From contig NZ_JAPFGD010000002.1 in NCBI RefSeq assembly GCF_027257175.1, forward strand, positions 124,001-188,000: DNA of 64,000 bases. The letters are read 5' to 3'. Origin of the DNA: Castellaniella sp. S9. Its GTDB lineage: Bacteria > Pseudomonadota > Gammaproteobacteria > Burkholderiales > Burkholderiaceae_B. The notes under the pieces were generated by a model. That model ran no database searches and was not told where the DNA came from. It saw only the letters and a program-made list of their open reading frames with translations. This document shows, in pieces, positions 1 through 64,000 of the stretch (positions are counted from its first letter, which is position 1; each line of letters opens with the position of its first letter). The translations under genes and the position numbers were made by a program.

Positions 1-834
1 AGCGAAGATGGCGAGCAGCGCACCGTATTGACACGCGACGTGCGCGATGCGCTACGTGAACGCGGCCAGGACGGCACATTGCCCGAAATGCGACGCGCCA
101 GGCTGCTGGAGATGGCTGACGCCATGGACATGTTCTGCCAGGGCTCTGATGGTGAAATGTTCGATCGGTCCAGCACGCCCTGGCCCGAAGCCGACATTAC
201 CCTGGTTGATCTGGCGACCTACGCCCGCGAGGGCTACAACGCGCAGCTTTCCATTGCCTACATTTCGCTGATTAGTACGGTCAACAATATCGCCGAGCGG
301 GATCAGTTTTTGGGACGCCCGATCATCAACGTTACCGATGAGGGCCATATCATTACCAAGAACCCGCTGTTGGCACCCTACGTGGTTAAGATCACGAAGA
401 TGTGGCGGAAATTGGGGGCCTGGTTCTGGCTGGCCACGCAAAACGTTGATGACCTGCCCAAAGCCGCCGAGCCCATGCTCAATATGATCGAGTGGTGGAT
501 CTGCCTGTCGATGCCGCCTGATGAAGTGGAGAAGATCGCGCGCTTTCGCGAACTATCGCCAGCGCAGAAGGCGTTGATGCTGTCGGCACGCAAGGAGGCC
601 GGTAAATTCACCGAAGGTGTGATTCTGTCTAAGAACATGGAGGTGCTGTTTCGAGCCGTACCACCGAGTCTCTATCTGGCCCTGGCCCAGACGGAGCCCG
701 AAGAGAAGGCAGAGCGCTACCAGCTGATGCAGCAGTTCGGTATCAGCGAACTGGACGCAGCGTTTAAGATGTCTGAAAAGATTGATCGGGCTCGGGGAAT
801 TGATTCTCTGGCATGGGGACCCATACAGGACTGA
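1..834 (+). CDS. Conjugative transfer ATPase, VirB4/TraC-like, PFGI-1-type ICE (TIGR03744 family), C-terminal part
   Basis: The reading frame is open from the first base of the window, so only the C-terminal ~277 residues are present. It belongs to the cytoplasmic ATPase that powers the mating-pair-formation type IV secretion system of PFGI-1/ICEclc-like ICEs. The visible part contains a Walker-B-like segment (PIINVTDEGH) and a conserved WFWLATQN motif typical of VirB4/TraC ATPases, which couple ATP hydrolysis to pilus assembly and DNA transfer. Downstream genes are on the same strand but separated by an inserted minus-strand ATPase gene. The N-terminal Walker A lies outside the window. The assignment rests on motif recognition and on the TIGR03755/03756/03757 genes that follow. 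Confidence 0.85.
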   Translation, partial: SEDGEQRTVLTRDVRDALRERGQDGTLPEMRRARLLEMADAMDMFCQGSDGEMFDRSSTPWPEADITLVDLATYAREGYNAQLSIAYISLISTVNNIAERDQFLGRPIINVTDEGHIITKNPLLAPYVVKITKMWRKLGAWFWLATQNVDDLPKAAEPMLNMIEWWICLSMPPDEVEKIARFRELSPAQKALMLSARKEAGKFTEGVILSKNMEVLFRAVPPSLYLALAQTEPEEKAERYQLMQQFGISELDAAFKMSEKIDRARGIDSLAWGPIQD

Positions 835-1105
835 TTGTTATGTCGGTTAAGGAAACTCTAGCAATAACACAGCGAAATAGCCTAATTTATACTTATATTG
901 GCTCCGATTTGATCTGGCGGGCACTGACTGGAGAATCAGGCAGAAAACGACCCTAAGCAGACGTCGCGCAAATCTGCCCGGCTGTCTGAACGACACCTTA
1001 CCTGCGATGCGTACCCCGCGCCGAGCATGATTAGGTTCTTGTATCACCCAACGATGCCGAACGCGTGAACTCAGCGAGCATGGCACGGTGATTATGCCTC
1101 GAGAA

Positions 1106-3685
1106 CTATGCCAGAACCACTTTGCGCCGTTCCCCAAAGTCTTTTCGCCATTGCTTCAATTCCTCCAAATCGGCTCGTAATTCTGCCTCTTCCGGTATTG
1201 GCACAGGGACCTCATCAGACTGACTGTGTTCATAGTAGGAATACTTCGTCATGAGGCGATCGATCAAATCGCAATCTCCCGTCTCGATAATAGGCAGCGC
1301 GGCCAGCTTATTGTCCGTCGTCACGCTTCGTCTATGTCGTTTCACTATGGCATAAATGAGGTCATCTTCTACTGTGCGCTCAAGCAACTTTCGGAAATCG
1401 CTGCATATACCTTGCGCCCTATCTCGATACTCGTCGCCTCCACCTTCTTTGCCGGCACGCGCTGCCACGTTCAGCCGTTCGATCAGCAGATTGTTCGCAG
1501 CCGTGGTATTAGCGTTCCAAGTTGCCTGATGCACGGGCTGTCCAGCCTTGCCAGCATAGGTCTCAATGCATGTCTGGAAGAAGTTCTTTCCCTTGACGGG
1601 TTCGCCGATCTTCTTCGCGATGTCCTCCATCGCACCATAAAGGGACAGGCGGTGCGTGAAGACGATGACTTGTCGAGTCTTCGCCAACTCTCCCAGGCGC
1701 TTTGCCACTGCCCATTCGTAGTCATGATCCAGCGAAGAAATCGGGTCATCGAACACAAATGGAGCAGGAAACGGCTTTTCACACACATCTGCCAAGAATG
1801 CCGCCAGCGCAATGATGCGACGCTCACCCTCGCTTAGAACTAGCTCGAGCGGCTGTTTTCCCTTGGCCGACTTCAACTGAAGGCGGTGCTTTGCACTACC
1901 TTTCTCCATCTTGGACTTCACGAGTTCTACCTGAATGCGGCCTGCACCGAGCTTCTTAAGCTCTGCGTTGAATCTGGCAACGTACGCCTGGGTGATGGCC
2001 TGCTCCGCCACGACGCCAGCCTGCGTGGTCACCGGGCGCGAATGTGCCAACGCTTTGAGTTTTTCAAGAGCTTGCACGCGCTTTAAACGAGCTACTTCAT
2101 TGCGCACCGCTTCTGCTTGTTGGCAGACCCAATGCTTGCCTTCCAACGCAGTTTTCTGCCGCTTCGCCAAGTCTCGATCGAAGTCTTTTGCGTCTTTGTC
2201 CAACTGCAACGCTTCTGCCTCAAGAGCCTTTGCAAAGATTGTGAGCTTCGTGCACGCATCTTCGCTATCTTGTGCCGGCTGCACGGCCTCAGTTAGCTCG
2301 TGTGTTATTAATGCCTGGCGCGCTACCGCTATGGCCTTCCAGTAAGCTTCTAAGTATGCTGCCCACCCTGGGTCGGTAAGACCGGCGGTCTGGAGTTGCG
2401 CACAGTAGACTTCTGCTGGAACAGGTTCTGGCAACGCCTTCAGGGCGTCGTGGTACGACTTTTGTGCCCGTGCGGCCGTCGCTTCAACTTCACCTTGGAC
2501 AAAAGTTTCAAACTCTTGAAGGCGGTGTGCTGCCTCTTCATCCAAGGGTTGGTGGCAGAGCACACACCGTGCTTCTTCCGTAACGGGGAAGTCCCGATTA
2601 GGATATGACAATTGGGAGTAGGCGCGCGCAGCAGCCCACATCGCGCGCCATGAGTCTTCACCAACCCCGTCCAGTTTGGCAGAATTAACCTGGGCGGCAT
2701 CGATAGCAGCTTTCCTGGCGATATTTGCAGTCTGCCGCAGGCCTCGAATTGCCACTAGCGCGTCCGTGCTGTAGGCCGCCGCAGCTTGGAGTATCTTCTC
2801 GACGATGCGACGGGTTGCGAGCTCGGCGTTTCGCTTAGTCTGGGCCAAACCTGCAGGATCTGTGGCATTTAACCTTTCCCCCAGACTGTGCAGTTGCGCA
2901 GCATCTTCATCCGACCAACGTACAAGGGCGTCCAGGGCTTTGGCGTCGATCGTAGCCTTTAGGCTGTTGTAGCTCTGTACTGCCTCCGAAGCAACGTGCT
3001 CTGCCGGCGATACGGGCAGGGCCGAAATGTCTCGATCCTGATCCTCCTCCAGAAGCCGCTTCACATCATCACACGCCGCAGCTAGCGCGACGAACATCGC
3101 GACAAGCGGTGGCGTATAAGACGCACTACTTTCACTGCGAAGGTAGAACCCGGCTTCTTCACTGTCGAAGACATCCAGTGCAATCAGCGCATCGATTGGT
3201 GCTCCGCCAGCATGCCATTCCGACGACTTCACCGCTCCTTGGCTGGCGTACTCGATCTGGCACTTTTGTTCTGCTGGCGCCGCTTCGAAAACATTCGCGT
3301 ATAGCAACTGCGCTCGGGGCTTGCCGGACGCTTTCTTAAGCAGCCGGGTATAGCCGGACTTTCCTGACCCGTTATTTCCGTAGACGACGGTTAAATTGCC
3401 GTCACCAAACACCAGCGGATGCGCGGGAGAAAGGTTCTCAATACCAATCACCTGACTGACGCTGCGTAGACGCACATCTGACCCAGCGGCGACACCGTTG
3501 AGTAACTCATGAAATGGGCGCGTCTTCGTAACTGCTCGGCCCGCGTCTGTTTTGATAAGTGCGTATAAATCGGCAAGATCGTCGCGACCTAACTGCCCTT
3601 TCTTTAACAGTCGGTCCGCAGCCTCCTGTATCCAGTCGGCTTGTCGGTGCAACCACGCACGTATGTCATCATGAATAGCACCCAT
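1106..3685 (-). CDS. AAA family ATPase with zinc-hook coiled coil, RloC/PrrC-like (AAA_13)
   Basis: An 859-residue SMC/Rad50-like ATPase. Walker A GNNGSGKS lies at residues 103-110, the ABC-type signature LSEGERR at 617-623, Walker B VFDDP at 644-648 followed by a D-loop SLD, and an H-loop histidine near 678. A CVLC zinc-hook candidate (374-377) sits between long charged helical stretches. This architecture matches RloC, an anticodon nuclease with a Rad50-like hook. The region after the ATPase carries R765, E769 and H820, in the same order as the Arg-Glu-His catalytic triad of PrrC/RloC, but the Glu-His spacing is longer than in PrrC, so nuclease activity is inference. The start is supported by GAGGA about 7 bases upstream. 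It lies opposite to and between conjugation genes, so it is probably an inserted defence gene. Confidence 0.75.
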   Translation of the reverse strand: MGAIHDDIRAWLHRQADWIQEAADRLLKKGQLGRDDLADLYALIKTDAGRAVTKTRPFHELLNGVAAGSDVRLRSVSQVIGIENLSPAHPLVFGDGNLTVVYGNNGSGKSGYTRLLKKASGKPRAQLLYANVFEAAPAEQKCQIEYASQGAVKSSEWHAGGAPIDALIALDVFDSEEAGFYLRSESSASYTPPLVAMFVALAAACDDVKRLLEEDQDRDISALPVSPAEHVASEAVQSYNSLKATIDAKALDALVRWSDEDAAQLHSLGERLNATDPAGLAQTKRNAELATRRIVEKILQAAAAYSTDALVAIRGLRQTANIARKAAIDAAQVNSAKLDGVGEDSWRAMWAAARAYSQLSYPNRDFPVTEEARCVLCHQPLDEEAAHRLQEFETFVQGEVEATAARAQKSYHDALKALPEPVPAEVYCAQLQTAGLTDPGWAAYLEAYWKAIAVARQALITHELTEAVQPAQDSEDACTKLTIFAKALEAEALQLDKDAKDFDRDLAKRQKTALEGKHWVCQQAEAVRNEVARLKRVQALEKLKALAHSRPVTTQAGVVAEQAITQAYVARFNAELKKLGAGRIQVELVKSKMEKGSAKHRLQLKSAKGKQPLELVLSEGERRIIALAAFLADVCEKPFPAPFVFDDPISSLDHDYEWAVAKRLGELAKTRQVIVFTHRLSLYGAMEDIAKKIGEPVKGKNFFQTCIETYAGKAGQPVHQATWNANTTAANNLLIERLNVAARAGKEGGGDEYRDRAQGICSDFRKLLERTVEDDLIYAIVKRHRRSVTTDNKLAALPIIETGDCDLIDRLMTKYSYYEHSQSDEVPVPIPEEAELRADLEELKQWRKDFGERRKVVLA

Positions 3686-4538
3686 CGTAATTCCTCAAGA
3701 GATAACTACGGTAAAAAGTGCCTTACTGTAACAGAGACAAACAATTTGCTAGATTGGCTTAGGCGCACCACTCGTATCACTGAGCACTTTTAGGGCCATG
3801 GGACAGAGGGGTCGACTGATGACAGGACAAGAAGCGTCGGGTCTCGAAGGTTCGGTAATATTTTTTTATGGTGGCCAGGTGTGGTGAACGGTCTCGCTGA
3901 GTTCCGGAACTGAGCGAGTAATCAGCTATCCAGCGCGTGTTTCTTTTGATTGGTCATCCAGTTGTGGGACGCATTGGTGCTGTGAACTGGTCCTGGTCGC
4001 TGTCCCAGGTATGCTTGACGATACAGTGCGCAGTAAGTAGCTACGACTGCGACATGGTCTACGTTGGCTCGGGTGGCCAACAAGCCTCCCGCGCGGCAAT
4101 ACCGGGCATTCACCTTCCTGTCCAAGTGTTCGATCGGTCAAGGTCCCCTAATGGCCGATAGCAGTAGGTGCGAATTCAACTCTAACGTATCTGGCTGTAC
4201 ATGTATGCGTACCACTTTGCTCGTATGCATCAGCTTTCTTCATGCTGAGAATATGGCGGGTCCGCTACGCCAGGCCTTGCTCCCGATGTGCTAATCATTC
4301 CACAGTCCCAACGGCCAAAGATCCCCAGGTAGGCAATCACTGCATCAGATCGAAATAGGAATGCCGCCCGCTTAGCGTTGCCGGTCATCTCTGTGGCAAT
4401 GGTCAGTACCCGAAGCAGGTCTTATTTTTCTATACGGGAAGGGGGCAGGCAGTATGCCGCATTGTTAGGCCACGTAAATAGTCCAATATGTTCGACTAAC
4501 GCATCTGCACCCGATTTACATCTTGTCTGGGAACTACG
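3686..4538. other. Non-coding or decayed stretch between ATPase gene and thioredoxin gene
   Basis: About 850 bases without a convincing gene. The short open frames here have no recognisable domain, no good ribosome-binding site and no supporting neighbour. The one clear structure is a near-perfect palindrome at 3893-3918. The stretch sits where accessory DNA was evidently inserted into the conjugation operon, so it may be a remnant of that cargo or the promoter area for the downstream transfer genes. Confidence 0.5.
3893..3918. repeat. 26-bp near-perfect palindrome
   Basis: CTCGCTGAGTTCC is followed directly by GGAACTGAGCGAG, giving 13-base arms with a single mismatched pair and no loop. It lies in the gene-free stretch upstream of the thioredoxin gene. 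A protein-binding site or recombination end is more likely than a terminator, because there is no loop and no T-run after it. A related half (GAACTCAGCGAG) occurs near 1070, on the other side of the inserted ATPase gene. Confidence 0.5.
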
Positions 4539-5291
4539 ATGCGATCACTGACGCCTTCCTTTCGCGATACGTTGCGCCGCTTGATCTGGCCTGTCGCCGT
4601 CATGGTGCTGATACTTCTCGTGTTTTGGCGTCCTGCCGTTCCCATTGCCTCGATGGAGCAGAGCGCCCAACTGTCTGCAGACGATGGGGCGGCGATGTCT
4701 GAAGCATCTGGACCGCCTTGGCATTATGGTTCCACCTTGGCTCGCTATACCTTGATCTTATATGCCGATCTGGAATGCCCCTACTGCAGGACTTACGTCC
4801 CGCCGTTGATGGCCTGGATCGATCTGCATCCTGACATCCGCCTGCAGTGGCAACATCTGCCGCTATCTATGCATGAGCCTGCGGCTTCTGAACTGGCTGC
4901 GCTGGCCGAGTGTGCTGGCGAGGCCGGCGGCCCCCAGGCCTATTGGCGGACGATATCCTGGATTTATCAACACACGCAGGGCGAAGGACTGGGGTTGCCA
5001 GATGGCATCTACCCGCCTGATCACGACGCCTTACGTGCTTGCTTGGCGAGCGAGCGCCCGTTAGCAATTGTGCAAGCGCAAGCCGACGGCGCAGCCGACC
5101 ACGGTATAGCGGCCACGCCGACGCTGCAGTTGCGCGACGAGCGTACCGGCCAATCCTTGTGGCTACAGGGACCGATTCCAGGTGACTCGCTGCTGTCAGC
5201 GATGGACCTGCTTGTGACCGATGATCCGGTCTCCGAACTCGCAGAAACGACTGAATTGTCCGCCGTCCCAGACGGTAACAAGCCCAGGTAG
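4539..5291 (+). CDS. DsbA-like thioredoxin-fold protein of the ICE transfer region
   Basis: A 250-residue protein with an N-terminal membrane anchor or signal (about residues 17-35), then a thioredoxin fold carrying the redox motif CPYC at 80-83 (context YADLECPYC) and a cis-proline-type ATPT segment near the C-terminus. DsbA/DsbC-like proteins are regular members of PFGI-1-type transfer operons, where they are thought to oxidise or isomerise disulfides in secreted transfer proteins in the periplasm. The Cys-rich TIGR03755/03756 products encoded downstream are plausible clients. It is the first plus-strand transfer gene after the inserted ATPase gene. The exact substrate is unknown. Confidence 0.75.
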   Translation: MRSLTPSFRDTLRRLIWPVAVMVLILLVFWRPAVPIASMEQSAQLSADDGAAMSEASGPPWHYGSTLARYTLILYADLECPYCRTYVPPLMAWIDLHPDIRLQWQHLPLSMHEPAASELAALAECAGEAGGPQAYWRTISWIYQHTQGEGLGLPDGIYPPDHDALRACLASERPLAIVQAQADGAADHGIAATPTLQLRDERTGQSLWLQGPIPGDSLLSAMDLLVTDDPVSELAETTELSAVPDGNKPR

Positions 5292-5487
5292 CCCGCAATC
5301 TTAAAGGCTACGGCGTGGCGTAGACCGCGTTGATTGCACACCCCGTTCCGCACCGCATCCCCTGCGCGGATACCCACCTGATACGAAGGTGGTGGATGCT
5401 GATTGTTCGCTCATTGTTCTTTATCGTCCCTGGAGGGTTTGCCCTCTTGGGTACGCGTCCTCCGATCTTATCTATTGGAGGTTTGTT

Positions 5488-5991
5488 ATGTTCCCCACCC
5501 CTAATGTCGCCGATTCCGGCGCGCAATTAAGCATTGATCTTACCGATCAGCAGGACGATCGGATCATCCAGCAAGCCATTGCACTCTTGGAACATCGCGT
5601 GTTCAAGGCGGGGCCGACACTCGATGGCCCGAAAGCGGTTCGGGATTATCTGCGCTTGAAGTTGATGGCCGAGCCCAACGAGGTCTTCGTTGTGGTGTTC
5701 CTCAACAGCCAGCACCAAGTGTTGGCGTGTGAATGTCTGTTCAAAGGCACGGTCACCACGGCGTCGGTCTATCCGCGAGTTGTTGTGCAGCGCGCTTTGG
5801 AATTGAACGCCTCTGCGCTGATTTTTTCGCACCAGCACCCGTCGGGCACGACCGAGCCCAGTACGGCAGATCGCGCACTCACTAATCAATTGAAATTCAT
5901 CTTGGGGATGGTCGATATCCGGGTCGTGGATCATTTCATCATCGGTAAAGGTGAACCGTTTTCCTTTGCTGAGTCCGGCTTGCTGTCGTAG
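5488..5991 (+). CDS. radC: RadC-like JAB/MPN-domain protein
   Basis: A 167-residue protein of the RadC family. The JAMM-type metal site is visible as HQHPSG followed by S and D (HxH...S/D arrangement), near residues 120-133. The start at 5488 has TTGGAG seven bases upstream; an upstream extension to 5389 is open but lacks homology-like sequence. Plasmid and ICE RadC-like proteins are common next to transfer genes. Despite the name, a repair role is not established, and the JAB fold suggests a metallo-peptidase or nuclease activity. It sits alone between the thioredoxin gene and a conserved hypothetical gene. Confidence 0.85.
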   Translation: MFPTPNVADSGAQLSIDLTDQQDDRIIQQAIALLEHRVFKAGPTLDGPKAVRDYLRLKLMAEPNEVFVVVFLNSQHQVLACECLFKGTVTTASVYPRVVVQRALELNASALIFSHQHPSGTTEPSTADRALTNQLKFILGMVDIRVVDHFIIGKGEPFSFAESGLLS

Positions 5992-6115
5992 TCCCCCCGG
6001 CCGCGCCTACGCTAGCGTGGCACTTTTCTCGTTTCAGTGTTCAACCCCTGTGCGGGCTCTCCAGGCCCGCACGGGTCGGCGTAGATCTCGCACTTTCTCA
6101 GTATGGGAGTACATC

Positions 6116-6685
6116 ATGCAGCCCAAAATTTATCACTTCGAGGGCGTTGCCTTCATCGCCACCCCTTATCGAGCTGGTACATACCTGCCCAAGGATGTGT
6201 TCTGGCGTCAGTTCACCATCACTTGCCAGGGCAATGTGGAATATCCAGAAGACGATCCCGTCTATGGCAGTTGGTGGACGCCGCAAACCCTCGTTCTGGG
6301 CAAGTGCGGCTTGATTGAGGATGCCATGTCGCTGGCCAACACTCGAGTATTGCACCACGACTTTGATCTCACCGATGCTAGCAACGCATTGAGCTTCGCA
6401 CCCGAGTTGATCATCGTCCGGGACAGGGGGCAACGCTTGGTGCTCGCCGGACAGGTTCGGGGAGATACCGTGAGATGGTGTATTCCGGTCGCTTCTGATG
6501 ACGAAACCGAGCAGATCGTCAACGAGGTCGCAGAACTGCGTAGCGAAGCATCGTACGAAGCAGGTTGGGATAATTTCTCCACCGCGCAAGGCCTGCGCTT
6601 TCGCGCCCGTGTCCTGGAGGGTCGGCTGGTGGACCGCTTCTGGCGCCACTACACGCATAAGGTCGTGCTGGAGGCAACTTTATAA
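6116..6685 (+). CDS. Conserved hypothetical ICE protein
   Basis: A 189-residue soluble protein with no signal peptide and no motif I recognise. The ATG at 6116 is preceded by a GGGAG-like ribosome-binding site, and the frame upstream of it shows no conserved character. It is tightly placed between the radC-like gene and the TIGR03757 gene, on the same strand as the transfer genes, so it probably belongs to the ICE backbone or is stable accessory cargo. No function can be assigned from the sequence. Confidence 0.55.
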   Translation: MQPKIYHFEGVAFIATPYRAGTYLPKDVFWRQFTITCQGNVEYPEDDPVYGSWWTPQTLVLGKCGLIEDAMSLANTRVLHHDFDLTDASNALSFAPELIIVRDRGQRLVLAGQVRGDTVRWCIPVASDDETEQIVNEVAELRSEASYEAGWDNFSTAQGLRFRARVLEGRLVDRFWRHYTHKVVLEATL

Positions 6686-6843
6686 TCCTAGTGGGAGCCT
6701 CGCGCTCCCTTCTTTTCGCGTAGTCGGTGGCTTAACGTCACGAGGAACGCTTCAAACCGGACACCCCTCATTTCCGATTGTTTGTCGCTGTTTTGCACAC
6801 GATGCGTTGCACTACCAGGGTCATGAACTACGGGTGCCGCTCC

Positions 6844-7275
6844 ATGCTTCGTTCTCTATCTCGTGCCCCGGCGATGTGCCTGCCGCTGGCAATAGCCTTG
6901 ACTGCAGCGCTGTTCGCCTGCACCGCTACCGCAGCGGATGTCTGGATCATTACCGACCGTCAACACCCCGTCCAGGGTACGCCAGACCGGCTGATCGAGT
7001 TGGATGCGCCCATGCGCATTGAAGCCGACCTGTCGGCCGATCTTCCGAGCGATAGTCGCCAAGCCGCTGAACTGGTCCAGCACCGTTTGAAGGAAGGAGG
7101 CCACTTGTTGCAGCAACGGCTGGCTGGGGCCTACCAAGGTGTGGCCGACGCCTGGAGCCTGGGTATCACGACCATTCCGGCCATCGTGGTCGACCAGCGC
7201 TATGTGATCTACGGCGATACCAATCTCGATCAGGCGCTGACTCGAGTCGAGCAATACCGCAAGGAGCAGCCATGA
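6844..7275 (+). CDS. ICE conjugation protein, TIGR03757 family
   Basis: A 143-residue exported protein. The chosen start gives a signal peptide ending near the sequence TATAADVW; other in-frame starts exist at 6802 and 6823. The mature part has a thioredoxin-like ending (GITTIPAIVVDQRYVIYGD) with a cis-proline-type TIPA segment, typical of the TIGR03757 family of PFGI-1-type ICEs. It overlaps the TIGR03756 gene by four bases (ATGA), indicating translational coupling. The role is presumably periplasmic, in assembly of the mating channel. Confidence 0.8.
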   Translation: MLRSLSRAPAMCLPLAIALTAALFACTATAADVWIITDRQHPVQGTPDRLIELDAPMRIEADLSADLPSDSRQAAELVQHRLKEGGHLLQQRLAGAYQGVADAWSLGITTIPAIVVDQRYVIYGDTNLDQALTRVEQYRKEQP

Positions 7276-8204
7276 GCTTACCCCACCTGCGATTCGGAGT
7301 CGCCGTGGCGCTCTTGTTTGCCGCGACATCCAGCTTCGCGCTCAACACCGCCACCATTGTGGCTTCCGCTTTGTCGCCATCCTGTCTGGAGTACCGCGTA
7401 GTCGGCATCTGCTACTGGCTGTCCTGTGGAGTGGGCGGTTGCCGGATACGCACCTCCATCAAGGTGCGCCACTACGTCCCGGATGCGGTGGTGTCGAGCT
7501 ATTCAAACACCGGCGCGAACCCCTGGGTGGAAGTACGGCCCATGAGTCTGCCCAATCCCACCGCGCAGGCGGGGGGCGACGGCACGACCAACGAAGGCCA
7601 TGAGAATAATCTCGCCAAATTCAAGAATAGCGACGTGATCGGTCATCCCGGCGGCGACGTGTTCAACGAGTTCGTCGCGGGTTCTGGATACTTTTGCCAG
7701 GGAGCAGGTACAGCCTTCGTGCCGTACCTGCTCAGCACCTTGGATACGTTGGCCTGGCGCTACAACATGCCGGAGGCCGTGTACCCCGAGGCATTGATAC
7801 CCGGCCAGCGCGAGGTGGGTTCGCGCAGTGGCATGAATCTGTGGGGCAATGTGTACCCGCGCGGTGGCTTTCTGCACCAGACCGATGACTACAAGGCGGG
7901 CGCCGTGGTGGCCCAGCGTGCGGGCGACGTCGTGACCCGTCGCGGGCAACCCCATGTGTATCAGCCACTGTTGGCCAATTCTCGGGCGGGTTACTGGCCA
8001 GCGGGAGCGCTCATAGAGAGCGATAGCTCAACGGGCAAATGGCAGGAGCTCACACCACGTCTGTCCAACACCTGCACGGTGTTTCCCCATAACGAATCGA
8101 TGACGCAGGCCCAGCAAGGCGACTACGCCTGGGCGCTGTGGCGTCCGTATAGCTGCTGCCAGCGCCGGGGCCAGACATTCCTGGGCAGTGTGGATTTCAA
8201 CTGA
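7272..8204 (+). CDS. ICE conjugation protein, TIGR03756 family (TraU-like)
   Basis: A 310-residue Cys-rich exported protein with an N-terminal signal ending at about residue 24 (SSFALN). The order CLEYRVVGICYWLSC near residues 36-50 followed by a CRIRTSIKVRHYVPD segment is characteristic of TraU-like proteins of F- and ICE-type conjugation systems. TraU-type proteins act in DNA transfer or mating-pair stabilisation in the periplasm. The gene starts inside the stop region of the TIGR03757 gene and is followed 18 bases later by the TIGR03755 gene. The many cysteines fit with the upstream thioredoxin-like proteins. Confidence 0.85.
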   Translation: MSLPHLRFGVAVALLFAATSSFALNTATIVASALSPSCLEYRVVGICYWLSCGVGGCRIRTSIKVRHYVPDAVVSSYSNTGANPWVEVRPMSLPNPTAQAGGDGTTNEGHENNLAKFKNSDVIGHPGGDVFNEFVAGSGYFCQGAGTAFVPYLLSTLDTLAWRYNMPEAVYPEALIPGQREVGSRSGMNLWGNVYPRGGFLHQTDDYKAGAVVAQRAGDVVTRRGQPHVYQPLLANSRAGYWPAGALIESDSSTGKWQELTPRLSNTCTVFPHNESMTQAQQGDYAWALWRPYSCCQRRGQTFLGSVDFN

Positions 8205-8222
8205 GCATTCGAGGGCACAACC

Positions 8223-9620
8223 ATGAACCGTCCTGATATGACAAAACCCGCGAGCCTGATCCCGCGCTCATGCCGCCCAGCGGTGCTGGCCTGCGCACTG
8301 GCTCTGGCCTGCGGTTTGGCCTCGGCCCAAAGCGGTGGATTCCAGAATAGTGGCAGCGTCATCGGTGATGAGGTCATGTATTCGATTGGTGGCGGGAACG
8401 CCGTCTCGATGAGTGGTGCAGCCGGTATGCGCTCCATCGGTGTGGGCGCCGGTTGGAACAGCAACCTGATTTGTGGCGACATGAATATCAGCACGACGAT
8501 CCAGAACCAACTGAACGGGATCACGAACGGCTTTCAGAACATCATGAGCAGCGTTATACAGAGTGCGACCAGTGCGGTGGCATCGCTTCCCGCGCTGATC
8601 ATCCAGCGGGCTGATCCAGGGCTGTATAACCTGCTGACCAATGGTGTGCTGCAGGCCCGGTTGGACTTTGACCGGTCCAAGCTCCAGTGCCGCGCCATGG
8701 CAGAAAAAATGGCCGACATGGCCGGTGGGCAGATGGGCTGGAACCAGCTTGCCCAGGGTATGGCGCTGCGCGAGGCGGTGGCCAGTAGCGATGCGGTCTC
8801 GGCGATCGAACAGGCCGAAACCAGCCGGGGTAACGACGGCGTGCCGTGGGTCGGCGGTGGTAATGCCGGCGGCGCGGGCCAATCTCCGATCAAGGTGGTG
8901 GGCGATGTGACTCGCGCCGGGTACAACCTGGTCAATGGCCGTAGCGTGTCTGACACGTCGGCCATCGCCCAATCCAGTTGCGGCAGTCTTTCCTGCCAAA
9001 CCTGGTCGTCGCCCGATGCGGCGGTGGCCTGGGCGACGCGAGTCTTGGGTGAACAAGAACAACGCACCTGCGAAGCCTGCACCAAGACCCAGACCGTACC
9101 GGGCGTGGGCTTGACGCCGCTGATCCAGGAGGAATACGACGCCAAGCTCCAAGCGTTGCAAGAACTGATTACGGGCGCTCGCAACACGACGTTTGAGAAC
9201 CTGCACGAAGCTGGCAGTGCATCGCTGCCGATCACTCGCGGCGTTGTCGAAGCCCTACGCGACGAACCCGACCAGGACATTCTGGCCCGCCGTTTGGCGT
9301 CCGAAGTCGCGCTGGCCTCCGTACTGGAAAAAGCGCTGCTGTTGCAACGCACGTTGTTGACCGGCAAGAAGGAACCCAACGTCGCGGCCAACCAAATGGC
9401 GGTGGATGCGGTGAACCAGGAAAGCGACACGCTGGATCGGGAAATCCAGAACCTCAAGACCGAACTGGAACTGCGTCGTGAACTGGCGAATAACTCGCCC
9501 ATGGCGATTATCCAACGGCATAGCACACGGGCGGCGGGCTCACGCGGTGTCTACCAGGGCGACCCAGTGCCCGACCGTCTGCAGCAATTGCAGCGGTCCG
9601 CACCGGGCGGCACACCATGA
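8223..9620 (+). CDS. ICE conjugation protein, TIGR03755 family (TraH-like position)
   Basis: A 465-residue exported protein: a signal peptide of about 35 residues ends at GLASAQS, followed by a Gly/Ser-rich segment, a Cys-containing middle part (CGSLSCQTW and CEACTKTQ) and a helical C-terminal region. This matches the TIGR03755 family of PFGI-1-type ICEs, which occupies the position of TraH in related systems. It is probably a periplasmic component of the mating pore. Its stop codon overlaps the start of the following small membrane protein gene, so the operon continues. Confidence 0.85.
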   Translation: MNRPDMTKPASLIPRSCRPAVLACALALACGLASAQSGGFQNSGSVIGDEVMYSIGGGNAVSMSGAAGMRSIGVGAGWNSNLICGDMNISTTIQNQLNGITNGFQNIMSSVIQSATSAVASLPALIIQRADPGLYNLLTNGVLQARLDFDRSKLQCRAMAEKMADMAGGQMGWNQLAQGMALREAVASSDAVSAIEQAETSRGNDGVPWVGGGNAGGAGQSPIKVVGDVTRAGYNLVNGRSVSDTSAIAQSSCGSLSCQTWSSPDAAVAWATRVLGEQEQRTCEACTKTQTVPGVGLTPLIQEEYDAKLQALQELITGARNTTFENLHEAGSASLPITRGVVEALRDEPDQDILARRLASEVALASVLEKALLLQRTLLTGKKEPNVAANQMAVDAVNQESDTLDREIQNLKTELELRRELANNSPMAIIQRHSTRAAGSRGVYQGDPVPDRLQQLQRSAPGGTP

Positions 9621-9961
9621 ACGCCGCGTGGCTACGTAAGTGGTTCAACCGGCGCGCTGCTAGAGCGCTGCTGTGGACAGTATTGCTGCTGGTCGTGGCG
9701 GTGGCAGCTAATGTCGCGGGCATCTACTTCCTGGGAAGCATTGCTAGCTGGGAGCAGTGGCTGGCAGAGGCCTCTGGCTTTTTCCTGCTGTGGCGCCTGT
9801 GCCTCTACGCGGCGACCGCCTACGGGTGGCGGTGGATGCGCCGACGGCTGCTCGCCAGGCAATCCGATGCGGCAACCCGACGCCGATTGCTACGCACGGA
9901 GATCGCTGGCGTCCTGGCGCTGGTCACACTGGAGTGCAGTCTGCTGATGCAGAGCACGTAG
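9617..9961 (+). CDS. Small ICE membrane protein, hypothetical
   Basis: A 114-residue protein with about three predicted membrane segments (near residues 17-40, 50-70 and 94-110) and an Arg-rich loop between the last two. The ATG overlaps the stop of the preceding gene (ATGA), and the TraG-like gene follows after 15 bases. Small membrane proteins of this kind occur at the same position in related ICEs. It has no recognisable domain. Confidence 0.65.
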   Translation: MNAAWLRKWFNRRAARALLWTVLLLVVAVAANVAGIYFLGSIASWEQWLAEASGFFLLWRLCLYAATAYGWRWMRRRLLARQSDAATRRRLLRTEIAGVLALVTLECSLLMQST

Positions 9962-9976
9962 CGGGAGCGCTGAACC

Positions 9977-11500
9977 ATGACGCTGTTCACGACCGATTAC
10001 CTGGAGTATTACCTGACGCTGGTGGGCTGGATCGTGCACAACGGCATCTGGTCGGTACTGGTGGCCAGTGGCGTGTTTGCCATCCCCTTCATTGCCATCA
10101 TCCTGCAGGAGTGGCTCAAAGCCCGTGGCGAAGGCGCCGACGAAGGCAATAAGGGTCTGCTGTCGGCCGCACGTATCGAAACCCGCGTGTGGGTGGCGGT
10201 TGTTGTGGTACTTTTCGCTGGCATCCCGTTCATCGACGTGGACCTGAGCCGGGTGCGCTTTGACGATGCCCGTTCCCGCCAATGCGGGGTGAGCGTACCG
10301 CAGCCTTCCGATACCGGCTGGAGCCAATCCTTCACCACCCTGAACGACCAAAGCGCCAAGGTGCCTGTGTGGTGGGGGTTTATGCACGCGCTTTCTCGCG
10401 GCCTCACCAGCGCATCGGTCGCCGCGATTCCCTGCGGTACCGAGTTGCGTCAACTACGCATGGAGATCGATGCCACACGAATCGATGATCCGGTACTGGC
10501 CCAGGAGGTATCGGATTTCTCACATGACTGCTACGGTCCGGCCCGCGCCAAGCTGTTCATGAGCCGTCCAGAACTGGATGACGTGCAGATGCACGATGTC
10601 ACCTGGATCGGATCGCGGTATTTCGTGGACTCGGCGGGCTATTACGACACCTACCGCTCACGCACCCCGCGCGACGCCTGGCCTTATGACAGCATCCGCG
10701 ATGCGGGTCTCGCCCAGGTACCCAGTGGCGGTGGCTATCCGACCTGCCGGCAGTGGTGGAGCGACGGGAGCAGCGGGCTGCGGGCGCGCCTGCTGTCCCA
10801 GGTTGATTCCGGCCTGCTCAACCGCGTCGCTGGTTGGGCCGGGTTTCTCACCCGTGCCGAGGTCGATGATTCGGTGATCCGCGCGGTCGCTGCGCCGCGC
10901 CAGCAAAAACTGAATCAGGGCGCGGTCTATACCGACTACGGCGGCCAGATCGACAAGACGCTGCCCAATGTCGTGACCCGCGCCGCCAGCGACCTTGGCA
11001 TCACGATCGGCTCGATCGGCTTTTTCCCCGCCATGGATGTGGTGCGCCAGGCGCTGCCCATGGTGTTGTCGTTCCTGAAGATGGCGCTGGTGATCTGCAT
11101 CCCGCTGGTGCTTATCATCAGTACCTACGAGCTCAAGGCCGTAGTGACGGTCAGCGTGGTGCAGTTTGCCTTGTTCTTTGTGGACTTTTGGTTCCAGCTG
11201 GCACGCTGGATCGACAGCACGATCCTAGATGCGCTCTATGGCAGCGGGTGGGGATGGAATCGGCCAGTCACCAATTTTGATCCGCTGATGGGGCTAAATA
11301 ACAGCTTTGGCGATATGTTGCTGAACTTCGTGATGGCGACGATGTTTCTGGTGCTGCCCGCGTTCTGGATCACTGCGCTAACGTGGGCGGGAGTTAGGGC
11401 TGGAAACGCGCTTCAAGGCTTGGCCGATGGTACGCGCGGAGCGGGAGAGGCTGGTCGTGGGGGTTCAAGCGTGCTGATGAGCGCAGCCAGGAAAAGCTAA
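9977..11500 (+). CDS. traG: Conjugal transfer protein with TraG N-terminal-like domain
   Basis: A 507-residue inner-membrane protein with hydrophobic segments near residues 20-45, 65-80 and a cluster at about 355-410 and 445-475, with a large periplasmic part between them. This layout matches the TraG_N family of F-like and PFGI-1-type ICE systems, where the protein helps stabilise mating pairs and assemble the pilus. It is much shorter than F TraG, as usual for this ICE family. It closes the plus-strand operon and runs convergently into the DUF3742 gene, with 12 bases between the stop codons. Confidence 0.85.
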   Translation: MTLFTTDYLEYYLTLVGWIVHNGIWSVLVASGVFAIPFIAIILQEWLKARGEGADEGNKGLLSAARIETRVWVAVVVVLFAGIPFIDVDLSRVRFDDARSRQCGVSVPQPSDTGWSQSFTTLNDQSAKVPVWWGFMHALSRGLTSASVAAIPCGTELRQLRMEIDATRIDDPVLAQEVSDFSHDCYGPARAKLFMSRPELDDVQMHDVTWIGSRYFVDSAGYYDTYRSRTPRDAWPYDSIRDAGLAQVPSGGGYPTCRQWWSDGSSGLRARLLSQVDSGLLNRVAGWAGFLTRAEVDDSVIRAVAAPRQQKLNQGAVYTDYGGQIDKTLPNVVTRAASDLGITIGSIGFFPAMDVVRQALPMVLSFLKMALVICIPLVLIISTYELKAVVTVSVVQFALFFVDFWFQLARWIDSTILDALYGSGWGWNRPVTNFDPLMGLNNSFGDMLLNFVMATMFLVLPAFWITALTWAGVRAGNALQGLADGTRGAGEAGRGGSSVLMSAARKS

Positions 11501-11512
11501 GGAAGCACCAGT

Positions 11513-11887
11513 TCAATCGTCTTCAAAGCGTGGGTCTGGATCATCGTTGAACGAAGCGGGGTGATAAAAAATGCTTTTCCGATGATCCCTTTCTTCTGCA
11601 TTACGCCCTAAGAAGTCATCTTCATCCTGCTCGTTTGAATGCCCCGCAACCCAGGCTGCGGCTACTGCGAACCCCAGCAGCAGCGCCAGCCAGAACGCGG
11701 TATAAAGTAGCCCTACCACCACGGCCAACGTGACGATCCACAGCAACGTGCTGACAATAGGAGCAGGTAGACCTTGAGCCACCAGCCAGCCCGACACTTC
11801 ACGTTCACTGCGCAGATAACCACGCCGTCCGCGAGCAAGCCAGCGGCCAACGCGTTCTGCTTTACTAATGCGGGTTGTCTGGTTCAT
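11513..11887 (-). CDS. DUF3742 family membrane protein
   Basis: A 124-residue protein with one strong hydrophobic region (about residues 45-80) and an acidic C-terminal tail rich in Asp and Glu. It matches DUF3742, a family found almost only next to traG in PFGI-1-type ICEs. An alternative start a few codons upstream (11896 or 11893) is possible; the chosen ATG has an AGGTG element six bases away. Function is unknown, but conservation of position suggests a role in transfer or its regulation. Confidence 0.75.
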   Translation of the reverse strand: MNQTTRISKAERVGRWLARGRRGYLRSEREVSGWLVAQGLPAPIVSTLLWIVTLAVVVGLLYTAFWLALLLGFAVAAAWVAGHSNEQDEDDFLGRNAEERDHRKSIFYHPASFNDDPDPRFEDD

Positions 11888-11931
11888 GATCATCACCTAT
11901 CCAGGAGACAGAGTTTCGAAAGCGGGTTCGG

Positions 11932-12342
11932 CTAACTTAGCAGCGCGATATTCAGGCCTTGAACACGCTGAAACATGACGTCGCCCGTCAAGAACACGTG
12001 ATTCTGGCCCAGTTGCAGGCAGCTGGCCGCCTGCAATGCATCTGGTGTACGCAGCCCATGGCGTACGCGGATCGCCGCCGCTAACTCGACGACCTCCCGG
12101 TTCATCTCCACCCACACGAGATCAGGGCGAGCGAAGAACGCATCGAATAGCGCCAATGTGCCCATGTCGTTGGCTTTCATCGGGCCTACGCGACACTCAA
12201 GCCAAGAGAGACGGCTGACAGCCGATTCGATTCCTGGGTACGTCTGCGTCGCTTCGGCAAGCTGGTTGCGCACCCGGCTGGCGAAGGGCTCATTGCCTTC
12301 GATCAGATAGATGAGGGCACAGGCATCGAAGAATGCAATCAC
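11932..12342 (-). CDS. PIN-domain toxin, VapC-like
   Basis: A 136-residue PIN-domain protein. Acidic residues expected for the Mg2+-dependent RNase site are visible: D6 in the FFDACALIYLIE start, a Glu/Asp pair in the middle and TPDALQAASC plus TGDVMFQ near the C-terminus. The GTG start overlaps the stop of the antitoxin gene by four bases (GTGA), as is normal for antitoxin-first type II modules. Such toxins cleave RNA and are held inactive by the partner. It probably helps the ICE persist. Confidence 0.85.
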   Translation of the reverse strand: MIAFFDACALIYLIEGNEPFASRVRNQLAEATQTYPGIESAVSRLSWLECRVGPMKANDMGTLALFDAFFARPDLVWVEMNREVVELAAAIRVRHGLRTPDALQAASCLQLGQNHVFLTGDVMFQRVQGLNIALLS

Positions 12343-12608
12343 CAGGCGCGCTCTTCCGCCAACGTAGCGTTAATATCATCCTTCTCACGTGTGCCCGCAG
12401 ATGGCTGCGTCAGCAGCCACTGCAACGCCGTCATCCCTGGGACGACCGATGGTCCCTTGCCTGTGAGGCGCTGGTATTCCGCTTCAGATAACACTACTGC
12501 TGCCGACTTATTGCGCTTGATGATATGCACCGGACCTCGCCGCAGGCCTTCTTCAATGGCGGCCATACCTCGGCGCTTAATCTCGGCTACGGTCACGCTA
12601 TTGTTCAT
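12339..12608 (-). CDS. Type II antitoxin, Phd/YefM-like
   Basis: An 89-residue protein whose N-terminal part (SVTVAEIKRRGMAAIEEGL, then VHIIKRNKSAAVVLSEAEYQRL) is typical of Phd/YefM antitoxins, which bind their own promoter with the N-terminal fold and the toxin with the C-terminal tail. The ATG at 12608 has GGAGG five bases upstream. The gene is translationally coupled to the PIN toxin that follows it. Confidence 0.85.
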   Translation of the reverse strand: MNNSVTVAEIKRRGMAAIEEGLRRGPVHIIKRNKSAAVVLSEAEYQRLTGKGPSVVPGMTALQWLLTQPSAGTREKDDINATLAEERAW

Positions 12609-12772
12609 GAAAGCCTCCAAAAAAAGTACTGAAACTGTTTAAATAGTATCAATTTCAGTATCAAACGGCAAGAGGGACGAAGATGTGCACCATTAGCTTA
12701 TCAATCCGTGGTGTATCTTGAGCGCACCATTGATGCTGCGGGCTGTCATTGTCATCGATTCCTTCGGCCTGA

Positions 12773-13189
12773 CTAATCAGTAGAAAATGGATTCCTGAGT
12801 GTCAAGCTGTCCTCCAGAATCTGACCATGGTTCATATCTTCACTATAGAGCGTCTGGCAACCAGCCGCCGTAGCCGCCGCGACGATGCATGCATCATAAA
12901 ACGACAGTTTATGACGTTCAGCGATCAATATGGCTTGGTCGTGGATGGTTTCTGTGAGCGGAACAACCTTGCAAAAGCCCCGTACCAGTTCCAGAAACTG
13001 CGCAATCTCATCCCAGTTCATCGTCAGCTTGCGGCGGCATACGTGCGTGACCTCATTGAGCACTTGCACACTGATGACCGGTCCAGCCTTCAATAGGCTT
13101 TCGGCCTTATCCGCCTTGGTTGAATCCTCCGACAGCAGGTACAGCACCACATTGCTGTCCATAAAATGCTTGAACTTAGTCGCGCGCAT
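12773..13189 (-). CDS. PIN-domain toxin, VapC-like (second module)
   Basis: A 138-residue PIN-domain protein with the characteristic MDSNVVLYLLSED start, an internal NEVTHV segment and the C-terminal FYDACIVAAATAAGCQTLYSEDM motif carrying the remaining acidic residues. It is predicted to be an RNase toxin. It overlaps the antitoxin gene upstream by 14 bases; a start at 13162 (MDSN) would remove the overlap and cannot be excluded. It is a different PIN subfamily from the toxin at 11932. Confidence 0.82.
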   Translation of the reverse strand: MRATKFKHFMDSNVVLYLLSEDSTKADKAESLLKAGPVISVQVLNEVTHVCRRKLTMNWDEIAQFLELVRGFCKVVPLTETIHDQAILIAERHKLSFYDACIVAAATAAGCQTLYSEDMNHGQILEDSLTLRNPFSTD

Positions 13190-13409
13190 TCGCCTCGTCC
13201 CGGCTGAAACGGAAATCCGCAGGCAGTTTGCCCCGGAAGGTACGCAGACGCTTCAGCAAGGCTTCAGAACCCGGCTTCTTGCGAACCGCAAACGCGCGCG
13301 GGCCGTCCACGACGATCTCAATATCGTCACCTTCTTGCAACTCCAGGGCTTCTACCAGGCTGGCCGGAAGGCGCACGGCCAAGCTGTTACCCCATTTGGC
13401 GACTTGCAT
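13176..13409 (-). CDS. AbrB/MazE-type antitoxin
   Basis: A 77-residue protein with a SpoVT/AbrB swapped-hairpin DNA-binding domain (MQVAKWGNSLAVRLPASLV... GDDIEIV) and a charged C-terminal tail for toxin binding. The ATG at 13409 is preferred because the family begins with this MQVAKWGNS-type motif, although the frame stays open to 13583. It sits just downstream of a dyad that is likely its own operator. Confidence 0.85.
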   Translation of the reverse strand: MQVAKWGNSLAVRLPASLVEALELQEGDDIEIVVDGPRAFAVRKKPGSEALLKRLRTFRGKLPADFRFSRDEANARD

Positions 13410-13428
13410 GCTAATAACTCCTACATTT

Positions 13429-13451
13429 GATATACATTTCAATTGTATATC
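13429..13451 (-). promoter_or_regulatory. Likely autoregulatory operator of the AbrB/PIN module
   Basis: GATATACA and TGTATATC form perfect 8-base arms separated by seven bases, 20 bases upstream of the AbrB-type antitoxin start. AbrB-family antitoxins bind such AT-rich dyads at their own promoter. The position fits, but binding is inferred. Confidence 0.6.
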
Positions 13452-13680
13452 TATAGATGCAAATTGCAAGATATGTGCTGACGGGTACAACAGGTTTGGT
13501 TGCCAATCCGAGTCTGCCTGTCCCGCATTGATACTGGCGTAGCAAGACCGGATTGCCCTATACCCAAAGGGTTCAAAGGCCAAAGGGCCAGGAAGGGGGA
13601 AGGGAATGGAGCCAAGGGGAAAGGCCCTACCTGAAAAGGCAAAAAAGGCTCTCTTGCCTGCCCATTACCAGAGGTTTTAC

Positions 13681-15540
13681 ATGCTCTCGCTGTTCCAGCG
13701 CAAACGGCTACTGCCAGTTATAGATACGACCGCTATACCCCTGACCGAACCACTCAAAGGGCTGACGCGGCCAGAGTCGGCTGCTTCACTGTTGTCCACG
13801 CCTCGACGCCAACGTCTGCTGGAACACATTTGGCAACGCACGTCACTCTCGCGCCAGCAGTTTGCATTGCTGTACCGCGCACCGCTGGAACGTTATGCCG
13901 AGCTGGTGCAGCTATTTCCCGCCTCGGAAAGCCATCACCACGCCTATCCGGGCGGCATGCTCGACCATGGGCTGGAAATCGTGGCCTATGCCTTGAAACT
14001 GCGCCAGTCTCATCTGTTGCCTGCGGGAACAACACCCGAAGACCAGGCCGCCCAGGCAGAAGCCTGGACTGCGGCGACGGCCTATGCCGCGCTGCTACAC
14101 GACATCGGCAAGATCGCGGTGGATCAGCATGTGGAGCATGAAGACGGTAGCGCCTGGCATCCCTGGCACGGCCCGCTGACTCGGCCATACCGTTTTCGCT
14201 ACCGGGAAGGGCGTGAGTATCGACTGCACAGCGCCGCCACCGGACTGCTCTACACACGGGTGCTCGATGGCAGCATTCTGGACTGGCTTAACGGTTTCCC
14301 GCTGCTTTGGTCGGCATTGCTCTACGTGCTGGCCGGTCAGTATGAACACGCTGGGGTGCTGGGCGAACTGGTCATTCAGGCTGATCGTGCGTCGGTGGCC
14401 CAGGCATTGGGGGGCGATCCCGCACGCGCCATGGCCGCGCCCAAGCACGCACTGCAGCGCAAGCTGCTGGAAGGCCTTCGCTACCTACTAAAGGAAGAGC
14501 TGAAGCTGAACCAGCCCCAGGCCTCCGATGGCTGGCTTACCCAGGATGCACTCTGGCTGGTCAGTAAGACGGTTTCGGATAAGCTACGTGCGCATCTGCT
14601 CTCGCAGGGCATCGACGGTATCCCAGCGAACAACACTGCCGTTTTTAATGTGTTGCAGGATCATGGCATGTTGCAACCGAACCCGGAAGGCAAGGCCATT
14701 TGGAAGGCGACGGTCACGAGCGAGAGCGGCTGGTCGAACACCTTCACCTTCTTGCGCGTGGCACCCGCGTTGATCTGGGAGTCCGGAGAGCGGCCCGATC
14801 CATTCGCGGGCACGGTGGCGATCGATACCACGTTGACCAGCGAGGCGGCGGACGCGGCTGTGGCCGAATCGGCACCCGTGGTGGGCCAACCGCCAGCGGA
14901 TCAGGAAGCTTCACCATCAGCCGGTGATACTGTAATTGTATCGACTTCGGCAGTGTTCCCGGTGCCGCCTCGGGATACGGCTAGTGCGCCGGACGCCATA
15001 GACGATCTATTGACGATGATTGGCATGGACGGATCTTCCTCTGCGGTCCACGGCGAGGACTCTTCGTCCAGGGCGACCCCAAATCCAACTGCGCCATCTC
15101 CGCTTACTCCAACCACGCAGTTGACGCACGTTGCCAGTTCGCCAGTCCTGGGGGGACAACCGTCCGGCGAGCATTTCATGGTGTGGCTGAGGGAGGGCAT
15201 CCAGTTGCGCAAACTCATCATCAACGATGCGAAGGCGTTGGTGCATACGGTGAACGACACCGCCTACCTGGTCAGCCCCGGCGTGTTCCAGCGCTACGCA
15301 CAAGAGTATCCGCAGGTCGGTGCGCTAGCTAAACAGGAGAAGCAGCAGGACTGGCAGTGGGTGCAGAAGCGTTTTGAGAAGCTACGTCAGCATCGTAAGC
15401 AGCCCAACGGACTGAATATTTGGACCTGCGACGTTCTTGGACCACGGAAATCCCGAAGGCTTCACGGCTATTTGTTAGTTGACCCCAGTTTGTTATTCAC
15501 TGAGTTGCCTCCCAGTAATCCCTATCTCAATCTTGTATGA
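13681..15540 (+). CDS. traI: MobH-type conjugative relaxase with HD domain (TraI_2, ICE PFGI-1 class)
   Basis: A 619-residue relaxase of the MobH family. The N-terminal TraI_2/HD region shows HHHAYPGGMLDHGLEI followed by LLHDIGK and DQHVEHED, the His/Asp metal ligands of the HD-type fold. A variable Pro/Ser/Thr-rich linker (about residues 350-480) leads to a C-terminal winged-helix-like domain. The protein nicks oriT and pilots the transferred strand. The ATG at 13681 with GAGG seven bases upstream fits the usual MLSLF start of this family; an upstream start at 13606 is less likely. It is the last transfer gene before the metal-resistance cargo. Confidence 0.88.
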   Translation: MLSLFQRKRLLPVIDTTAIPLTEPLKGLTRPESAASLLSTPRRQRLLEHIWQRTSLSRQQFALLYRAPLERYAELVQLFPASESHHHAYPGGMLDHGLEIVAYALKLRQSHLLPAGTTPEDQAAQAEAWTAATAYAALLHDIGKIAVDQHVEHEDGSAWHPWHGPLTRPYRFRYREGREYRLHSAATGLLYTRVLDGSILDWLNGFPLLWSALLYVLAGQYEHAGVLGELVIQADRASVAQALGGDPARAMAAPKHALQRKLLEGLRYLLKEELKLNQPQASDGWLTQDALWLVSKTVSDKLRAHLLSQGIDGIPANNTAVFNVLQDHGMLQPNPEGKAIWKATVTSESGWSNTFTFLRVAPALIWESGERPDPFAGTVAIDTTLTSEAADAAVAESAPVVGQPPADQEASPSAGDTVIVSTSAVFPVPPRDTASAPDAIDDLLTMIGMDGSSSAVHGEDSSSRATPNPTAPSPLTPTTQLTHVASSPVLGGQPSGEHFMVWLREGIQLRKLIINDAKALVHTVNDTAYLVSPGVFQRYAQEYPQVGALAKQEKQQDWQWVQKRFEKLRQHRKQPNGLNIWTCDVLGPRKSRRLHGYLLVDPSLLFTELPPSNPYLNLV

Positions 15541-15592
15541 TTTAATTTGACCCGCAACGAACTAACCAGCAATCGCAGCGGGCTTGCTACAA

Positions 15593-15994
15593 CTATTGTC
15601 TATCGGCTGTGTGCTCGAGGTCGTCCAAAATCGGACAGTCGGGACGGTTATCGCCGGAGCAACACTCGATCAACGCCTGAAGCGTATTGGTAATTTGTTC
15701 CAGGCTGTCGATTTTCTCGCGCAGCTCTGCCATGTGAGCTGTAGCGATACGTTTCACGTCAGCGCTCTGGCGCGATTTGTCGCGCCAGAGGCCCAAAAGC
15801 TCATTGATCTCGGCCACCGGAAAGCCAAGATCACGCCCCCGGCGGATAAACCGCAGCATGTGCACATCAGATGCAGAATAATTGCGATAACCCGACTGCC
15901 TGCGATTCGCTCGGGGGATCAGTCCGGTTTGTTCATAGTATCGGATCATCTTCGCTGAGACACCTGAGGCTTTCGCTACTTCCCCAATATTCAT
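15593..15994 (-). CDS. cueR: Copper-responsive MerR-family regulator CueR
   Basis: A 133-residue MerR-family activator: an N-terminal winged helix-turn-helix (MNIGEVAKASGVSAKMIRYYE), a dimerisation helix and a C-terminal metal loop with C112 and C120. Ser77 marks the regulators of monovalent ions (Cu+, Ag+, Au+) rather than the divalent-sensing members. It follows the copper ATPase gene by 19 bases on the same strand, so copA and cueR form an operon controlled by CueR itself. It probably activates the promoter at 18568-18598 when cytosolic Cu+ rises. Confidence 0.9.
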   Translation of the reverse strand: MNIGEVAKASGVSAKMIRYYEQTGLIPRANRRQSGYRNYSASDVHMLRFIRRGRDLGFPVAEINELLGLWRDKSRQSADVKRIATAHMAELREKIDSLEQITNTLQALIECCSGDNRPDCPILDDLEHTADRQ

Positions 15995-16013
15995 TTCAAT
16001 ATCTCCTTTCCAA

Positions 16014-18527
16014 TTACGCCGCCGTCGGCAGTTGAGAGGATTTGGTGGCCTCTATCGGTGAGCGAAACCCACGCAAGCGTAGCGCGTTGCCTAGCACGAA
16101 GACACTGGAAAGCGCCATTGCTCCCGCCGCGAAGATCGGCGACAAGAGGACGCCCCAGGCCGGGTACAGCACGCCCGCGGCCACCGGGATCAGCGCGGTG
16201 TTGTACGCAAAGGCCCAGAACAGGTTCTGACGGATGTTGCCGATCGTCGCCCGCGACAGTGCGATGGCAGTGGGCACGCCCATCAGGTTGCCCGACATCA
16301 ACACCACGTCGGCCGCCTCGATGGCGATATCCGTGCCGGTGCCGACCGCCAGGCCTACGTCTGCTTCGGCCAGCGCGGGCGCATCGTTGATCCCGTCGCC
16401 GACGAATGCCAGCTGGCCATGCGCGGCTTTCAGCTTGCGCACCGCCTCGACTTTGCCTTCCGGCAGGACCTCGGCGATCACCTCGTCGATGCCAAGCTGG
16501 CGCGCGATGGCTTGCGCCGTGCGACGGTTGTCGCCGGTGATCATCGCGACCTTTAGACCAAGCTTGTGCAGCGCGGCAATGGCAGCCGGCGTCGTTTCTT
16601 TGATCGGATCAGCTACCGCGACGATCGCAGCCAACCGGCCATCGATAGCCGCATAGAGCGGTGTCTTGCCTTCATTACCCAGACGCTCGGAGGTTGCCGC
16701 GAAAACGTCAACCTTGAGTCCTAGTTTGCGCATGTAGCGGTCCGCTCCGACCTCAATCAGCTCCCCGTTCACATGTGCTTTCACGCCGAAGCCGGTGATC
16801 GATTCGAAGTCAGTAATGTCAGGAATGGTGATTCCTTCGTTGCTGGCCGCCTCGACGATGGCCCGCGCGATGGGGTGCTCGGACTTCGCCTCGACAGCGG
16901 CGATCCGGGCTAGCACGTCCTGGCGGTGGAAGCCCTCAGCGACTTCGAGGTCGGTCAACGTGGGGCGACCCTCGGTCAGCGTGCCGGTCTTGTCCACGGC
17001 GACGACTTTTGCATCCTTCAGCAATTGCAGCGCCTCGCCTTTACGGAAAAGAACGCCCAGCTCCGCACCGCGCCCGGTACCCACCATGATCGATGTGGGT
17101 GTCGCAAGGCCCATGGCGCACGGGCAGGCAATGATCAGAACGGCCACGGCATTGACGAGCGCAAAGGTCAGCGCCGGCTGCGGCCCGAAGACGAGCCAGA
17201 CGAGGAAGGTCAGCACGGCAACACCCATAACGGCGGGCACGAACCACATGGTCACCTTGTCCACCAGCGCCTGGATGGGCAGCTTCGATCCCTGCGCCTG
17301 TTCGACCATGCGGATGATCTGCGAGAGCACGGTGGCGCCGCCCACCGCCGTTGCACGGAAGGACAGCGCACCCTTTTGATTGACGGTGCCCCCGACCAGC
17401 TTACTGTCCACCGTCTTTGCAACCGGGATGGGTTCGCCGGTGATCATGGATTCATCGACATAGCTTTGGCCCTGCGTGACCTCGCCATCGACGGGAATGC
17501 GTTCTCCGGGGCGCACCTCGATGATGTCACCGGCCGCGACGTCGGCGATCGGAATTTCGAGCACGGTACCGTCACGCTGGACGCGCGCGGTTTTTGCCTG
17601 CAAACCGACCAGCCGCTTGATGGCCTCGGACGTGCGGCCTTTGGCCCGCGCCTCCAGAAAACGGCCAAGCAGGATCAGCGTGACAATGACGGCCGCCGCT
17701 TCGTAATAGACGTTGACGGTGCCAACTGGTAGTAGGGATGGCGCGAAGGTGGCGGCCAGGGAATAGGCATAGGCCGCGAACGTGCCGACCGCGACCAGTG
17801 AGTTCATGTCGGGCGCAAGACGCCAAAGCGCCGGGACGCCTTGCCGGTAGAAGCGGAAGCCCGGCATAGCCAACACCAGCGTCGTCAACGCGAACTGGAT
17901 GTACCAGTTCCATTGCGCGCCGATGGTGCGCAGGATCAGCTCATGCACGCCGGGAATCAGGTGTGATCCCATTTCCAAGACGAAGACCGGCAGAGTCAGG
18001 ACGGCGGCAAGTGTTAGGTCGCGTTTAAGCGCCGTGCGTTCAGCGTCTTTACGTTCGTTTGCGGCTTCTTCGTCGGCGGACGCGCCAATATCGATGGGTT
18101 GCGCCGCATAGCCTGCCGCTGCGATTGCCGCGATCAGGGTGTTGGGATCGACGCTGCCGCGCACGTGGGCGCGTTCGGTTGCCAAGTTCACCGTGGCCTC
18201 GGCAACACCGGGAATGGCTTTGAGCGCTTTTTCGACGCGGCCCACGCACGATGCGCAGGTCATGCCTTCAACCGAAAGGTCGATGGTGGTGGCGGGTACG
18301 CTGTAACCGGCGGCCTCGATGGTGTCGACTAGCGCCTGGCGGTCAATGGGACCGCTCGCCTGGATGTCAGCCCGCTCGGTCGCCAGGTTGACGGTGACCG
18401 AATCAATGCCTTGGATCTTGCTGAGGGCTTTTTCGACGCGGCCAACGCATGATGCACAGGTCATGCCTTCGATCGGCAGACTGATCGCGGTTGTCAAGGC
18501 GCTTTCCTGTATGGTCAAGGTATTCAA
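16014..18527 (-). CDS. copA: Cu(I)-exporting P1B-type ATPase
   Basis: An 837-residue heavy-metal ATPase that exports Cu+ from cytosol to periplasm. Two N-terminal HMA domains each carry GMTCASC (residues 21-27 and 88-94). The translocation motif CPC is at 468-470, the phosphorylated Asp at 512 (DKTGTLTEG), the actuator motif TGEP near 363, and GDGINDAP near the C-terminus. The two HMA domains are about half identical, suggesting internal duplication. The start is TTG at 18527, supported by AAGGAGG six bases upstream. A CueR-type promoter lies directly upstream and cueR directly downstream. Confidence 0.95.
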
Positions 18528-18567
18528 ATCCCACCTCCTTGTCGTTCAGTTCAAATAGATTAAGAGA

Positions 18568-18598
18568 AGGATATAGGTTCCTACCGTTGGAAGGTCAA
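18568..18598 (-). promoter_or_regulatory. CueR-type promoter of copA-cueR
   Basis: On the minus strand TTGACC (18598-18593) and TATCCT (18573-18568) are separated by a 19-base spacer holding a CTTCC...GGAA-type dyad. The over-long spacer with a central palindrome is the hallmark of MerR-family-activated promoters, and the -35/dyad sequence closely resembles the CueR site of copA promoters. Confidence 0.8.
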
Positions 18599-18985
18599 GC
18601 ATAAAAAACCATGTCCTGCGGTAATTGTGCAAAGTGCACCATCGCCTCATAGTGTCACGCTCACTGTTCGCCATTGTGAGCGCAAGGCTGCGGGCATAAT
18701 GGGGCTAGTGCTGCCGCATTACGATAAGGTAATGCGGCAGTCATCGTCCGGTCAGTGGCCGGCCAATATAGTTGTCATCAAGCGGCTCTACTGCCTCTTT
18801 TGTGGTCGCTACCTATTCAGTTGGCCCCAATCCCAATGGGATCACATACCGCAGCATCCCGTAAGGCCAACCCCTTCGGTGTGGCTCCAGTATGCTGGGA
18901 CCATTTCATAACAAGCCCGATTCGGTAATCTGAGTCGGGCTTGTCGTGACATTAGAAGGCGCATAATTGTGATCAGGAGAGTCCA
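18599..18985. other. Intergenic stretch with hairpin, no convincing gene
   Basis: This region separates the divergent copA promoter and the methyltransferase gene. The open frame at 18627-18911 has no recognisable domain and no good start. A hairpin at 18911-18944 (ACAAGCCCGA pairing with TCGGGCTTGT, 14-base loop) precedes the methyltransferase gene; it lacks a T-run, so it may be a protein or RNA structure rather than a simple terminator. Confidence 0.45.
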
Positions 18986-19798
18986 GTGAGCCAACAACCA
19001 AACCTTAGTCCGGCAGAAGTATATGAGCGCTACCTTAGCCGTGCGATTGCAGATCCTTGGACGCGTGTGCTGCTTGAATTGGCGTCACCCCAACCCGGCG
19101 AGCGAGTTCTGGATCTTGCCTGCGGTACGGGCAGTGTCGCACGGCAGGTCGCTCCCATGGTTGGGGTAAGCGGTCAGGTCCTTGCTCTGGATATCAATGC
19201 AGAAATGCTGGAAGTAGGTCGTGCACAACCGGCACCGGCTGGTGCTTCGATACTCTGGCAAGAGGGTAATGCAACTCGCCTCGAACTTCCCGGTGACGCG
19301 TTTGATCTTGTGTTGTGTCAACAAGGACTTCAGTTCTTTCTCGACCGAGTGCTTTCAGGTCGCGAAATGCGTCGCGTGCTACGCAATGGCGGTAGCGCAG
19401 TCATCAGTGTGTGGCAGTCCCTGAGCCGACATCCCGTGTATGAGGCGTTGTTTACGGCAACTGCACGCCTTCTTGATGTGCCCATCACGGACGTCGATGT
19501 TGCCTTTTCATTATCCAACCCCGATGAGCTATACACATTGCTCAGCGAGGCGGGCTTTCAATATATCGAAATCACTCCGCGATCACTGTCTATTCGCCTG
19601 CCTGAGCCAGAAAAGTTTGTTCAGTTTTCGATACTGGGCGCAGCCACGTCAGTGCCAGCGTTTGCATCTATGGATGCCGTAGAGCGCCTCGCTCTTGTGG
19701 ACGAAGTAAGGGCGGAGACGCACGCCATCGTGCAAGGCTTTCGGGATGGGGATGCTCTCGCATTTTCTATGGAAACAAACATCGCGATTGCAAAATAA
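18986..19798 (+). CDS. Class I SAM-dependent methyltransferase (UbiE/Methyltransf_11-like)
   Basis: A 270-residue cytosolic methyltransferase. The SAM-binding motif I VLDLACGTGSVARQV is at about residues 40-54, with an acidic residue (LALDIN) ending the second strand and post-I motifs (FDLVLCQQGLQFF). The substrate cannot be predicted; the Cys-poor sequence argues against ArsM-like metalloid methylation. The start is GTG with AGGAG six to seven bases upstream. It lies between copA and the CzcI-like gene, so a link with metal stress is possible but unproven. Confidence 0.75.
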   Translation: MSQQPNLSPAEVYERYLSRAIADPWTRVLLELASPQPGERVLDLACGTGSVARQVAPMVGVSGQVLALDINAEMLEVGRAQPAPAGASILWQEGNATRLELPGDAFDLVLCQQGLQFFLDRVLSGREMRRVLRNGGSAVISVWQSLSRHPVYEALFTATARLLDVPITDVDVAFSLSNPDELYTLLSEAGFQYIEITPRSLSIRLPEPEKFVQFSILGAATSVPAFASMDAVERLALVDEVRAETHAIVQGFRDGDALAFSMETNIAIAK

Positions 19799-19871
19799 CC
19801 AACCCCCGGCTTCTACTTTTCATACCCTCGTTTGTAAGACACGCTTTTCACTTGGTACAATCGTTCCCGCA

Positions 19872-20228
19872 ATGAAGAAATTCCTCCTTATTTTTATGCT
19901 GGTCATGCTGCCGCTTCAGGCCTCCTGGGGCGTCGTGAGCGTGTATTGCCAGCCAGAAAGGGAGGTTTGCATCGCGCCCTGTGATAGCGAAGCTCAAGAG
20001 CAGCGTGTCTCTTTAAGCGACGGGTCCGAGCAAATTGGTTCAACCTCAGGTTTTTTGGACCAATACGAGCATTCATGCCAAGCACCAGCGGCGTCGATTA
20101 TTTCATCTGCACATCAAACTATCCCTTCCTTATCGTCTAGCTTGGCCCTTCAGTTTCATGAGGCGCAGCTCAGCTTGCCGACCTATTCCGAGCGGCCCGA
20201 GCGGCCCCAGTGGCTTTTCGTTGCCTAA
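19872..20228 (+). CDS. CzcI-like small exported protein
   Basis: A 118-residue protein with a signal peptide (MKKFLLIFMLVMLPLQASWG) and a mature part ending in SERPERPQW. This N-terminal sequence and the RPERP tail are typical of the CzcI family found at the head of cobalt-zinc-cadmium (czc) efflux operons. No czcCBA genes follow here, so it is an orphan. A clear paralogue is encoded at 36821-37165. The mature region has several Cys and His residues that could bind metal. Its function in czc systems is regulatory but poorly defined. Confidence 0.6.
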   Translation: MKKFLLIFMLVMLPLQASWGVVSVYCQPEREVCIAPCDSEAQEQRVSLSDGSEQIGSTSGFLDQYEHSCQAPAASIISSAHQTIPSLSSSLALQFHEAQLSLPTYSERPERPQWLFVA

Positions 20229-20434
20229 GCTGGCACGCCGCTGATTCGACTTCCTTCCTGCTCCACACCTACGTCCTCAGCGTCGTCGCGTTCAATTGAC
20301 TTTGAGCGTGCGCCCAGCTACTTGCGACGGTAGCGCTTAGTGCCGCATGTAACGGATGGTCCGTTGCATATCGGCGCATAGCCAGAATACCGATATCACC
20401 TGGTGATTAACGTTTTTGCGAGCAAAGGTCGACG

Positions 20435-21049
20435 GTGCTTGAAGCCATCAATCTGGACTGCGTGCGCGGTGAGCGCCGCCTATTTCATAATCTGAGCTTT
20501 CAGCTTAAGGCAGGCGAGTGCCTGTTGGTGCGCGGCGAGAACGGCAGCGGCAAAACCAGTCTTTTACGCATGCTGGTGGGGCTAACGCCTCCGGCTGCCG
20601 GCGCCGTTCATTGGCAGGGTAGTCCGATAAAAAAACTGGGCGATGAGTACCGTCACCAGCTACTTTATTGTGGCCATCCTTTGGGTCTTAAGGATGCGCT
20701 AAGTGCCACGGAAAACCTAATTTCCAGCGTGGCGTTGGCTGACGAATCGGTTACCCAGGACAGTGTGCACGAAGCCTTACGCCAGGCTGGATTGCAGGGT
20801 AGGGAGCACCTATCGGTACGAGCCTTGTCGCAAGGGCAAAAGCGCCGTGTAAACCTGGCTAGGCTACTGCTGCAAAGGCGTGCTTTGTGGGTGTTGGATG
20901 AACCTCTGACTGCATTGGATACCCAAGCCAGCCTATGGGTTGTACGGGTGATTGACCAGCATCTGAGCAATGGCGGGATTGCAGTCTTGACGACGCATCA
21001 GGATTTGACCTTGGCAGGCACGACGCACGTTATACGGGTAGGCGTATGA
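20435..21049 (+). CDS. ccmA: Cytochrome c maturation heme exporter ATP-binding protein CcmA
   Basis: A 204-residue ABC ATPase with Walker A GENGSGKTS (near residues 34-42), signature LSQGQKRR and Walker B WVLDEPLTALD. CcmA powers release of holo-CcmE from the CcmCD complex in system I cytochrome c maturation. The GTG start at 20435 is followed by the typical MLEA start. The gene opens a nine-gene ccm operon and overlaps ccmB by four bases. Confidence 0.93.
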   Translation: MLEAINLDCVRGERRLFHNLSFQLKAGECLLVRGENGSGKTSLLRMLVGLTPPAAGAVHWQGSPIKKLGDEYRHQLLYCGHPLGLKDALSATENLISSVALADESVTQDSVHEALRQAGLQGREHLSVRALSQGQKRRVNLARLLLQRRALWVLDEPLTALDTQASLWVVRVIDQHLSNGGIAVLTTHQDLTLAGTTHVIRVGV

Positions 21050-21729
21050 GCGACACAATTGGTTTATCCGTACTTCGAGGGGTAATACATCGAGATTTAA
21101 GGCTCGCCATGCGACGCAAGTCCGATGTGCTGACACCGCTTTTTTTCTTTGTCATCGTGGTCAGCCTGTTTCCGTTGGGCATTGGATCTGAGCGCGACAT
21201 GTTGCGGCAGATCGCCCCAGGCATTCTTTGGGTGACGGCACTGCTGGCGACCATGTTGTCGCTTGACCGGCTGTTTGAACAAGATTACGCCGACGGCACA
21301 CTAGAGCAAATGGCTCTTTCACCCGCTCCGTTGGGAATGCTGGTGCTCGGCAAGGTGGTCGCGTATTGGTTGTTGACGGGTTTTCCCTTGACGTTGCTCG
21401 CTCCGCTGCTGGCATTGCAATTCGATTTACCAACGCCTTCGTTATTCGTACTGGCTGCGTCGCTGGCCCTTGGTACGCCTGTACTTAGCTTTATTGGCGC
21501 GATCGGAGCGAGTTTGACTTTGGGCCTACGAGGCGGCAGCGTCCTGGTCGCCTTGCTTGTGCTTCCGCTTTATGTGCCGGTGCTGATCTTTGGCGCGGGT
21601 TCGGTAGATGCCGCCGCAGCCGGCCTGGGCGCTACGGCGAATCTGTCGCTGCTAGGCGCCGTGCTGGTTTTAACTGGGTTTTTTGCACCGTGGGCCACAA
21701 CCGTGGCACTACGGATTGCGTTGGAATAA
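21046..21729 (+). CDS. ccmB: Heme exporter membrane protein CcmB
   Basis: A 227-residue membrane protein with six hydrophobic segments, typical of CcmB. It pairs with CcmA and CcmC in the inner membrane to release heme-loaded CcmE. The start overlaps the ccmA stop (ATGA) and ccmC follows after 11 bases. Length and order match the family. Confidence 0.92.
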   Translation: MSDTIGLSVLRGVIHRDLRLAMRRKSDVLTPLFFFVIVVSLFPLGIGSERDMLRQIAPGILWVTALLATMLSLDRLFEQDYADGTLEQMALSPAPLGMLVLGKVVAYWLLTGFPLTLLAPLLALQFDLPTPSLFVLAASLALGTPVLSFIGAIGASLTLGLRGGSVLVALLVLPLYVPVLIFGAGSVDAAAAGLGATANLSLLGAVLVLTGFFAPWATTVALRIALE

Positions 21730-21740
21730 TGAGCAAGTGA

Positions 21741-22478
21741 ATGATCAATTGGTTTAAGTACTCATCACCCAAAATGTTCTATCCCCTTGCGGGCAAGCTG
21801 ATTCCCTGGTTTGCAGCCGCTGCCGCGATTCTGGCGATCATAGGGATGTACGTGGGTTTCTTCATGGCGCCCACCGACGCCCAGCAAGGTGAGGGCTATC
21901 GCATCATCTTCCTGCATGTGCCGGTCTCTTGGATGTCGATGTTCATTTATTTGGTCATGGCTTTCTGGGCTGCAGTGGGACTGGCATTTAACAATCGTTT
22001 AGCCGCCATGATGGCTTCGGCGTTGGCCCCTACCGGCGCCATGTTCACGTTTCTTTCACTCTGGACGGGCGCCTTGTGGGGCAAACCCATGTGGGGGACC
22101 TGGTGGGTCTGGGATGCACGTCTGACCTCCGAGCTGATTCTTCTCTTTTTGTACATCGGTTTTATGGCGCTTCAGTCAGCGGTTGATGAGCCGCGGCGTG
22201 CGGATAAGGCCGGTGCTGTCCTTGCCCTTGTCGGCGTGGTCAATATTCCCATTATTTATTTTTCGGTGCAGTGGTGGAACACCCTGCATCAAGGTGCATC
22301 AGTTTCGCTGACGCAGGCGCCCTCTATGGCCATGATCATGCTGTTCGGCATGCTGCTTATGGCGTTGGCGTCATGGATGTATACGGTGGCGATCGCGCTG
22401 ATGCGCGTGCGCTGCATCATTTTAGAACGCGAACACCATGCTGGGTGGTTAGACGAATTGAAGGAGGTAAAGCAATGA
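21741..22478 (+). CDS. ccmC: Heme-handling membrane protein CcmC
   Basis: A 245-residue protein with six membrane segments and the tryptophan-rich WWD signature ([17 protein letters not shown]) flanked by conserved periplasmic histidines ([14 protein letters not shown]). CcmC presents heme to CcmE on the periplasmic face. It overlaps ccmD by four bases. Confidence 0.93.
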
Positions 22479-22657
22479 ACTGGACGAGTCCTGCAGAATT
22501 TTTTGCGATGGGTGGCTATGGGCAATACGTGTGGGGGTCAGTCGCCGTCACCCTGGTCGCTCTTTGCACGGAATGGCTCCTGCTGCGCCAGCGCCGCCAA
22601 GCGGCTTTATTGCAAGTAAAGCGCCAATTAATCCTGAGGAAAGAGGAATCTCGATGA
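22475..22657 (+). CDS. ccmD: Heme exporter protein CcmD
   Basis: A 60-residue protein with the typical CcmD start ([18 protein letters not shown]), one membrane helix and a charged cytoplasmic tail. CcmD stabilises the CcmABC-CcmE complex. It overlaps ccmC upstream and ccmE downstream by four bases each, and GGAGG precedes its start. Confidence 0.88.
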
Positions 22658-23100
22658 AAAATCGCCATAAGCGCCTCGCGCTCATTGCTGGTGGCTTGGT
22701 AGCTTTCGGCATTGCCACAGCCTTAGTGCTGAATGCTTTTCAAAGCAATCTTGTGTTTTTTTTCACGCCTACGCAGGTGAGCGCGGGTGAAGCCCCCCAG
22801 GAGCGGACCTTTCGCGTCGGGGGCATGGTGCAAACCGGCAGCGTGCAACGACTAAGCGATGGGCTTACCGTCAAATTCGTGGTGACCGATACCGCCAAAA
22901 TGGTACCGGTCAGTTATACGGGAATACTGCCCGACCTGTTTAGCGAAGGCAAAGGGGTGGTAGCCCAAGGCAAGCTAGGTGTCGATGGCTTGTTCCGCGC
23001 TGAAGAAGTGTTAGCCAAACATGATGAAAACTATATGCCCCCTGAAGCGCAGCATGCGCTGGATGAGGCCGCCAAGAACACGATTACTACGAGGCCATAA
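22654..23100 (+). CDS. ccmE: Periplasmic heme chaperone CcmE
   Basis: A 148-residue membrane-anchored chaperone: an N-terminal helix (about residues 8-30), an OB-fold, and the heme-binding His123 with Tyr127 in [10 protein letters not shown], matching the covalent heme site of E. coli CcmE. It receives heme from CcmC and passes it to CcmF/H. The start overlaps the ccmD stop. Confidence 0.94.
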
Positions 23101-23105
23101 CGCTC

Positions 23106-25073
23106 ATGATTGCTGAACTCGGTCATTTTTCACTGATACTGACGCTATTCGTGGCGCTGGCGCAGGGCTGTTTAGCCCTTGCTGGCGCGGCGCGTGGCAA
23201 TGCCGTCTGGATCGCCTTTGCTCGACCCGCCGCGACGGCGCAGTTCCTTTTAATTATTGTTAGCTTCGCTACGCTGGGTTGGTCCTTCATTGTTAAGGAT
23301 TTTTCGGTGGCTTACGTCGCCCAGAATTCCAATTCGCAATTGCCTTTGCTTTACCGTGTATCTGCCGTTTGGGGCGGCCACGAAGGATCGCTTTTGCTGT
23401 GGTTGCTGATGCAAACAGGCTGGGCCTACGCAGTCAGTGTGTTCTCCAAGCAACTGCCCGATGTCATGGTGGCACGTGTATTGGGGGTGCTGGGCCTGGT
23501 CACGGCTGGATTCCTGCTGTTCGTGCTGCTGACCTCTAACCCGTTCGAGCGTCTCCTACCTGCACCCATAGAGGGTATGGACCTGAATCCGCTACTGCAA
23601 GACATAGGGCTGATATTTCATCCGCCGCTGCTATATATGGGGTATGTCGGGTTTTCGGTCGCCTTCGCATTTGCCATTGCCGCCTTGCTGGCGGGGCAGC
23701 TTGATTCGACCTGGGCCCGTTGGTCCCGGCCCTGGGCGACGGCAGCGTGGTTGTTCCTGACCTTGGGTATCGGCCTGGGTAGCTGGTGGGCCTATTACGA
23801 ACTGGGTTGGGGCGGTTGGTGGTTCTGGGATCCGGTAGAGAACTCGTCATTCATTCCATGGTTAGTCGGTACCGCGTTGATACATTCCCTGGCAGTGACT
23901 GAAAAGCGTGCCAGTTTCAAGAATTGGACAGTGCTGCTTGCTATCAGTACCTTCTCGCTGTCCTTACTGGGGGCTTTTCTTGTGCGCTCCGGCGTGTTGA
24001 CGTCGGTACACGCCTTTGCCACCGACCCGCGCCGAGGCGTGTTCATCTTGATGCTGTTTACCGTGGTGGTGGGCTCGTCCCTGATCTTATTTGCCTTGCG
24101 CGCGCCCAAGGTGGGCATGGGCGGGCGGTTCGAGCTGATCTCGCGTGAGTCCCTATTGTTAGTGAATAACGTGCTGTTGGCCGTAGCCGCAGGGGCCGTG
24201 ATACTTGGAACCTTGTATCCGCTTTTCATTGATGCGCTTGGGTTAGGCAAGCTTTCCGTGGGGCCGCCATACTTTAATACGGTTTTTGTACCCCTGATGG
24301 TGCCAGCGCTGCTGCTTATGGCGGTAGGCCCGGTGGCCAACTGGAAATCGGCCAAGATAAGCGTTTTGGTAAAACACCTGTATGTCCCGGCTGCGGCGGC
24401 AGTGGTTGTCGGTATTGCCGCACCCTTCATGTTGGGGCGTTGGTCGGTGTTGGTGGCGCTAAGCCTGGCGTTGGCTACCTGGATAGCGACTGCGGTGGTC
24501 AAGGGTATTGTTGATCGTATGCGTGCTACGCGTACTGGGCTGCTGGCCCAACCGCTTAGCTGGCTAGGCATGCATGTGGCGCATTTGGGTATCGCCGTGT
24601 TCGTGGCCGGGGTGACTATCGTCATGGGCTATGAAACCGAACAAGACGTGCGTATGACACCTGGCAGCACGGTAAGCGCAGGGGGCTATGAATTGACCTT
24701 TCTTGGCGTGAATAAAGCACAGGGACCTAACTATATGGCAGAAGTCGGTGACATCGAACTGTCGCGCAATGGTAGTGTCTTACGCAAGCTGCATCCCGAA
24801 AAACGCAGCTATACCTCCTCTGCGGAGATGCCCATGACAGAAGCGGCAATTGATGCCAACGGCTTGCGTCACGTGTACGTCGCCCTGGGTGAACCGCTCG
24901 CCGACGGCGCCTGGAGCGTACGTGTTTACTACAAACCCTTCGTGGACTGGATCTGGATAGGTTGCATCTTGATGGCGCTGGGTGGCTTGCTGGCCATCAG
25001 TGATCGCCGTTATCGACTTAAGAAACGTCGTCAACGCAAGGCGGCCTTGGTAACCGCAGGAGCCACAGCATGA
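23106..25073 (+). CDS. ccmF: Cytochrome c heme lyase subunit CcmF
   Basis: A 655-residue protein with about 15 membrane segments and the WWD motif GWGGWWFWDPVENSSF. CcmF is the integral part of the heme lyase that attaches heme to apocytochrome CXXCH motifs in the periplasm. Length is normal for the family, with no frameshift. It overlaps ccmG by four bases. Confidence 0.95.
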   Translation: MIAELGHFSLILTLFVALAQGCLALAGAARGNAVWIAFARPAATAQFLLIIVSFATLGWSFIVKDFSVAYVAQNSNSQLPLLYRVSAVWGGHEGSLLLWLLMQTGWAYAVSVFSKQLPDVMVARVLGVLGLVTAGFLLFVLLTSNPFERLLPAPIEGMDLNPLLQDIGLIFHPPLLYMGYVGFSVAFAFAIAALLAGQLDSTWARWSRPWATAAWLFLTLGIGLGSWWAYYELGWGGWWFWDPVENSSFIPWLVGTALIHSLAVTEKRASFKNWTVLLAISTFSLSLLGAFLVRSGVLTSVHAFATDPRRGVFILMLFTVVVGSSLILFALRAPKVGMGGRFELISRESLLLVNNVLLAVAAGAVILGTLYPLFIDALGLGKLSVGPPYFNTVFVPLMVPALLLMAVGPVANWKSAKISVLVKHLYVPAAAAVVVGIAAPFMLGRWSVLVALSLALATWIATAVVKGIVDRMRATRTGLLAQPLSWLGMHVAHLGIAVFVAGVTIVMGYETEQDVRMTPGSTVSAGGYELTFLGVNKAQGPNYMAEVGDIELSRNGSVLRKLHPEKRSYTSSAEMPMTEAAIDANGLRHVYVALGEPLADGAWSVRVYYKPFVDWIWIGCILMALGGLLAISDRRYRLKKRRQRKAALVTAGATA

Positions 25074-25594
25074 GTCGCTTTATATGGCCCTTGGTCGGTT
25101 TTGTCGTATTGGTCGGCTTCCTGGCTTTCGGTTTGACCCTTAAGCCCAGCGAAGTTCCTTCGCCTTTTATTAACAAGCAGGCACCAAGCTTTACCTTGCC
25201 CCAGTTGGCCTCACCAGAAGACACGTTTTCGCCAGAAGCCATGAAAGGCAAAGTGTGGCTGCTGAATGTGTGGGCCTCTTGGTGTTATGCCTGCCTTGAA
25301 GAGCACCCTGTGATTACGGATTTGGCGAAAACGCATGGCGTGCCCATCGTTGGCCTCAACTACAAGGATGTACGCAAGGAAGCGATTTCGTGGTTAGAGC
25401 GCTATGGCAATGGTTATGTGTTGTCCGTATCCGATACGCAAGGGCGCGTGGGCATAGACTATGGCGTTTATGGCGTGCCCGAAACCTTTGTTATTGATAA
25501 GGACGGCTTCATTCGTTACAAGCACATAGGCGCGGTCACTGCTAGCGCAGTGCGCGAAACCATACTACCCCTGATACGGGAGCTTGAGCAATGA
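25070..25594 (+). CDS. ccmG: Thiol:disulfide interchange protein CcmG/DsbE
   Basis: A 174-residue membrane-anchored thioredoxin with the redox motif WCYAC (C72 and C75) and the family-specific GVYGVPETF cis-proline loop. It reduces apocytochrome or CcmH thiols before heme attachment. The WCYAC dipeptide differs from the more usual WCPTC or WCVPC. It overlaps ccmF and ccmH. Confidence 0.93.
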   Translation: MSRFIWPLVGFVVLVGFLAFGLTLKPSEVPSPFINKQAPSFTLPQLASPEDTFSPEAMKGKVWLLNVWASWCYACLEEHPVITDLAKTHGVPIVGLNYKDVRKEAISWLERYGNGYVLSVSDTQGRVGIDYGVYGVPETFVIDKDGFIRYKHIGAVTASAVRETILPLIRELEQ

Positions 25595-26046
25595 AACATT
25601 GGTGGCTGACATTGTTGTGCGCTGTTATCGCGCTGCCATCGTGGGCGGATAACGGCACGGCGGAAAAGCGTATGTTGGATATAGCTGCCGAGCTGCGCTG
25701 CTTGGTGTGCCAGAACGAATCGATCGCGGCCTCGCGTGCCGACCTGGCCGTGGACTTGCGTCAGCAGATACGTGAGCAGATCCAGGCGGGCGAAAGCGAT
25801 GCCGAGATCAGAACCTATATGGTTGATCGTTATGGTGATTTCGTACTTTATCGCACGCCATTAAAAACCACCACGCTATTGCTCTGGTTTGGACCCATGC
25901 TGTTGCTGGCCTTTGGGTTCCTCGTCTTGGCGATAACATTGCGTCGCCGGAAAAACGGCGAGGCTGATGCATTGTTAAGCGACGACGAGCGCAAAAGGGC
26001 GCAGGTACTGCTCGCCCAAACCACGGACACCGGAACATCACCATGA
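25591..26046 (+). CDS. ccmH: Cytochrome c maturation protein CcmH
   Basis: A 151-residue protein: a signal peptide (cleavage near residue 19), the LRCLVCQ redox motif at 35-41, and a C-terminal membrane helix followed by a basic tail. CcmH forms a mixed disulfide with apocytochrome. It is the short form, with the TPR part encoded separately by the next gene, which it overlaps by four bases. Confidence 0.93.
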   Translation: MKHWWLTLLCAVIALPSWADNGTAEKRMLDIAAELRCLVCQNESIAASRADLAVDLRQQIREQIQAGESDAEIRTYMVDRYGDFVLYRTPLKTTTLLLWFGPMLLLAFGFLVLAITLRRRKNGEADALLSDDERKRAQVLLAQTTDTGTSP

Positions 26047-26900
26047 ATTTAATTTTTATCCTTATTGCTGCATTACTTGTTGTTAGCGTCACCTTGTGGC
26101 TGGCGTTTGTTCTGTGGCGTGGACCCAAGTTGGACAGCAGTGTCGAGTATCACGCCGTCAATGCGGCGGTACTGCGTGACCAATTGCTTGAGCTGGAGCA
26201 GGATCGCGCCAACGGTATATTGTCTTTGCGTGATCACGCTACGGCCCAACAAGAGCTGCAACGACGAGTGCTGGACGAGGCAACACCCGTTCAGAACACC
26301 AGCGTACGACGCCATAGCAGCAAGCAAGCCGCGATAGCGCTGGCTATCGTCTTGCCAGTGGCGGCAACGCTTACTTATCTGGCGATAGGAAACCCCGCAG
26401 CGATTACTCCACCGCCGACGCGAAGTGCTCCCGCTATGACACAAGCCGATGTGCAGGCCATGGTGGACTCACTCGCTGCGAGGCTGGCGCGCAATCCTGA
26501 TGACGCGCCTGGTTGGCTCATGCTGGCGCGCTCTTATCGCTATTTTGAAAAGTATGAAGATGCTGCTGCGGCCTTTGCCAAAGCGGCTGCCGTCATCCAG
26601 ACGGATCCTTTGGCGTTGTCGGAGTATGCCGAAACACTCGCCAGAAGCAATCAAGCGGGTTTTAAAGGGGAGCCGACCCAATTGCTGGAGCGCGCGCTGA
26701 CGCTCAATCCTCGGGAGCCATTCGCCTTGACTTTGGCGGGGGCCGCAGCGCTTGAGCGCCAAGATTACCCGGCAGCGATCAATTACTGGCAACAGTTATT
26801 CGAACTGCTTCCGTCTGATTCAGACAGCGCGAGGGCTGTCGCAAACAGTATAGAGCGAGCTCGCCGAGAACAAGCCGAAACGGCAACCCCCAAGAACTGA
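26043..26900 (+). CDS. ccmI: Cytochrome c maturation protein CcmI (TPR)
   Basis: A 285-residue protein with an N-terminal membrane helix, a short helical loop, a second helix (near residues 97-115) and a periplasmic TPR domain (PGWLMLARSYRYFEKYEDAAAAF...). CcmI acts as apocytochrome chaperone for the CcmF/H lyase. It is the last canonical ccm gene; the TlpA-like gene follows after 19 bases. Confidence 0.9.
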   Translation: MNLIFILIAALLVVSVTLWLAFVLWRGPKLDSSVEYHAVNAAVLRDQLLELEQDRANGILSLRDHATAQQELQRRVLDEATPVQNTSVRRHSSKQAAIALAIVLPVAATLTYLAIGNPAAITPPPTRSAPAMTQADVQAMVDSLAARLARNPDDAPGWLMLARSYRYFEKYEDAAAAFAKAAAVIQTDPLALSEYAETLARSNQAGFKGEPTQLLERALTLNPREPFALTLAGAAALERQDYPAAINYWQQLFELLPSDSDSARAVANSIERARREQAETATPKN

Positions 26901-26919
26901 TGGATGCTGAAACTTAATA

Positions 26920-27537
26920 ATGAAGAACTCTTCTAAGATAATCGCTTGGGCAGCAGTGGCGTTAATCAGCGTGATCGCCATCGCGACAGCCTTGTTTTTA
27001 TACCAACGTAATAATGCCTCGAAGAATCTCCTAAGTGGAGTACTTAATGTTGCGGTGGACATAGGGGGTCAGCGCTTCATGCGCTGGCATACGCCACGCG
27101 AACTGCCTTTGATCTCCTTTCAGGATGCGACGGGCAAGACCGTGACCTTGGCCGATTTCCATGGCCGCGTCATATTGCTCAATGTATGGGCGACCTGGTG
27201 CCCCCCATGTCGCGAGGAGATGCCATCGCTGGACCGGTTAAATGCCAAGCGTGGCGGCTCAGACTTCGAAGTCGTTGCGCTGTCGATTGATCGAGACCCT
27301 GATCTGATCAAACCGTTTTATCAGGATTTTGGTATTCGAACGTTGAAACATTACGTTGACCCGACGACAAGGGTATCAGACACGCTGCGTGCGCCGGGCG
27401 TGCCAACAACGCTATTAATTGATCGAGAGGGTCGCGAAATCGGACGAGCGATGGGGCCCGCTGCCTGGGATGGCGCGCAAGTCGAAGCCCTGATTGATGG
27501 CGCACTGCTACGCCCCTCTATTCGGGATTCAAAGTGA
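26920..27537 (+). CDS. TlpA/ResA-like membrane-anchored thioredoxin
   Basis: A 205-residue protein with an N-terminal membrane anchor (about residues 8-28) and a TlpA-type thioredoxin domain carrying WCPPC (C94 and C97) and the cis-proline loop GVPTTLLID. TlpA proteins reduce periplasmic Cys pairs, including those of copper chaperones such as ScoI and the CuA site. Being next to ccm genes and ccdA, it probably receives electrons from CcdA and serves cytochrome or copper-protein assembly. Confidence 0.85.
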   Translation: MKNSSKIIAWAAVALISVIAIATALFLYQRNNASKNLLSGVLNVAVDIGGQRFMRWHTPRELPLISFQDATGKTVTLADFHGRVILLNVWATWCPPCREEMPSLDRLNAKRGGSDFEVVALSIDRDPDLIKPFYQDFGIRTLKHYVDPTTRVSDTLRAPGVPTTLLIDREGREIGRAMGPAAWDGAQVEALIDGALLRPSIRDSK

Positions 27538-27580
27538 TGAGAGATAAGAATAAAACAAACTATCTACATGGAATGACGCG

Positions 27581-28327
27581 ATGCTTGAATTAACCGTCAT
27601 TGGACTATTAACAGCGTTTTTCGCCGGTATAGCGTCCTTTCTCTCGCCCTGTGTTTTACCGCTCGTGCCCGGTTACCTTTCCTATATTGCAGGCGACTCC
27701 ATTGAGTTGAACGCCTCTCAGCTCGAGGCACGTTCTGCTCGATGGCGAGCATTGGGCCTTAGTGCGTGTTTCGTTGCTGGCTTTTCCATGGTATTTCTAA
27801 TTTTGGGAGCCAGCATCACCGCAATCGGGCGTTTGTTCTTATCGTATCGCTACGAACTGAATATCGCTGCGGGAGGTGTTATTGTCATCGCCGGCCTGAT
27901 GATTATGGGTGTCATACGTGCCCCTTTATGGATGCAGCGTTACTACCGCTTTGAACCGCGGGGCGGCGGTGGCAAGCCTTGGTCGGCTACTGTGCTTGGC
28001 ATGGCGTTCGGCTTCGGTTGGACACCATGCATCGGTCCCGTGCTCGGCGGCATTCTGTTGCTTGGCGCCACCTCTGAGAGTCTTGGGCAGGGCGTACTGC
28101 TTTTGGGGGTCTATGCACTGGGGTTAGGCGTACCGTTCCTTCTTTCCGCTTACTTCATGACGCCGTTTATGCGTCGACTGGGTTCGTTGCGCCGAACAGG
28201 CCGTTATCTTCAGATAATCACCGGCGCGATTCTGGTGCTGATGGGCATTGCGGTGGCGAGTGGACAGTTGGTGCGTTTTGCGATTTGGTTATTGAGGACG
28301 TTCCCGGCGCTTGGGGCGATTGGGTAG
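27581..28327 (+). CDS. ccdA: Cytochrome c biogenesis membrane protein CcdA
   Basis: A 248-residue protein with six membrane segments and the two conserved Cys-Pro motifs, SPCVLPLVPGYLSY near the N-terminus and TPCIGPVLGG in the middle. CcdA, like the core of DsbD, passes electrons from cytosolic thioredoxin across the membrane. Its likely acceptors are the TlpA-like protein and CcmG encoded upstream. A full-length dsbD is also present at 31145, so the island encodes two such conduits. Confidence 0.9.
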   Translation: MLELTVIGLLTAFFAGIASFLSPCVLPLVPGYLSYIAGDSIELNASQLEARSARWRALGLSACFVAGFSMVFLILGASITAIGRLFLSYRYELNIAAGGVIVIAGLMIMGVIRAPLWMQRYYRFEPRGGGGKPWSATVLGMAFGFGWTPCIGPVLGGILLLGATSESLGQGVLLLGVYALGLGVPFLLSAYFMTPFMRRLGSLRRTGRYLQIITGAILVLMGIAVASGQLVRFAIWLLRTFPALGAIG

Positions 28328-28355
28328 TTGTGTGTTTTGCCTCTTGAGGTTCCGA

Positions 28356-28577
28356 TCAGCTACAACAGCCTTTTTGTCTGCTGTGTTCTTGAACTGGCGG
28401 ACAGGGTACGGAACCGTACGAACAATAAACACAGCAGTCGCCGGGTTGCGGCTTCAAAACAGCCCGGCATTGTTCGCACTCGTAGAACCATTGGCAGGCG
28501 TTAGTTGGCATGGTTTCCGTTTTGATATGCCCACATTCAGGGCAGGTCAGCGTCGATTCTAAGACAACAGTGCTCAT
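28356..28577 (-). CDS. Small Cys-rich protein (GDCCVYCSYGS type)
   Basis: A 73-residue protein with two CxxC zinc-ribbon-like pairs (CPECGH, CEQC) followed by a Cys cluster GDCCVYCSYGSVPCPP. I recognise this signature as that of a widespread uncharacterised family found beside metal-resistance genes. The ATG at 28577 with GAGGA seven bases upstream is preferred over the longer open frame. It is convergent with ccdA. Metal binding is inferred from the cysteines only. Confidence 0.65.
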   Translation of the reverse strand: MSTVVLESTLTCPECGHIKTETMPTNACQWFYECEQCRAVLKPQPGDCCVYCSYGSVPCPPVQEHSRQKGCCS

Positions 28578-28731
28578 TTCATGTTCCTCATCTTCAGGGA
28601 TATGTGCATGGTCGTGCTCCAGAAAGGCGCAGGACCATTCGGCACGCACAATGCCTGCACAGGCTCAACCATGGGGTATTGATTGTGTTACGGAAATACA
28701 GTGGTACTACTGACGTCAACATAACGCAATC

Positions 28732-28747
28732 ATTAAAAATTTGTAAT
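28732..28747 (+). promoter_or_regulatory. CopR-box-like palindrome (imperfect)
   Basis: ATTAAA-AATT-TGTAAT has the arm and spacer layout of the cop boxes elsewhere in the window, with one mismatch to ATTACA. It lies 150 bases upstream of the four-helix copper-binding protein gene. The assignment is inferred. Confidence 0.45.
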
Positions 28748-28898
28748 ATGAGGTGAATGTAGAACACAGATTGCGTGAAGACAACGAGATTTTAGAGCAG
28801 AGTATTGCGCTTCAGGCATTGAAGTTGCTGGATTAGGGAAGTGGCATCGCATAGCGGAGCCACTTGATAATCACACCGTAAGTTCTTTGGAGATCAAT

Positions 28899-29225
28899 AT
28901 GGCTCATGAAAAATTTCAATCTTGCATCGACGCTTGTTATGCCTGCGCCGCTGAGTGCGACCACTGCGCTGTTTCATGCCTGCAGGAACAGGACGTTAAA
29001 AGCATGGCGCGTTGCATAAAGCTGGACATGGATTGCGCGCAGATTTGCCGCATCGCGGCCAGTTATATGGCCAGGGGCAGTGAATTCGCCCAGGCGCTTT
29101 GTCGCTTGTGCGCAGATGTTTGCCAAGCGTGCGCAGATGAATGTGCCAAGCATCAAATGGATCACTGCCAGCGCTGCGCCGAGGCTTGCCGCAAGTGTGC
29201 CGAAGAGTGCAGGCGGATGGCATAG
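28899..29225 (+). CDS. Four-helix-bundle copper-binding protein (DUF326, Csp-like)
   Basis: A 108-residue protein with cysteines repeated every three or four residues along four predicted helices (CIDACYACAAECDHC ... CRLCADVCQACADEC ... CQRCAEACRKCAEEC). This pattern matches DUF326 / copper storage proteins (Csp), which hold many Cu+ ions inside a helical bundle. It has no signal peptide, so it resembles the cytosolic type. The start at 28899 has GGAG eight bases upstream. A cop-box-like site lies upstream. Confidence 0.85.
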   Translation: MAHEKFQSCIDACYACAAECDHCAVSCLQEQDVKSMARCIKLDMDCAQICRIAASYMARGSEFAQALCRLCADVCQACADECAKHQMDHCQRCAEACRKCAEECRRMA

Positions 29226-29480
29226 ACGACTAGTGCCCGCACAGTACAACCGCTGCATGATGCATGTTGCGGATGCGATGTGCTTACTGGTCAGAGCCTG
29301 GCGTACGGCCAGGTCTGCCCGCTCCACTATTAATTCAAATGTCTAACAATCGGTTGGCGAAGAGAGGTGCACAACTACGCTACGTGCTATGGCGGCATTT
29401 TTGATAAGGACGGGCGTACGCGTTCGAGATCAGCCGTGACTGTGCCAACACTCCGTCGCCGATCTCAACTCGTACGTCCA

Positions 29481-30182
29481 CTACCGGTTCAGCCTTGTAT
29501 AACAAAACCAAGCCAGACATCTCGCTCCAAGAAAACAGAACACCGTTAGCGCCATAGCCAGACCGGAATCGGCTACTAGTGGAGCGACCAATCCCGAGGC
29601 CAAGGTCATGACCATGGTTTGAACAAAACCTTGCAAGGATGCTGCCATCCCGCGTGCTGAGGGGAACAGATCGAGCGTCAGCAATGTAATGGTTGGGGTT
29701 ACAAACGACATGCCAACGGTATAAAGCGCTACGGGCAGAATGACCCAGGGCAGAACGGGCGGCAGAAAGGCGTTGTACACCACGTTGAGCACCGTGGCAC
29801 CCGCCATTATCAAGTATCCATAGCTGACGGCCGTCAATGGCGTGAATCGTTTCGCAAGTTTCCCTGCCAGGTAAGCGCCGAAGATTATGCCGGTCGTCGC
29901 AGGAATGAACAGCCACCCGAATTCCGCCTTACTTAATTCAAGATACTGAACAACGAAAATAGGCGCTGCGGAAACATACAAGAAAAAGCCTATGAAATTA
30001 CAACTTAAGGCCAGGGTCAATAACCAGAACGGCTGGCTTCTTAGCACAGCGCTGTAGTTTCGCAGCACCGCCGCTGGCCTCATCGATGTCCGTCGCTCCC
30101 GTGGCAAGGTCTCCGGCAGAAAGAAGTAGCTGGTCATCAGTTGCAGCCCGCTGAAAATGGCCATAAAGATGAATATCGGCGG
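29481..30182 (-). pseudogene. Truncated Bcr/CflA-type MFS drug transporter (C-terminal half)
   Basis: About 230 residues corresponding to the second half of a 12-helix Bcr/CflA family efflux protein, starting within the PPIFIFMAIFS segment that normally sits around helix 6. The N-terminal half is missing: at about 30183 the sequence changes into the 3' part of another minus-strand gene. An in-frame ATG at 30164 could give a protein, but without the first six helices transport is unlikely. The break marks a recombination junction. Confidence 0.75.
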
Positions 30183-30382
30183 TGTTTAGTGTCTACCAGC
30201 GAACGAGCTACCTGAAGGTAAGCGCGCTCCATTCGTTCATCGCCTCCTGCCCGATCAGCCATTGTCTCGAGCGCACGCAATAGGTGCTCAGCGACCAGAA
30301 GATCTCCTTCGTCACACGCCCGCTTGAGGGCAGCCAGGATGTCATCGTCCAAACTTGTGTGGTTCTCGTCCATGGCATTCAT
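30137..30382 (-). CDS. Small helical protein, C-terminus altered by a junction
   Basis: An 81-residue acidic helical protein (LDDDILAALKRACDEGDLLVAEHLLRALE...) that I do not assign to a named family. The last residues from about VDTKHR onward are read from remnant MFS-gene DNA in another frame, so the natural C-terminus was probably lost. GAGGA lies four to five bases before the ATG at 30382; a second ATG is at 30373. It may be expressed from this truncated form. Confidence 0.5.
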   Translation of the reverse strand: MNAMDENHTSLDDDILAALKRACDEGDLLVAEHLLRALETMADRAGGDERMERAYLQVARSLVDTKHRRYSSLWPFSAGCN

Positions 30383-30730
30383 AGTTCCTCAGGCAGAATT
30401 GCAGTGTTCCGGGGAGCGCTGTCTGCCTCACTTGGTCTTCATCACGTTTATCAGCAGCGTAAACGTTCCCACAGTGACAATGTCAACCGGCAGTATTTGC
30501 CGCCCGTTGTAAACATGGAACGCTTTGCCCTCTGTTCACCAGTGCCATTGAAACAATGCGAGCGCTTTGTACATATAGCAACAAATCTTTTGCTTCCTAG
30601 AGCGCTTTTCCAAAGATGACAAAGATGTAATGTCCGCGCAATCTGTCTGACAGCAACGGACCGTTACAGTAGGCTTGTCGGTAGATTTCCGCATAAAGCG
30701 CTAGCGACACAAGTACAAGGAGAGCTAACA
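30383..30730. other. Intergenic regulatory stretch upstream of DUF2933 gene
   Basis: No supported gene. It separates the divergent small helical protein gene and the DUF2933 gene and contains a CopR-box-like palindrome at 30616-30631. Confidence 0.5.
30616..30631 (+). promoter_or_regulatory. CopR-box-like palindrome
   Basis: ATGACA-AAGA-TGTAAT has six-base arms with one mismatch to the ATTACA/TGTAAT consensus. The equivalent site upstream of the second DUF2933 gene (61291-61306) carries the same ATGACA variant in the distal arm when read in gene orientation. It lies 100 bases upstream of the DUF2933 start. Confidence 0.6.
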
Positions 30731-31015
30731 ATGAAATGCGATATAAAAACGATGGTGAAAGGCGGTCTTGGGCTAGCCATGGTGATCGCTGTTGCGTATG
30801 CGGTATTGCCCGCCGCACGTGAATTGATTATTGCTGTGAGCCCATTCTTATTCTTCTTAATCTGTCCGTTGATGATGTTTTTCATGATGAAAGGCATGCA
30901 GTCGGGCCACAGCGATAACGAATCAAAGAAGGGCGAACCCGCCCAAGTGCCAATGCCGGAAGAGGCTAATGCTGGGGACCGTCGACGTTTACTAAACCAC
31001 AATAGAGCACCTTGA
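30731..31015 (+). CDS. DUF2933 family small membrane protein (copy 1)
   Basis: A 94-residue protein with two membrane helices (about residues 9-27 and 33-53) and the conserved CDIKTM start and SPFLFFLICPLMMFFMMKGM segment of DUF2933. The family is common in copper-resistance clusters but its function is unknown; Met-rich helices suggest copper interaction. A paralogue is at 60922. A 37-residue mini-protein gene and dsbD follow on the same strand with very short gaps. Confidence 0.8.
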   Translation: MKCDIKTMVKGGLGLAMVIAVAYAVLPAARELIIAVSPFLFFLICPLMMFFMMKGMQSGHSDNESKKGEPAQVPMPEEANAGDRRRLLNHNRAP

Positions 31016-31029
31016 TACCTGAGCAGGTC

Positions 31030-31143
31030 ATGGGAACCAAACTCACACGAATAGTTCTCTTAGCGCTAGCTGTAATTGGGTTGGTCGCTATTTTGGCCTT
31101 CGTTTTCATGGGCGTCATGATGGTCTGGATGATGAGTAGTTGA
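31030..31143 (+). CDS. 37-residue Met-rich membrane mini-protein (copy 1)
   Basis: A single-helix protein, MGTKLTRIVLLALAVIGLVA then AFVFMGVMMVWMMSS in outline. It begins 14 bases after the DUF2933 stop and ends one base before the dsbD GTG start, so it is embedded in the operon. A second copy at 59704-59817 has about 21 of 37 residues identical, including the MG-MM-WMM ending. Conservation in two places and position argue that it is a real gene. Function unknown; the terminal Met cluster may bind Cu+. Confidence 0.7.
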   Translation: MGTKLTRIVLLALAVIGLVAILAFVFMGVMMVWMMSS

Positions 31144-31144
31144 A

Positions 31145-33106
31145 GTGAAATCTATCCGTTTGTTGATGGCTCTGCTCGTGCTGGCACTGGCGTGGTTACC
31201 TGGCGTTAGTCCCGCACAATTTTCTGAAATGCCAGCCGACCCCACCGGTATTACAGTGTCGGCTTCTGCTTCCTCGAACAGTGGGACTCTGGGCTCCATG
31301 CGAAGTTTGTTTGGCAGCGAGAGTTCTGATCAAGAGCTGTTGCCACCAGATGAAGCGTTCAAAGTCTCGGTGAGGGCACGCGACGCCGATACGCTGGTCG
31401 CTACGCTTACTGCAGTAGACGGCTATTATCTTTATCGCGATAGGATTGCGTTTGACCTTCAGCAGCCATCCAACGCGGCGATCAAGAACGTCGCGCTACC
31501 CCAAGGTAAGCTTAAGGATGACCCCACTTTTGGGCAGGTCGAGGTGTATTACGGATCTGTCCAGATCCCAATTACGTTAAATCGGTTGTCTGGATCTATT
31601 TCCGAGCCGCTGATTCTGCAAGCCTCCTATCAGGGTTGTAACGATCCGACCGGAGTCTGCTATCCACCAATAAATAAAACGCTGTCCGTAGTTCTTGCCG
31701 CGGTAGCCCAGACCAGCGCCGCCTCAGCGGGTGCTAACGTCGCGCAAGCTCAAGCGAGTAGTGGCATCCCTCGAAGCACTGCCAAGGTCCAGGTCTCGGA
31801 AACAAGCCTCGTACGAGATCTGTTCGCTCAGGACAATGCGTGGGCGCTCATAGCCGCCTTCTTTGGTTTTGGCTTGGTTCTGGCGTTTACACCCTGCATG
31901 CTACCCATGATTCCGATTCTGTCGGGAATGGTTATTGGGCAAGGCCGATCACTAAGCCGCCGCCATGCCTTTGGCCTTTCTTTGGTATATGTGATGGCCA
32001 TGGCCGTCACTTACGCGCTCGCAGGTGTGGCCGCGGGGTTAGCAGGCACGATGCTCTCGGCATATCTGCAAAAGCCATGGGTATTGGGCAGTTTTGCCGT
32101 CGTCTTCGTACTCCTCGCGCTTTCCATGTTCGGCTTTTATCAACTCCAGATACCCGCTTCCATACAAAGTCGCCTAGCGGGCGCTGCAAACCGATCTGCC
32201 GGTGGCAAGGTCTTCAGTGTGTTCGTCATGGGCGTATTGTCCGCCGTCATTGTGGGACCGTGCGTTGCGGCACCTCTGGCCGGAGCACTGCTTTATATTG
32301 GGCAGACAGGAGATGTCGTGCTGGGTGGCTTGGCGCTTTTCTCGCTGGCTATAGGGATGGGTGTTCCGCTTCTGATCTTTGGCACCACAGCGGGTGCACT
32401 TTTGCCTAAGGCCGGCTCGTGGATGAGGTCCGTGCAGCACTTTTTTGGCGTCACGATGCTGGCGGTGGCCATCTACCTGATTTCCCCGGTCATACCCTCT
32501 GTCGTCCATATGAGCTTATGGGCCGTCTTGCTCATTATTTCTGCGATGTATCTGAAGGTGTTGGACCCGCTGCCTGACAGCTCGCCTGGGTTTGTGCGTT
32601 TTGGCAAAGGGGTAGGGGTCATTGCACTCATTTCGGGTTTGGCGCTGCTTATCGGCGTGCTGTCAGGAGGCCGCGATGTGCTGCAGCCCCTGAGTGGCTT
32701 AAGAGGTCCAGGTGTTGCGGCCGCACAGAATATCAGCTTGCCCGAGCTGCAGTTTAAGAAAACTACGAGTCTCGCCAACCTTGAGTCGCAATTGCAGGCG
32801 GCGGAAGGTCGCTACGTCATGTTGGACTTCTGGGCTGACTGGTGCGTATCCTGCAAAGAGATGGAGCGCTTCACGTTTACAGATGCCCAGGTAAGAAAAC
32901 GCCTCAAAGACGTCGTGTCGCTTAAAGCCGATGTGACCGCGAACAATGCCGACGATCAAGCGCTGCTCAAACGTTTTGGGCTCTTTGGCCCCCCCGGCAT
33001 CATCTTCTTTGACAGGCAAGGGGCGGAGATCGACTTTCAGGTTATCGGGTTTCAGGCACCCCAGAAATTCTTGCGCTCTTTAGATTCGGTCATGCCAGGT
33101 CAGTGA
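31145..33106 (+). CDS. dsbD: Thiol:disulfide interchange protein DsbD
   Basis: A 653-residue three-domain protein: signal peptide, periplasmic alpha domain with the CNDPTGVC pair, eight membrane segments with Cys-Pro motifs (TPCMLPMIP and GPCVAAPLAG), and a C-terminal thioredoxin domain with WCVSC near residue 570. It carries electrons from cytosolic thioredoxin to periplasmic proteins, keeping isomerases and cytochrome maturation thiols reduced. The GTG start lies two bases after the mini-protein stop, so translation is likely coupled. In copper islands DsbD may also repair copper-damaged disulfides. Confidence 0.92.
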   Translation: MKSIRLLMALLVLALAWLPGVSPAQFSEMPADPTGITVSASASSNSGTLGSMRSLFGSESSDQELLPPDEAFKVSVRARDADTLVATLTAVDGYYLYRDRIAFDLQQPSNAAIKNVALPQGKLKDDPTFGQVEVYYGSVQIPITLNRLSGSISEPLILQASYQGCNDPTGVCYPPINKTLSVVLAAVAQTSAASAGANVAQAQASSGIPRSTAKVQVSETSLVRDLFAQDNAWALIAAFFGFGLVLAFTPCMLPMIPILSGMVIGQGRSLSRRHAFGLSLVYVMAMAVTYALAGVAAGLAGTMLSAYLQKPWVLGSFAVVFVLLALSMFGFYQLQIPASIQSRLAGAANRSAGGKVFSVFVMGVLSAVIVGPCVAAPLAGALLYIGQTGDVVLGGLALFSLAIGMGVPLLIFGTTAGALLPKAGSWMRSVQHFFGVTMLAVAIYLISPVIPSVVHMSLWAVLLIISAMYLKVLDPLPDSSPGFVRFGKGVGVIALISGLALLIGVLSGGRDVLQPLSGLRGPGVAAAQNISLPELQFKKTTSLANLESQLQAAEGRYVMLDFWADWCVSCKEMERFTFTDAQVRKRLKDVVSLKADVTANNADDQALLKRFGLFGPPGIIFFDRQGAEIDFQVIGFQAPQKFLRSLDSVMPGQ

Positions 33107-33145
33107 GGTTGAGAACCAGACGTTTAGTTAAGTCAGCCCAGAGCT

Positions 33146-33421
33146 TTACTTCAGGTAGGATCGCAGCACCGCCGCCAGCTGATTGACCTCCTGTTCGCGT
33201 TCCTCCGCTGTCAAACCCTCGGCAGCGACGTGCTCGCGAATCTGACCTTCCAGCACCTCAACCATGAGGCCGTTTACCGCTCCGCGGATAGCTGCGATTT
33301 GCTGAAGTATCCCAAGACACTCGTTCTCTGCTTCTATAGCTGCTTCGAGAGCAGCCGTCTGGCCGTGAATTCGCCGCACCCGTGCTAGGAGGCGGCTCCT
33401 GTCTTTAACTGTATGCGCCAT
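33146..33421 (-). CDS. dmeR: CsoR/RcnR-family metal-sensing repressor (DmeR-like)
   Basis: A 91-residue all-helical repressor. It has His3, Cys35 and His64 of the RcnR-type metal fingerprint, with Gln at position 60 where RcnR has His. Members of this group repress Ni/Co exporters and release DNA on metal binding. The ATG at 33421 gives the MAHTVKDR start normal for the family. It is divergent from dmeF, with the operator between them. Confidence 0.82.
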   Translation of the reverse strand: MAHTVKDRSRLLARVRRIHGQTAALEAAIEAENECLGILQQIAAIRGAVNGLMVEVLEGQIREHVAAEGLTAEEREQEVNQLAAVLRSYLK

Positions 33422-33445
33422 TCTGATCTCACTGGAAAAATAGGG

Positions 33446-33460
33446 TACTGGGGTATAGTA
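33446..33460. promoter_or_regulatory. RcnR/DmeR-type operator
   Basis: TACTGGGGTATAGTA shows the TACT-G-tract-AGTA layout of operators bound by the RcnR/CsoR family. It lies between the divergent dmeR and dmeF genes, 25 bases from one start and 27 from the other, so it could control both. Confidence 0.7.
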
Positions 33461-33487
33461 TATCCTGATATAAACTAGAGACTCCCC

Positions 33488-34414
33488 ATGACTCACACAT
33501 CAGCTCATCGTTGGCAGCATTCCCACGTATTTGATCAAGGCAACCCTGCTGCGGAACGCAGGACTCGCTGGGCTGTATGGCTCACGGCCCTCATGATGGT
33601 CGGCGAAATTGTGGGCGGTTGGTGGTACAACTCCATGGCGCTCCTGGCCGACGGCTGGCATATGAGCTCGCACGCCTTGGCGCTTGGGCTTTCCCTCGTT
33701 GCATACGCCGCTGCCAGGCGGTACTCAGAAGATCGTCGTTTCGCCTTTGGAACATGGAAGATCGAGATTCTAGGCGGATACTCTAGCGCTATCATGTTGT
33801 TGGGGGTGGCGGGGTTGATGCTTTTCCAATCAGTTGAAAGGCTCTTTTCGCCAGCCGAAATCCACTACAACCAAGCGATCAGTATTGCCATCGTCGGTCT
33901 GCTGGTGAATCTGGTTTGTGCATGGCTGTTACGAGAAGATCATGGGCATCATCACGCGCACCATGCAGGAGAGGGCACAGCGCACCACCATGACCTGAAC
34001 CTGCGTTCAGCGTACCTGCATGTTATTACCGATGCGGCGACCTCTGTCCTGGCGATAGTGGCGCTCTTGGGCGGAAAGCTTTGGGGCGCCGCATGGCTCG
34101 ACCCTCTTATGGGGATCGTGGGTGCAGTCCTTGTGACCCTGTGGGCGCAAGGGCTACTGCGCGAGACGGGGCGCGTGCTGCTGGACGCGGAAATGGATAC
34201 TCCGGTGGTAGACGAAATTCGAGAAGTTTTGCGCCAATCCCCCACAGTGCAAATCACCGATCTTCATGTATGGAGAGTCGGCAAAGGAAAGTATGCGTGT
34301 ATCGTGTCGCTCGCCACGTCAAGCTCGATCACGGCAGACCAGATTCGGCAGCAACTGAGCATTCACGAAGAACTTGTCCATGTAACCGTGGAAATAAACA
34401 CGCTGCATACATGA
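33488..34414 (+). CDS. dmeF: Cation diffusion facilitator DmeF (Co/Ni efflux)
   Basis: A 308-residue CDF transporter with six membrane segments. The transport-site residues are visible as ADGWHMSSH in helix 2 and HVITDAATS in helix 5. A His-rich loop lies between helices 4 and 5 (near residues 155-175). A cytoplasmic ferredoxin-like domain follows. The His-rich N-terminus (MTHTSAHRWQHSHVF) is typical of DmeF, a Co2+/Ni2+ exporter driven by the proton gradient. Regulation by the adjacent DmeR is likely. Confidence 0.88.
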   Translation: MTHTSAHRWQHSHVFDQGNPAAERRTRWAVWLTALMMVGEIVGGWWYNSMALLADGWHMSSHALALGLSLVAYAAARRYSEDRRFAFGTWKIEILGGYSSAIMLLGVAGLMLFQSVERLFSPAEIHYNQAISIAIVGLLVNLVCAWLLREDHGHHHAHHAGEGTAHHHDLNLRSAYLHVITDAATSVLAIVALLGGKLWGAAWLDPLMGIVGAVLVTLWAQGLLRETGRVLLDAEMDTPVVDEIREVLRQSPTVQITDLHVWRVGKGKYACIVSLATSSSITADQIRQQLSIHEELVHVTVEINTLHT

Positions 34415-34458
34415 GAATCAGGCGTAGCCGCTCAGCGTCGCCTAAGTGCATTGGCTTC

Positions 34459-35022
34459 TTATATGGTGAGGTGTTCATACAGAATGACCGTACCGACACC
34501 TATCAGCGCTAACCCGCCAAGAATTTCAGCCCACTTGCCGGCTACATTGCCGATTAACCGGCCGACCATGACACCTAGCGTCACCATTAGGAACGTCGCT
34601 AAGCCAATGGCCGCGGCCGTTATCAGAATATTGTTATCGATAAAGGCCAGACTGACGCCCACGGCCATTGCATCAATGCTGGTGGCGAATCCCGTGGCGG
34701 CAAGCAGCCAAAACGAGTGACGGATTGCAGGGGTGGCTTCGGGCTCTTCAGCCCGAAGGCCGGTGCGGATCATCAACACGCCCAAAATCAAGAGGAGTGT
34801 GAAAGCGATCCAATGATCCCAATCTGCGACGAACTCAGCTGCGATGGAGCCCAGCGCCCACCCGACCAAGGGCGTGATGGCTTCGATCACACCAAAAATA
34901 ATACCGGTTCTTAGCGCTTCTGATAGGCGAGGATTGCGAAGGGCGGTACCTTTGCCCACGGCAGCCGCAAACGCGTCGGTTGACATGGCCAACGCCAGGA
35001 TCATCGTAGAAACAAAATTCAT
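34459..35022 (-). CDS. mntP: Manganese efflux pump MntP
   Basis: A 187-residue protein with six membrane helices in two homologous halves; the acidic motifs [14 protein letters not shown] in helix 1 and [13 protein letters not shown] in helix 4 are diagnostic for MntP. It exports Mn2+. The gene is preceded by a yybP-ykoY-type riboswitch, the usual control for this exporter. It is convergent with dmeF. A GTG at 35049 is an alternative start. Confidence 0.92.
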
Positions 35023-35084
35023 GCGGGAGTGGTTCCAGCCGAGCGACACATGGACTTTCCGGTACGGCTCGGCAGCGCATTGGA

Positions 35085-35198
35085 AAAGTCAATGGTCTCG
35101 CCATGCCTTTCGGCCGCTTGCGCCATGGCTTTGGAGCCAAGAATGTTGACGCAACCCTTTCGCGCCAAGTCGAAAGTAGGCTACTCCCCAAAGAGGAA
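35085..35198 (-). promoter_or_regulatory. yybP-ykoY manganese riboswitch upstream of mntP
   Basis: On the minus strand the conserved GGGGAGTAGC (35189-35180) is followed by GCGTCAACATTC (35152-35141) and then GAGACCATTGAC (35099-35088). These are the two L1/L3 loop elements and the closing strand of the Mn2+-sensing yybP-ykoY aptamer, as in the E. coli mntP leader. About 60 bases separate the aptamer from the mntP start, enough for an expression platform. Exact ends are approximate. Confidence 0.87.
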
Positions 35199-35388
35199 AC
35201 TGAATTCTAGCACTTGACTGCACAGGCGCCGAAGTGGCGCTCGCAAGGGAACTTAGATCGGCAGATCTCCAAATTTAATGAGTAGATGGTTATCTCCCTG
35301 TAATCGTTATTTTTGTGGATCTGACCTGTCCTGGCTTTTTCGATCCAGGGTAACTTGAGATAATGGCCTCTTCGATAGCGAGAGGCAA

Positions 35389-35652
35389 ATGAAGAAGACG
35401 CGATACAGCGATGAGCAGGTCGTTCGGATCCTGCGCGAGACCGACAAGGATACGGTTGCCGAGGTGGCCAAGCGCCACGGCGTGAGCGAGGCGACGATCT
35501 ATGCGTGGCGCAAGAAGTTCGGCAGCATGGAGACGGACGAAGTCAAACGGCTCAAAGCGCTGGAAGGGGAGAATGCCAGGCTGCGCAAGCTGCTGGTAGA
35601 CCGGGAGCTCGAAATCGATGTCATGAAGGAAATCAACGCAAAAAAGTGGTGA
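35389..35652 (+). CDS. IS3-family transposase OrfA
   Basis: An 87-residue protein with an N-terminal helix-turn-helix (YSDEQVVRILRE...VAKRHGVSEATIYAWRKKFG) and a leucine-zipper-like helix (LKALEGENARLRKLL). It binds the IS ends. A run of six A followed by G at 35640-35646 just before the stop is the probable -1 frameshift site that makes the OrfAB transposase. Confidence 0.92.
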   Translation: MKKTRYSDEQVVRILRETDKDTVAEVAKRHGVSEATIYAWRKKFGSMETDEVKRLKALEGENARLRKLLVDRELEIDVMKEINAKKW

Positions 35653-36509
35653 GCGTACAGGCTCGGCTTGAGCAGGCCAGATATGCCATTTCTCGTGGTG
35701 TATCGCAACGCCGGGCCTGTACGCTAATGGATGTTTCCCGTTCCGGTTTGTATTACACGCTGAGGATGCCCGTGAAGGACGCTCCCGTGATTGAGGCGAT
35801 GCAGCGCCTCTCAGGACAATATCCACGCTTTGGCTCGCGCCGTATCCGTGTTTTCCTGGGCCGAGAAGGACTCCAGGTCGGTCAGGAGCGCTGTTCGCGC
35901 CTGTGGCGTGAAGCGAGTCTACAAGTGCCTGCAAAGCGGAAAAGGCGCCGGATTGCGGCATCGCATCCCAGGCCTTGTCTACCCACCGGCAAAAACAGTG
36001 TTTGGAGCTACGATTTCGTCTACGATGCATGTGCCAATGGTCAGACACTGAAATGCCTGACCGTGGTCGATGAGTACACGCGGGAATGCTTGGCGATTGA
36101 TGTAGCTGGCAGTATTCGGGCGGCACGTGTCATAGAAGTGTTAAGCCGTTTGGTAAGTCTGCGTGGCGCGCCCAAATATCTACGAAGTGATAACGGCCCT
36201 GAGTTCGTCAGCACGCAACTGCTGCAATGGGCTGTCGATGAAAAGCTAGAAACGGTCCTGATCGAACCGGGCAAGCCTTGGCAGAATGGCACCAATGAAA
36301 GCTTCAATGGAAAATTCCGGGATGAATGCCTGTCCATGGAATGGTTCCGAAATCGCTTGGAAGCCAGGGTCATCATTGAGGATTGGCGCCGACACTACAA
36401 TGAGATCCGACCGCATTCGAGTTTGAAGTACCTGACCCCACGGCAGTTCGTGGGCACACTAAATAGTGAATTAACAATCCCGGCCAGGATCTCTAGTTCC
36501 TGCTGGTAG
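35646..36509 (+). CDS. IS3-family transposase OrfB (DDE integrase domain)
   Basis: The catalytic half of the transposase. It has an HTH_21-like segment followed by an integrase core with the DDE residues recognisable in WSYDFVYD, SDNGPEF and NGTNESFNGKFRDE. It is read by frameshift from orfA; a GTG at 35646 or 35649 could also start it alone. It is intact, so the element may be active. Confidence 0.92.
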   Translation: MVSVQARLEQARYAISRGVSQRRACTLMDVSRSGLYYTLRMPVKDAPVIEAMQRLSGQYPRFGSRRIRVFLGREGLQVGQERCSRLWREASLQVPAKRKRRRIAASHPRPCLPTGKNSVWSYDFVYDACANGQTLKCLTVVDEYTRECLAIDVAGSIRAARVIEVLSRLVSLRGAPKYLRSDNGPEFVSTQLLQWAVDEKLETVLIEPGKPWQNGTNESFNGKFRDECLSMEWFRNRLEARVIIEDWRRHYNEIRPHSSLKYLTPRQFVGTLNSELTIPARISSSCW

Positions 36510-36820
36510 GAAATTCCCGGACAGGTCAGATCTCCTGCCTGGGATTGAAAGGGCTTCGACAATTTGTGCTGAAAGTGTGTTCTTAGATTACAGAAAAGTA
36601 ATCGGACTGTCGCTAGTCTGACGGTTGGTTTAATTAAGATTAGAAATGGGAAATTTGTCGCTTCTTCCGCCGAGCCGATAGCCGCGAGCTGCAATAGCGA
36701 CACAAGACAGGACTTCCTTTGCGTGAAGAGATCAATAACTTTAGCCGTTGCTGCCCATCCATATCCGGCCGCCGTTTTGTCCAAGACCCCGTAGTGAGAG
36801 TCGGCATAATCGACGCTGGA

Positions 36821-37165
36821 ATGAAAAAATTCGTGTTAATCCTTGTGCTTGTTCTTCTGCCGCTCCAGGCGTCTTGGGGCGTGGTCAGCATGTATGTCGC
36901 ACAAGAGCACGATGCTTGCCTTCATCCATATTCCGAGAGCCAAGAGGTTAATGCCGAGCAGGGTGACGAGTGCGGCTCGACCACCGTAAGCGTTCATCAC
37001 AAAGACCACTTCTGTGGTCTGCATGCCTTGAGTATTGTTGAGACTTATCCACCTCGACTTACTCCGTTTTCATTTTCCATCGCGCCTCAAGTCGATGAGC
37101 CGCGGCTCATACGACAGACGCTCATTGAAAGGCCAGAACGGCCTAAATGGGCAGCGTCAGCCTAA
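36821..37165 (+). CDS. CzcI-like small exported protein (second copy)
   Basis: A 114-residue protein with the signal MKKFVLILVLVLLPLQASWG, nearly the same as the protein at 19872, and the same RPERPKW ending. The mature part is richer in His (HHKDHFCGLHA). Like the first copy it has no czcCBA genes next to it. The start at ATG 36821 is chosen for the signal peptide; the frame upstream is open but lacks homology-like sequence. It lies between an IS3 and an IS1-family copy, so it may be a rearrangement leftover. Confidence 0.6.
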   Translation: MKKFVLILVLVLLPLQASWGVVSMYVAQEHDACLHPYSESQEVNAEQGDECGSTTVSVHHKDHFCGLHALSIVETYPPRLTPFSFSIAPQVDEPRLIRQTLIERPERPKWAASA

Positions 37166-37336
37166 CGCGGCACGACGCAACAACTTTTACCGCGTCGTCC
37201 CGCTATCCTTGCAGTAGCTGGGAGCGGCAGCGCGACACCTCATTTGGACCGAATCGCTTTCGAAAGCCTCATCTGTAGGCGATACGGTTACCGCACCACC
37301 CCAGCACTGCTCAAGAATCAAGTATCTAAAAATACT

Positions 37337-38139
37337 GGTGGTGTTCTAAAAAGTATGCTGGCATCAGACATAGCCATAATTGACATAGAAGAATACCAAA
37401 TCAAACACCTTAAAGTGGTTATCAAACTTCTTTGAGAAGCAACAGGTCTTTCGAACGGCTCGTCGCAATCGGTGTCTAAGGCGACAGTTATTACCTTCTA
37501 TACCTATGGTGTGCTGTTTGCCAATTCGTTTGTTATCACTTTTAAAGGCGGTTTTAAAGCTATCCCAGTTATCCATGCTAATAGAACCATAGCTGACTTT
37601 CAGTTGTTTAAGACGGGCTCTTAGCTTCTTAGCTGTTTTCAAGTCACGTTTGCCCCAAACATAAGCAACAATCTCATTGGTAGCGCGGTCATAAGCATAA
37701 ATAAGCCAAACTTTACGCTTTTTGCGATACACGTAAGTCCAAAACTCATCAACCTCTAAGCGTTCATAATAGCGCTTTTTAGGTGTAATCTTATAGACCG
37801 ATGAGCCTATGGTGCTAAGGACTTTACCAATACTAATAGAGGCTATAACGGCTATGTCTCTGACGCCGCAACCTCTAACCGTCATTAGCCGTATGATGTC
37901 TTCTATTTTAGAGTGACAGCCATGATAAGTTAAGGCATGGTCGCCAATGAATTGACGTTTGCAGTCCTTACATTGATAGTTCTGCTTGCCATAGCTTTTT
38001 TTGCCGTTTTTCTTTAAACTGGAGCTGTGACAGTCGGGGCATATGATATCTATTTGTGTCTTCATAACCTCAAATATATCATCTTGCTTTGGCTGTCACC
38101 CTCCTTTCATCTCCTCAGCATACTTTCTGACACACCACC
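37337..38139 (-). mobile_element. IS1-family insertion sequence
   Basis: Imperfect terminal inverted repeats of 24 bases (20 identical): GGTGGTGTTCTAAAAAGTAT at 37337 and its counterpart reading inward from 38139. It contains one transposase gene. The AT-rich composition differs from the surrounding cargo. No matching target duplication is visible at the two ends. Confidence 0.8.
37364..38065 (-). CDS. IS1-family transposase
   Basis: A 233-residue transposase: an N-terminal zinc-binding segment (CPDCHSSSLKKNGKKSYGKQ...CKDC), a helix-turn-helix and a DDE catalytic core (LEVDEFWTYV, SMDNWDSF). It resembles single-frame IS1 members from Moraxellaceae-like hosts. The frame is intact. Confidence 0.85.
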   Translation of the reverse strand: MKTQIDIICPDCHSSSLKKNGKKSYGKQNYQCKDCKRQFIGDHALTYHGCHSKIEDIIRLMTVRGCGVRDIAVIASISIGKVLSTIGSSVYKITPKKRYYERLEVDEFWTYVYRKKRKVWLIYAYDRATNEIVAYVWGKRDLKTAKKLRARLKQLKVSYGSISMDNWDSFKTAFKSDNKRIGKQHTIGIEGNNCRLRHRLRRAVRKTCCFSKKFDNHFKVFDLVFFYVNYGYV

Positions 38140-38419
38140 GTTTTCCGTATGCTTGACGTCATACCGCATCTCATTTATACGCTTTTGGTGTTTTTTACTT
38201 TTAGCCATGTTGGCTTATACAAAGCATTATTATTAGGTGTGGTAGGTTGGCTGCAGCAATTTTAGTGTTGGTATGGCAGCAGCATTAAGTTTAAGCCAAA
38301 AAATTTTGCTAGTTGAGAGTGGAATTAAATCATGATCTTCTAGAGACTTTTATATAGCTATCCTAGATAAATAGCATTATCTTGGATAGTCTTAAATTCT
38401 ACTTTCATGCTGTAGTGAG

Positions 38420-39016
38420 AACCCTACTGTCACAAATGCTTTCCACAAGCGCTTTAAAGTCACCACTGACTCCAAACACAATAAGCTTTTCCATACAGAT
38501 GTTCTGGGTCAGAATTTTGATGCTAAGCGTCCCAATGAATCTTGGATCATTAACATTAGCTATATCTGGGCTAGGGAGGGCTAGTTGCACTTAACAGGAA
38601 TAAAAAACCTCTACACTAAAGAGCTGATCGGCTATGCTATCAGCAAACGTATGACTGCAGCTTTAGTTTGTAAAGGATTAAATATGGAAATTAAGAATAA
38701 ACGATCAAACTAAGGACTGATTGTACATTCAGACAGAGGCAGTCAGTACTGTAGCCATACCTATCACAAGATCATCACGCAGCATCAGTTTATAGGCTCA
38801 ATGAGCGGTAAAGGACATTGCTATGACAATGCTCCAATAGAGAGGTTTTGGAATGTATTAAAGAGTGAGCTGGTATATCCTAAGGATTACAAAACCAGAT
38901 TTACAGCCATAAACGATATCATTTGCTATATTGAACTGTACTACAACCAGACGAGGATTCAAAAGGGCTTAAGCTACAAATCACCAAGACAGGTGTGGTT
39001 TGATTATTATCGTTAA
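38420..39016 (+). pseudogene. Decayed IS3-family OrfB transposase
   Basis: One reading frame gives an IS3 OrfB-like sequence (FKVTTDSKHNKLF ... RPNESWI ... SDRGSQYCS ... GHCYDNAPIERFWNVLK ... YYNQTRIQKGL) interrupted by in-frame stops at 38582 (TAG) and 38711 (TAA). The first DDE region is degraded. It is AT-rich like the cyn region next to it. Confidence 0.85.
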
Positions 39017-39122
39017 GCTGCGTAATTAAAATCTCCCAAATTTAACTGGACGGATTTGACGGCAGAGGTTATAAACAACATAGTTCAATTTTTCGTACAA
39101 ACTCTTTCTTGTAGCTACTGGC

Positions 39123-40004
39123 TTAACTCTTTTCACAGTATTGATGTGCCAACTCAATGAAGGCGCACGCCGCCGCGCTCTGATAAGACCCTTTGCGTTG
39201 CAGCATCACGGCGGTACGCTGTAATAAAGAGGGCGCAAGGTTAATGGCAATCAGCTCATCGCGATTATTAACAATATTGGCGGGTAATAAAGTCGTCAGT
39301 TGCGTATGACGTACTATTTCAATCACGGCACTCAATGAGTTGGCCTCCATCAGCACCTTGGGCTGGATATTGTGCTGGCGCCAGTAGCGCTCAATCTGTC
39401 CACGGGTGACAAACTCATGACTAAGTAATACCAACTCCTGCTCACTTAATGTTTGCACATCTATCGCTTGGTACGTGGCAAGCGGATGGGTTTTATTCAC
39501 AACCAACGCCAGCGTTTCAATCAGTAGCGTTTGCGCGTCTATCTCAGCAGATTTCACCTCCGCAAACGCAATCCCCACATCAAATTCAGCATCAAGCAAC
39601 TGCTTTTCCATCTGCTCTTGTGACATTTCCTGCACGCTTAGAGTGACGTTTGGATAACGCTCATGAAATGCGCTTATCAATGGACCTATCAAGTAGGTGG
39701 TAAAGGTTGGGGTAATGGCAACTCGCAACGCGCCGCGACTGAGGTTCTGCACATCATGAATCGCTCGTTGTCCCTCTTCTAAATCCTGTAGCGCCTTATG
39801 GGCGTAGCGTGCATATACCTCACCGGCGTGCGTAAGCTTGACACGACGCCCCGACCGATCAAATAAAGGCGCGCCCAGCGTCTCTTCTAATTGCTTAATT
39901 TGTTGTGATAAAGCCGGCTGCGAGACATACAAAGACGCGGCCGCTTGGGTGAAGCTTTGATGCTTGGCAACCGCTAAGAAGTATTTTATGTGTCTGAGTA
40001 TCAT
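39123..40004 (-). CDS. cynR: LysR-family regulator CynR
   Basis: A 293-residue LysR protein with an N-terminal winged helix-turn-helix (MILRHIKYFLAVAKHQSFTQAAASLYVSQ... in outline) and a periplasmic-binding-like effector domain. Its divergent position next to cynT and cynS identifies it as the cyanate-responsive activator CynR. It probably binds the AT-rich intergenic region (around 40140-40165) and activates cynTS when cyanate is present. Confidence 0.88.
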   Translation of the reverse strand: MILRHIKYFLAVAKHQSFTQAAASLYVSQPALSQQIKQLEETLGAPLFDRSGRRVKLTHAGEVYARYAHKALQDLEEGQRAIHDVQNLSRGALRVAITPTFTTYLIGPLISAFHERYPNVTLSVQEMSQEQMEKQLLDAEFDVGIAFAEVKSAEIDAQTLLIETLALVVNKTHPLATYQAIDVQTLSEQELVLLSHEFVTRGQIERYWRQHNIQPKVLMEANSLSAVIEIVRHTQLTTLLPANIVNNRDELIAINLAPSLLQRTAVMLQRKGSYQSAAACAFIELAHQYCEKS

Positions 40005-40229
40005 GGTTGCTCGATGGTTTTTCTGATGGTGATGGCGGTATCGTTACGGCGAACGTAACGTGGCTGATTGGTTGATGATGACTGGTTGATGAGGATTAGC
40101 AGCCATCATAATTTATATCTTCCTTTTTATCTATAAGTATTTATTATCGATATCATAATATACCAGTATTGTACCTTATTAGCAGTACGGCGTAGTATTC
40201 ACTTTATCAACACAACAGAGACCGCCGTT

Positions 40230-40889
40230 ATGAAAGATATTATCGAAGGCTTTTTAAAGTTCCACAGCGAGGCATATCCAAAACGCGTTGATTTATTTAA
40301 GAATTTGGCAACGCAGCAAAGTCCGCGCACGTTGTTTATCTCATGCTCAGACAGTCGCTTGGTCCCTGAGTTGGTGACTCAGCATGAACCGGGTGGTCTA
40401 TTCGTGATTCGCAACGCTGGCAACATCGTTCCCTCTTATGGCCCTGAGCCAGGCGGGGTGTCAGCGTCGGTAGAGTATGCCGTCAGCGCATTACAAGTGA
40501 CCGATGTGGTGATTTGTGGCCACTCAGACTGCGGCGCGATGACAGCGATTGCCAATTGCACCTGCATGGAGCACATGCCCGCGGTGGGTAGCTGGCTAAA
40601 GTATGCCGACTCGGCGCGGGTGGTCAATGAATCCATCACTCATCTGAATGACAGCGAGCGCGTGGCATCTATGGTGCGTGAAAATGTCATTGCTCAGATT
40701 GAGAATATCAAAACCCATCCTTCGGTGCGCTTGGCAATAAGAGAAGGGCGCTTGGCACTGCATGGCTGGGTTTATGATATCGAAACCGGCCGTATGGATG
40801 CATTAGATGGCACAACGAATACCTTTGTTCCGCTTGCCGAGAATACAGAAGTTCGCGCTTATCCTATCGCATTGCCAGTTGCGATTTAA
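40230..40889 (+). CDS. cynT: Beta-carbonic anhydrase CynT
   Basis: A 219-residue beta-class carbonic anhydrase with zinc ligands in CSDSRL (Cys near residue 39) and the HSDCG motif (His and Cys near 98 and 101). In the cyn operon it supplies bicarbonate for, and recycles CO2 from, cyanase. It is followed by cynS after 110 bases. Length and motifs are complete. Confidence 0.92.
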
Positions 40890-40999
40890 ATCATTATTAC
40901 GGTTTTATCAACGATACATAAGATTTAGTTAATCATCATTATTAACTAATCACGACTTACTAACCACCACTAACCCTTAACTCATAAAAAGGTACTATC

Positions 41000-41470
41000 A
41001 TGATTCAGTCTCAAGTAAGCAACACCGCCCGTCAAGCCTTAACTGACACCATCATTGCTGCCAAAGCTGCTAAAAACTTATCTTTTGAGCAGATAGCAGT
41101 AGGCACCAATCTTAGCGATGTCTATGTGACGGCGGCGCTACTCGGTCAGCATCCATTGCCAGCGGATGCCGCGCAAAAAGTTGGCGAAACCTTAGGGTTG
41201 GATGACGATGCGATTGCCTTATTACAAGCGATTCCACACCGCGGGAGTGTCGGTAGCGACATGCCAACAGACCCTACCATCTATCGGTTCTACGAAATGA
41301 TGCAGGTGTACGGCACAACTCTAAAAGCCCTTGTTCATGAGCAGTTTGGCGACGGCATCATCAGCGCGATTAACTTTAAAATGGATATGAAAAAAGTGGC
41401 TGATCCAGAAGGGGGCGACCGCGCTGTCATTACCCTTGATGGCAAGTTCCTACCGTTTAAGCCTTTTTAA
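41000..41470 (+). CDS. cynS: Cyanate hydratase (cyanase) CynS
   Basis: A 156-residue enzyme, the same length as E. coli cyanase. It converts cyanate and bicarbonate to ammonia and CO2. The active-site Arg and Glu are in [17 protein letters not shown] and the catalytic Ser in GIISAINF. An N-terminal HTH-like helical domain is present. No cynX transporter gene follows. Confidence 0.95.
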
Positions 41471-41509
41471 TTCTGTATGAGCTTTACATTTAGTGCTTAA
41501 TAAGATGGC

Positions 41510-41538
41510 AAAAGTCGGCGTTTAGCGTCGGCTTTTTG
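41510..41538 (+). terminator. Likely rho-independent terminator of cynTS
   Basis: AAAAGTCGGCG and GCGTCGGCTTTT can pair with two G-U wobbles around a short TTTA loop, ending in a T-run. It begins about 40 bases after the cynS stop. Confidence 0.6.
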
Positions 41539-41552
41539 TCGTTACGCCTGTT

Positions 41553-41720
41553 GAACGGTTTAATCGCAGTTACCGCAATGAGGTTTTAGACTGTTATCTT
41601 TTTAATAATTTAAACGAGGTCAGTCAACTGACTGAGGAATGGATCACGGTTTATAACACTGAAAGACCCCATGATTCACTTAATGATATGACACCTGCTG
41701 AGTACAGGCAGGTGGCTTAA
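41553..41720 (+). pseudogene. 3' fragment of an IS3-family OrfB transposase
   Basis: Fifty-five residues plus stop corresponding to the C-terminal end of an IS3-type transposase (ERFNRSYRNEVLD ... ITVYNTERPHDSLNDMTP). The rest of the element is missing. Its outer end meets the NACHT fragment at about 41757. Confidence 0.85.
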
Positions 41721-41756
41721 TTATTCTACGATGATGTTGTGTTAAGAATGGGGTAT

Positions 41757-42203
41757 TTACAAAATCACTGCATTAGGATTGATGTAGTGAAGTTTCTCAG
41801 AAGCTTGCTGAATACGTGATAGGAACGCTCTGATATAGTCTGAGTCTGTCGCTAAGGAGCTAGGGATCAACGGATGACATAATCCTTTGGATGCAATTTC
41901 ATTAGCAATTTGTACAAGTGCTACTCTATGAGTATGTCTAAAAGTCGAGAGGTTTCTATAGTCACCACTACCAAAACAGTCATAGAGTATAGAAACTGAA
42001 TCACTAGGTAGAAACTCATTAATATGAGAAGCAAAAACAGTTTTACCAACACCACCTTCTGCTTGAATGATAAAAGTATTTGAAGGATCGTTAAGTATAT
42101 AAGCTACAAATTGTTCTTCTTGTGCACGAAAAATAGGGTTTTTAATTTGCTTGGATTCCTTTTCACACGCCTGGGATGAAGCTACATCTTTATGTATGTG
42201 AAT
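41757..42203 (-). pseudogene. NACHT/STAND-type NTPase fragment
   Basis: About 150 residues of a P-loop NTPase: Walker A AEGGVGKTV and the strand-loop sequence YDCFGSGDYRN followed by HRVALVQIANEIA, as in NACHT-domain STAND proteins, some of which act in anti-phage signalling. The gene is cut at its 3' side where the IS3 relic begins and at its 5' side by the inverted repeat at 42204-42219. The sensor and effector domains are lost, so it is non-functional. Confidence 0.7.
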
Positions 42204-42217
42204 TGTCCAAATAAGTG

Positions 42218-43144
42218 TCAACTATTAGAGCTACTTCGCCCCTTTCTTTTGGACATTTCCGCCATAGCACCTTTTTTAACTTCCAGTCTTCGTGCGTATC
42301 GCGCTGGCATAATAGCAGACTTCCATCCACCAGCAAGCATCATACCTGGAAGATTTGCACCATCCATAAGCAACTCTTGTGCGGCACCAACTCTTGTTGA
42401 GTGCGCCGAAATATCTTTGAATGAGTAACCATTGCGTTTGGCCAGATTCTTGAAGATCCGAGCTATCCTGTCTTTGTGCATGGAACCAAGTACTTTCCCA
42501 CCAGCTGCAACTGATCTGAACAACAGTCCACTTTCAATATGTGCTTTTCGACACCATTCATTGATAAGGCTGACAGTCTCTGCAGAAATGTATCGGTCAT
42601 TGCCTTCACCTTTCTGATCCGTCTTACTCCATCCAATGTAAATACTACCAGTACCATCTGGGTCGAAAGTAATATGCTCAACCTCAACGCGTACCAGCTC
42701 TGAGCAACGCATCATCGTGTCGAAAGCAACTGATATCAGGGCTTTATATAGTGTGTCTCTTAACTCATCTCCAAGACTGTCCATGATCTTGTCCAGCATT
42801 TCATATTTGATGGGCGCAGCCTGACGCTGAACACGACTACGATATTTATTCGATACCGATTTTAAAGCCATTCTTACCCGCTCTGTTGCAACCGGGTTCG
42901 TTATATTGCTGCCGTACTGATAGTCGTGCGTTACATCTCGAATAGCAGCCAAACTAATTTTATGAAGATACTTAATGGTTGCCATATAACGCTCTATAGT
43001 GGCAACGGACTTGTTTTGCTCAGTAGCCATCACATGACGGCCATTCTTCTCTACGAAGATCACCTCACCAGTTGTTTTGTTATGCTTGGGTTTTGTGGCC
43101 ATATCCCAAACAAATTGCTCTAGTTGTTCTGGCGTTGCTGGCAC
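42218..43144 (-). CDS. Tyrosine recombinase/phage integrase family protein, probably 5'-truncated
   Basis: A 308-residue protein with an N-terminal core-binding domain and a catalytic domain. The active-site series is visible as the first Arg in FDTMMRCSELVRV, Lys in the beta-hairpin GWSKTD, HSTRVG (His and Arg) and a late GGWKS; the nucleophile Tyr is in PARYAR. The only usable start is GTG at 43144, which begins directly in the conserved RAVPATPEQ segment, and the same frame stays open with integrase-like sequence to about 43270. The true N-terminus is therefore probably lost at the transposase gene. Confidence 0.75.
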   Translation of the reverse strand: MPATPEQLEQFVWDMATKPKHNKTTGEVIFVEKNGRHVMATEQNKSVATIERYMATIKYLHKISLAAIRDVTHDYQYGSNITNPVATERVRMALKSVSNKYRSRVQRQAAPIKYEMLDKIMDSLGDELRDTLYKALISVAFDTMMRCSELVRVEVEHITFDPDGTGSIYIGWSKTDQKGEGNDRYISAETVSLINEWCRKAHIESGLLFRSVAAGGKVLGSMHKDRIARIFKNLAKRNGYSFKDISAHSTRVGAAQELLMDGANLPGMMLAGGWKSAIMPARYARRLEVKKGAMAEMSKRKGRSSSNS

Positions 43145-43269
43145 TGCTCGATAGTGAATCGAACCGGGTTTTGAGGAGGCTTCAATTCTTGAGAGAATGG
43201 AGCCATGAGCAAGAACAACAAATTTTCCCCTGCGGTAATCGTCAAGTAAGTTGTCGTCTCTGACTATCT

Positions 43270-44343
43270 TTATGCCGCCTTCTTTTCTGGTTCGTTTACC
43301 GTAACACTCAGCTCTCTTTCAGGGTTAAGTGATACTGTCTTCACGGGTGTCCAGTTACGGGTGTGGCCGCTCCATCGCGCTGGGTTGGCGTTGCGCGCCG
43401 CTCGGTTGATTTGATCGCGCTTAATCAGTATTTCCGTGTCCAGCCTCGCGTGCCGTTGTGCGGGGGTGACGAGACGGATTCCGCTATGGCGGTGCTCGTG
43501 GTTGTACCACTGAACGAAGCCAGCCACCCACTCCCGTGCAGCATCAACATGGGCAAAGCCATTCGTTGGGTAACAGGGACGATACTTGCACGTACGGAAC
43601 AGCGACTCCGAGTAGGGGTTGTCGTTGCTGACCCGTGGACGACTGAACGAGGGGGTGATGCCTAGCTCGTGTAGTTTCTCTAGTAACGTGGCCCCCTTAA
43701 ACGGACTGCCATTATCGGCATGAAGTACCAAGGGCTGATCGACGACCTGCTCGGCCAGCACAGCACGTTCAAGAACCGTGCGGGAGTTATGTGCCGATTC
43801 CGCGAGGAAGACTTCCCAGCTGATGATTTTGCGGCTGTAAATATCGAGCATCATGACAAGATAGTAATACTCACCTTTGATGGGGCCACCCAGCCAGGTC
43901 GCGTCCCACGTCCAAACGCAGTTAGGCGCCGTCGCCTGATACGTCGTCGGTCGGGCGTGACGCTTCGGCAACTTGGCGCGGCCCCGATGGATCACTTCTT
44001 TATGTTTATGCAACACGCGATAGAAGGTGGAAGATGAGGCGAGGTAGCGCGCTTCCTCATCGAACAGCCTTACCACGATCTGTTCCGGTGGCAAGTGGGC
44101 ATAGTCTGGCCGGTGGCAGGTGTCGAGAATTTCCTGCTCCTCTATCGGCGTGAGCGCATTCGCCGGTATTGGCCGCTCAACCAAAGGCCGCTGGTCTTCG
44201 CGAAGTCCACCATCGCGTGTCCAGCGTTGATACGTCCGAGCACTTATGCCCAGTTCACGGCAGGCGGCTGCCAAACGTGCACCTTGAGCACGGGCATTAT
44301 CGATCAGCGCAATGGCATGTCGGCGATCAGGGGTGCTAATCAT
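43270..44343 (-). CDS. IS3-type transposase OrfB (DDE)
   Basis: A 357-residue transposase with helix-turn-helix segments at the N-terminus (LAAACRELGISARTYQRW) and an integrase core with DDE residues in WTWDATWL, HADNGSPF and SNDNPYSESLFRT. It overlaps the stop of the OrfA gene by four bases, so the two are coupled rather than read by frameshift. The protein is full-length. Confidence 0.88.
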   Translation of the reverse strand: MISTPDRRHAIALIDNARAQGARLAAACRELGISARTYQRWTRDGGLREDQRPLVERPIPANALTPIEEQEILDTCHRPDYAHLPPEQIVVRLFDEEARYLASSSTFYRVLHKHKEVIHRGRAKLPKRHARPTTYQATAPNCVWTWDATWLGGPIKGEYYYLVMMLDIYSRKIISWEVFLAESAHNSRTVLERAVLAEQVVDQPLVLHADNGSPFKGATLLEKLHELGITPSFSRPRVSNDNPYSESLFRTCKYRPCYPTNGFAHVDAAREWVAGFVQWYNHEHRHSGIRLVTPAQRHARLDTEILIKRDQINRAARNANPARWSGHTRNWTPVKTVSLNPERELSVTVNEPEKKAA

Positions 44344-44837
44344 TCGTCCTCGTCCCCCCAGATCGCCGCTGCTTTTTTTCGCAGCGTTAACAAGGCAGCT
44401 GTTTCGGCTAACGCACTGTTCTTGCGAGCCAGTTCTTTCTCCAGTGCTTTAATATGTTTGCGCTGCTGTTTAAGCTCATCTGCCTCACGCTGGCGTTCTG
44501 AATGTGACAAGCTGGCCGCCTGCTCACAGTCATGGCGCCATTGCTCCAATTGTTCCGGATAGAGGCCTCGACGGCGGCAATACTCAGCCACGTCGTGAGC
44601 ATTCATTGAAGCCGTCTCAACAACAGCGCTAAATTTATCACGGGAAGACCAGCCATCAGCGCCTTTGCCCAAGGCATCCGGCAAGCATTTTCCATTAGCA
44701 CGCGCTTCTTTGCGCCATTTATAAACAGTGGCTAATGAGATGCCTTCCTGTGCTGCAATCTCATGGGGTGACAGGTGATGGGGCGGCAGTAATTTGGCCA
44801 CCACCGCTTGCCGACGTTCATCTGAATAGCGAGGCAT
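44340..44837 (-). CDS. IS3-type transposase OrfA
   Basis: A 165-residue protein with a transposase_8-type helix-turn-helix (YSDERRQAVVAKLLPPHHLSP... ATVYKWRKEAR) and a long coiled coil (about residues 110-155). It is longer than usual OrfA proteins and carries a second HTH-like segment (VVETASMNAHDVAEYCRRRG). GGAGA lies seven bases before the ATG at 44837. Confidence 0.85.
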   Translation of the reverse strand: MPRYSDERRQAVVAKLLPPHHLSPHEIAAQEGISLATVYKWRKEARANGKCLPDALGKGADGWSSRDKFSAVVETASMNAHDVAEYCRRRGLYPEQLEQWRHDCEQAASLSHSERQREADELKQQRKHIKALEKELARKNSALAETAALLTLRKKAAAIWGDEDE

Positions 44838-44914
44838 GAGTGTCTCCTTTGACCCCCTGATCAATGTTTAAGAAAGAATATCAGAGGGTGCGACACTTAT
44901 CCTGACACTGGGGG

Positions 44915-45214
44915 CCTGAAGTCCGAGAGCGTGCTGTGCGCCTGGTACAGGAGCATCGCGATGAGTATCGGTCGCTGTGGGCGGCCGTCGAGTCCATTGC
45001 CCCGAAGATCGGCTGTACACCGACCACACTACTGGATTGGATCAAGCGCACGGAAGTTGACCGCGGAGTCCGACCCGGCGTGACGACAGAAGAGCGTGAA
45101 CGCATCAAGGCGTTGGAGAGGGAGAACCGCGAGTTGCGCCGCGCCAACGAGATTCTGAAGACGGCAAGTGCTTTTTTCGCCCAGGCGGCGCTCGACCGCG
45201 AACTGAAGAAATAA
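44915..45214 (+). pseudogene. IS3-family OrfA, 5'-truncated
   Basis: The frame is open from 44915 ([18 protein letters not shown]...), the sequence found just after the start of such OrfA proteins, but the start codon has been replaced by the neighbouring element. The helix-turn-helix ([18 protein letters not shown]) and leucine-rich helix ([18 protein letters not shown]) remain. A GTG at 44936 could start a shortened protein. Confidence 0.8.
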
Positions 45215-46296
45215 ACGCCTATATCGATCAGCACCGGGACTTGTACGGGGTCGAGCCGATCTGCACGGTATTGCAGGTCGCCCCGTCAGCTTACAGACGA
45301 CACGCCGCCCGGTGTCGACAGCCGCAGTTACGCACCCAACGGGCTCAGAAGGACGAACAATTGAAGCCGCAGATCTGTCGAGTCTGGGAGCAGAACTTTC
45401 GCGTCTACGGTGCCCGCAAAGTCTGGAAGCAGATGAATCGCGAAGGTACTTCGGTGGCACGATGTACGGTCGAACGTCTAATGCGTGGGCTGGGCATTGA
45501 AGGCGCGCGTCGCGGCAAGCGGGTTCGCACCACAGTGCCGGACAGCGCAGCTGCCTGTCCGCAAGACTTGGTCAGGCGCCACTTCGAAGCGGATCGTCCG
45601 AACCGGCTCTGGGTAGCAGATTTCACCTACGGTACGCCCAGCCAGCGTAGCCCGCCTGCATGGGGGTGAAGCTGCTTGAGCATGTTTGGAATGCAGGACC
45701 CGGAGACGATAAACGTTGCGGTACCGGGGCATGCCCTTTCTCTGCTGCGAGAGAAAGTGAGCCGAAGCGGCGGTGACTTGCCGACACTGGCAAGGTGACG
45801 AAGTCCGTGGGAAACGGGGCTTGCGGCGAAGCGGTTACGCCAAGATGAGTCTCTAGGCTGAGCATGGGACGGTTGAGGAACACGAACCTGTTAAATCGCA
45901 TCTGAGGGTTGAAATGTCACCCCTGCCCACACCGCTTTACGGGCAGGACGCGAACTGGAGCTAGGCACACGTATGGCCCGGCGCCACAAATGCTGATTGG
46001 ATAGGTATGCTGGTCAGCAGGGAACTACGGAGAGCGCGCAGCTAGACCGTGGTGTTTGCGACGACTTGCGACAAGCAAGGATAAAGACTGCGACAGGCAG
46101 CCTCGCCCGTGTGTTGAGTCCACCATGTGAACTGGGGAAGGCTTGCACAAATGCTAAGGGAGTGTGCCCCCGATGATGTGCAGGCTGGCGGAGCCCGCGT
46201 AGTAGTCCGAGGTTGGGAAAACCAGCCACATGGCGAAGGCGGGCAGTTTAAGTGGTTTGTTTGGCCGATTAATTGACCACAATGAGGTGAAGACCT

Positions 46297-47829
46297 TTGA
46301 TAATCAGTGAAATGCAAAACAAACTGGCGATATGGTCAACCGAGGACAAAGAACGCAAGTTCGATCGACTCCTACGACTGATTGCCGACAAAGATTGGCT
46401 GAGCGAAGCGGCTCGCATTACGCTGGCCTCCAGCGGAGCACGCACGCCGGGCGTTGATGGCGTTGACAAACGTATGCTGGAAATGAATCTTCAGCATGAA
46501 CTGGCGACGATACGCGAAGAACTGCTGGCGGGCTCGTACAGTCCGTTGCCCGCACGACGCGTGTATATACCGAAAGCGAACGGCACGCTCAGGCCTCTTG
46601 GCATTCCGAGCCTGCGGGATCGGATCGTGCAACGGGCCATGCTAATGGCCATGGAGCCGATATGGGAAAGCGATTTCCACCCGGCTTCCTATGGCTTCAG
46701 ACCGGCCCGTAGCGTACATCATGCGATTCGCACGGTGAAGCTTCAGTTGCAAGACGGTGGTGAACAAAGTGTCGCCGGTCGCTGGGTCATCGAGGGCGAC
46801 CTCGCCAGTTACTTCGACACGGTGCATCATCGCCTGCTGATGAAAGGAATCCGTAAGCGCATCGCCGACCAGCGCTTTCTTGTCCTGCTTTGGAAGTTCA
46901 TCAAGGCGGGCTGCGTTGATCGCGATCTGTTCCGTGCTTCAAGCGAAGGCGTTCCTCAGGGCGGTGTTATCTCACCCCTATTATCCAACATCATGTTGCA
47001 TGAGTTCGATGCGTGGATGGAACGGAACTACCTGAACAAGAAGGTGCGCAAGGATCGGTGGGCGTGGAACTTCGGCATTCTCAAGCAGCGGCCCATTGCT
47101 GTGCGAGAAAACCGGCAATGGAAACCTGCTGTAGCGTACTGCCGGTACGCCGATGACTTTGTGATCGTAGTCAAGGGAACTCGTGAGCATGCTGAGACCG
47201 TACGTGAAGCATGTCGCGGATTCCTTGAAGGCGAACTGAAGCTCACGCTAAATATGGAGAAAACCCATATTACGCATGTGAATGACGGCTTCGTCTTCCT
47301 GGGTCACAGAATCATCCGGAAACGTGGACCACGTGGTCGCATGCGACCTGTGACGACGATTCCGTGGGAGAAGTGCCGGGGCTTTGCCCTGCGGCTAGTC
47401 AAACAACTGTCGGGTAACTACGACAACAACCGGATGGACCTGATGGAAAGCCTGAATCGGCAACTTGCTGGCTGGGCCGCTTTCTATCAATACACCGACT
47501 ACACGGCCATCATGTTTCGGAAAGTTGACCGAATAGTGTTCTGGAAGTTCGGGTACTGGCTCGCGCGCAAATACCGACGTGGATTCACGTCGTTGATGCG
47601 CAAGTATGTCCGCGAGCCCGAACCGGGAAGAGCCAAAACATGGGTTCTTGAAGGCCAGAATAGTCGGGGTTGGTATGGGGCGGTGGCGCTTCGGCGTCTT
47701 GTTACCAGCCGCAAGGGCCGCTTCACATGGCGTACGCCGATGGAAAATCCGTATATTCTGCGCGACGAGGTACGAAATACTATCGAGTCGCGCTACGTCG
47801 ATGTCGCCTTTGCTATGAGCAACGCTTAG
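46297..47829 (+). CDS. ltrA: Group II intron reverse transcriptase/maturase
   Basis: A 510-residue protein if the TTG at 46297 is used (ATG at 46312 is an alternative). RT motifs are present: GVDGVDKRML, FRPARSVHHAI, QGGVISPLLSNI (221-232) and the catalytic YADD (284-287). A maturase (GIIM) domain follows (YDNNRMDLMESLNRQLAGWAAFY). No HNH endonuclease with paired cysteines is visible at the C-terminus, so mobility probably depends on the reverse-splicing route without second-strand cleavage. The frame is complete. Confidence 0.93.
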   Translation: MIISEMQNKLAIWSTEDKERKFDRLLRLIADKDWLSEAARITLASSGARTPGVDGVDKRMLEMNLQHELATIREELLAGSYSPLPARRVYIPKANGTLRPLGIPSLRDRIVQRAMLMAMEPIWESDFHPASYGFRPARSVHHAIRTVKLQLQDGGEQSVAGRWVIEGDLASYFDTVHHRLLMKGIRKRIADQRFLVLLWKFIKAGCVDRDLFRASSEGVPQGGVISPLLSNIMLHEFDAWMERNYLNKKVRKDRWAWNFGILKQRPIAVRENRQWKPAVAYCRYADDFVIVVKGTREHAETVREACRGFLEGELKLTLNMEKTHITHVNDGFVFLGHRIIRKRGPRGRMRPVTTIPWEKCRGFALRLVKQLSGNYDNNRMDLMESLNRQLAGWAAFYQYTDYTAIMFRKVDRIVFWKFGYWLARKYRRGFTSLMRKYVREPEPGRAKTWVLEGQNSRGWYGAVALRRLVTSRKGRFTWRTPMENPYILRDEVRNTIESRYVDVAFAMSNA

Positions 47830-47834
47830 ATGGA

Positions 47835-47868
47835 GAGCCGGATGCGCTGAAAGGTGCACGTCCGGTTC
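47835..47868 (+). ncRNA. Group II intron domain V
   Basis: Thirty-four bases that fold as GAGCCGGATGCGCTG / GAAA-type loop / TGCACGTCCGGTTC, matching the conserved catalytic hairpin of group II introns. It begins six bases after the maturase stop codon. Confidence 0.92.
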
Positions 47869-48413
47869 GGAGAGGAGAGGCAGGGAAATAGTTCGACTAC
47901 GCCCTGTCTCTTACTCTACTTTCCACTTGGCAGGGTTGGTTATATGTGGCCTTTATCATTGATGCTTATGCTAAGCGGATTGTCGGCTGGCGAGCTTCCA
48001 GCAGCATGACGACAGACTTCGTTTTGGATGCGCTTGAGCAAGCTGTGTACGACCGGCGCCCAACGGAATCGGATGGGTTGGTTCACCATTCTGATCGCGG
48101 GTCGCAATATGTATCCATTCGCTATTCCGAGCGCTTGGGTGAAGCCGGCATCAACCCTTCTGTTGGCAACACCGGAAGCGCTTACGATAACGCGTTGGCC
48201 GAGACCATCAACGGTCTGTATAAAACGGAACTGATTCACCGCAGGGCACCCTGGAAAACCAAAGCCGCCGTGGAGCTGGCCACGCTGGAATGGGTGTCCT
48301 GGTTTAACCACCAGCGTCTATTGGGATCGATCGGTGACATCCCGCCAGTCGAAGCCGAAGAGCGTTACTATCGACAACTTGCAGCACAGACTGCGGAACC
48401 TGTTTTACTTTAA

Positions 48414-48726
48414 CCAAACAGCCTCCGCGATTCCCGGTTCGATTCAGGCAGACGCCATGGAGGTGCTCGTAGTAACTCAAATAAGCCCTCGGTTAGAACG
48501 GGCGTGTCCATATTACAAAATTGTAATTTGCACGTCAGTAGATCGGCAGTTGTACTTCGTTATAGTGCAATTGATTGATCAATGCTGTTGCCATTAAAGT
48601 GACTAACTCGGGCGATGAAGCAGGAAGCCCGTTTCGTGGATGTCTTGAGTTTTCGGTTTCGATATTGCCTTTTCTTGGGGCGGTTTGAAATGGCTGTCTA
48701 CTTAAACAAACTCTAGGAGTGTACTC
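48414..48726. other. IS right end and copper-responsive promoter region
   Basis: The first ~33 bases are the IS end. The rest contains no supported gene and holds the cop box at 48512-48527 upstream of the cupredoxin gene. Confidence 0.6.
48512..48527 (+). promoter_or_regulatory. CopR box upstream of cupredoxin gene
   Basis: ATTACA-AAAT-TGTAAT has perfect six-base inverted arms. The same form occurs at 59605-59620 and 62027-62042. It lies 200 bases upstream of the cupredoxin gene that starts the plus-strand copper operon. Confidence 0.7.
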
Positions 48727-49239
48727 ATGATGAAAAAGACCCTTTCTATTTTGGCTTTAAGTGTCCTTCCGGCCCTCGTATTGGCTGCGGGCAACCATGG
48801 CGGGGGGCATGGCGCACCGGCGCATGGCATGCCTGGGCACGATATGTCCACCATGTCGAATGCACCGTCGCCGACTGGCAAGCCTGGCGATCCGGCCAAA
48901 GTTACCCGCACGATTGAGTTGACGATGGACGACACCATGCGGTTTACACCGGGTGACATCCAGGTCAGCGCTGGCGAGACCGTTCGTTTCTTTATCAAGA
49001 ACACGGGCAAAATCCCCCATGAAATGGTGATCGGATCCCTCGCCGATCTAAAAGCCCATGCGGCCGAAATGCAAAAAATGCCGGGCATGCAGCATGCCGA
49101 ACCGAATATGATTACATTGGCCCCAGGTAAGATTGGCGGCTTGGTGTGGCAGTTCGACCAGGCTGGCACCGTCGATTTCGCTTGCCTCATTCCGGGCCAC
49201 ATGGAGGCCGGGATGGTCGGCCAAGTAAAAGTTAGCTGA
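48727..49239 (+). CDS. Cupredoxin-domain periplasmic copper protein (copy 1)
   Basis: A 170-residue protein with a signal peptide (cleavage near LVLAAG), a His/Met-rich linker (NHGGGHGAPAHGMPGHDM) and a cupredoxin fold. Type-1 copper ligands are in IPHEMV (His) and FACLIPGHMEAGM (Cys, His, Met). A paralogue is encoded at 55925. It probably carries electrons or binds copper in the periplasm. AGGAG lies seven bases before the first ATG; the second ATG at 48730 matches the paralogue's start. Confidence 0.88.
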   Translation: MMKKTLSILALSVLPALVLAAGNHGGGHGAPAHGMPGHDMSTMSNAPSPTGKPGDPAKVTRTIELTMDDTMRFTPGDIQVSAGETVRFFIKNTGKIPHEMVIGSLADLKAHAAEMQKMPGMQHAEPNMITLAPGKIGGLVWQFDQAGTVDFACLIPGHMEAGMVGQVKVS

Positions 49240-49253
49240 TCTAGCGCATTAAA

Positions 49254-49726
49254 ATGGCACGGAAGAAATTGGTCTTTGGGGTAGTCGGCGCTGTCGTCGT
49301 CGGCGCCGCGCCATCCTTTACAGCGTCATACGGGGATCCGGCTCGGCATTCATCGACCCTGCGGATCAGGCTCTTGTGATGCAGGGCAGGGCGATCTATG
49401 CGAACAATTGCGCAGCTTGCCATGGTGAGTCCCTGCAAGGGCAGCCGAACTGGCGTGACCGCGTGCCCAATGGCAGGCTGCCCGCACCGCCGCACGACAA
49501 AACCGGCCATACCTGGCGCCATCCTGATGTGATGTTGGTCGATATGGTGAAAAAGGGCCTGGTTCCTGGGAAGACGGCGCCGCCAGGCTATGTTAGCGAC
49601 ATGCCCGCATATCGGGACATCCTCAGCGATCAAGAGATCATTGCGGTACTGGCTTACATCAAGAGCAACTGGCCGCCCAAAGTCCTGGAGGCACAGAAGG
49701 GCGTCACATTGCAACGACAGAACTAA
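49254..49726 (+). pseudogene. Class I cytochrome c, frameshifted near its N-terminus
   Basis: From ATG 49254 the sequence MARKKLVFGVVGAVVVGAA is a normal membrane anchor, but the rest of the protein (AFIDPADQALVMQGRAIYANNCAACHG ...) is in another frame from about 49310, so one base appears lost in the GCCGCG run. The paralogue at 54568 is continuous here. The heme motif CAACHG and the distal Met region (YVSDMPAYRDIL) are intact. A GTG at 49376 or ATG at 49379 could start a protein without signal. A sequencing error is possible. Confidence 0.7.
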
Positions 49727-49796
49727 GCTGCCCGAGCGTGGTCTTTATCTATACTATGAATCATTCAAGATTTACATTTACGCTGGAGCGGGTTTC

Positions 49797-50213
49797 ATGA
49801 AATTATGGCTAGCAGCGGCTGCCTTGGCCGTCGCGTCATCCTTTGCACAGGCTGCCGGCACGGCCATTACCGTATATCAGGATCCCAATTGCGGTTGCTG
49901 CACTGGGTGGGTCGAGCATATGCGGGATGCTGGCTTTGATGTTACGGCGATCAAAACGACCGACATGGCTTCGGTGAAGCAAAAGCTCGGTGTGCCACCA
50001 AAGCTTGGATCGTGTCATACGGGCGTGATAGAAGCCACTGGCCAAATCATCGAGGGGCACGTACCGGCCAATGCTGTCAACAAATTGCTGGCTCACTCAT
50101 CAGTGAAGGGCGTGTCGGCGCCTGGCATGCCGTTGAATGCGCCAGGCATGGGCGAGTTGGACGGCAATCTGGTTACTGTGGACTTTAACGGTAAACCGTT
50201 TTCCAAGGACTAA
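49797..50213 (+). CDS. DUF411 domain periplasmic protein
   Basis: A 138-residue exported protein (signal ending AQAAG) of the DUF411 family, with CGCC in NCGCCTGWVEHM and a conserved GSCHTGVI segment. DUF411 proteins occur in copper and silver resistance clusters and are thought to bind metal through these cysteines; no reaction is established. The ATG at 49797 is chosen because it gives a clean signal peptide. It lies 71 bases after the cytochrome gene. Confidence 0.83.
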   Translation: MKLWLAAAALAVASSFAQAAGTAITVYQDPNCGCCTGWVEHMRDAGFDVTAIKTTDMASVKQKLGVPPKLGSCHTGVIEATGQIIEGHVPANAVNKLLAHSSVKGVSAPGMPLNAPGMGELDGNLVTVDFNGKPFSKD

Positions 50214-50373
50214 AATCTACATACAAGCAATGGTATAGCCGGGTACGCCACGATTGGTACGCCTTGCTGCTCTGACGCTGGAAGACATCTACACCTCTAT
50301 ATCTACATCTCTCCTGCGCCACAAGTTCAAGCCGGTTCGTGAAAAGTCAATTTTCTGGATTTAGGAGATACAA

Positions 50374-50724
50374 ATGAATATGAAAGCACTATTTATTGCG
50401 CCCATTACGGCGCTCTTGTTGGGCGTAAGCGGTGCGGGAGTAGCAGCGACTTCCAGCAGTGATGGCACTACCGCGGGCATGAAAGCTGAATCAGGCATGA
50501 TGCAGAATGGTGACGCGGCCAGGATGGGCGATATGAAACCAGGCAAGATGAAAGATCACGGCATGATGAGCGGCGACATGATGAGCAGCTGTCCTATGAT
50601 GGGCGCTGCTAGCGGAGCCAATAGCAAAGTGACGATGCAGATGCATGGCGAGATGATGCGTGCCATGGGCGACATCATGATTAAATATGCCGAGAAACTT
50701 GAAATGCCGTCCTCGCCTCAATAA
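50374..50724 (+). CDS. Met-rich periplasmic protein
   Basis: A 116-residue protein with a signal peptide (cleavage near GAGVAATS) and many methionines arranged as GMM, GDM and MM pairs (for example DHGMMSGDMMSSCPMMG). Met-rich periplasmic proteins bind Cu+ or Ag+, so a copper-buffering role is likely but unproven. GGAG is seven bases before the ATG. It is the last plus-strand gene before the convergent DUF305 gene. Confidence 0.7.
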   Translation: MNMKALFIAPITALLLGVSGAGVAATSSSDGTTAGMKAESGMMQNGDAARMGDMKPGKMKDHGMMSGDMMSSCPMMGAASGANSKVTMQMHGEMMRAMGDIMIKYAEKLEMPSSPQ

Positions 50725-50761
50725 CGAGACTTGAGTTCGGACCGACGAACTGTCAAGAAAG

Positions 50762-51181
50762 CTATTTCGATGGCTTTGGATGAGCTGCGAGCCACTCATC
50801 GAACGTTACGATTTCTTTTTTCTGGGCTGCGATGATTTCTTTGGCCATTTGTTTCATCTCAGGATCTTGACCCTTTTTCAGCTCTAGCTTGGCCATGTCT
50901 ATAGCGCCCTGATGGTGAGCTCGCATCATGATGGCAAAATCATAATCGATATCACCTGAGGGCTTCATGACGTCCATGCTTTTGCGCATATTCATCATAG
51001 AGCCGCGCATATCCATAGGCATGTTGCCTTTCATTGCTTCCGAATTTGTTGATGCTTGATTCGATGGGGTAGTCGTCTGAGCGGACGCCAACAATGAAAT
51101 AGCCCCCATGCTTGCGCCTAGCATCAGCGATAATAAGACGCGTCGGGCCATGCGAACCGTTTTTCCTGTTTGAGCATTCAT
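50762..51181 (-). CDS. DUF305 family exported protein
   Basis: A 139-residue protein with a long signal peptide and the DUF305 signature DYDFAIMMRAHHQGAIDMAKLEL, a ferritin-like helical segment with His-His and Met residues that could bind metal. The family is common beside copper genes; its function is unknown. The ATG at 51181 has GGAG eight bases upstream. A Met-rich linker (MKGNMPMDMRGSMMNMRKSMDVM) precedes the domain. Confidence 0.85.
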   Translation of the reverse strand: MNAQTGKTVRMARRVLLSLMLGASMGAISLLASAQTTTPSNQASTNSEAMKGNMPMDMRGSMMNMRKSMDVMKPSGDIDYDFAIMMRAHHQGAIDMAKLELKKGQDPEMKQMAKEIIAAQKKEIVTFDEWLAAHPKPSK

Positions 51182-51653
51182 GAAAATCTCCAAAAAGCGT
51201 AAGAACTTCCAAGATACAGCTACTTTTTACCTATCAGGCACTTCGGTTTAAACACAATTGGTTAGGTTGGGATATTCAGGGTCATGGTCAGGCCCCCAGC
51301 GCCATCTTGTTCTACATTGTTGTTGGTCGTAAAGCTGCGATAGCAAACCAGATAATAAGAGGGTAATCAATAGGTTGGGCGATCATGGAGATCCTGAAGC
51401 AATGAGGCACGCGTTTCAGTCTGCACATACTGCACGAACTTTGTTTGTCAGCAATTCCCGTGCCGTTACTGGTTCCTCACTCCGATGCCGCCTACATTAC
51501 AAAGTTAGGTCAAAACATGACGTATTCGTCACGCCGGCGTCATCGGACTGTTGGGTGCTGCTCGTTAAAGTGGAGTCCTAGCCAGAAAGAACTGGCACTG
51601 TGATCGCTCAGTATGACGGCGTCGCGGGACAATGACTCTCAAAGGAACCTGTT
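51182..51653. other. Intergenic region between DUF305 and DUF4148 genes
   Basis: About 470 bases of divergent promoter region. A short open frame at 51375-51581 lacks a domain and is not supported. I see no clear cop box here. Confidence 0.45.
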
Positions 51654-51986
51654 ATGTCTTTTCGTTCAAAAACGCTTTTCGCCTTACTAGCCGCTGCATT
51701 AGCGGTTCCAGCCACCAGTTTTGCATATTGGGTCCCCGATAATAGTGAGCAGGGCGGAACCGAAGTGCAGGATTGGTCCAACATGAAAAGTCGAGCACAG
51801 GTGCTCCAGGAACTTGAGGAAGCTAAAGCTGACCCTACTTGGGCTACACGTCAGGGCGAGGCGACAGGTATTTGGCCTCAAATCAACGTTGAGCCAATGA
51901 AATCACGAGCACAGGTTCAGAATGAGTTAATAGCGCAGACTGCTGAAGAAAAAGCGTATATTGAGAGCTTTTATACGGGCGCATAA
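51654..51986 (+). CDS. DUF4148 family small exported protein
   Basis: A 110-residue protein with a signal peptide (cleavage near TSFAYW) and two copies of the KSRAQVxxEL repeat (near residues 44 and 83), characteristic of DUF4148 proteins abundant in Burkholderiales. Function is unknown. AAAGGAAC lies just before the ATG. The presence of this family supports a betaproteobacterial origin. Confidence 0.8.
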   Translation: MSFRSKTLFALLAAALAVPATSFAYWVPDNSEQGGTEVQDWSNMKSRAQVLQELEEAKADPTWATRQGEATGIWPQINVEPMKSRAQVQNELIAQTAEEKAYIESFYTGA

Positions 51987-52173
51987 TGCTTCGTAAATCG
52001 TCGCTAATTATGACGGAAATGTAATGCCGCTGACAGCGAACTGTCAGTTTCAAAAGCACGAAAGTATGGCATGATTGATACGCCTACCATCCATTGCAAT
52101 CCCGGGCTCTACGCTGTATTGGGATGGTGAGAGGTCAGCGTAGCCCAATACTAACTGGGAAAGCGGCTACGTC

Positions 52174-54546
52174 ATGACACCACACGATCACGAACACGCT
52201 CCACACGGCCAATCAGCTCACTTAAGCAGTGGATCAACGGGAGTTGACAGCCGTGACACTAAACCGGCCTCGGGGTTAAAGGACCCGGTGTGCGGAATGT
52301 CGGTGACTGAGCAATCGCCACACCATCTTGAGCATGACGGCCAGCCGTTTTATTTCTGCAGCACTAGTTGCCAGACCAAATTCAGCGCGGACCCGACCAA
52401 GTATCTTACTAAAAAACAGCCAAACGAACGACACATTGAGGCCGTAGCACCGGGCACCATTTACACTTGCCCGATGCATCCCGAGATTCGTCAAGATCAC
52501 CCCGGAAACTGTCCTAAGTGCGGCATGGCGCTGGAACCGCTTATGCCCACACTCGATGATGATAATCCCGAACTGGCTGACTTTAGCCGCCGGTTTTGGT
52601 GGACCTTGCCACTCTCCCTGATCGTCACGACGCTGGCCATGTTTGGCCACCAGTTTGGCTGGTTTGGCATGACCGCCCAAAGTTGGATCGAGCTGGTGCT
52701 TTCCTTGCCTGTCGTGCTGTGGGCTGGCTGGCCGTTCTTTGTGCGCGGCGTTCAGTCGGTGATTAACCGTAGCCCCAATATGTGGACGCTCATCGGCTTG
52801 GGAACAGCGGCGGCTTTTATCTATAGCGTCGTGGCGACGGTTACGCCGGAAGTGTTTCCCGACACGTTCTTGTCCATGGGACGCATCGCAGTATATTTTG
52901 AAGCGGCGGTTGTCATCATCTCCTTGACGCTTTTCGGACAAATCCTTGAATTGAAAGCTCGCTCGCAGACCTCGGCGGCCATCAAGTCGCTAATGGGATT
53001 GGCCCCGAAGACGGCCCGGCGCATCTTGCCTGATGGTACTGAAGAAGATGTGCCCTTGACTCATGTGCATGAAGGCGATCGCTTGCGTGTGCGTCCAGGT
53101 GAAAAAGTGCCGGTGGACGGGGCGGTAGAGGAGGGCGCAAGCTCCATTGACGAATCCATGCTTACAGGTGAGCCGCTACCCGTCAGCAAACGCGTGGGCG
53201 ATAAAGTCATTGGCGCCACGATGAATACATCGGGCGCACTGGTGATACGTGCCGAGAAAGTGGGCGCGGCCACCGTGCTGTCCCAAATCGTGCAGCTTGT
53301 GGCGCAAGCGCAGCGCTCCCGAGCGCCTATGCAACGCATGGCCGATCATGTGGCCGGCTATTTTGTCATGGCGGTGGTTGCCATCGCCGTGATAACGTTT
53401 TTCGTGTGGGGATTCTGGGGGCCACAGCCCAGTTGGGTGTACGGTCTGATCAATGCGGTGGCTGTACTGATCATTGCTTGCCCGTGCGCGCTAGGCTTGG
53501 CGACACCCATGTCGATCATGGTGGCGACGGGTCGTGGTGCGACGCACGGCGTCTTGTTCCGCGATGCCGCCGCCATCGAGAACTTTCGCAAGGTGGATAC
53601 TTTGATCGTCGATAAGACTGGCACCTTGACCGAAGGGCGGCCCACGTTTGAGCAAGCGGTTGCCGTCCAGGGCGTTAGCGCCGACGAGGTGCTGCGCTTG
53701 GCTGCTAGCCTGGATCAAGGCAGCGAGCACCCGCTGGCCGACGCTATCGTTAGTGCCGCGCGAGAGCAGGGATTAGCATTAGCCACGGTAGATGAATTTG
53801 AGTCGGGCTCCGGGATTGGCGTTCGCGGATACGTTGAGAACAAACGTCTGGCGCTCGGTAATACCGCGCTGATGCTGCACGAAGGCGTCGATGTGGCGAT
53901 ACTAAGCGAGAAGGCAGATAACCTGCGTATGCAAGGCGCGAGCGTCATGTATCTAGCTGCGAACGGCGACTTGCTGGGTCTACTTGCCGTGTCCGACCCT
54001 ATCAAAGCCAGCACCAAAGAAGCCGTGGACGAACTGAAAGCGGCCGGTATCCGCGTCATCATGGCCACGGGCGACGGCGTGTCGACAGCTAAGGCTGTGG
54101 CGCAGCGCTTGGGTATCGACGAATTTCATGGTGAGGTAAAGCCGGCCGATAAGCTCGATCTGGTTACAAAGCTTCAGGGCCAAGGGCATATCGTGGCGAT
54201 GGCGGGCGACGGCATTAACGATGCGCCCGCGCTGGCTAAAGCCAACGTCGGCATTGCCATGGGTACTGGTACCGATGTCGCCATGAACAGCGCCCAGGTC
54301 ACGCTGGTGAAAGGCGATTTGCGAGGAATCTCGATTGCCCGTCATCTGTCTGACGCGACCATCGCGAATATGAAGCAAAACCTGGGGTTTGCTTTTGTTT
54401 ATAACGCTTTGGGCGTGCCGCTGGCGGCGGGCGTGCTGTATCCATGGACGGGGTTATTGCTCTCACCCATGTTTGCCGCCCTGGCGATGAGCTTAAGTTC
54501 AGCTTCGGTGGTGACGAACGCCTTGCGGTTACGTAAAGCAAAATAA
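52174..54546 (+). CDS. Copper/silver P1B-type ATPase with YHS and HMBD domains
   Basis: A 790-residue ATPase. The His-rich N-terminus (residues 4-16) is followed by a YHS domain (DPVCGM at 37-42) and a heavy-metal-binding domain (YTCPMHPEI...CPKCGM, 97-118) instead of HMA domains. CPC is at 436-438, TGEP at 331-334, and the phosphorylated Asp at 480 (DKTGTLTEG). This architecture is typical of Cu+/Ag+ exporters in resistance islands. A TGTAAT half-site lies about 150 bases upstream. It is convergent with the cytochrome gene. Confidence 0.93.
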
Positions 54547-54567
54547 ACGGCTAGCGCGCCCAATGAG

Positions 54568-55053
54568 TTACTGTGGCCGTTGTTGCGTGATTTCTTTTTG
54601 AGCCGCTAACGCCTGCTTGGGCCAGGAGCTTTTGATATAAGCGAGCACCGCCCGGATGTCGTGATCGGTCAGCAACTTGCCATAGGCGGGCATATCGCTC
54701 ACATACTCGGGTGGGGCTGTCACGCCAGGGACCAGGCCATTTTTAGTAATGTCAATTAAAACGGCATCGGGATGATGCCAGGTGTGCCCGGTCTCATCAT
54801 GCGGCGGCGCAGGCAAACGACCATTGGCTTGCCGGATACGCCAGTCAGGCTGGCCCTCCAACTTTGCGCCATGGCAAGATGCGCAGTTGTTGGCGTAGAT
54901 TTCTTTGCCGTTGGCGACAAGTTCTCGATCGGAAGGGTCAATAAATGCCGATCTTGAGCTCATCAAGGGTTCATACATAAACAAGCCGGCACCGAGCGCC
55001 AGTAAACCAAGCACTCCGGTAATTACGCCCGCTTTTTTCACAGTTATTGCCAT
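54568..55053 (-). CDS. Class I cytochrome c, membrane-anchored (copy 2)
   Basis: A 161-residue protein with an N-terminal membrane anchor, the heme-attachment motif CASCHG, and a distal Met in YVSDMPAYGKLL. It is closely related to the frameshifted cytochrome at 49254. It would need the Ccm system, which this cargo also encodes. The start at 55053 (MAITVKKAG) is preferred; the frame is open 18 bases further. It could pass electrons from copper oxidation to the respiratory chain, an inference from context. Confidence 0.85.
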   Translation of the reverse strand: MAITVKKAGVITGVLGLLALGAGLFMYEPLMSSRSAFIDPSDRELVANGKEIYANNCASCHGAKLEGQPDWRIRQANGRLPAPPHDETGHTWHHPDAVLIDITKNGLVPGVTAPPEYVSDMPAYGKLLTDHDIRAVLAYIKSSWPKQALAAQKEITQQRPQ

Positions 55054-55134
55054 TGGAACTATCCCACTCACTTTGTTGCACGATCAATCAATGTAATTTG
55101 CCGGCTATCGCTACGCCGGCCGCACAAGGTAACT

Positions 55135-55716
55135 TCATCTTTGGACATAGGAGGCAAGTTGCCGTTTTTCTTGGATGGGGTCTACCGGTTGATTGTTGAC
55201 GCGCAGCTCATAATGCAAATGAGGGCCACTGGATGTTCCGGTTGAACCGACATAGCCAATGATTTGTCCCTTTTCTATGTTGACACCTTTTCTTAGGCCT
55301 TTCTTAAAGCGGCTTTGATGCGCATAGACAGTGGAATACTCATTATCATGCTCTATGAAAATCACTTTGCCATATCCATTTTGGACACCAATGAAAGAGA
55401 TTTTTCCCTGAGCCGTTGCGCGGATGGGAGTACCTTTTGGGGCGGGGTAGTCAAGACCCTGATGGCCTGCCCACTTGCCTGATACGGGATGCAGCCGGTA
55501 GCCAAAGGATGAGTTGATACGCGCGCGTTCGATCAGCGGCGTGGCAAGAAACATCTTACGCAAGCTCTCGAGTCGAGGGATCGCCTTATGAGCGTGTTTG
55601 CCGAGTGTGTGAACAGGGCTTTCGATAATAGAAGTCAGTCTGACGTCCGATGCCACGGCGCTATTCGTTAGAAGATAACCGAAGACGAGAAGCAGGCTTT
55701 TTAATATCGTATGCAT
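55135..55716 (-). CDS. M23 family metallopeptidase (LytM-like)
   Basis: A 193-residue exported protein: signal peptide (about 22 residues), a helical linker and an M23 domain with zinc-site motifs HxxxD-type GHQGLDY and HLHYEL, plus YAHQSRF. M23 enzymes cut peptidoglycan cross-bridges. It lies between cupredoxin and cytochrome genes of the minus-strand copper cluster. Peptidases of this type recur in copper islands, perhaps for envelope remodelling, but the reason is unknown. The start at 55716 gives the signal peptide. Confidence 0.85.
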   Translation of the reverse strand: MHTILKSLLLVFGYLLTNSAVASDVRLTSIIESPVHTLGKHAHKAIPRLESLRKMFLATPLIERARINSSFGYRLHPVSGKWAGHQGLDYPAPKGTPIRATAQGKISFIGVQNGYGKVIFIEHDNEYSTVYAHQSRFKKGLRKGVNIEKGQIIGYVGSTGTSSGPHLHYELRVNNQPVDPIQEKRQLASYVQR

Positions 55717-55924
55717 GTCATATAGAAAATATTTGGATAATGCTAGAGCGTAGTTCGCCTTTTGTGGCTGGATCGACTGTGATTCGTGTGGGAGAAATAA
55801 GCATTGGCAGCACTGCATACGCAGTGCTGCCGCTCTGGGGGGAACGCATTGTAGCTACTGTGCCTAGTAATCCATCACGCAGTGGATGAATAATCTGGCC
55901 ATAAGGCGCCGCCTTTACGTCACC

Positions 55925-56437
55925 TTATCCGACTTTTACCTTACCAATCATGCCCGCTTCCATGTGCCCAGGAAGAAGGCAGGCAAAGTCAACGGTTCCG
56001 GTCTGAGGAAACTGCCAGACGAGACCACCTTTTTGGCCAGGATTGACCGTGATCATATTGGGCTCTGCATGTTTCATTCCCGGCATTTTTTGCATCATGG
56101 CGGCATGCTCTTTGAGTTCTGCAACGGAGCCGATCACCATTTCATGAGGAATCTTGCCGTTGTTCTTCATGAAAAAACGGACCGTCTCGCCAGGCTTGAC
56201 GTTGAACTGGCTTGGAGCGAAACGCATAGTGTCGTCCATGACGAGCTCGATCGTACGCGTGACCTTGGCGGCGTCGCCAGGTTGTCCCACAGCCGAGTCA
56301 CCTTTGTTCATGCTGGACATGTCATGACCTTGCATCATGGTGCCGTCTTTCATCTCATGACCTCCACCATGGCTTCCGGCGGCTAATGCCAGGGCGGGTA
56401 ACGTGCTTAATATCAGTATAGATAGTGTCTTTTTCAT
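55925..56437 (-). CDS. Cupredoxin-domain periplasmic copper protein (copy 2)
   Basis: A 170-residue paralogue of the protein at 48727, with the same signal (MKKTLSILILSTLPALALAA), a shorter His/Met linker and type-1 copper ligands in IPHEMV and FACLLPGHMEAGM. It follows copB by 63 bases on the same strand. Two copies in opposite orientation suggest an inverted duplication within the island. Confidence 0.88.
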   Translation of the reverse strand: MKKTLSILILSTLPALALAAGSHGGGHEMKDGTMMQGHDMSSMNKGDSAVGQPGDAAKVTRTIELVMDDTMRFAPSQFNVKPGETVRFFMKNNGKIPHEMVIGSVAELKEHAAMMQKMPGMKHAEPNMITVNPGQKGGLVWQFPQTGTVDFACLLPGHMEAGMIGKVKVG

Positions 56438-56500
56438 CAAAATCACTTTTGGATAAGGGAAAAATAAGAGCATCAGGCTTGATGTTCCCTGGTACAACAG

Positions 56501-57637
56501 TTAAAAGCGAAAACTCAAACCGGCCACGAAACGGGTTTCCTGCTTGGAGTCGCCCGCCGCGCGCGCGTAATCCGCCGTTTTTCCGAATTTGCTGGACCAT
56601 TCCACGCCAACGTAAGGAACAAACTGACGCGTGACTTCGTATTTGAGACGCAAGCCCGCAGTACCGTCTGTCAGGCCGCTGCCAATGCCCCAGCGTTCAT
56701 CGTCCTTGCCGTGGAAATTTACTTCCACGCTTGGTTGAAGGTAGAGCTTCTGGGTAAGCAAAATGTCATACTCCGCCTTCAGCCCCAGAGCGGTTCGTCC
56801 GCTGGAGCCGACATAGGCGGTGGCATCCACCTCGAACCAGTAAGGCGCAAGTCCTTTAAAGCCGAATGCCAGCCATTCCCGGTTGGGCGCGCCCTGAGCA
56901 TGGTCGAATCGCACGCCCAGTTCCGTATCCCAGAACGTTGAAACCGCATGACGCCACAGCAACTGCGTCTCGGATTCCTGTAATTTTCCGCTCGCTACTT
57001 CGCCTTCCGCTTTGATGACGGCGCGGTTATAGGTGCTGCCGTACCAGGCCTCCCCTTCGTAGGCCGCCCACTCCTCGCCACGCGCCCTGACGTACTCTAA
57101 CCGGTCGAAGTTCACGGAACCGAAGTTGTGCATGTCCGACATGATCAGCGCATCTGAGGGTGGCAACGCATACTTGCCCGCGTTACGCACGTAGCCATCG
57201 GAGTAGGCATCCGGATCGCGGGCATCGGGTGGCGCCGATCCGCCTTGCATCTGCATATCGCCGTGGTCCATTTCGCCACCGCCCATATCCATTGCTCCCA
57301 TATCGTGAGCAGGGGCCGTCGCACCTGTGTTGGCTTGGCCATGGTTCATACCCGGCATGGACTCTGCTGGCTTAGGCGCGGTGGTCGGCTTCATTTTCAT
57401 CGTGCCATGGTCCATGCCAGGCATATTCATCTTGCTGTGATCCATGCCAGGCATGCTTGCTGCATCGGCAGGCGCCGAATTGGCCGGCATGGCGGTATGG
57501 CCACTATGGGCGTCATGCGCTTGGGCATAGGCAAAAAGCGGAGTTGCACCGAGCGTTGCGATGGCGACTCCAAGAATGCGTTTTCTTATATGGGTATTCA
57601 CGGTCAAGATTCCCTTCTTCTCGTTTATTGAGCTCAT
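56501..57637 (-). CDS. copB: Copper resistance outer-membrane protein CopB
   Basis: A 378-residue CopB/PcoB protein: signal peptide, a Met/His-rich region with repeated MPGMDH / MDHG / MNHG elements (about residues 40-130), and a C-terminal beta-barrel ending in SFRF. CopB binds copper and works with CopA in the periplasm and outer membrane. The ATG at 57637 overlaps the copA stop by four bases (ATGA); an internal GTG at 57604 with GAAGGGA upstream is an alternative start that would give a cleaner signal peptide. Confidence 0.93.
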   Translation of the reverse strand: MSSINEKKGILTVNTHIRKRILGVAIATLGATPLFAYAQAHDAHSGHTAMPANSAPADAASMPGMDHSKMNMPGMDHGTMKMKPTTAPKPAESMPGMNHGQANTGATAPAHDMGAMDMGGGEMDHGDMQMQGGSAPPDARDPDAYSDGYVRNAGKYALPPSDALIMSDMHNFGSVNFDRLEYVRARGEEWAAYEGEAWYGSTYNRAVIKAEGEVASGKLQESETQLLWRHAVSTFWDTELGVRFDHAQGAPNREWLAFGFKGLAPYWFEVDATAYVGSSGRTALGLKAEYDILLTQKLYLQPSVEVNFHGKDDERWGIGSGLTDGTAGLRLKYEVTRQFVPYVGVEWSSKFGKTADYARAAGDSKQETRFVAGLSFRF

Positions 57638-59484
57638 GCCACCACCACTTCGCGAAACATCCCCGCATCCATATGCAGCATCAGATGGCAGTGCCAAGCC
57701 CAGCGACCCAGTGCATCGGCGGTTACGAGAAAGCTGATGCGTTGCGCCGGCTGCACGGGAATTGTGTGACGGCGAGCTTGGAAGCTGCCGTCGGGGGCCT
57801 CCAGCTCACTCCACATACCGTGCAAGTGCATCGGGTGCGTCATCATGGTGTCGTTGTGCAATATGACTCTGACCCGCTCGCCGTAGCGGAAATGGACTGG
57901 CGTCGATTTTCCATATTCAACGCCGTCGAACGACCAGGCATAGCGTTCCATGTTTCCGGTCAGATGGAGCTCGATTTCACGCTCTGCACCGCGCGGATCC
58001 ATCGCACCTCCCACAGTGTGCAGGTCCGACAGCGTCAATACTCGGCGGCCGTTGTTGCGCAGCCCAATGCCGGGATCGTCCAGATTGGTGCGCGGCATGT
58101 CGACCCGCATATCGATACTTGGGCCATACTCGGTCTTGGCGTGGCGCACTTGGGTGCTGGCACCAGCCGCTGCCATTGCGCCATGATCCATGCCAGCCAT
58201 GCCAGCCATTCCAGCGTGATTCATGCCCTGCATGCTGCCATGGTTCATCCCTGCCATATTGCCGTGGTCCATACCTCCCATGGACGATTGGCCGGGCGCG
58301 CCATGATTCATTCCTGCCATGCCCGCGCCCATTGAGCCCATCATGTCCGCCATGGTGAGCCATTCTGCAGGGTCCAGCGCCGGCACGGGCGCTTCGAGAC
58401 CGGCACGCGTAGCCAGGGTGCCGCGGGCATATCCAGTGCGGTCCATGGCTTGCGCATATACGGTGTAAACGTCGTCTTTAGGCTGTACCAGCACGTCATA
58501 GGTCTCCCCAGGTCCGAACCTGAACTCATCGACCGTTACAGGCTCTACGTTCACGCCGTCAGCCTGGACCACGGTCAACTGAAGGCCGGGAATGCGTATA
58601 TCGTAAAAGGTATTGGCTGCACCGTTGATAAAGCGCAGGCGGACCTGTTCTCCGGCTCGAAACAGCCCCGTCCAGTTGCCCGCCGGTGTCGTGCCGTTCA
58701 TCAGGTAGGTCAGTACGTTCGCGGACAGGTCAGCCAAATCGGTCGGGCTCATGCGCATCTCGTTCCACATCTTGCGCTTGTCGATAGCAGCTTTTAGGCC
58801 ATCTCGCGAGGCATCCTGGAAGAAATCAATGGCGGTGGGTTGGTTGTAGTTGTAGTAGTCGCCTTGCATCTTGAGTTTGGCCAGGACTCGCATCGGATCC
58901 TCGTCGGTCCAGTCAGAGAGCTGAACGACGTACTCCCGATCCGCCCGTATGGGGTCGGTTTGTGTCGGGTCGATAATGATCGCCCCATAAACGCCGGTCG
59001 CCTCCTGCATGCCAGAATGGGAGTGATACCAGTACGTGCCGCTTTGTTCGACTTTAAATCGGTAGGTAAACGTTTCCCCTGGGGCGATGCCCGCAAAGCT
59101 AATGCCTGGCACGCCATCCATTTGGAAGGGCAGGATGATGCCGTGCCAATGGATGGAGGTGGCTTCCTTCAGGCGGTTCTTGACGCGAATAGTGATCGTA
59201 TCGCCTTCGCGCCAACGCAACGTTGGGGCAGGGAGCGAGCCATTCACCGTCGTCGCCATGCGAGGGTTGCCGGTGAAGTTGACGGGTGATTCACCGATCT
59301 CCAGGTTGAACTCGGTCCCCGTCAGCACAGCGGCTGAGCCGGTGCTCGTCTTGGCGGACGGAACTCCGGCAGCTCGGGCAAAGGGCGATAAGCCCAACAA
59401 TACGCCGCCGGCCGCTAGGCCCTGAACGAATCGGCGACGGGGCAGTATAGGTAGTGCAAGCGAGGACGGTAGCAGGTGTTTCAT
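57634..59484 (-). CDS. copA: Multicopper oxidase CopA (CopA/PcoA family)
   Basis: A 616-residue periplasmic oxidase exported by Tat (RRRFVQG in the signal). Copper ligands are in IHWHGI, WYHSHSG, HPMHLHG and WHCHLMLHMDAGM. A Met/His-rich insert of repeated MDHG / GMNHG / MAGM units (about residues 390-440) is likely a Cu+ docking site. It oxidises Cu+ to less harmful Cu2+. It heads copA-copB-cupredoxin on the minus strand, and a perfect cop box lies about 120 bases upstream. It is distinct from the P-type ATPase also named CopA. Confidence 0.95.
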   Translation of the reverse strand: MKHLLPSSLALPILPRRRFVQGLAAGGVLLGLSPFARAAGVPSAKTSTGSAAVLTGTEFNLEIGESPVNFTGNPRMATTVNGSLPAPTLRWREGDTITIRVKNRLKEATSIHWHGIILPFQMDGVPGISFAGIAPGETFTYRFKVEQSGTYWYHSHSGMQEATGVYGAIIIDPTQTDPIRADREYVVQLSDWTDEDPMRVLAKLKMQGDYYNYNQPTAIDFFQDASRDGLKAAIDKRKMWNEMRMSPTDLADLSANVLTYLMNGTTPAGNWTGLFRAGEQVRLRFINGAANTFYDIRIPGLQLTVVQADGVNVEPVTVDEFRFGPGETYDVLVQPKDDVYTVYAQAMDRTGYARGTLATRAGLEAPVPALDPAEWLTMADMMGSMGAGMAGMNHGAPGQSSMGGMDHGNMAGMNHGSMQGMNHAGMAGMAGMDHGAMAAAGASTQVRHAKTEYGPSIDMRVDMPRTNLDDPGIGLRNNGRRVLTLSDLHTVGGAMDPRGAEREIELHLTGNMERYAWSFDGVEYGKSTPVHFRYGERVRVILHNDTMMTHPMHLHGMWSELEAPDGSFQARRHTIPVQPAQRISFLVTADALGRWAWHCHLMLHMDAGMFREVVVA

Positions 59485-59602
59485 GTGAGCGTATCCCAAA
59501 GTCGAAAGAGGCAGACATCAATCATCCTTCGATGATCAAAGCCTCAAATTAAATTGATGACTAGCACTTTAACGAAATGCGCATGTCGGCCCAATGACGC
59601 CG

Positions 59603-59622
59603 GCATTACATTTTTGTAATGC
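59603..59622 (-). promoter_or_regulatory. CopR box upstream of multicopper oxidase gene
   Basis: GCATTACA-TTTT-TGTAATGC has perfect eight-base arms, the best cop box in the window. It sits between the mini-protein gene and the multicopper oxidase start, giving the copAB cluster its own promoter. Confidence 0.8.
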
Positions 59623-59703
59623 ATAGGTATTCTTCAGGTTGGGCCGTGTGGTTGCATTTTCGATACTGGCAGCAGGGAGGCACTTAAGCGTGTAACGCTC
59701 GCG

Positions 59704-59817
59704 TTAAGTGCCCATCATCCAAAACATCATGGCTCCCATGCCGACAAAAGCAAAAACGGCTATGAGTCCAATCGCCGCCAGTGCGATCACAAGGATTTTT
59801 ATCAGTTTATTACTCAT
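59704..59817 (-). CDS. 37-residue Met-rich membrane mini-protein (copy 2)
   Basis: A single-helix protein outlined by MSNKLIKILVIALAAIGLIA and ending GMGAMMFWMMGT. It is the homologue of the one at 31030 (about 21 of 37 identical). It lies downstream of the BNR-repeat protein gene on the same strand. A DUF2933 gene is also upstream here, as in copy 1. Confidence 0.7.
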   Translation of the reverse strand: MSNKLIKILVIALAAIGLIAVFAFVGMGAMMFWMMGT

Positions 59818-59874
59818 GAAACTACTCAAATTGCTTTACGCTATGTGAATGCCAAACGATACGATGTCAGGAGA

Positions 59875-60846
59875 TTACTTATCGAGCGTCGTGCCACCTT
59901 TAGCAATCTGTAGCCAGGTCGCACCACGATCTTGACTGATATAGACGCTACGCTTGAAGGTCGCGATCGCAAGTTCTTCGTGGCGGGTAGGGTTTTGAGC
60001 AATAAAGGCCACCGCGTCTTCATCTAGTGCGGGAAGCTCGATTTTTTCTATAACTCCGCCGTCCTTCAGGTCCATGCGACTTAGCACGGGGACATTTGCA
60101 TAACTGCTAACCCAGAGGTGCTCGCCATCCAGATCGAACCACTGCGCAAGTACCTGCGCGCTCTGGACCAATGGCTCAAAATGGTTGCCCGCGTCACGAG
60201 ACAAGTACAACCCGTCGGCAGCGCCCACGGCAACGACGTTGACATCGCGCGGGTGCACCGCCAAGCTATTAATTTTGGCCCTTAGGCCGTTAGCGGCTGC
60301 CCGCGTCCATGCCAGGCCGTCTGTTTGAGTCATATACAGCCCAGCTTGGGGCATCCGGGTATTAGGCCCATAATTCAGGACGTACACCGCATCGGTTTCA
60401 TAGCTTGTGGCCAAGGTATGAAAATCGGACTCTCCTTCCAGCCCCAACTGTCGCCAAGTTTTTCCCGCATCCGTACTCTTGATGAGGCCGAACGGATTAA
60501 TTAGCTTCGAGCCTGTTGCGGGATGCCCGCTGCTGTAAAACGCCCCGCGGGTGGTGGCGAATCCCATGTAATCATGCTCGGGGCCGGCCATCTTTGTCCA
60601 TTGACCATTCGAATACGCCGCGATGCCATGATGGCTCGGGATCAGCAACTGTTTACCGTCTGTGCTATAGGCAAGCCCGTGCACGTGCGTGAGTTTAATC
60701 GGCGCAGCCTGTGCCAAAGTCATTATGGCTTGTGCATCGGCTACGGATGGATCGGTACTTGCGGTTGCTACGCCGATTCCGCCGAACATCAATAGCGTGC
60801 CAACGCTTGTTGCCGCCAGGCTGGTAAAAATCGTTTTAGAACTCAT
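59875..60846 (-). CDS. BNR-repeat exported protein (F510_1955-like)
   Basis: A 323-residue protein with a signal peptide and beta-propeller-type BNR repeats (STDAGKTW, SRDAGNHF, SQDRGATW), resembling the F510_1955 family often labelled glycosyl hydrolase or photosystem-stability-like. HVHGLAYS near residue 55 is a conserved family feature. No enzymatic activity can be deduced. It is set between DUF2933 and the mini-protein in a minus-strand copper cluster. Confidence 0.75.
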   Translation of the reverse strand: MSSKTIFTSLAATSVGTLLMFGGIGVATASTDPSVADAQAIMTLAQAAPIKLTHVHGLAYSTDGKQLLIPSHHGIAAYSNGQWTKMAGPEHDYMGFATTRGAFYSSGHPATGSKLINPFGLIKSTDAGKTWRQLGLEGESDFHTLATSYETDAVYVLNYGPNTRMPQAGLYMTQTDGLAWTRAAANGLRAKINSLAVHPRDVNVVAVGAADGLYLSRDAGNHFEPLVQSAQVLAQWFDLDGEHLWVSSYANVPVLSRMDLKDGGVIEKIELPALDEDAVAFIAQNPTRHEELAIATFKRSVYISQDRGATWLQIAKGGTTLDK

Positions 60847-60921
60847 CACGTGATATCCGTAAATCTAAGTGCTACCCCATCAGGAGTCCGCTATGGGTAG
60901 GGTAGGACGGCTGCGAGCCGG

Positions 60922-61182
60922 CTAGTCTTTGAGCGGCGAGTGTCCGACCGATGGTGTGGAGGGAGCTTTGTCGGCTTGGGCTTTTTCCACCCTTTGGTCC
61001 TTGTCGCAGGAGTGCATACCTTTCATCATGAAAAACATCATCAAGGGACAAATTAGAAAGAACAAAAATGGGGCGCTGGCGGCAAGCCATTCACGGGCGG
61101 CGGGAAAAGTCGCGTACGCCACGGCAATGGCGACAGCTAGGCCAAGAGCCGCCTTCAGCATGGTTTTCATATCACATTTCAT
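60922..61182 (-). CDS. DUF2933 family small membrane protein (copy 2)
   Basis: An 86-residue paralogue of the protein at 30731, with the same CDMKTM start and FLFFLICPLMMFFMMKGM segment and a charged tail. AAGGA is seven bases before the ATG at 61182, which is preferred over the ATG at 61197. A CopR-box-like palindrome lies about 110 bases upstream. It heads the minus-strand cluster. Confidence 0.8.
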   Translation of the reverse strand: MKCDMKTMLKAALGLAVAIAVAYATFPAAREWLAASAPFLFFLICPLMMFFMMKGMHSCDKDQRVEKAQADKAPSTPSVGHSPLKD

Positions 61183-61505
61183 CTTCGTATCCTTCAAATA
61201 GGCGGGTTAATTCATATCCGCTCGGCAGCGTTGAGTGACGGTAGCGAATTCACTGTAGCGAAGTCATGCTGTCAGTCCGATTACGCCGCGATTACATTTA
61301 TGTCATGCGCGCGTTGCGTCTCCCGGTAGTCAAGCAACATGTTGTTATTTAAAGGCAAAAAGAATAGCAACGGCGGTCGCTGCGAGCTGCAAACGTGTGA
61401 ACTGATTGCCGAGGAAGCCGGTAAATGGCACGTTGGGCCAGCTTGACATTGCCGTAATGGCAAGGTTTAGTATTGTTATGCTGCATTACCTAAGGAGACA
61501 GCACA
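61183..61505. other. Divergent promoter region between DUF2933 and copZ-like genes
   Basis: About 320 bases with no supported gene, containing the CopR-box-like palindrome at 61291-61306. The minus-strand frame at 61281-61463 overlaps it and has no recognisable domain. Confidence 0.5.
61291..61306 (-). promoter_or_regulatory. CopR-box-like palindrome
   Basis: ATTACA-TTTA-TGTCAT, one mismatch from perfect arms. Read on the minus strand it is ATGACA-TAAA-TGTAAT, nearly the same as the site at 30616 upstream of the other DUF2933 gene. Confidence 0.65.
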
Positions 61506-61706
61506 ATGATTGAATTTGAAGTGAAAGATATGACTTGCGGTCATTGCGTGGATACGATTACGCGCGTGGTCAAAGAAACGGCACCGACGGCCAGCGTTAG
61601 GATTGATCTCCCCGCTCATTTGGTTCGAATCGATGGAGAGTCCAATGCAGACGTTATCGAACGTGCCATTCGAGAAGTTGGCTATACGCCGGTGCTCAAA
61701 CTTTAG
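61506..61706 (+). CDS. copZ: Heavy-metal-associated (HMA) domain protein, CopZ-like
   Basis: A 66-residue single HMA domain with the metal-binding motif MTCGHC at residues 9-14. Such proteins carry Cu+ (or another soft metal) in the cytosol to P-type ATPases. GHC instead of ASC/SSC in the motif is common in stand-alone HMA proteins. AAGGAGA lies before the ATG. The natural partner may be one of the two copper ATPases. Confidence 0.85.
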   Translation: MIEFEVKDMTCGHCVDTITRVVKETAPTASVRIDLPAHLVRIDGESNADVIERAIREVGYTPVLKL

Positions 61707-62165
61707 GGCCGGACGCTGTTAAGCCGCCGAGCGCTAGGCGTTTTCCATGCTTTAGCGCGTTTTCGGCATCATGCTCCTAGTAACTCATCTGAGGCGAGCC
61801 ATATTCTTGGCGAAATGGCTCGCAGATGCTCGCAATTATCTGATAAAACGTTTGGGTAAGTTCACTGCAGACTTCAATGTACCTGGTCCCGCAGACGAAA
61901 TGCTTGTGCGTAATCGATGTCGAGCTTAATGCAACGCTCCATGTTTTTATATCTTGATTTTGAGGCAAGATACTTTGCAGTGAACACAAGGGCGTCTAAA
62001 AATGAATTCGTCCGAAATATTGTTGTATTACAGTTTTGTAATCTGATCGTCATCGTGCTGTCAGTTTTACGCGTGTAGAGTCTTACTATGAGTTCTGACG
62101 CTTCTACGTCAGGGGCGGTCCCTTAAGTCAGACACAAAACTGAAGTACATCGCAGGAGCGATCCC
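61707..62165. other. Upstream region of copRS with cop box
   Basis: About 460 bases without a supported gene; minus-strand frames here have no family-like sequence. A perfect cop box lies at 62027-62042, probably giving copRS autoregulation. Confidence 0.5.
62027..62042 (+). promoter_or_regulatory. CopR box upstream of copR
   Basis: ATTACA-GTTT-TGTAAT has perfect six-base arms and lies 124 bases before the copR start. Confidence 0.75.
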
Positions 62166-62849
62166 ATGAAACTGCTCGTCGTTGAAGATGAGATAAAAAC
62201 TGGCGAATACATACGTGAAGGGCTCGTCGAGTCCGGCTTTATAGTCGATCTGGCCCGCACGGGTCTGGACGGGCACCACCTCGCCCTGACAGAGGATTAT
62301 GATTTGATCATCTTGGATGTCATGCTGCCAGATGTTGACGGCTGGCGTATTGTTCAAGCGTTGCGCGAAGCGAAGTCGGCTACTCCAGTATTGTTTTTGA
62401 CGGCACGCGATAGCGTGGAGGATCGTGTTAAGGGCCTGGAACTAGGCGCCGATGATTATTTGATTAAACCTTTTGCTTTTTCGGAGCTGCTCGCACGAGT
62501 CCGTACGTTACTGCGTCGAGGAACCACGCCGGTCTTTAATGATCAGTTGCAGGTGGCCGACCTGGTGCTGGACATCCCGCGTCGGCGGGCGAGGCGGCAA
62601 GAGGTACGCATTAATCTGACAAACAAGGAGTTCGCACTTCTGGAGCTTTTGGTGCGTCGCCAAGGCGAAGTGTTACCGCGTTCTCTGATCGCCTCGCAGG
62701 TGTGGGACATGAATTTTGACAGCGATACCAACGTCATTGACGTGGCAATTCGGCGCCTGCGCGCCAAAATCGACGACGCCTTTGAGCCCAAGCTAATTCA
62801 TACCGTTCGCGGCATGGGTTATATGCTTGATGTCAGCAGCGTGAGCTAA
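62166..62849 (+). CDS. copR: Heavy-metal response regulator CopR/CusR (OmpR family)
   Basis: A 227-residue regulator: receiver domain with the acidic pocket (ED near residue 8), phospho-acceptor Asp51 and Lys101, then an OmpR-type winged helix ([27 protein letters not shown] and the recognition-helix segment [15 protein letters not shown]). This is the CopR/CusR/SilR type of copper-responsive activator. It is followed five bases later by the sensor kinase gene. The ATTACA-N4-TGTAAT boxes in the window are its probable binding sites. Confidence 0.93.
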
Positions 62850-62854
62850 AAAGA

Positions 62855-64000
62855 ATGGCACGCCGCCCCGCGTCCTTGGCCCTGCGCCTGACCGTATCCA
62901 TTGGAGCAGTCATAACAGTGGTGCTTCTTACGTTTGGATGGATGGTCCAACGATCCATTAATAGTCACTTCGTTCAGCAGGATGTCGATGAGCTTAATGC
63001 TGTTGTTCAATCGCTGACGCAGTCGCTCTCAGAGCCGCCAGCTGCTCAGGAACCGGATGCATTGAAGCGTCGGTTAGCGGCAGCGTTTTCAGGCCATCGT
63101 AATGCACAATTTCGTGTCTCGGATAGTCATGGAAATGTGATTTACGCTACGCCTAATTCGGATCTGGATGGTTTTGCACGGTTGGTTCCCTCTTCGGGCG
63201 TGATCACCATCAACTCGGTGAAAATCTGGCGGGATAAGGGAGAGACCTATAGAGGTGCTGTTGTGCAGCTAATGAACAAAGGTCTTCCAGGTGGCGAGCC
63301 TTTAACCTTAGCTGTGGCCACTGGCATCAATTTTCACCTGCACTATCTTGAAAGCTTCCGCAGTTACCTGAGAATTATTACGGTCGCGGCCTGTCTGATT
63401 GCCATTCTGGCGACATGGTTTGCTGTGTATCAAGGGCATGCGCCGATACGGCGCATCAGCCGAGAGATTCGTCGAATCAAATCTGACCAGCTTTTTATTC
63501 GGCTTGTTCCTGGTACGGTTCCAGTGGAGCTAACTGAGCTGGCCGTGTCATTCAACGACATGCTGGATCGTATTGAAGATGGTTTTCATCGCCTCTCGAA
63601 TTTTTCGGCTGATATTGCTCATGAGTTGCGTACGCCCATAACTAATTTGAAGACGCAGACTGAAGTCGCTCTCTCTCAATCGCGCGATATTGGGCAGTAT
63701 CGAGAAATTCTATATTCCAATTTGGAAGAATACGAACGTATGGCCAAAATGGTCGGTGATATGCTGTTTTTGGCACAAGCCGATAATAACCAGCTCAAAC
63801 CGGAGCTGGTCAGCGTGAACTTGGTCACGGAAGTGCAGGCGCTATTTGATTACTTCGAAGCGTGGGCCGAAGAACGCTCTGTTGCTTTGATACGCAAAGG
63901 TCCCGTTGTATGTGTTCAGGGTGATAGATTGATGATGCGCCGCGCACTAAGCAATCTTTTGTCCAATGCCATACGTTATACCCCTCCGGGGCGAGCAGTC
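62855..64000 (+). CDS. copS: Heavy-metal sensor histidine kinase CopS/CusS, 3' end outside window
   Basis: The first 382 residues are present: a short cytoplasmic start, TM1 (about residues 11-31), a periplasmic sensor domain, TM2 (about 172-192), a HAMP domain, the phospho-acceptor His256 in SADIAHELRTPITNL, and the start of the N box (SNLLSNAIRYTPPG). The frame runs off the window end, so the ATP-binding domain is cut. It senses periplasmic copper and phosphorylates CopR. The protein is absent from simple complete-frame lists because its stop is outside the window. Confidence 0.92.
   Translation, partial: MARRPASLALRLTVSIGAVITVVLLTFGWMVQRSINSHFVQQDVDELNAVVQSLTQSLSEPPAAQEPDALKRRLAAAFSGHRNAQFRVSDSHGNVIYATPNSDLDGFARLVPSSGVITINSVKIWRDKGETYRGAVVQLMNKGLPGGEPLTLAVATGINFHLHYLESFRSYLRIITVAACLIAILATWFAVYQGHAPIRRISREIRRIKSDQLFIRLVPGTVPVELTELAVSFNDMLDRIEDGFHRLSNFSADIAHELRTPITNLKTQTEVALSQSRDIGQYREILYSNLEEYERMAKMVGDMLFLAQADNNQLKPELVSVNLVTEVQALFDYFEAWAEERSVALIRKGPVVCVQGDRLMMRRALSNLLSNAIRYTPPGRAV

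Follow-up and report, generated by a model that had tools for sequence, protein, structure and literature searches.

A narrowly distributed family of 37-residue single-helix membrane proteins tied to Met-type DUF2933 in copper operons

The stretch of Castellaniella sp. S9 DNA analyzed here (64,000 nucleotides, hereafter the window) contains two copies of a 37-codon gene that we refer to as the mini. We find that the mini belongs to a real, narrowly distributed family of small membrane proteins that is tied to one subtype of DUF2933 in copper operons. A matching peptide occurs at the same position in other genomes and its codons bear the marks of purifying selection, which together take the observation beyond chance. 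The gene is conserved and linked to Met-type DUF2933, it sits among copper-resistance genes behind a shared upstream site, and its product is modeled as a single helix.

Two modules in the window

The initial annotation of this DNA described a DUF2933 gene and a mini-protein with a Met cluster as occurring twice, and the coordinates that it gave are right (Table 1). Each of the two DUF2933 proteins scores above the cut-off of PF11666, and the two minis are 57% identical, in agreement with its estimate. The tight packing that it described for copy 1 is also as we find it, with 14 bases between DUF2933 and the mini and one base between the mini and dsbD. The product of the copy 1 dsbD gene scores above the NF001419 cut-off and has the N-terminal, membrane and thioredoxin domains. 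For copy 2, the proposed pairing holds in that both genes are present, but the annotation left out the F510_1955-family gene that lies between them.

Table 1. Features of the two modules in the window and of a third module elsewhere in the genome (window positions unless a contig is named).
Feature	Coordinates	Strand	Evidence or remark
Cop-box-like site ATGACAAAGATGTAAT	30616..30631	+	99 bases 5' of DUF2933 copy 1
Met-type DUF2933 copy 1, 94 aa, MKC...CPLMMFFMMKGM	30731..31015	+	PF11666, 55.4 bits (gathering cut-off 21), E 6.6e-15
Mini copy 1, 37 aa, single helix, lineage A	31030..31143	+	Selection and helix model
dsbD, 653 aa, GTG start at 31145, one base past the mini	31145..33106	+	NF001419, 583.6 bits (cut-off 330); PF11412, PF02683 and PF13098 present
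Cop-box-like site ATGACATAAATGTAAT, 5' of DUF2933 copy 2	61291..61306	-	
Met-type DUF2933 copy 2, 86 aa	60922..61182	-	PF11666, 49.9 bits (gathering cut-off 21), E 3.5e-13
F510_1955-family propeller gene, separates DUF2933 copy 2 from mini copy 2	59875..60849	-	NF045728, 265.6 bits (cut-off 175)
Mini copy 2, 37 aa, single helix, lineage B	59704..59817	-	Selection
Cop-box-like palindrome, interval between mini copy 2 and copA	59605..59620	-	0 mismatches
copA, multicopper oxidase, start codon provisional	57634..59499	-	TIGR01480, 976 bits
copB, outer-membrane copper resistance protein, start codon provisional	56501..57697	-	PF05275, 281.8 bits
Remaining cop-box-like sites	18718, 28732, 36587, 43853, 48512, 52010, 62027		
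Third module: Met-type DUF2933, F510_1955 and divergent mini (MENKL...MMGR)	G000:C2:7350-9259		Loci L003, L036

The ribosome-binding sites 5' of the minis look weak by eye. A longer form of the mini (43 residues, from an in-frame TTG) was considered and rejected, because relatives have a stop codon directly before the ATG of the 37-residue form.

The genome holds a third mini (G000:C2:9149-9259), which lies 3' of a DUF2933/F510_1955 pair, and a fourth DUF2933 gene (on G000:C1), which stands directly 5' of dsbD with no mini. Past the third module, the opposite strand encodes a small Cys-rich protein (GDCCVYCSYG) and carries MerP- and MerT-like genes (these genes recognized by eye).

Several other features of the window and of related loci were noted along the way. 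An inverted repeat (GGCACTTAA...TTAAGTGCC, 59679-59712) spans the stop codon of mini copy 2, and relatives compared by eye suggest that it is located within a remnant of the dsbD start. At some lineage B loci without dsbD, a short stretch 3' of the mini resembles the start of dsbD (by eye). On the 5' side of DUF2933 copy 1, positions 28887-29225 encode a DUF326 four-helix protein that scores below the TIGR04401 cut-off and resembles Csp copper-storage proteins; such a Csp-like DUF326 match is found 5' of DUF2933 in 21 of the 22 named loci described below, five of these matches being weak and partial. Between this gene and DUF2933 (29481-30164) lies what by eye is an MFS transporter reduced to its C-terminal part, the N-terminal half being absent. 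Finally, the frames at 19746-20228 and 36719-37165 both contain a similar MKKF.LI..LV.LPLQASWGVVS stretch and have no Pfam match at 0.01; we presume a likeness to copper-responsive upstream frames (DUF2946-like).

Distribution and linkage to DUF2933

When 151 genomes of the taxonomic family were searched with mini copy 1, we obtained 45 rows at E ≤ 0.1 from 29 genomes; DUF2933 (both sequence types) gave 82 rows from 42 of the same 151 genomes. Most of the mini rows (37 of 45) have a DUF2933 match on their own strand, 101-1617 bases upstream from them. All rows with E ≤ 0.0151 are linked to DUF2933 in this way, and none of the eight with E ≥ 0.0156 is. Counted from the other side, a linked mini accompanies 36 of the 82 DUF2933 rows, in 22 of the 151 genomes (the genome studied here included); the counts of 37 and 36 differ because one frameshifted mini copy was counted as two rows. 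The mini is present in 22 named loci, 21 of them from Alcaligenaceae and one from Nitrosomonas eutropha, and in all 22 DUF2933 is directly upstream. Conservation outside this genome, on which the original proposal had been made to depend, is therefore observed.

Beyond the family, searches across the order (399 and 250 genomes) and the class (369 genomes) yielded no additional full-length mini; what they added at E ≤ 0.01 were partial hits, the majority of them within long frames. Viral contigs gave no match to the mini. A tblastn search of plasmids with the mini and two distant relatives likewise gave no match, which does not imply absence given that the low-complexity filter may mask such peptides. 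One 45-residue single-helix peptide with a VLAVIGAIAVLGVFGMAVIHSGMLGRIGAC end (locus L039, 1471-1608) was not counted as a member because its 3-kb stretch contains no DUF2933. It comes from another family of the order, is similar to the third mini, and has neighbors that are apparently unrelated to copper (by eye); this likeness raises the question of convergence, as such helices may arise more than once.

DUF2933 subtypes and operon companions

Among the loci read, DUF2933 proteins are of two sequence types. The Met type has an MKC start and the motif CPLxMxFMMKGM, and the His type has a CPLMHxFMHGGHGGH-like motif. No mini was found downstream from His-type DUF2933 in any of 40 distinct frames, 39 of which could be followed for 1.3 kb or more downstream. 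For the Met type the corresponding figure is 31 of 44 distinct genes (30 with a hit, plus L036, whose mini lies past the locus end and is still counted), but the 44 are a biased, mini-enriched sample because many of the loci were retrieved through the mini, and the unbiased count is the 36 of 82 rows given above. The 31 include three broken copies, three without the Met cluster, and a 43-residue form at L097. No mini was found for 13 of the 44 Met-type genes, including the ones on the Burkholderia and Paraburkholderia plasmids read; DUF2933 can thus do without the mini.

The 22 named loci are rich in copper genes, with copS/copR in 19, an HMA-domain gene in 20, copA in 18 and F510_1955 in nine. 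The dsbD gene is whole or nearly so in six loci and a fragment in six; two loci reach a contig end, and no dsbD was detected in the remaining eight. One locus (L076) has the complete row of DUF2933, F510_1955, mini, dsbD and copA; F510_1955 and dsbD are also part of the mini/DUF2933 neighborhood. In lineage A the gap from DUF2933 to the mini is 7 or 14 bases. We infer that mini-dsbD-copA is the old gene order and that dsbD was lost from copy 2.

Some minis depart from the common form. In three genomes (L022-L024), the gene is in place and its helix uninterrupted, with the Met cluster absent. In two copies (L009 and L014) the Trp33 codon is replaced by a stop, and a third (L161, 862-945) is frameshifted; the dsbD genes behind these three broken minis still match, at 91-93% identity. 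In the divergent peptide of L160, the M..MM..MM spacing is kept.

Selection on the mini coding sequence

For 21 distinct mini coding sequences, chosen by a pattern (M1, M27, M30, M31, G/A at 28, and M/L at 34 and 35) that partly builds in residue conservation and that excludes broken or Met-poor minis, mean pS is 0.545 and mean pN is 0.185. Lineage A has a pN/pS ratio of 0.37 and lineage B one of 0.20; for the B copies with no dsbD behind them it is 0.16. Neutral simulations under a simple star-tree model have mean ratios of 0.83-0.94, and 0 of 500 in each of the three sets were as low as the observed value, although narrowly so for lineage A, where the lowest simulated value rounds to 0.37. 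Evidence independent of the pattern comes from the linkage count in 151 genomes, from the L160 peptide, and from the broken and Met-poor exceptions. Judged from these substitution patterns, the mini codons are evidently under purifying selection, also where dsbD has been lost, and such selection would imply that the mini is translated.

Helix model and Met stripe

In the AlphaFold model (mean pLDDT 91.6), residues 3-36 of the mini form one helix, which, given its hydrophobic sequence, is expected to span the membrane. The Lys/Arg start and the uncharged end suggest a topology with the N terminus inside and the C terminus outside. M27, M30, M31, M34 and M35 share one face of the helix, an arrangement equaled in tightness by 3.3% of the 792 ways to place five residues in this stretch. 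The model of DUF2933 (helices at 3-25 and 27-72) is poor, with a mean pLDDT of 64.9. In this protein, C45, M48, M49, M52 and M53 (C..MM..MM) have the same spacing as the M..MM..MM of the mini; across 19 aligned Met-type sequences, M48 varies and the other four positions are invariant. Homology between the mini and the second DUF2933 helix was considered and set aside: hhalign pairs mini residues 24-36 with DUF2933 residues 42-54 on the M..MM..MM frame, so the register is right, but the probability is only 14%, and we claim only the shared spacing.

For the window minis, no Pfam or NCBIfam row reaches its cut-off. A scan of nine members, with cut-offs displayed for the first member only, gave no convincing family (the best Pfam E value, 0.0047, is to H_PPase and for one member; the best NCBIfam E value is 0.013). 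Profiles of the mini and of DUF2933 found no convincing match among solved structures (best E values of 0.4 and 0.58). Literature searches, in which papers were mostly judged by title and the start of the abstract, gave none that we recognized as concerning a mini-protein linked to DUF2933, and the passages found in a review of bacterial copper homeostasis (PMC7558416) name no such mini-protein. As far as family libraries and these searches reach, the family appears to be undescribed, as first suggested, and the selection described above is consistent with a genuine membrane protein.

Origin of the two copies

In a tree of 38 Met-type DUF2933 proteins, the named loci form two groups that match mini lineages A and B. 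Each group spans several genera, with moderate support (94/89 and 86/65) and some long-branched rows, and four named genomes have both lineages. The tree indicates that the two window copies probably stem from an old split. Horizontal spread of the operon lineages is likely, so duplication within the genome is not established. The initial annotation had proposed an old duplication with both copies kept; the age of the split agrees with our results, but the in-genome event does not follow from them. The mini and DUF2933 of copy 1 are 100% identical to those of Pollutimonas subterranea, and this identity suggests that copy 1 may have moved horizontally in recent times.

Cop-box-like sites

Ten sites in the window match, with at most two mismatches, a palindrome that we take to be the one named the cop box; 1.32 are expected, so about one of the ten may be due to chance, and none of 100 shuffles reaches 10. 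Such sites stand 5' of both DUF2933 genes and of copA. Four of the remaining sites are 120-200 bases 5' of other copper genes, which encode the Csp-like protein (28887), a cupredoxin (48727), a P-type ATPase (52174) and a response regulator (62166). Every one of the 22 named loci has a site with one or two mismatches, 91-109 bases upstream from DUF2933. These sites predict that the modules would be induced by copper, and it is on them and on the neighboring genes that the description of the mini as copper-related, made at the outset, rests.

Proposed role and alternatives

Our preferred reading, which we hold tentatively, is that the mini is a translated, single-pass accessory partner of Met-type DUF2933 in the inner membrane, and that within copper-resistance operons of the CopRS type it handles Cu(I). 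The positive-inside rule would place its Lys/Arg start in the cytosol and the Met stripe (M27, M30, M31, M34 and M35) at the periplasmic end of the helix. DUF2933 would be a hairpin of two helices whose MKC start and CPLMMxFMM stripe both lie close to the cytosol. The two proteins might jointly bind Cu(I) within the membrane, and the metal might then be passed on or shielded close to CopA, the periplasmic oxidase, and DsbD, the thiol reductant, the direction of any transfer being a supposition. The mini and DUF2933 are linked in the genome, and their physical interaction is hypothetical; copper handling seems likely for the operon and is putative for the peptide. Passages of one study link Scs redox proteins to copper resistance (PMC5524982), which would fit a thiol-redox partner for the mini and DUF2933.

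The Cu(I) role is open to doubt because three genomes (L022-L024) lack the Met cluster and three minis are broken beside a dsbD that is apparently kept. Doubt also comes from the frequency of Met-type DUF2933 without a mini, the weak hhalign match, the variability of M48, the weak DUF2933 model and the weak ribosome-binding sites.

A possible alternative, to which we give real if lesser credence, is that the mini is a small regulatory or stabilizing subunit that tunes DsbD, DUF2933 or a copper pump and has no contact with copper itself, its Met cluster being a helix-packing surface. MgtS, AcrZ, KdpF and CydX are small proteins that bind and tune larger membrane proteins in this manner. A single conserved helix and the operon position are what such a subunit would have, and the lineage that retains the gene without its Met cluster is also in keeping with it. 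However, DsbD could not be the sole partner, as eight of the 22 named loci retain the mini although no dsbD is detectable and six retain it next to a dsbD fragment, and the M..MM..MM spacing matches that of DUF2933 and is retained even in the divergent L160 peptide.

A stronger version of the preferred reading, which we consider unlikely, is that Met-type DUF2933 and the mini form a two-component, Met-lined path for Cu(I) across the membrane. The C..MM..MM of DUF2933 would then lie at the cytosolic end and the M..MM..MM of the mini at the periplasmic end, with copper fed or drained next to the periplasmic oxidase and DsbD. If true, such a path would make a minimal conduit for copper and would differ from P-type pumps, RND pumps and CTR1.

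It is improbable that the mini is a remnant that now does nothing and is decaying as a passenger on mobile copper islands. Decay could account for the three broken copies (L009, L014 and L161) and for the 13 of 44 distinct Met-type DUF2933 genes with no mini found; against it are pN/pS ratios far below the neutral means (0.16-0.37 versus 0.83-0.94) and the persistence of intact minis beside fragments of dsbD and, in L157, beside an F510_1955 gene that is mostly gone. Least credible, and very improbable, is a cis-acting leader whose translation couples or regulates that of dsbD while the peptide itself is inert: the one-base gap to dsbD in copy 1 and the 7- or 14-base gap past DUF2933 in lineage A would suit it, but the amino-acid sequence is under purifying selection even in B copies with no dsbD following, mini copy 2 has behind it a distinct cop-box-like site and copA, and the three broken minis precede well-matching dsbD genes.

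Relation to known systems

The Pfam entry for DUF2933 gives no function, and the parts of two papers that place it in copper clusters give none either (PMC8478169; PMC12582456). A tiny partner that tracks one DUF2933 subtype and has the same Met spacing makes of DUF2933 a testable pair. More generally, copper operons may hold genes short enough for gene callers to overlook.

The classic, His-type DUF2933 (PF11666) likewise has two hydrophobic stretches with the CPLM core at the second. It differs from the Met type in its CPLMHxFMHGGHGGH-like end, where the latter has CPLxMxFMMKGM, and in the absence of a downstream mini (0 of the 40 distinct frames). In Alteromonas and other marine genera, DUF2933 proteins, taken without regard to subtype, are reported beside a copper ATPase, a cupredoxin and an isoprenylcysteine methyltransferase (PMC8478169). 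Excerpts of a study of Cupriavidus metallidurans place a DUF2933 gene of pMOL30 within the copper-induced cop cluster (PMC7563307). This gene, which lies beside a P-type ATPase gene and by gene order is probably copO, is not of the Met type (CPLMHFHHAGRH). The DUF2933-CcdA-peroxiredoxin clusters on Paraburkholderia and Burkholderia plasmids also contain a DUF2933 of the MKC type, whose neighbors are cueR and a membrane gene of the CcdA type. In these clusters, CcdA replaces dsbD, and no mini was found downstream from DUF2933.

Like the mini, MgtS, AcrZ, KdpF and CydX are short, have one helix, and are associated with an operon or a partner. Taken as a group rather than compared one by one, they differ from the mini in its Met stripe, its copper context and its want of a convincing family-model match. 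The CTR1-type copper path is Met-lined. With no homology claimed, the mini resembles this path in having Met residues spaced by one helical turn that are proposed to bind Cu(I), and differs from it in being bacterial and a single helix.
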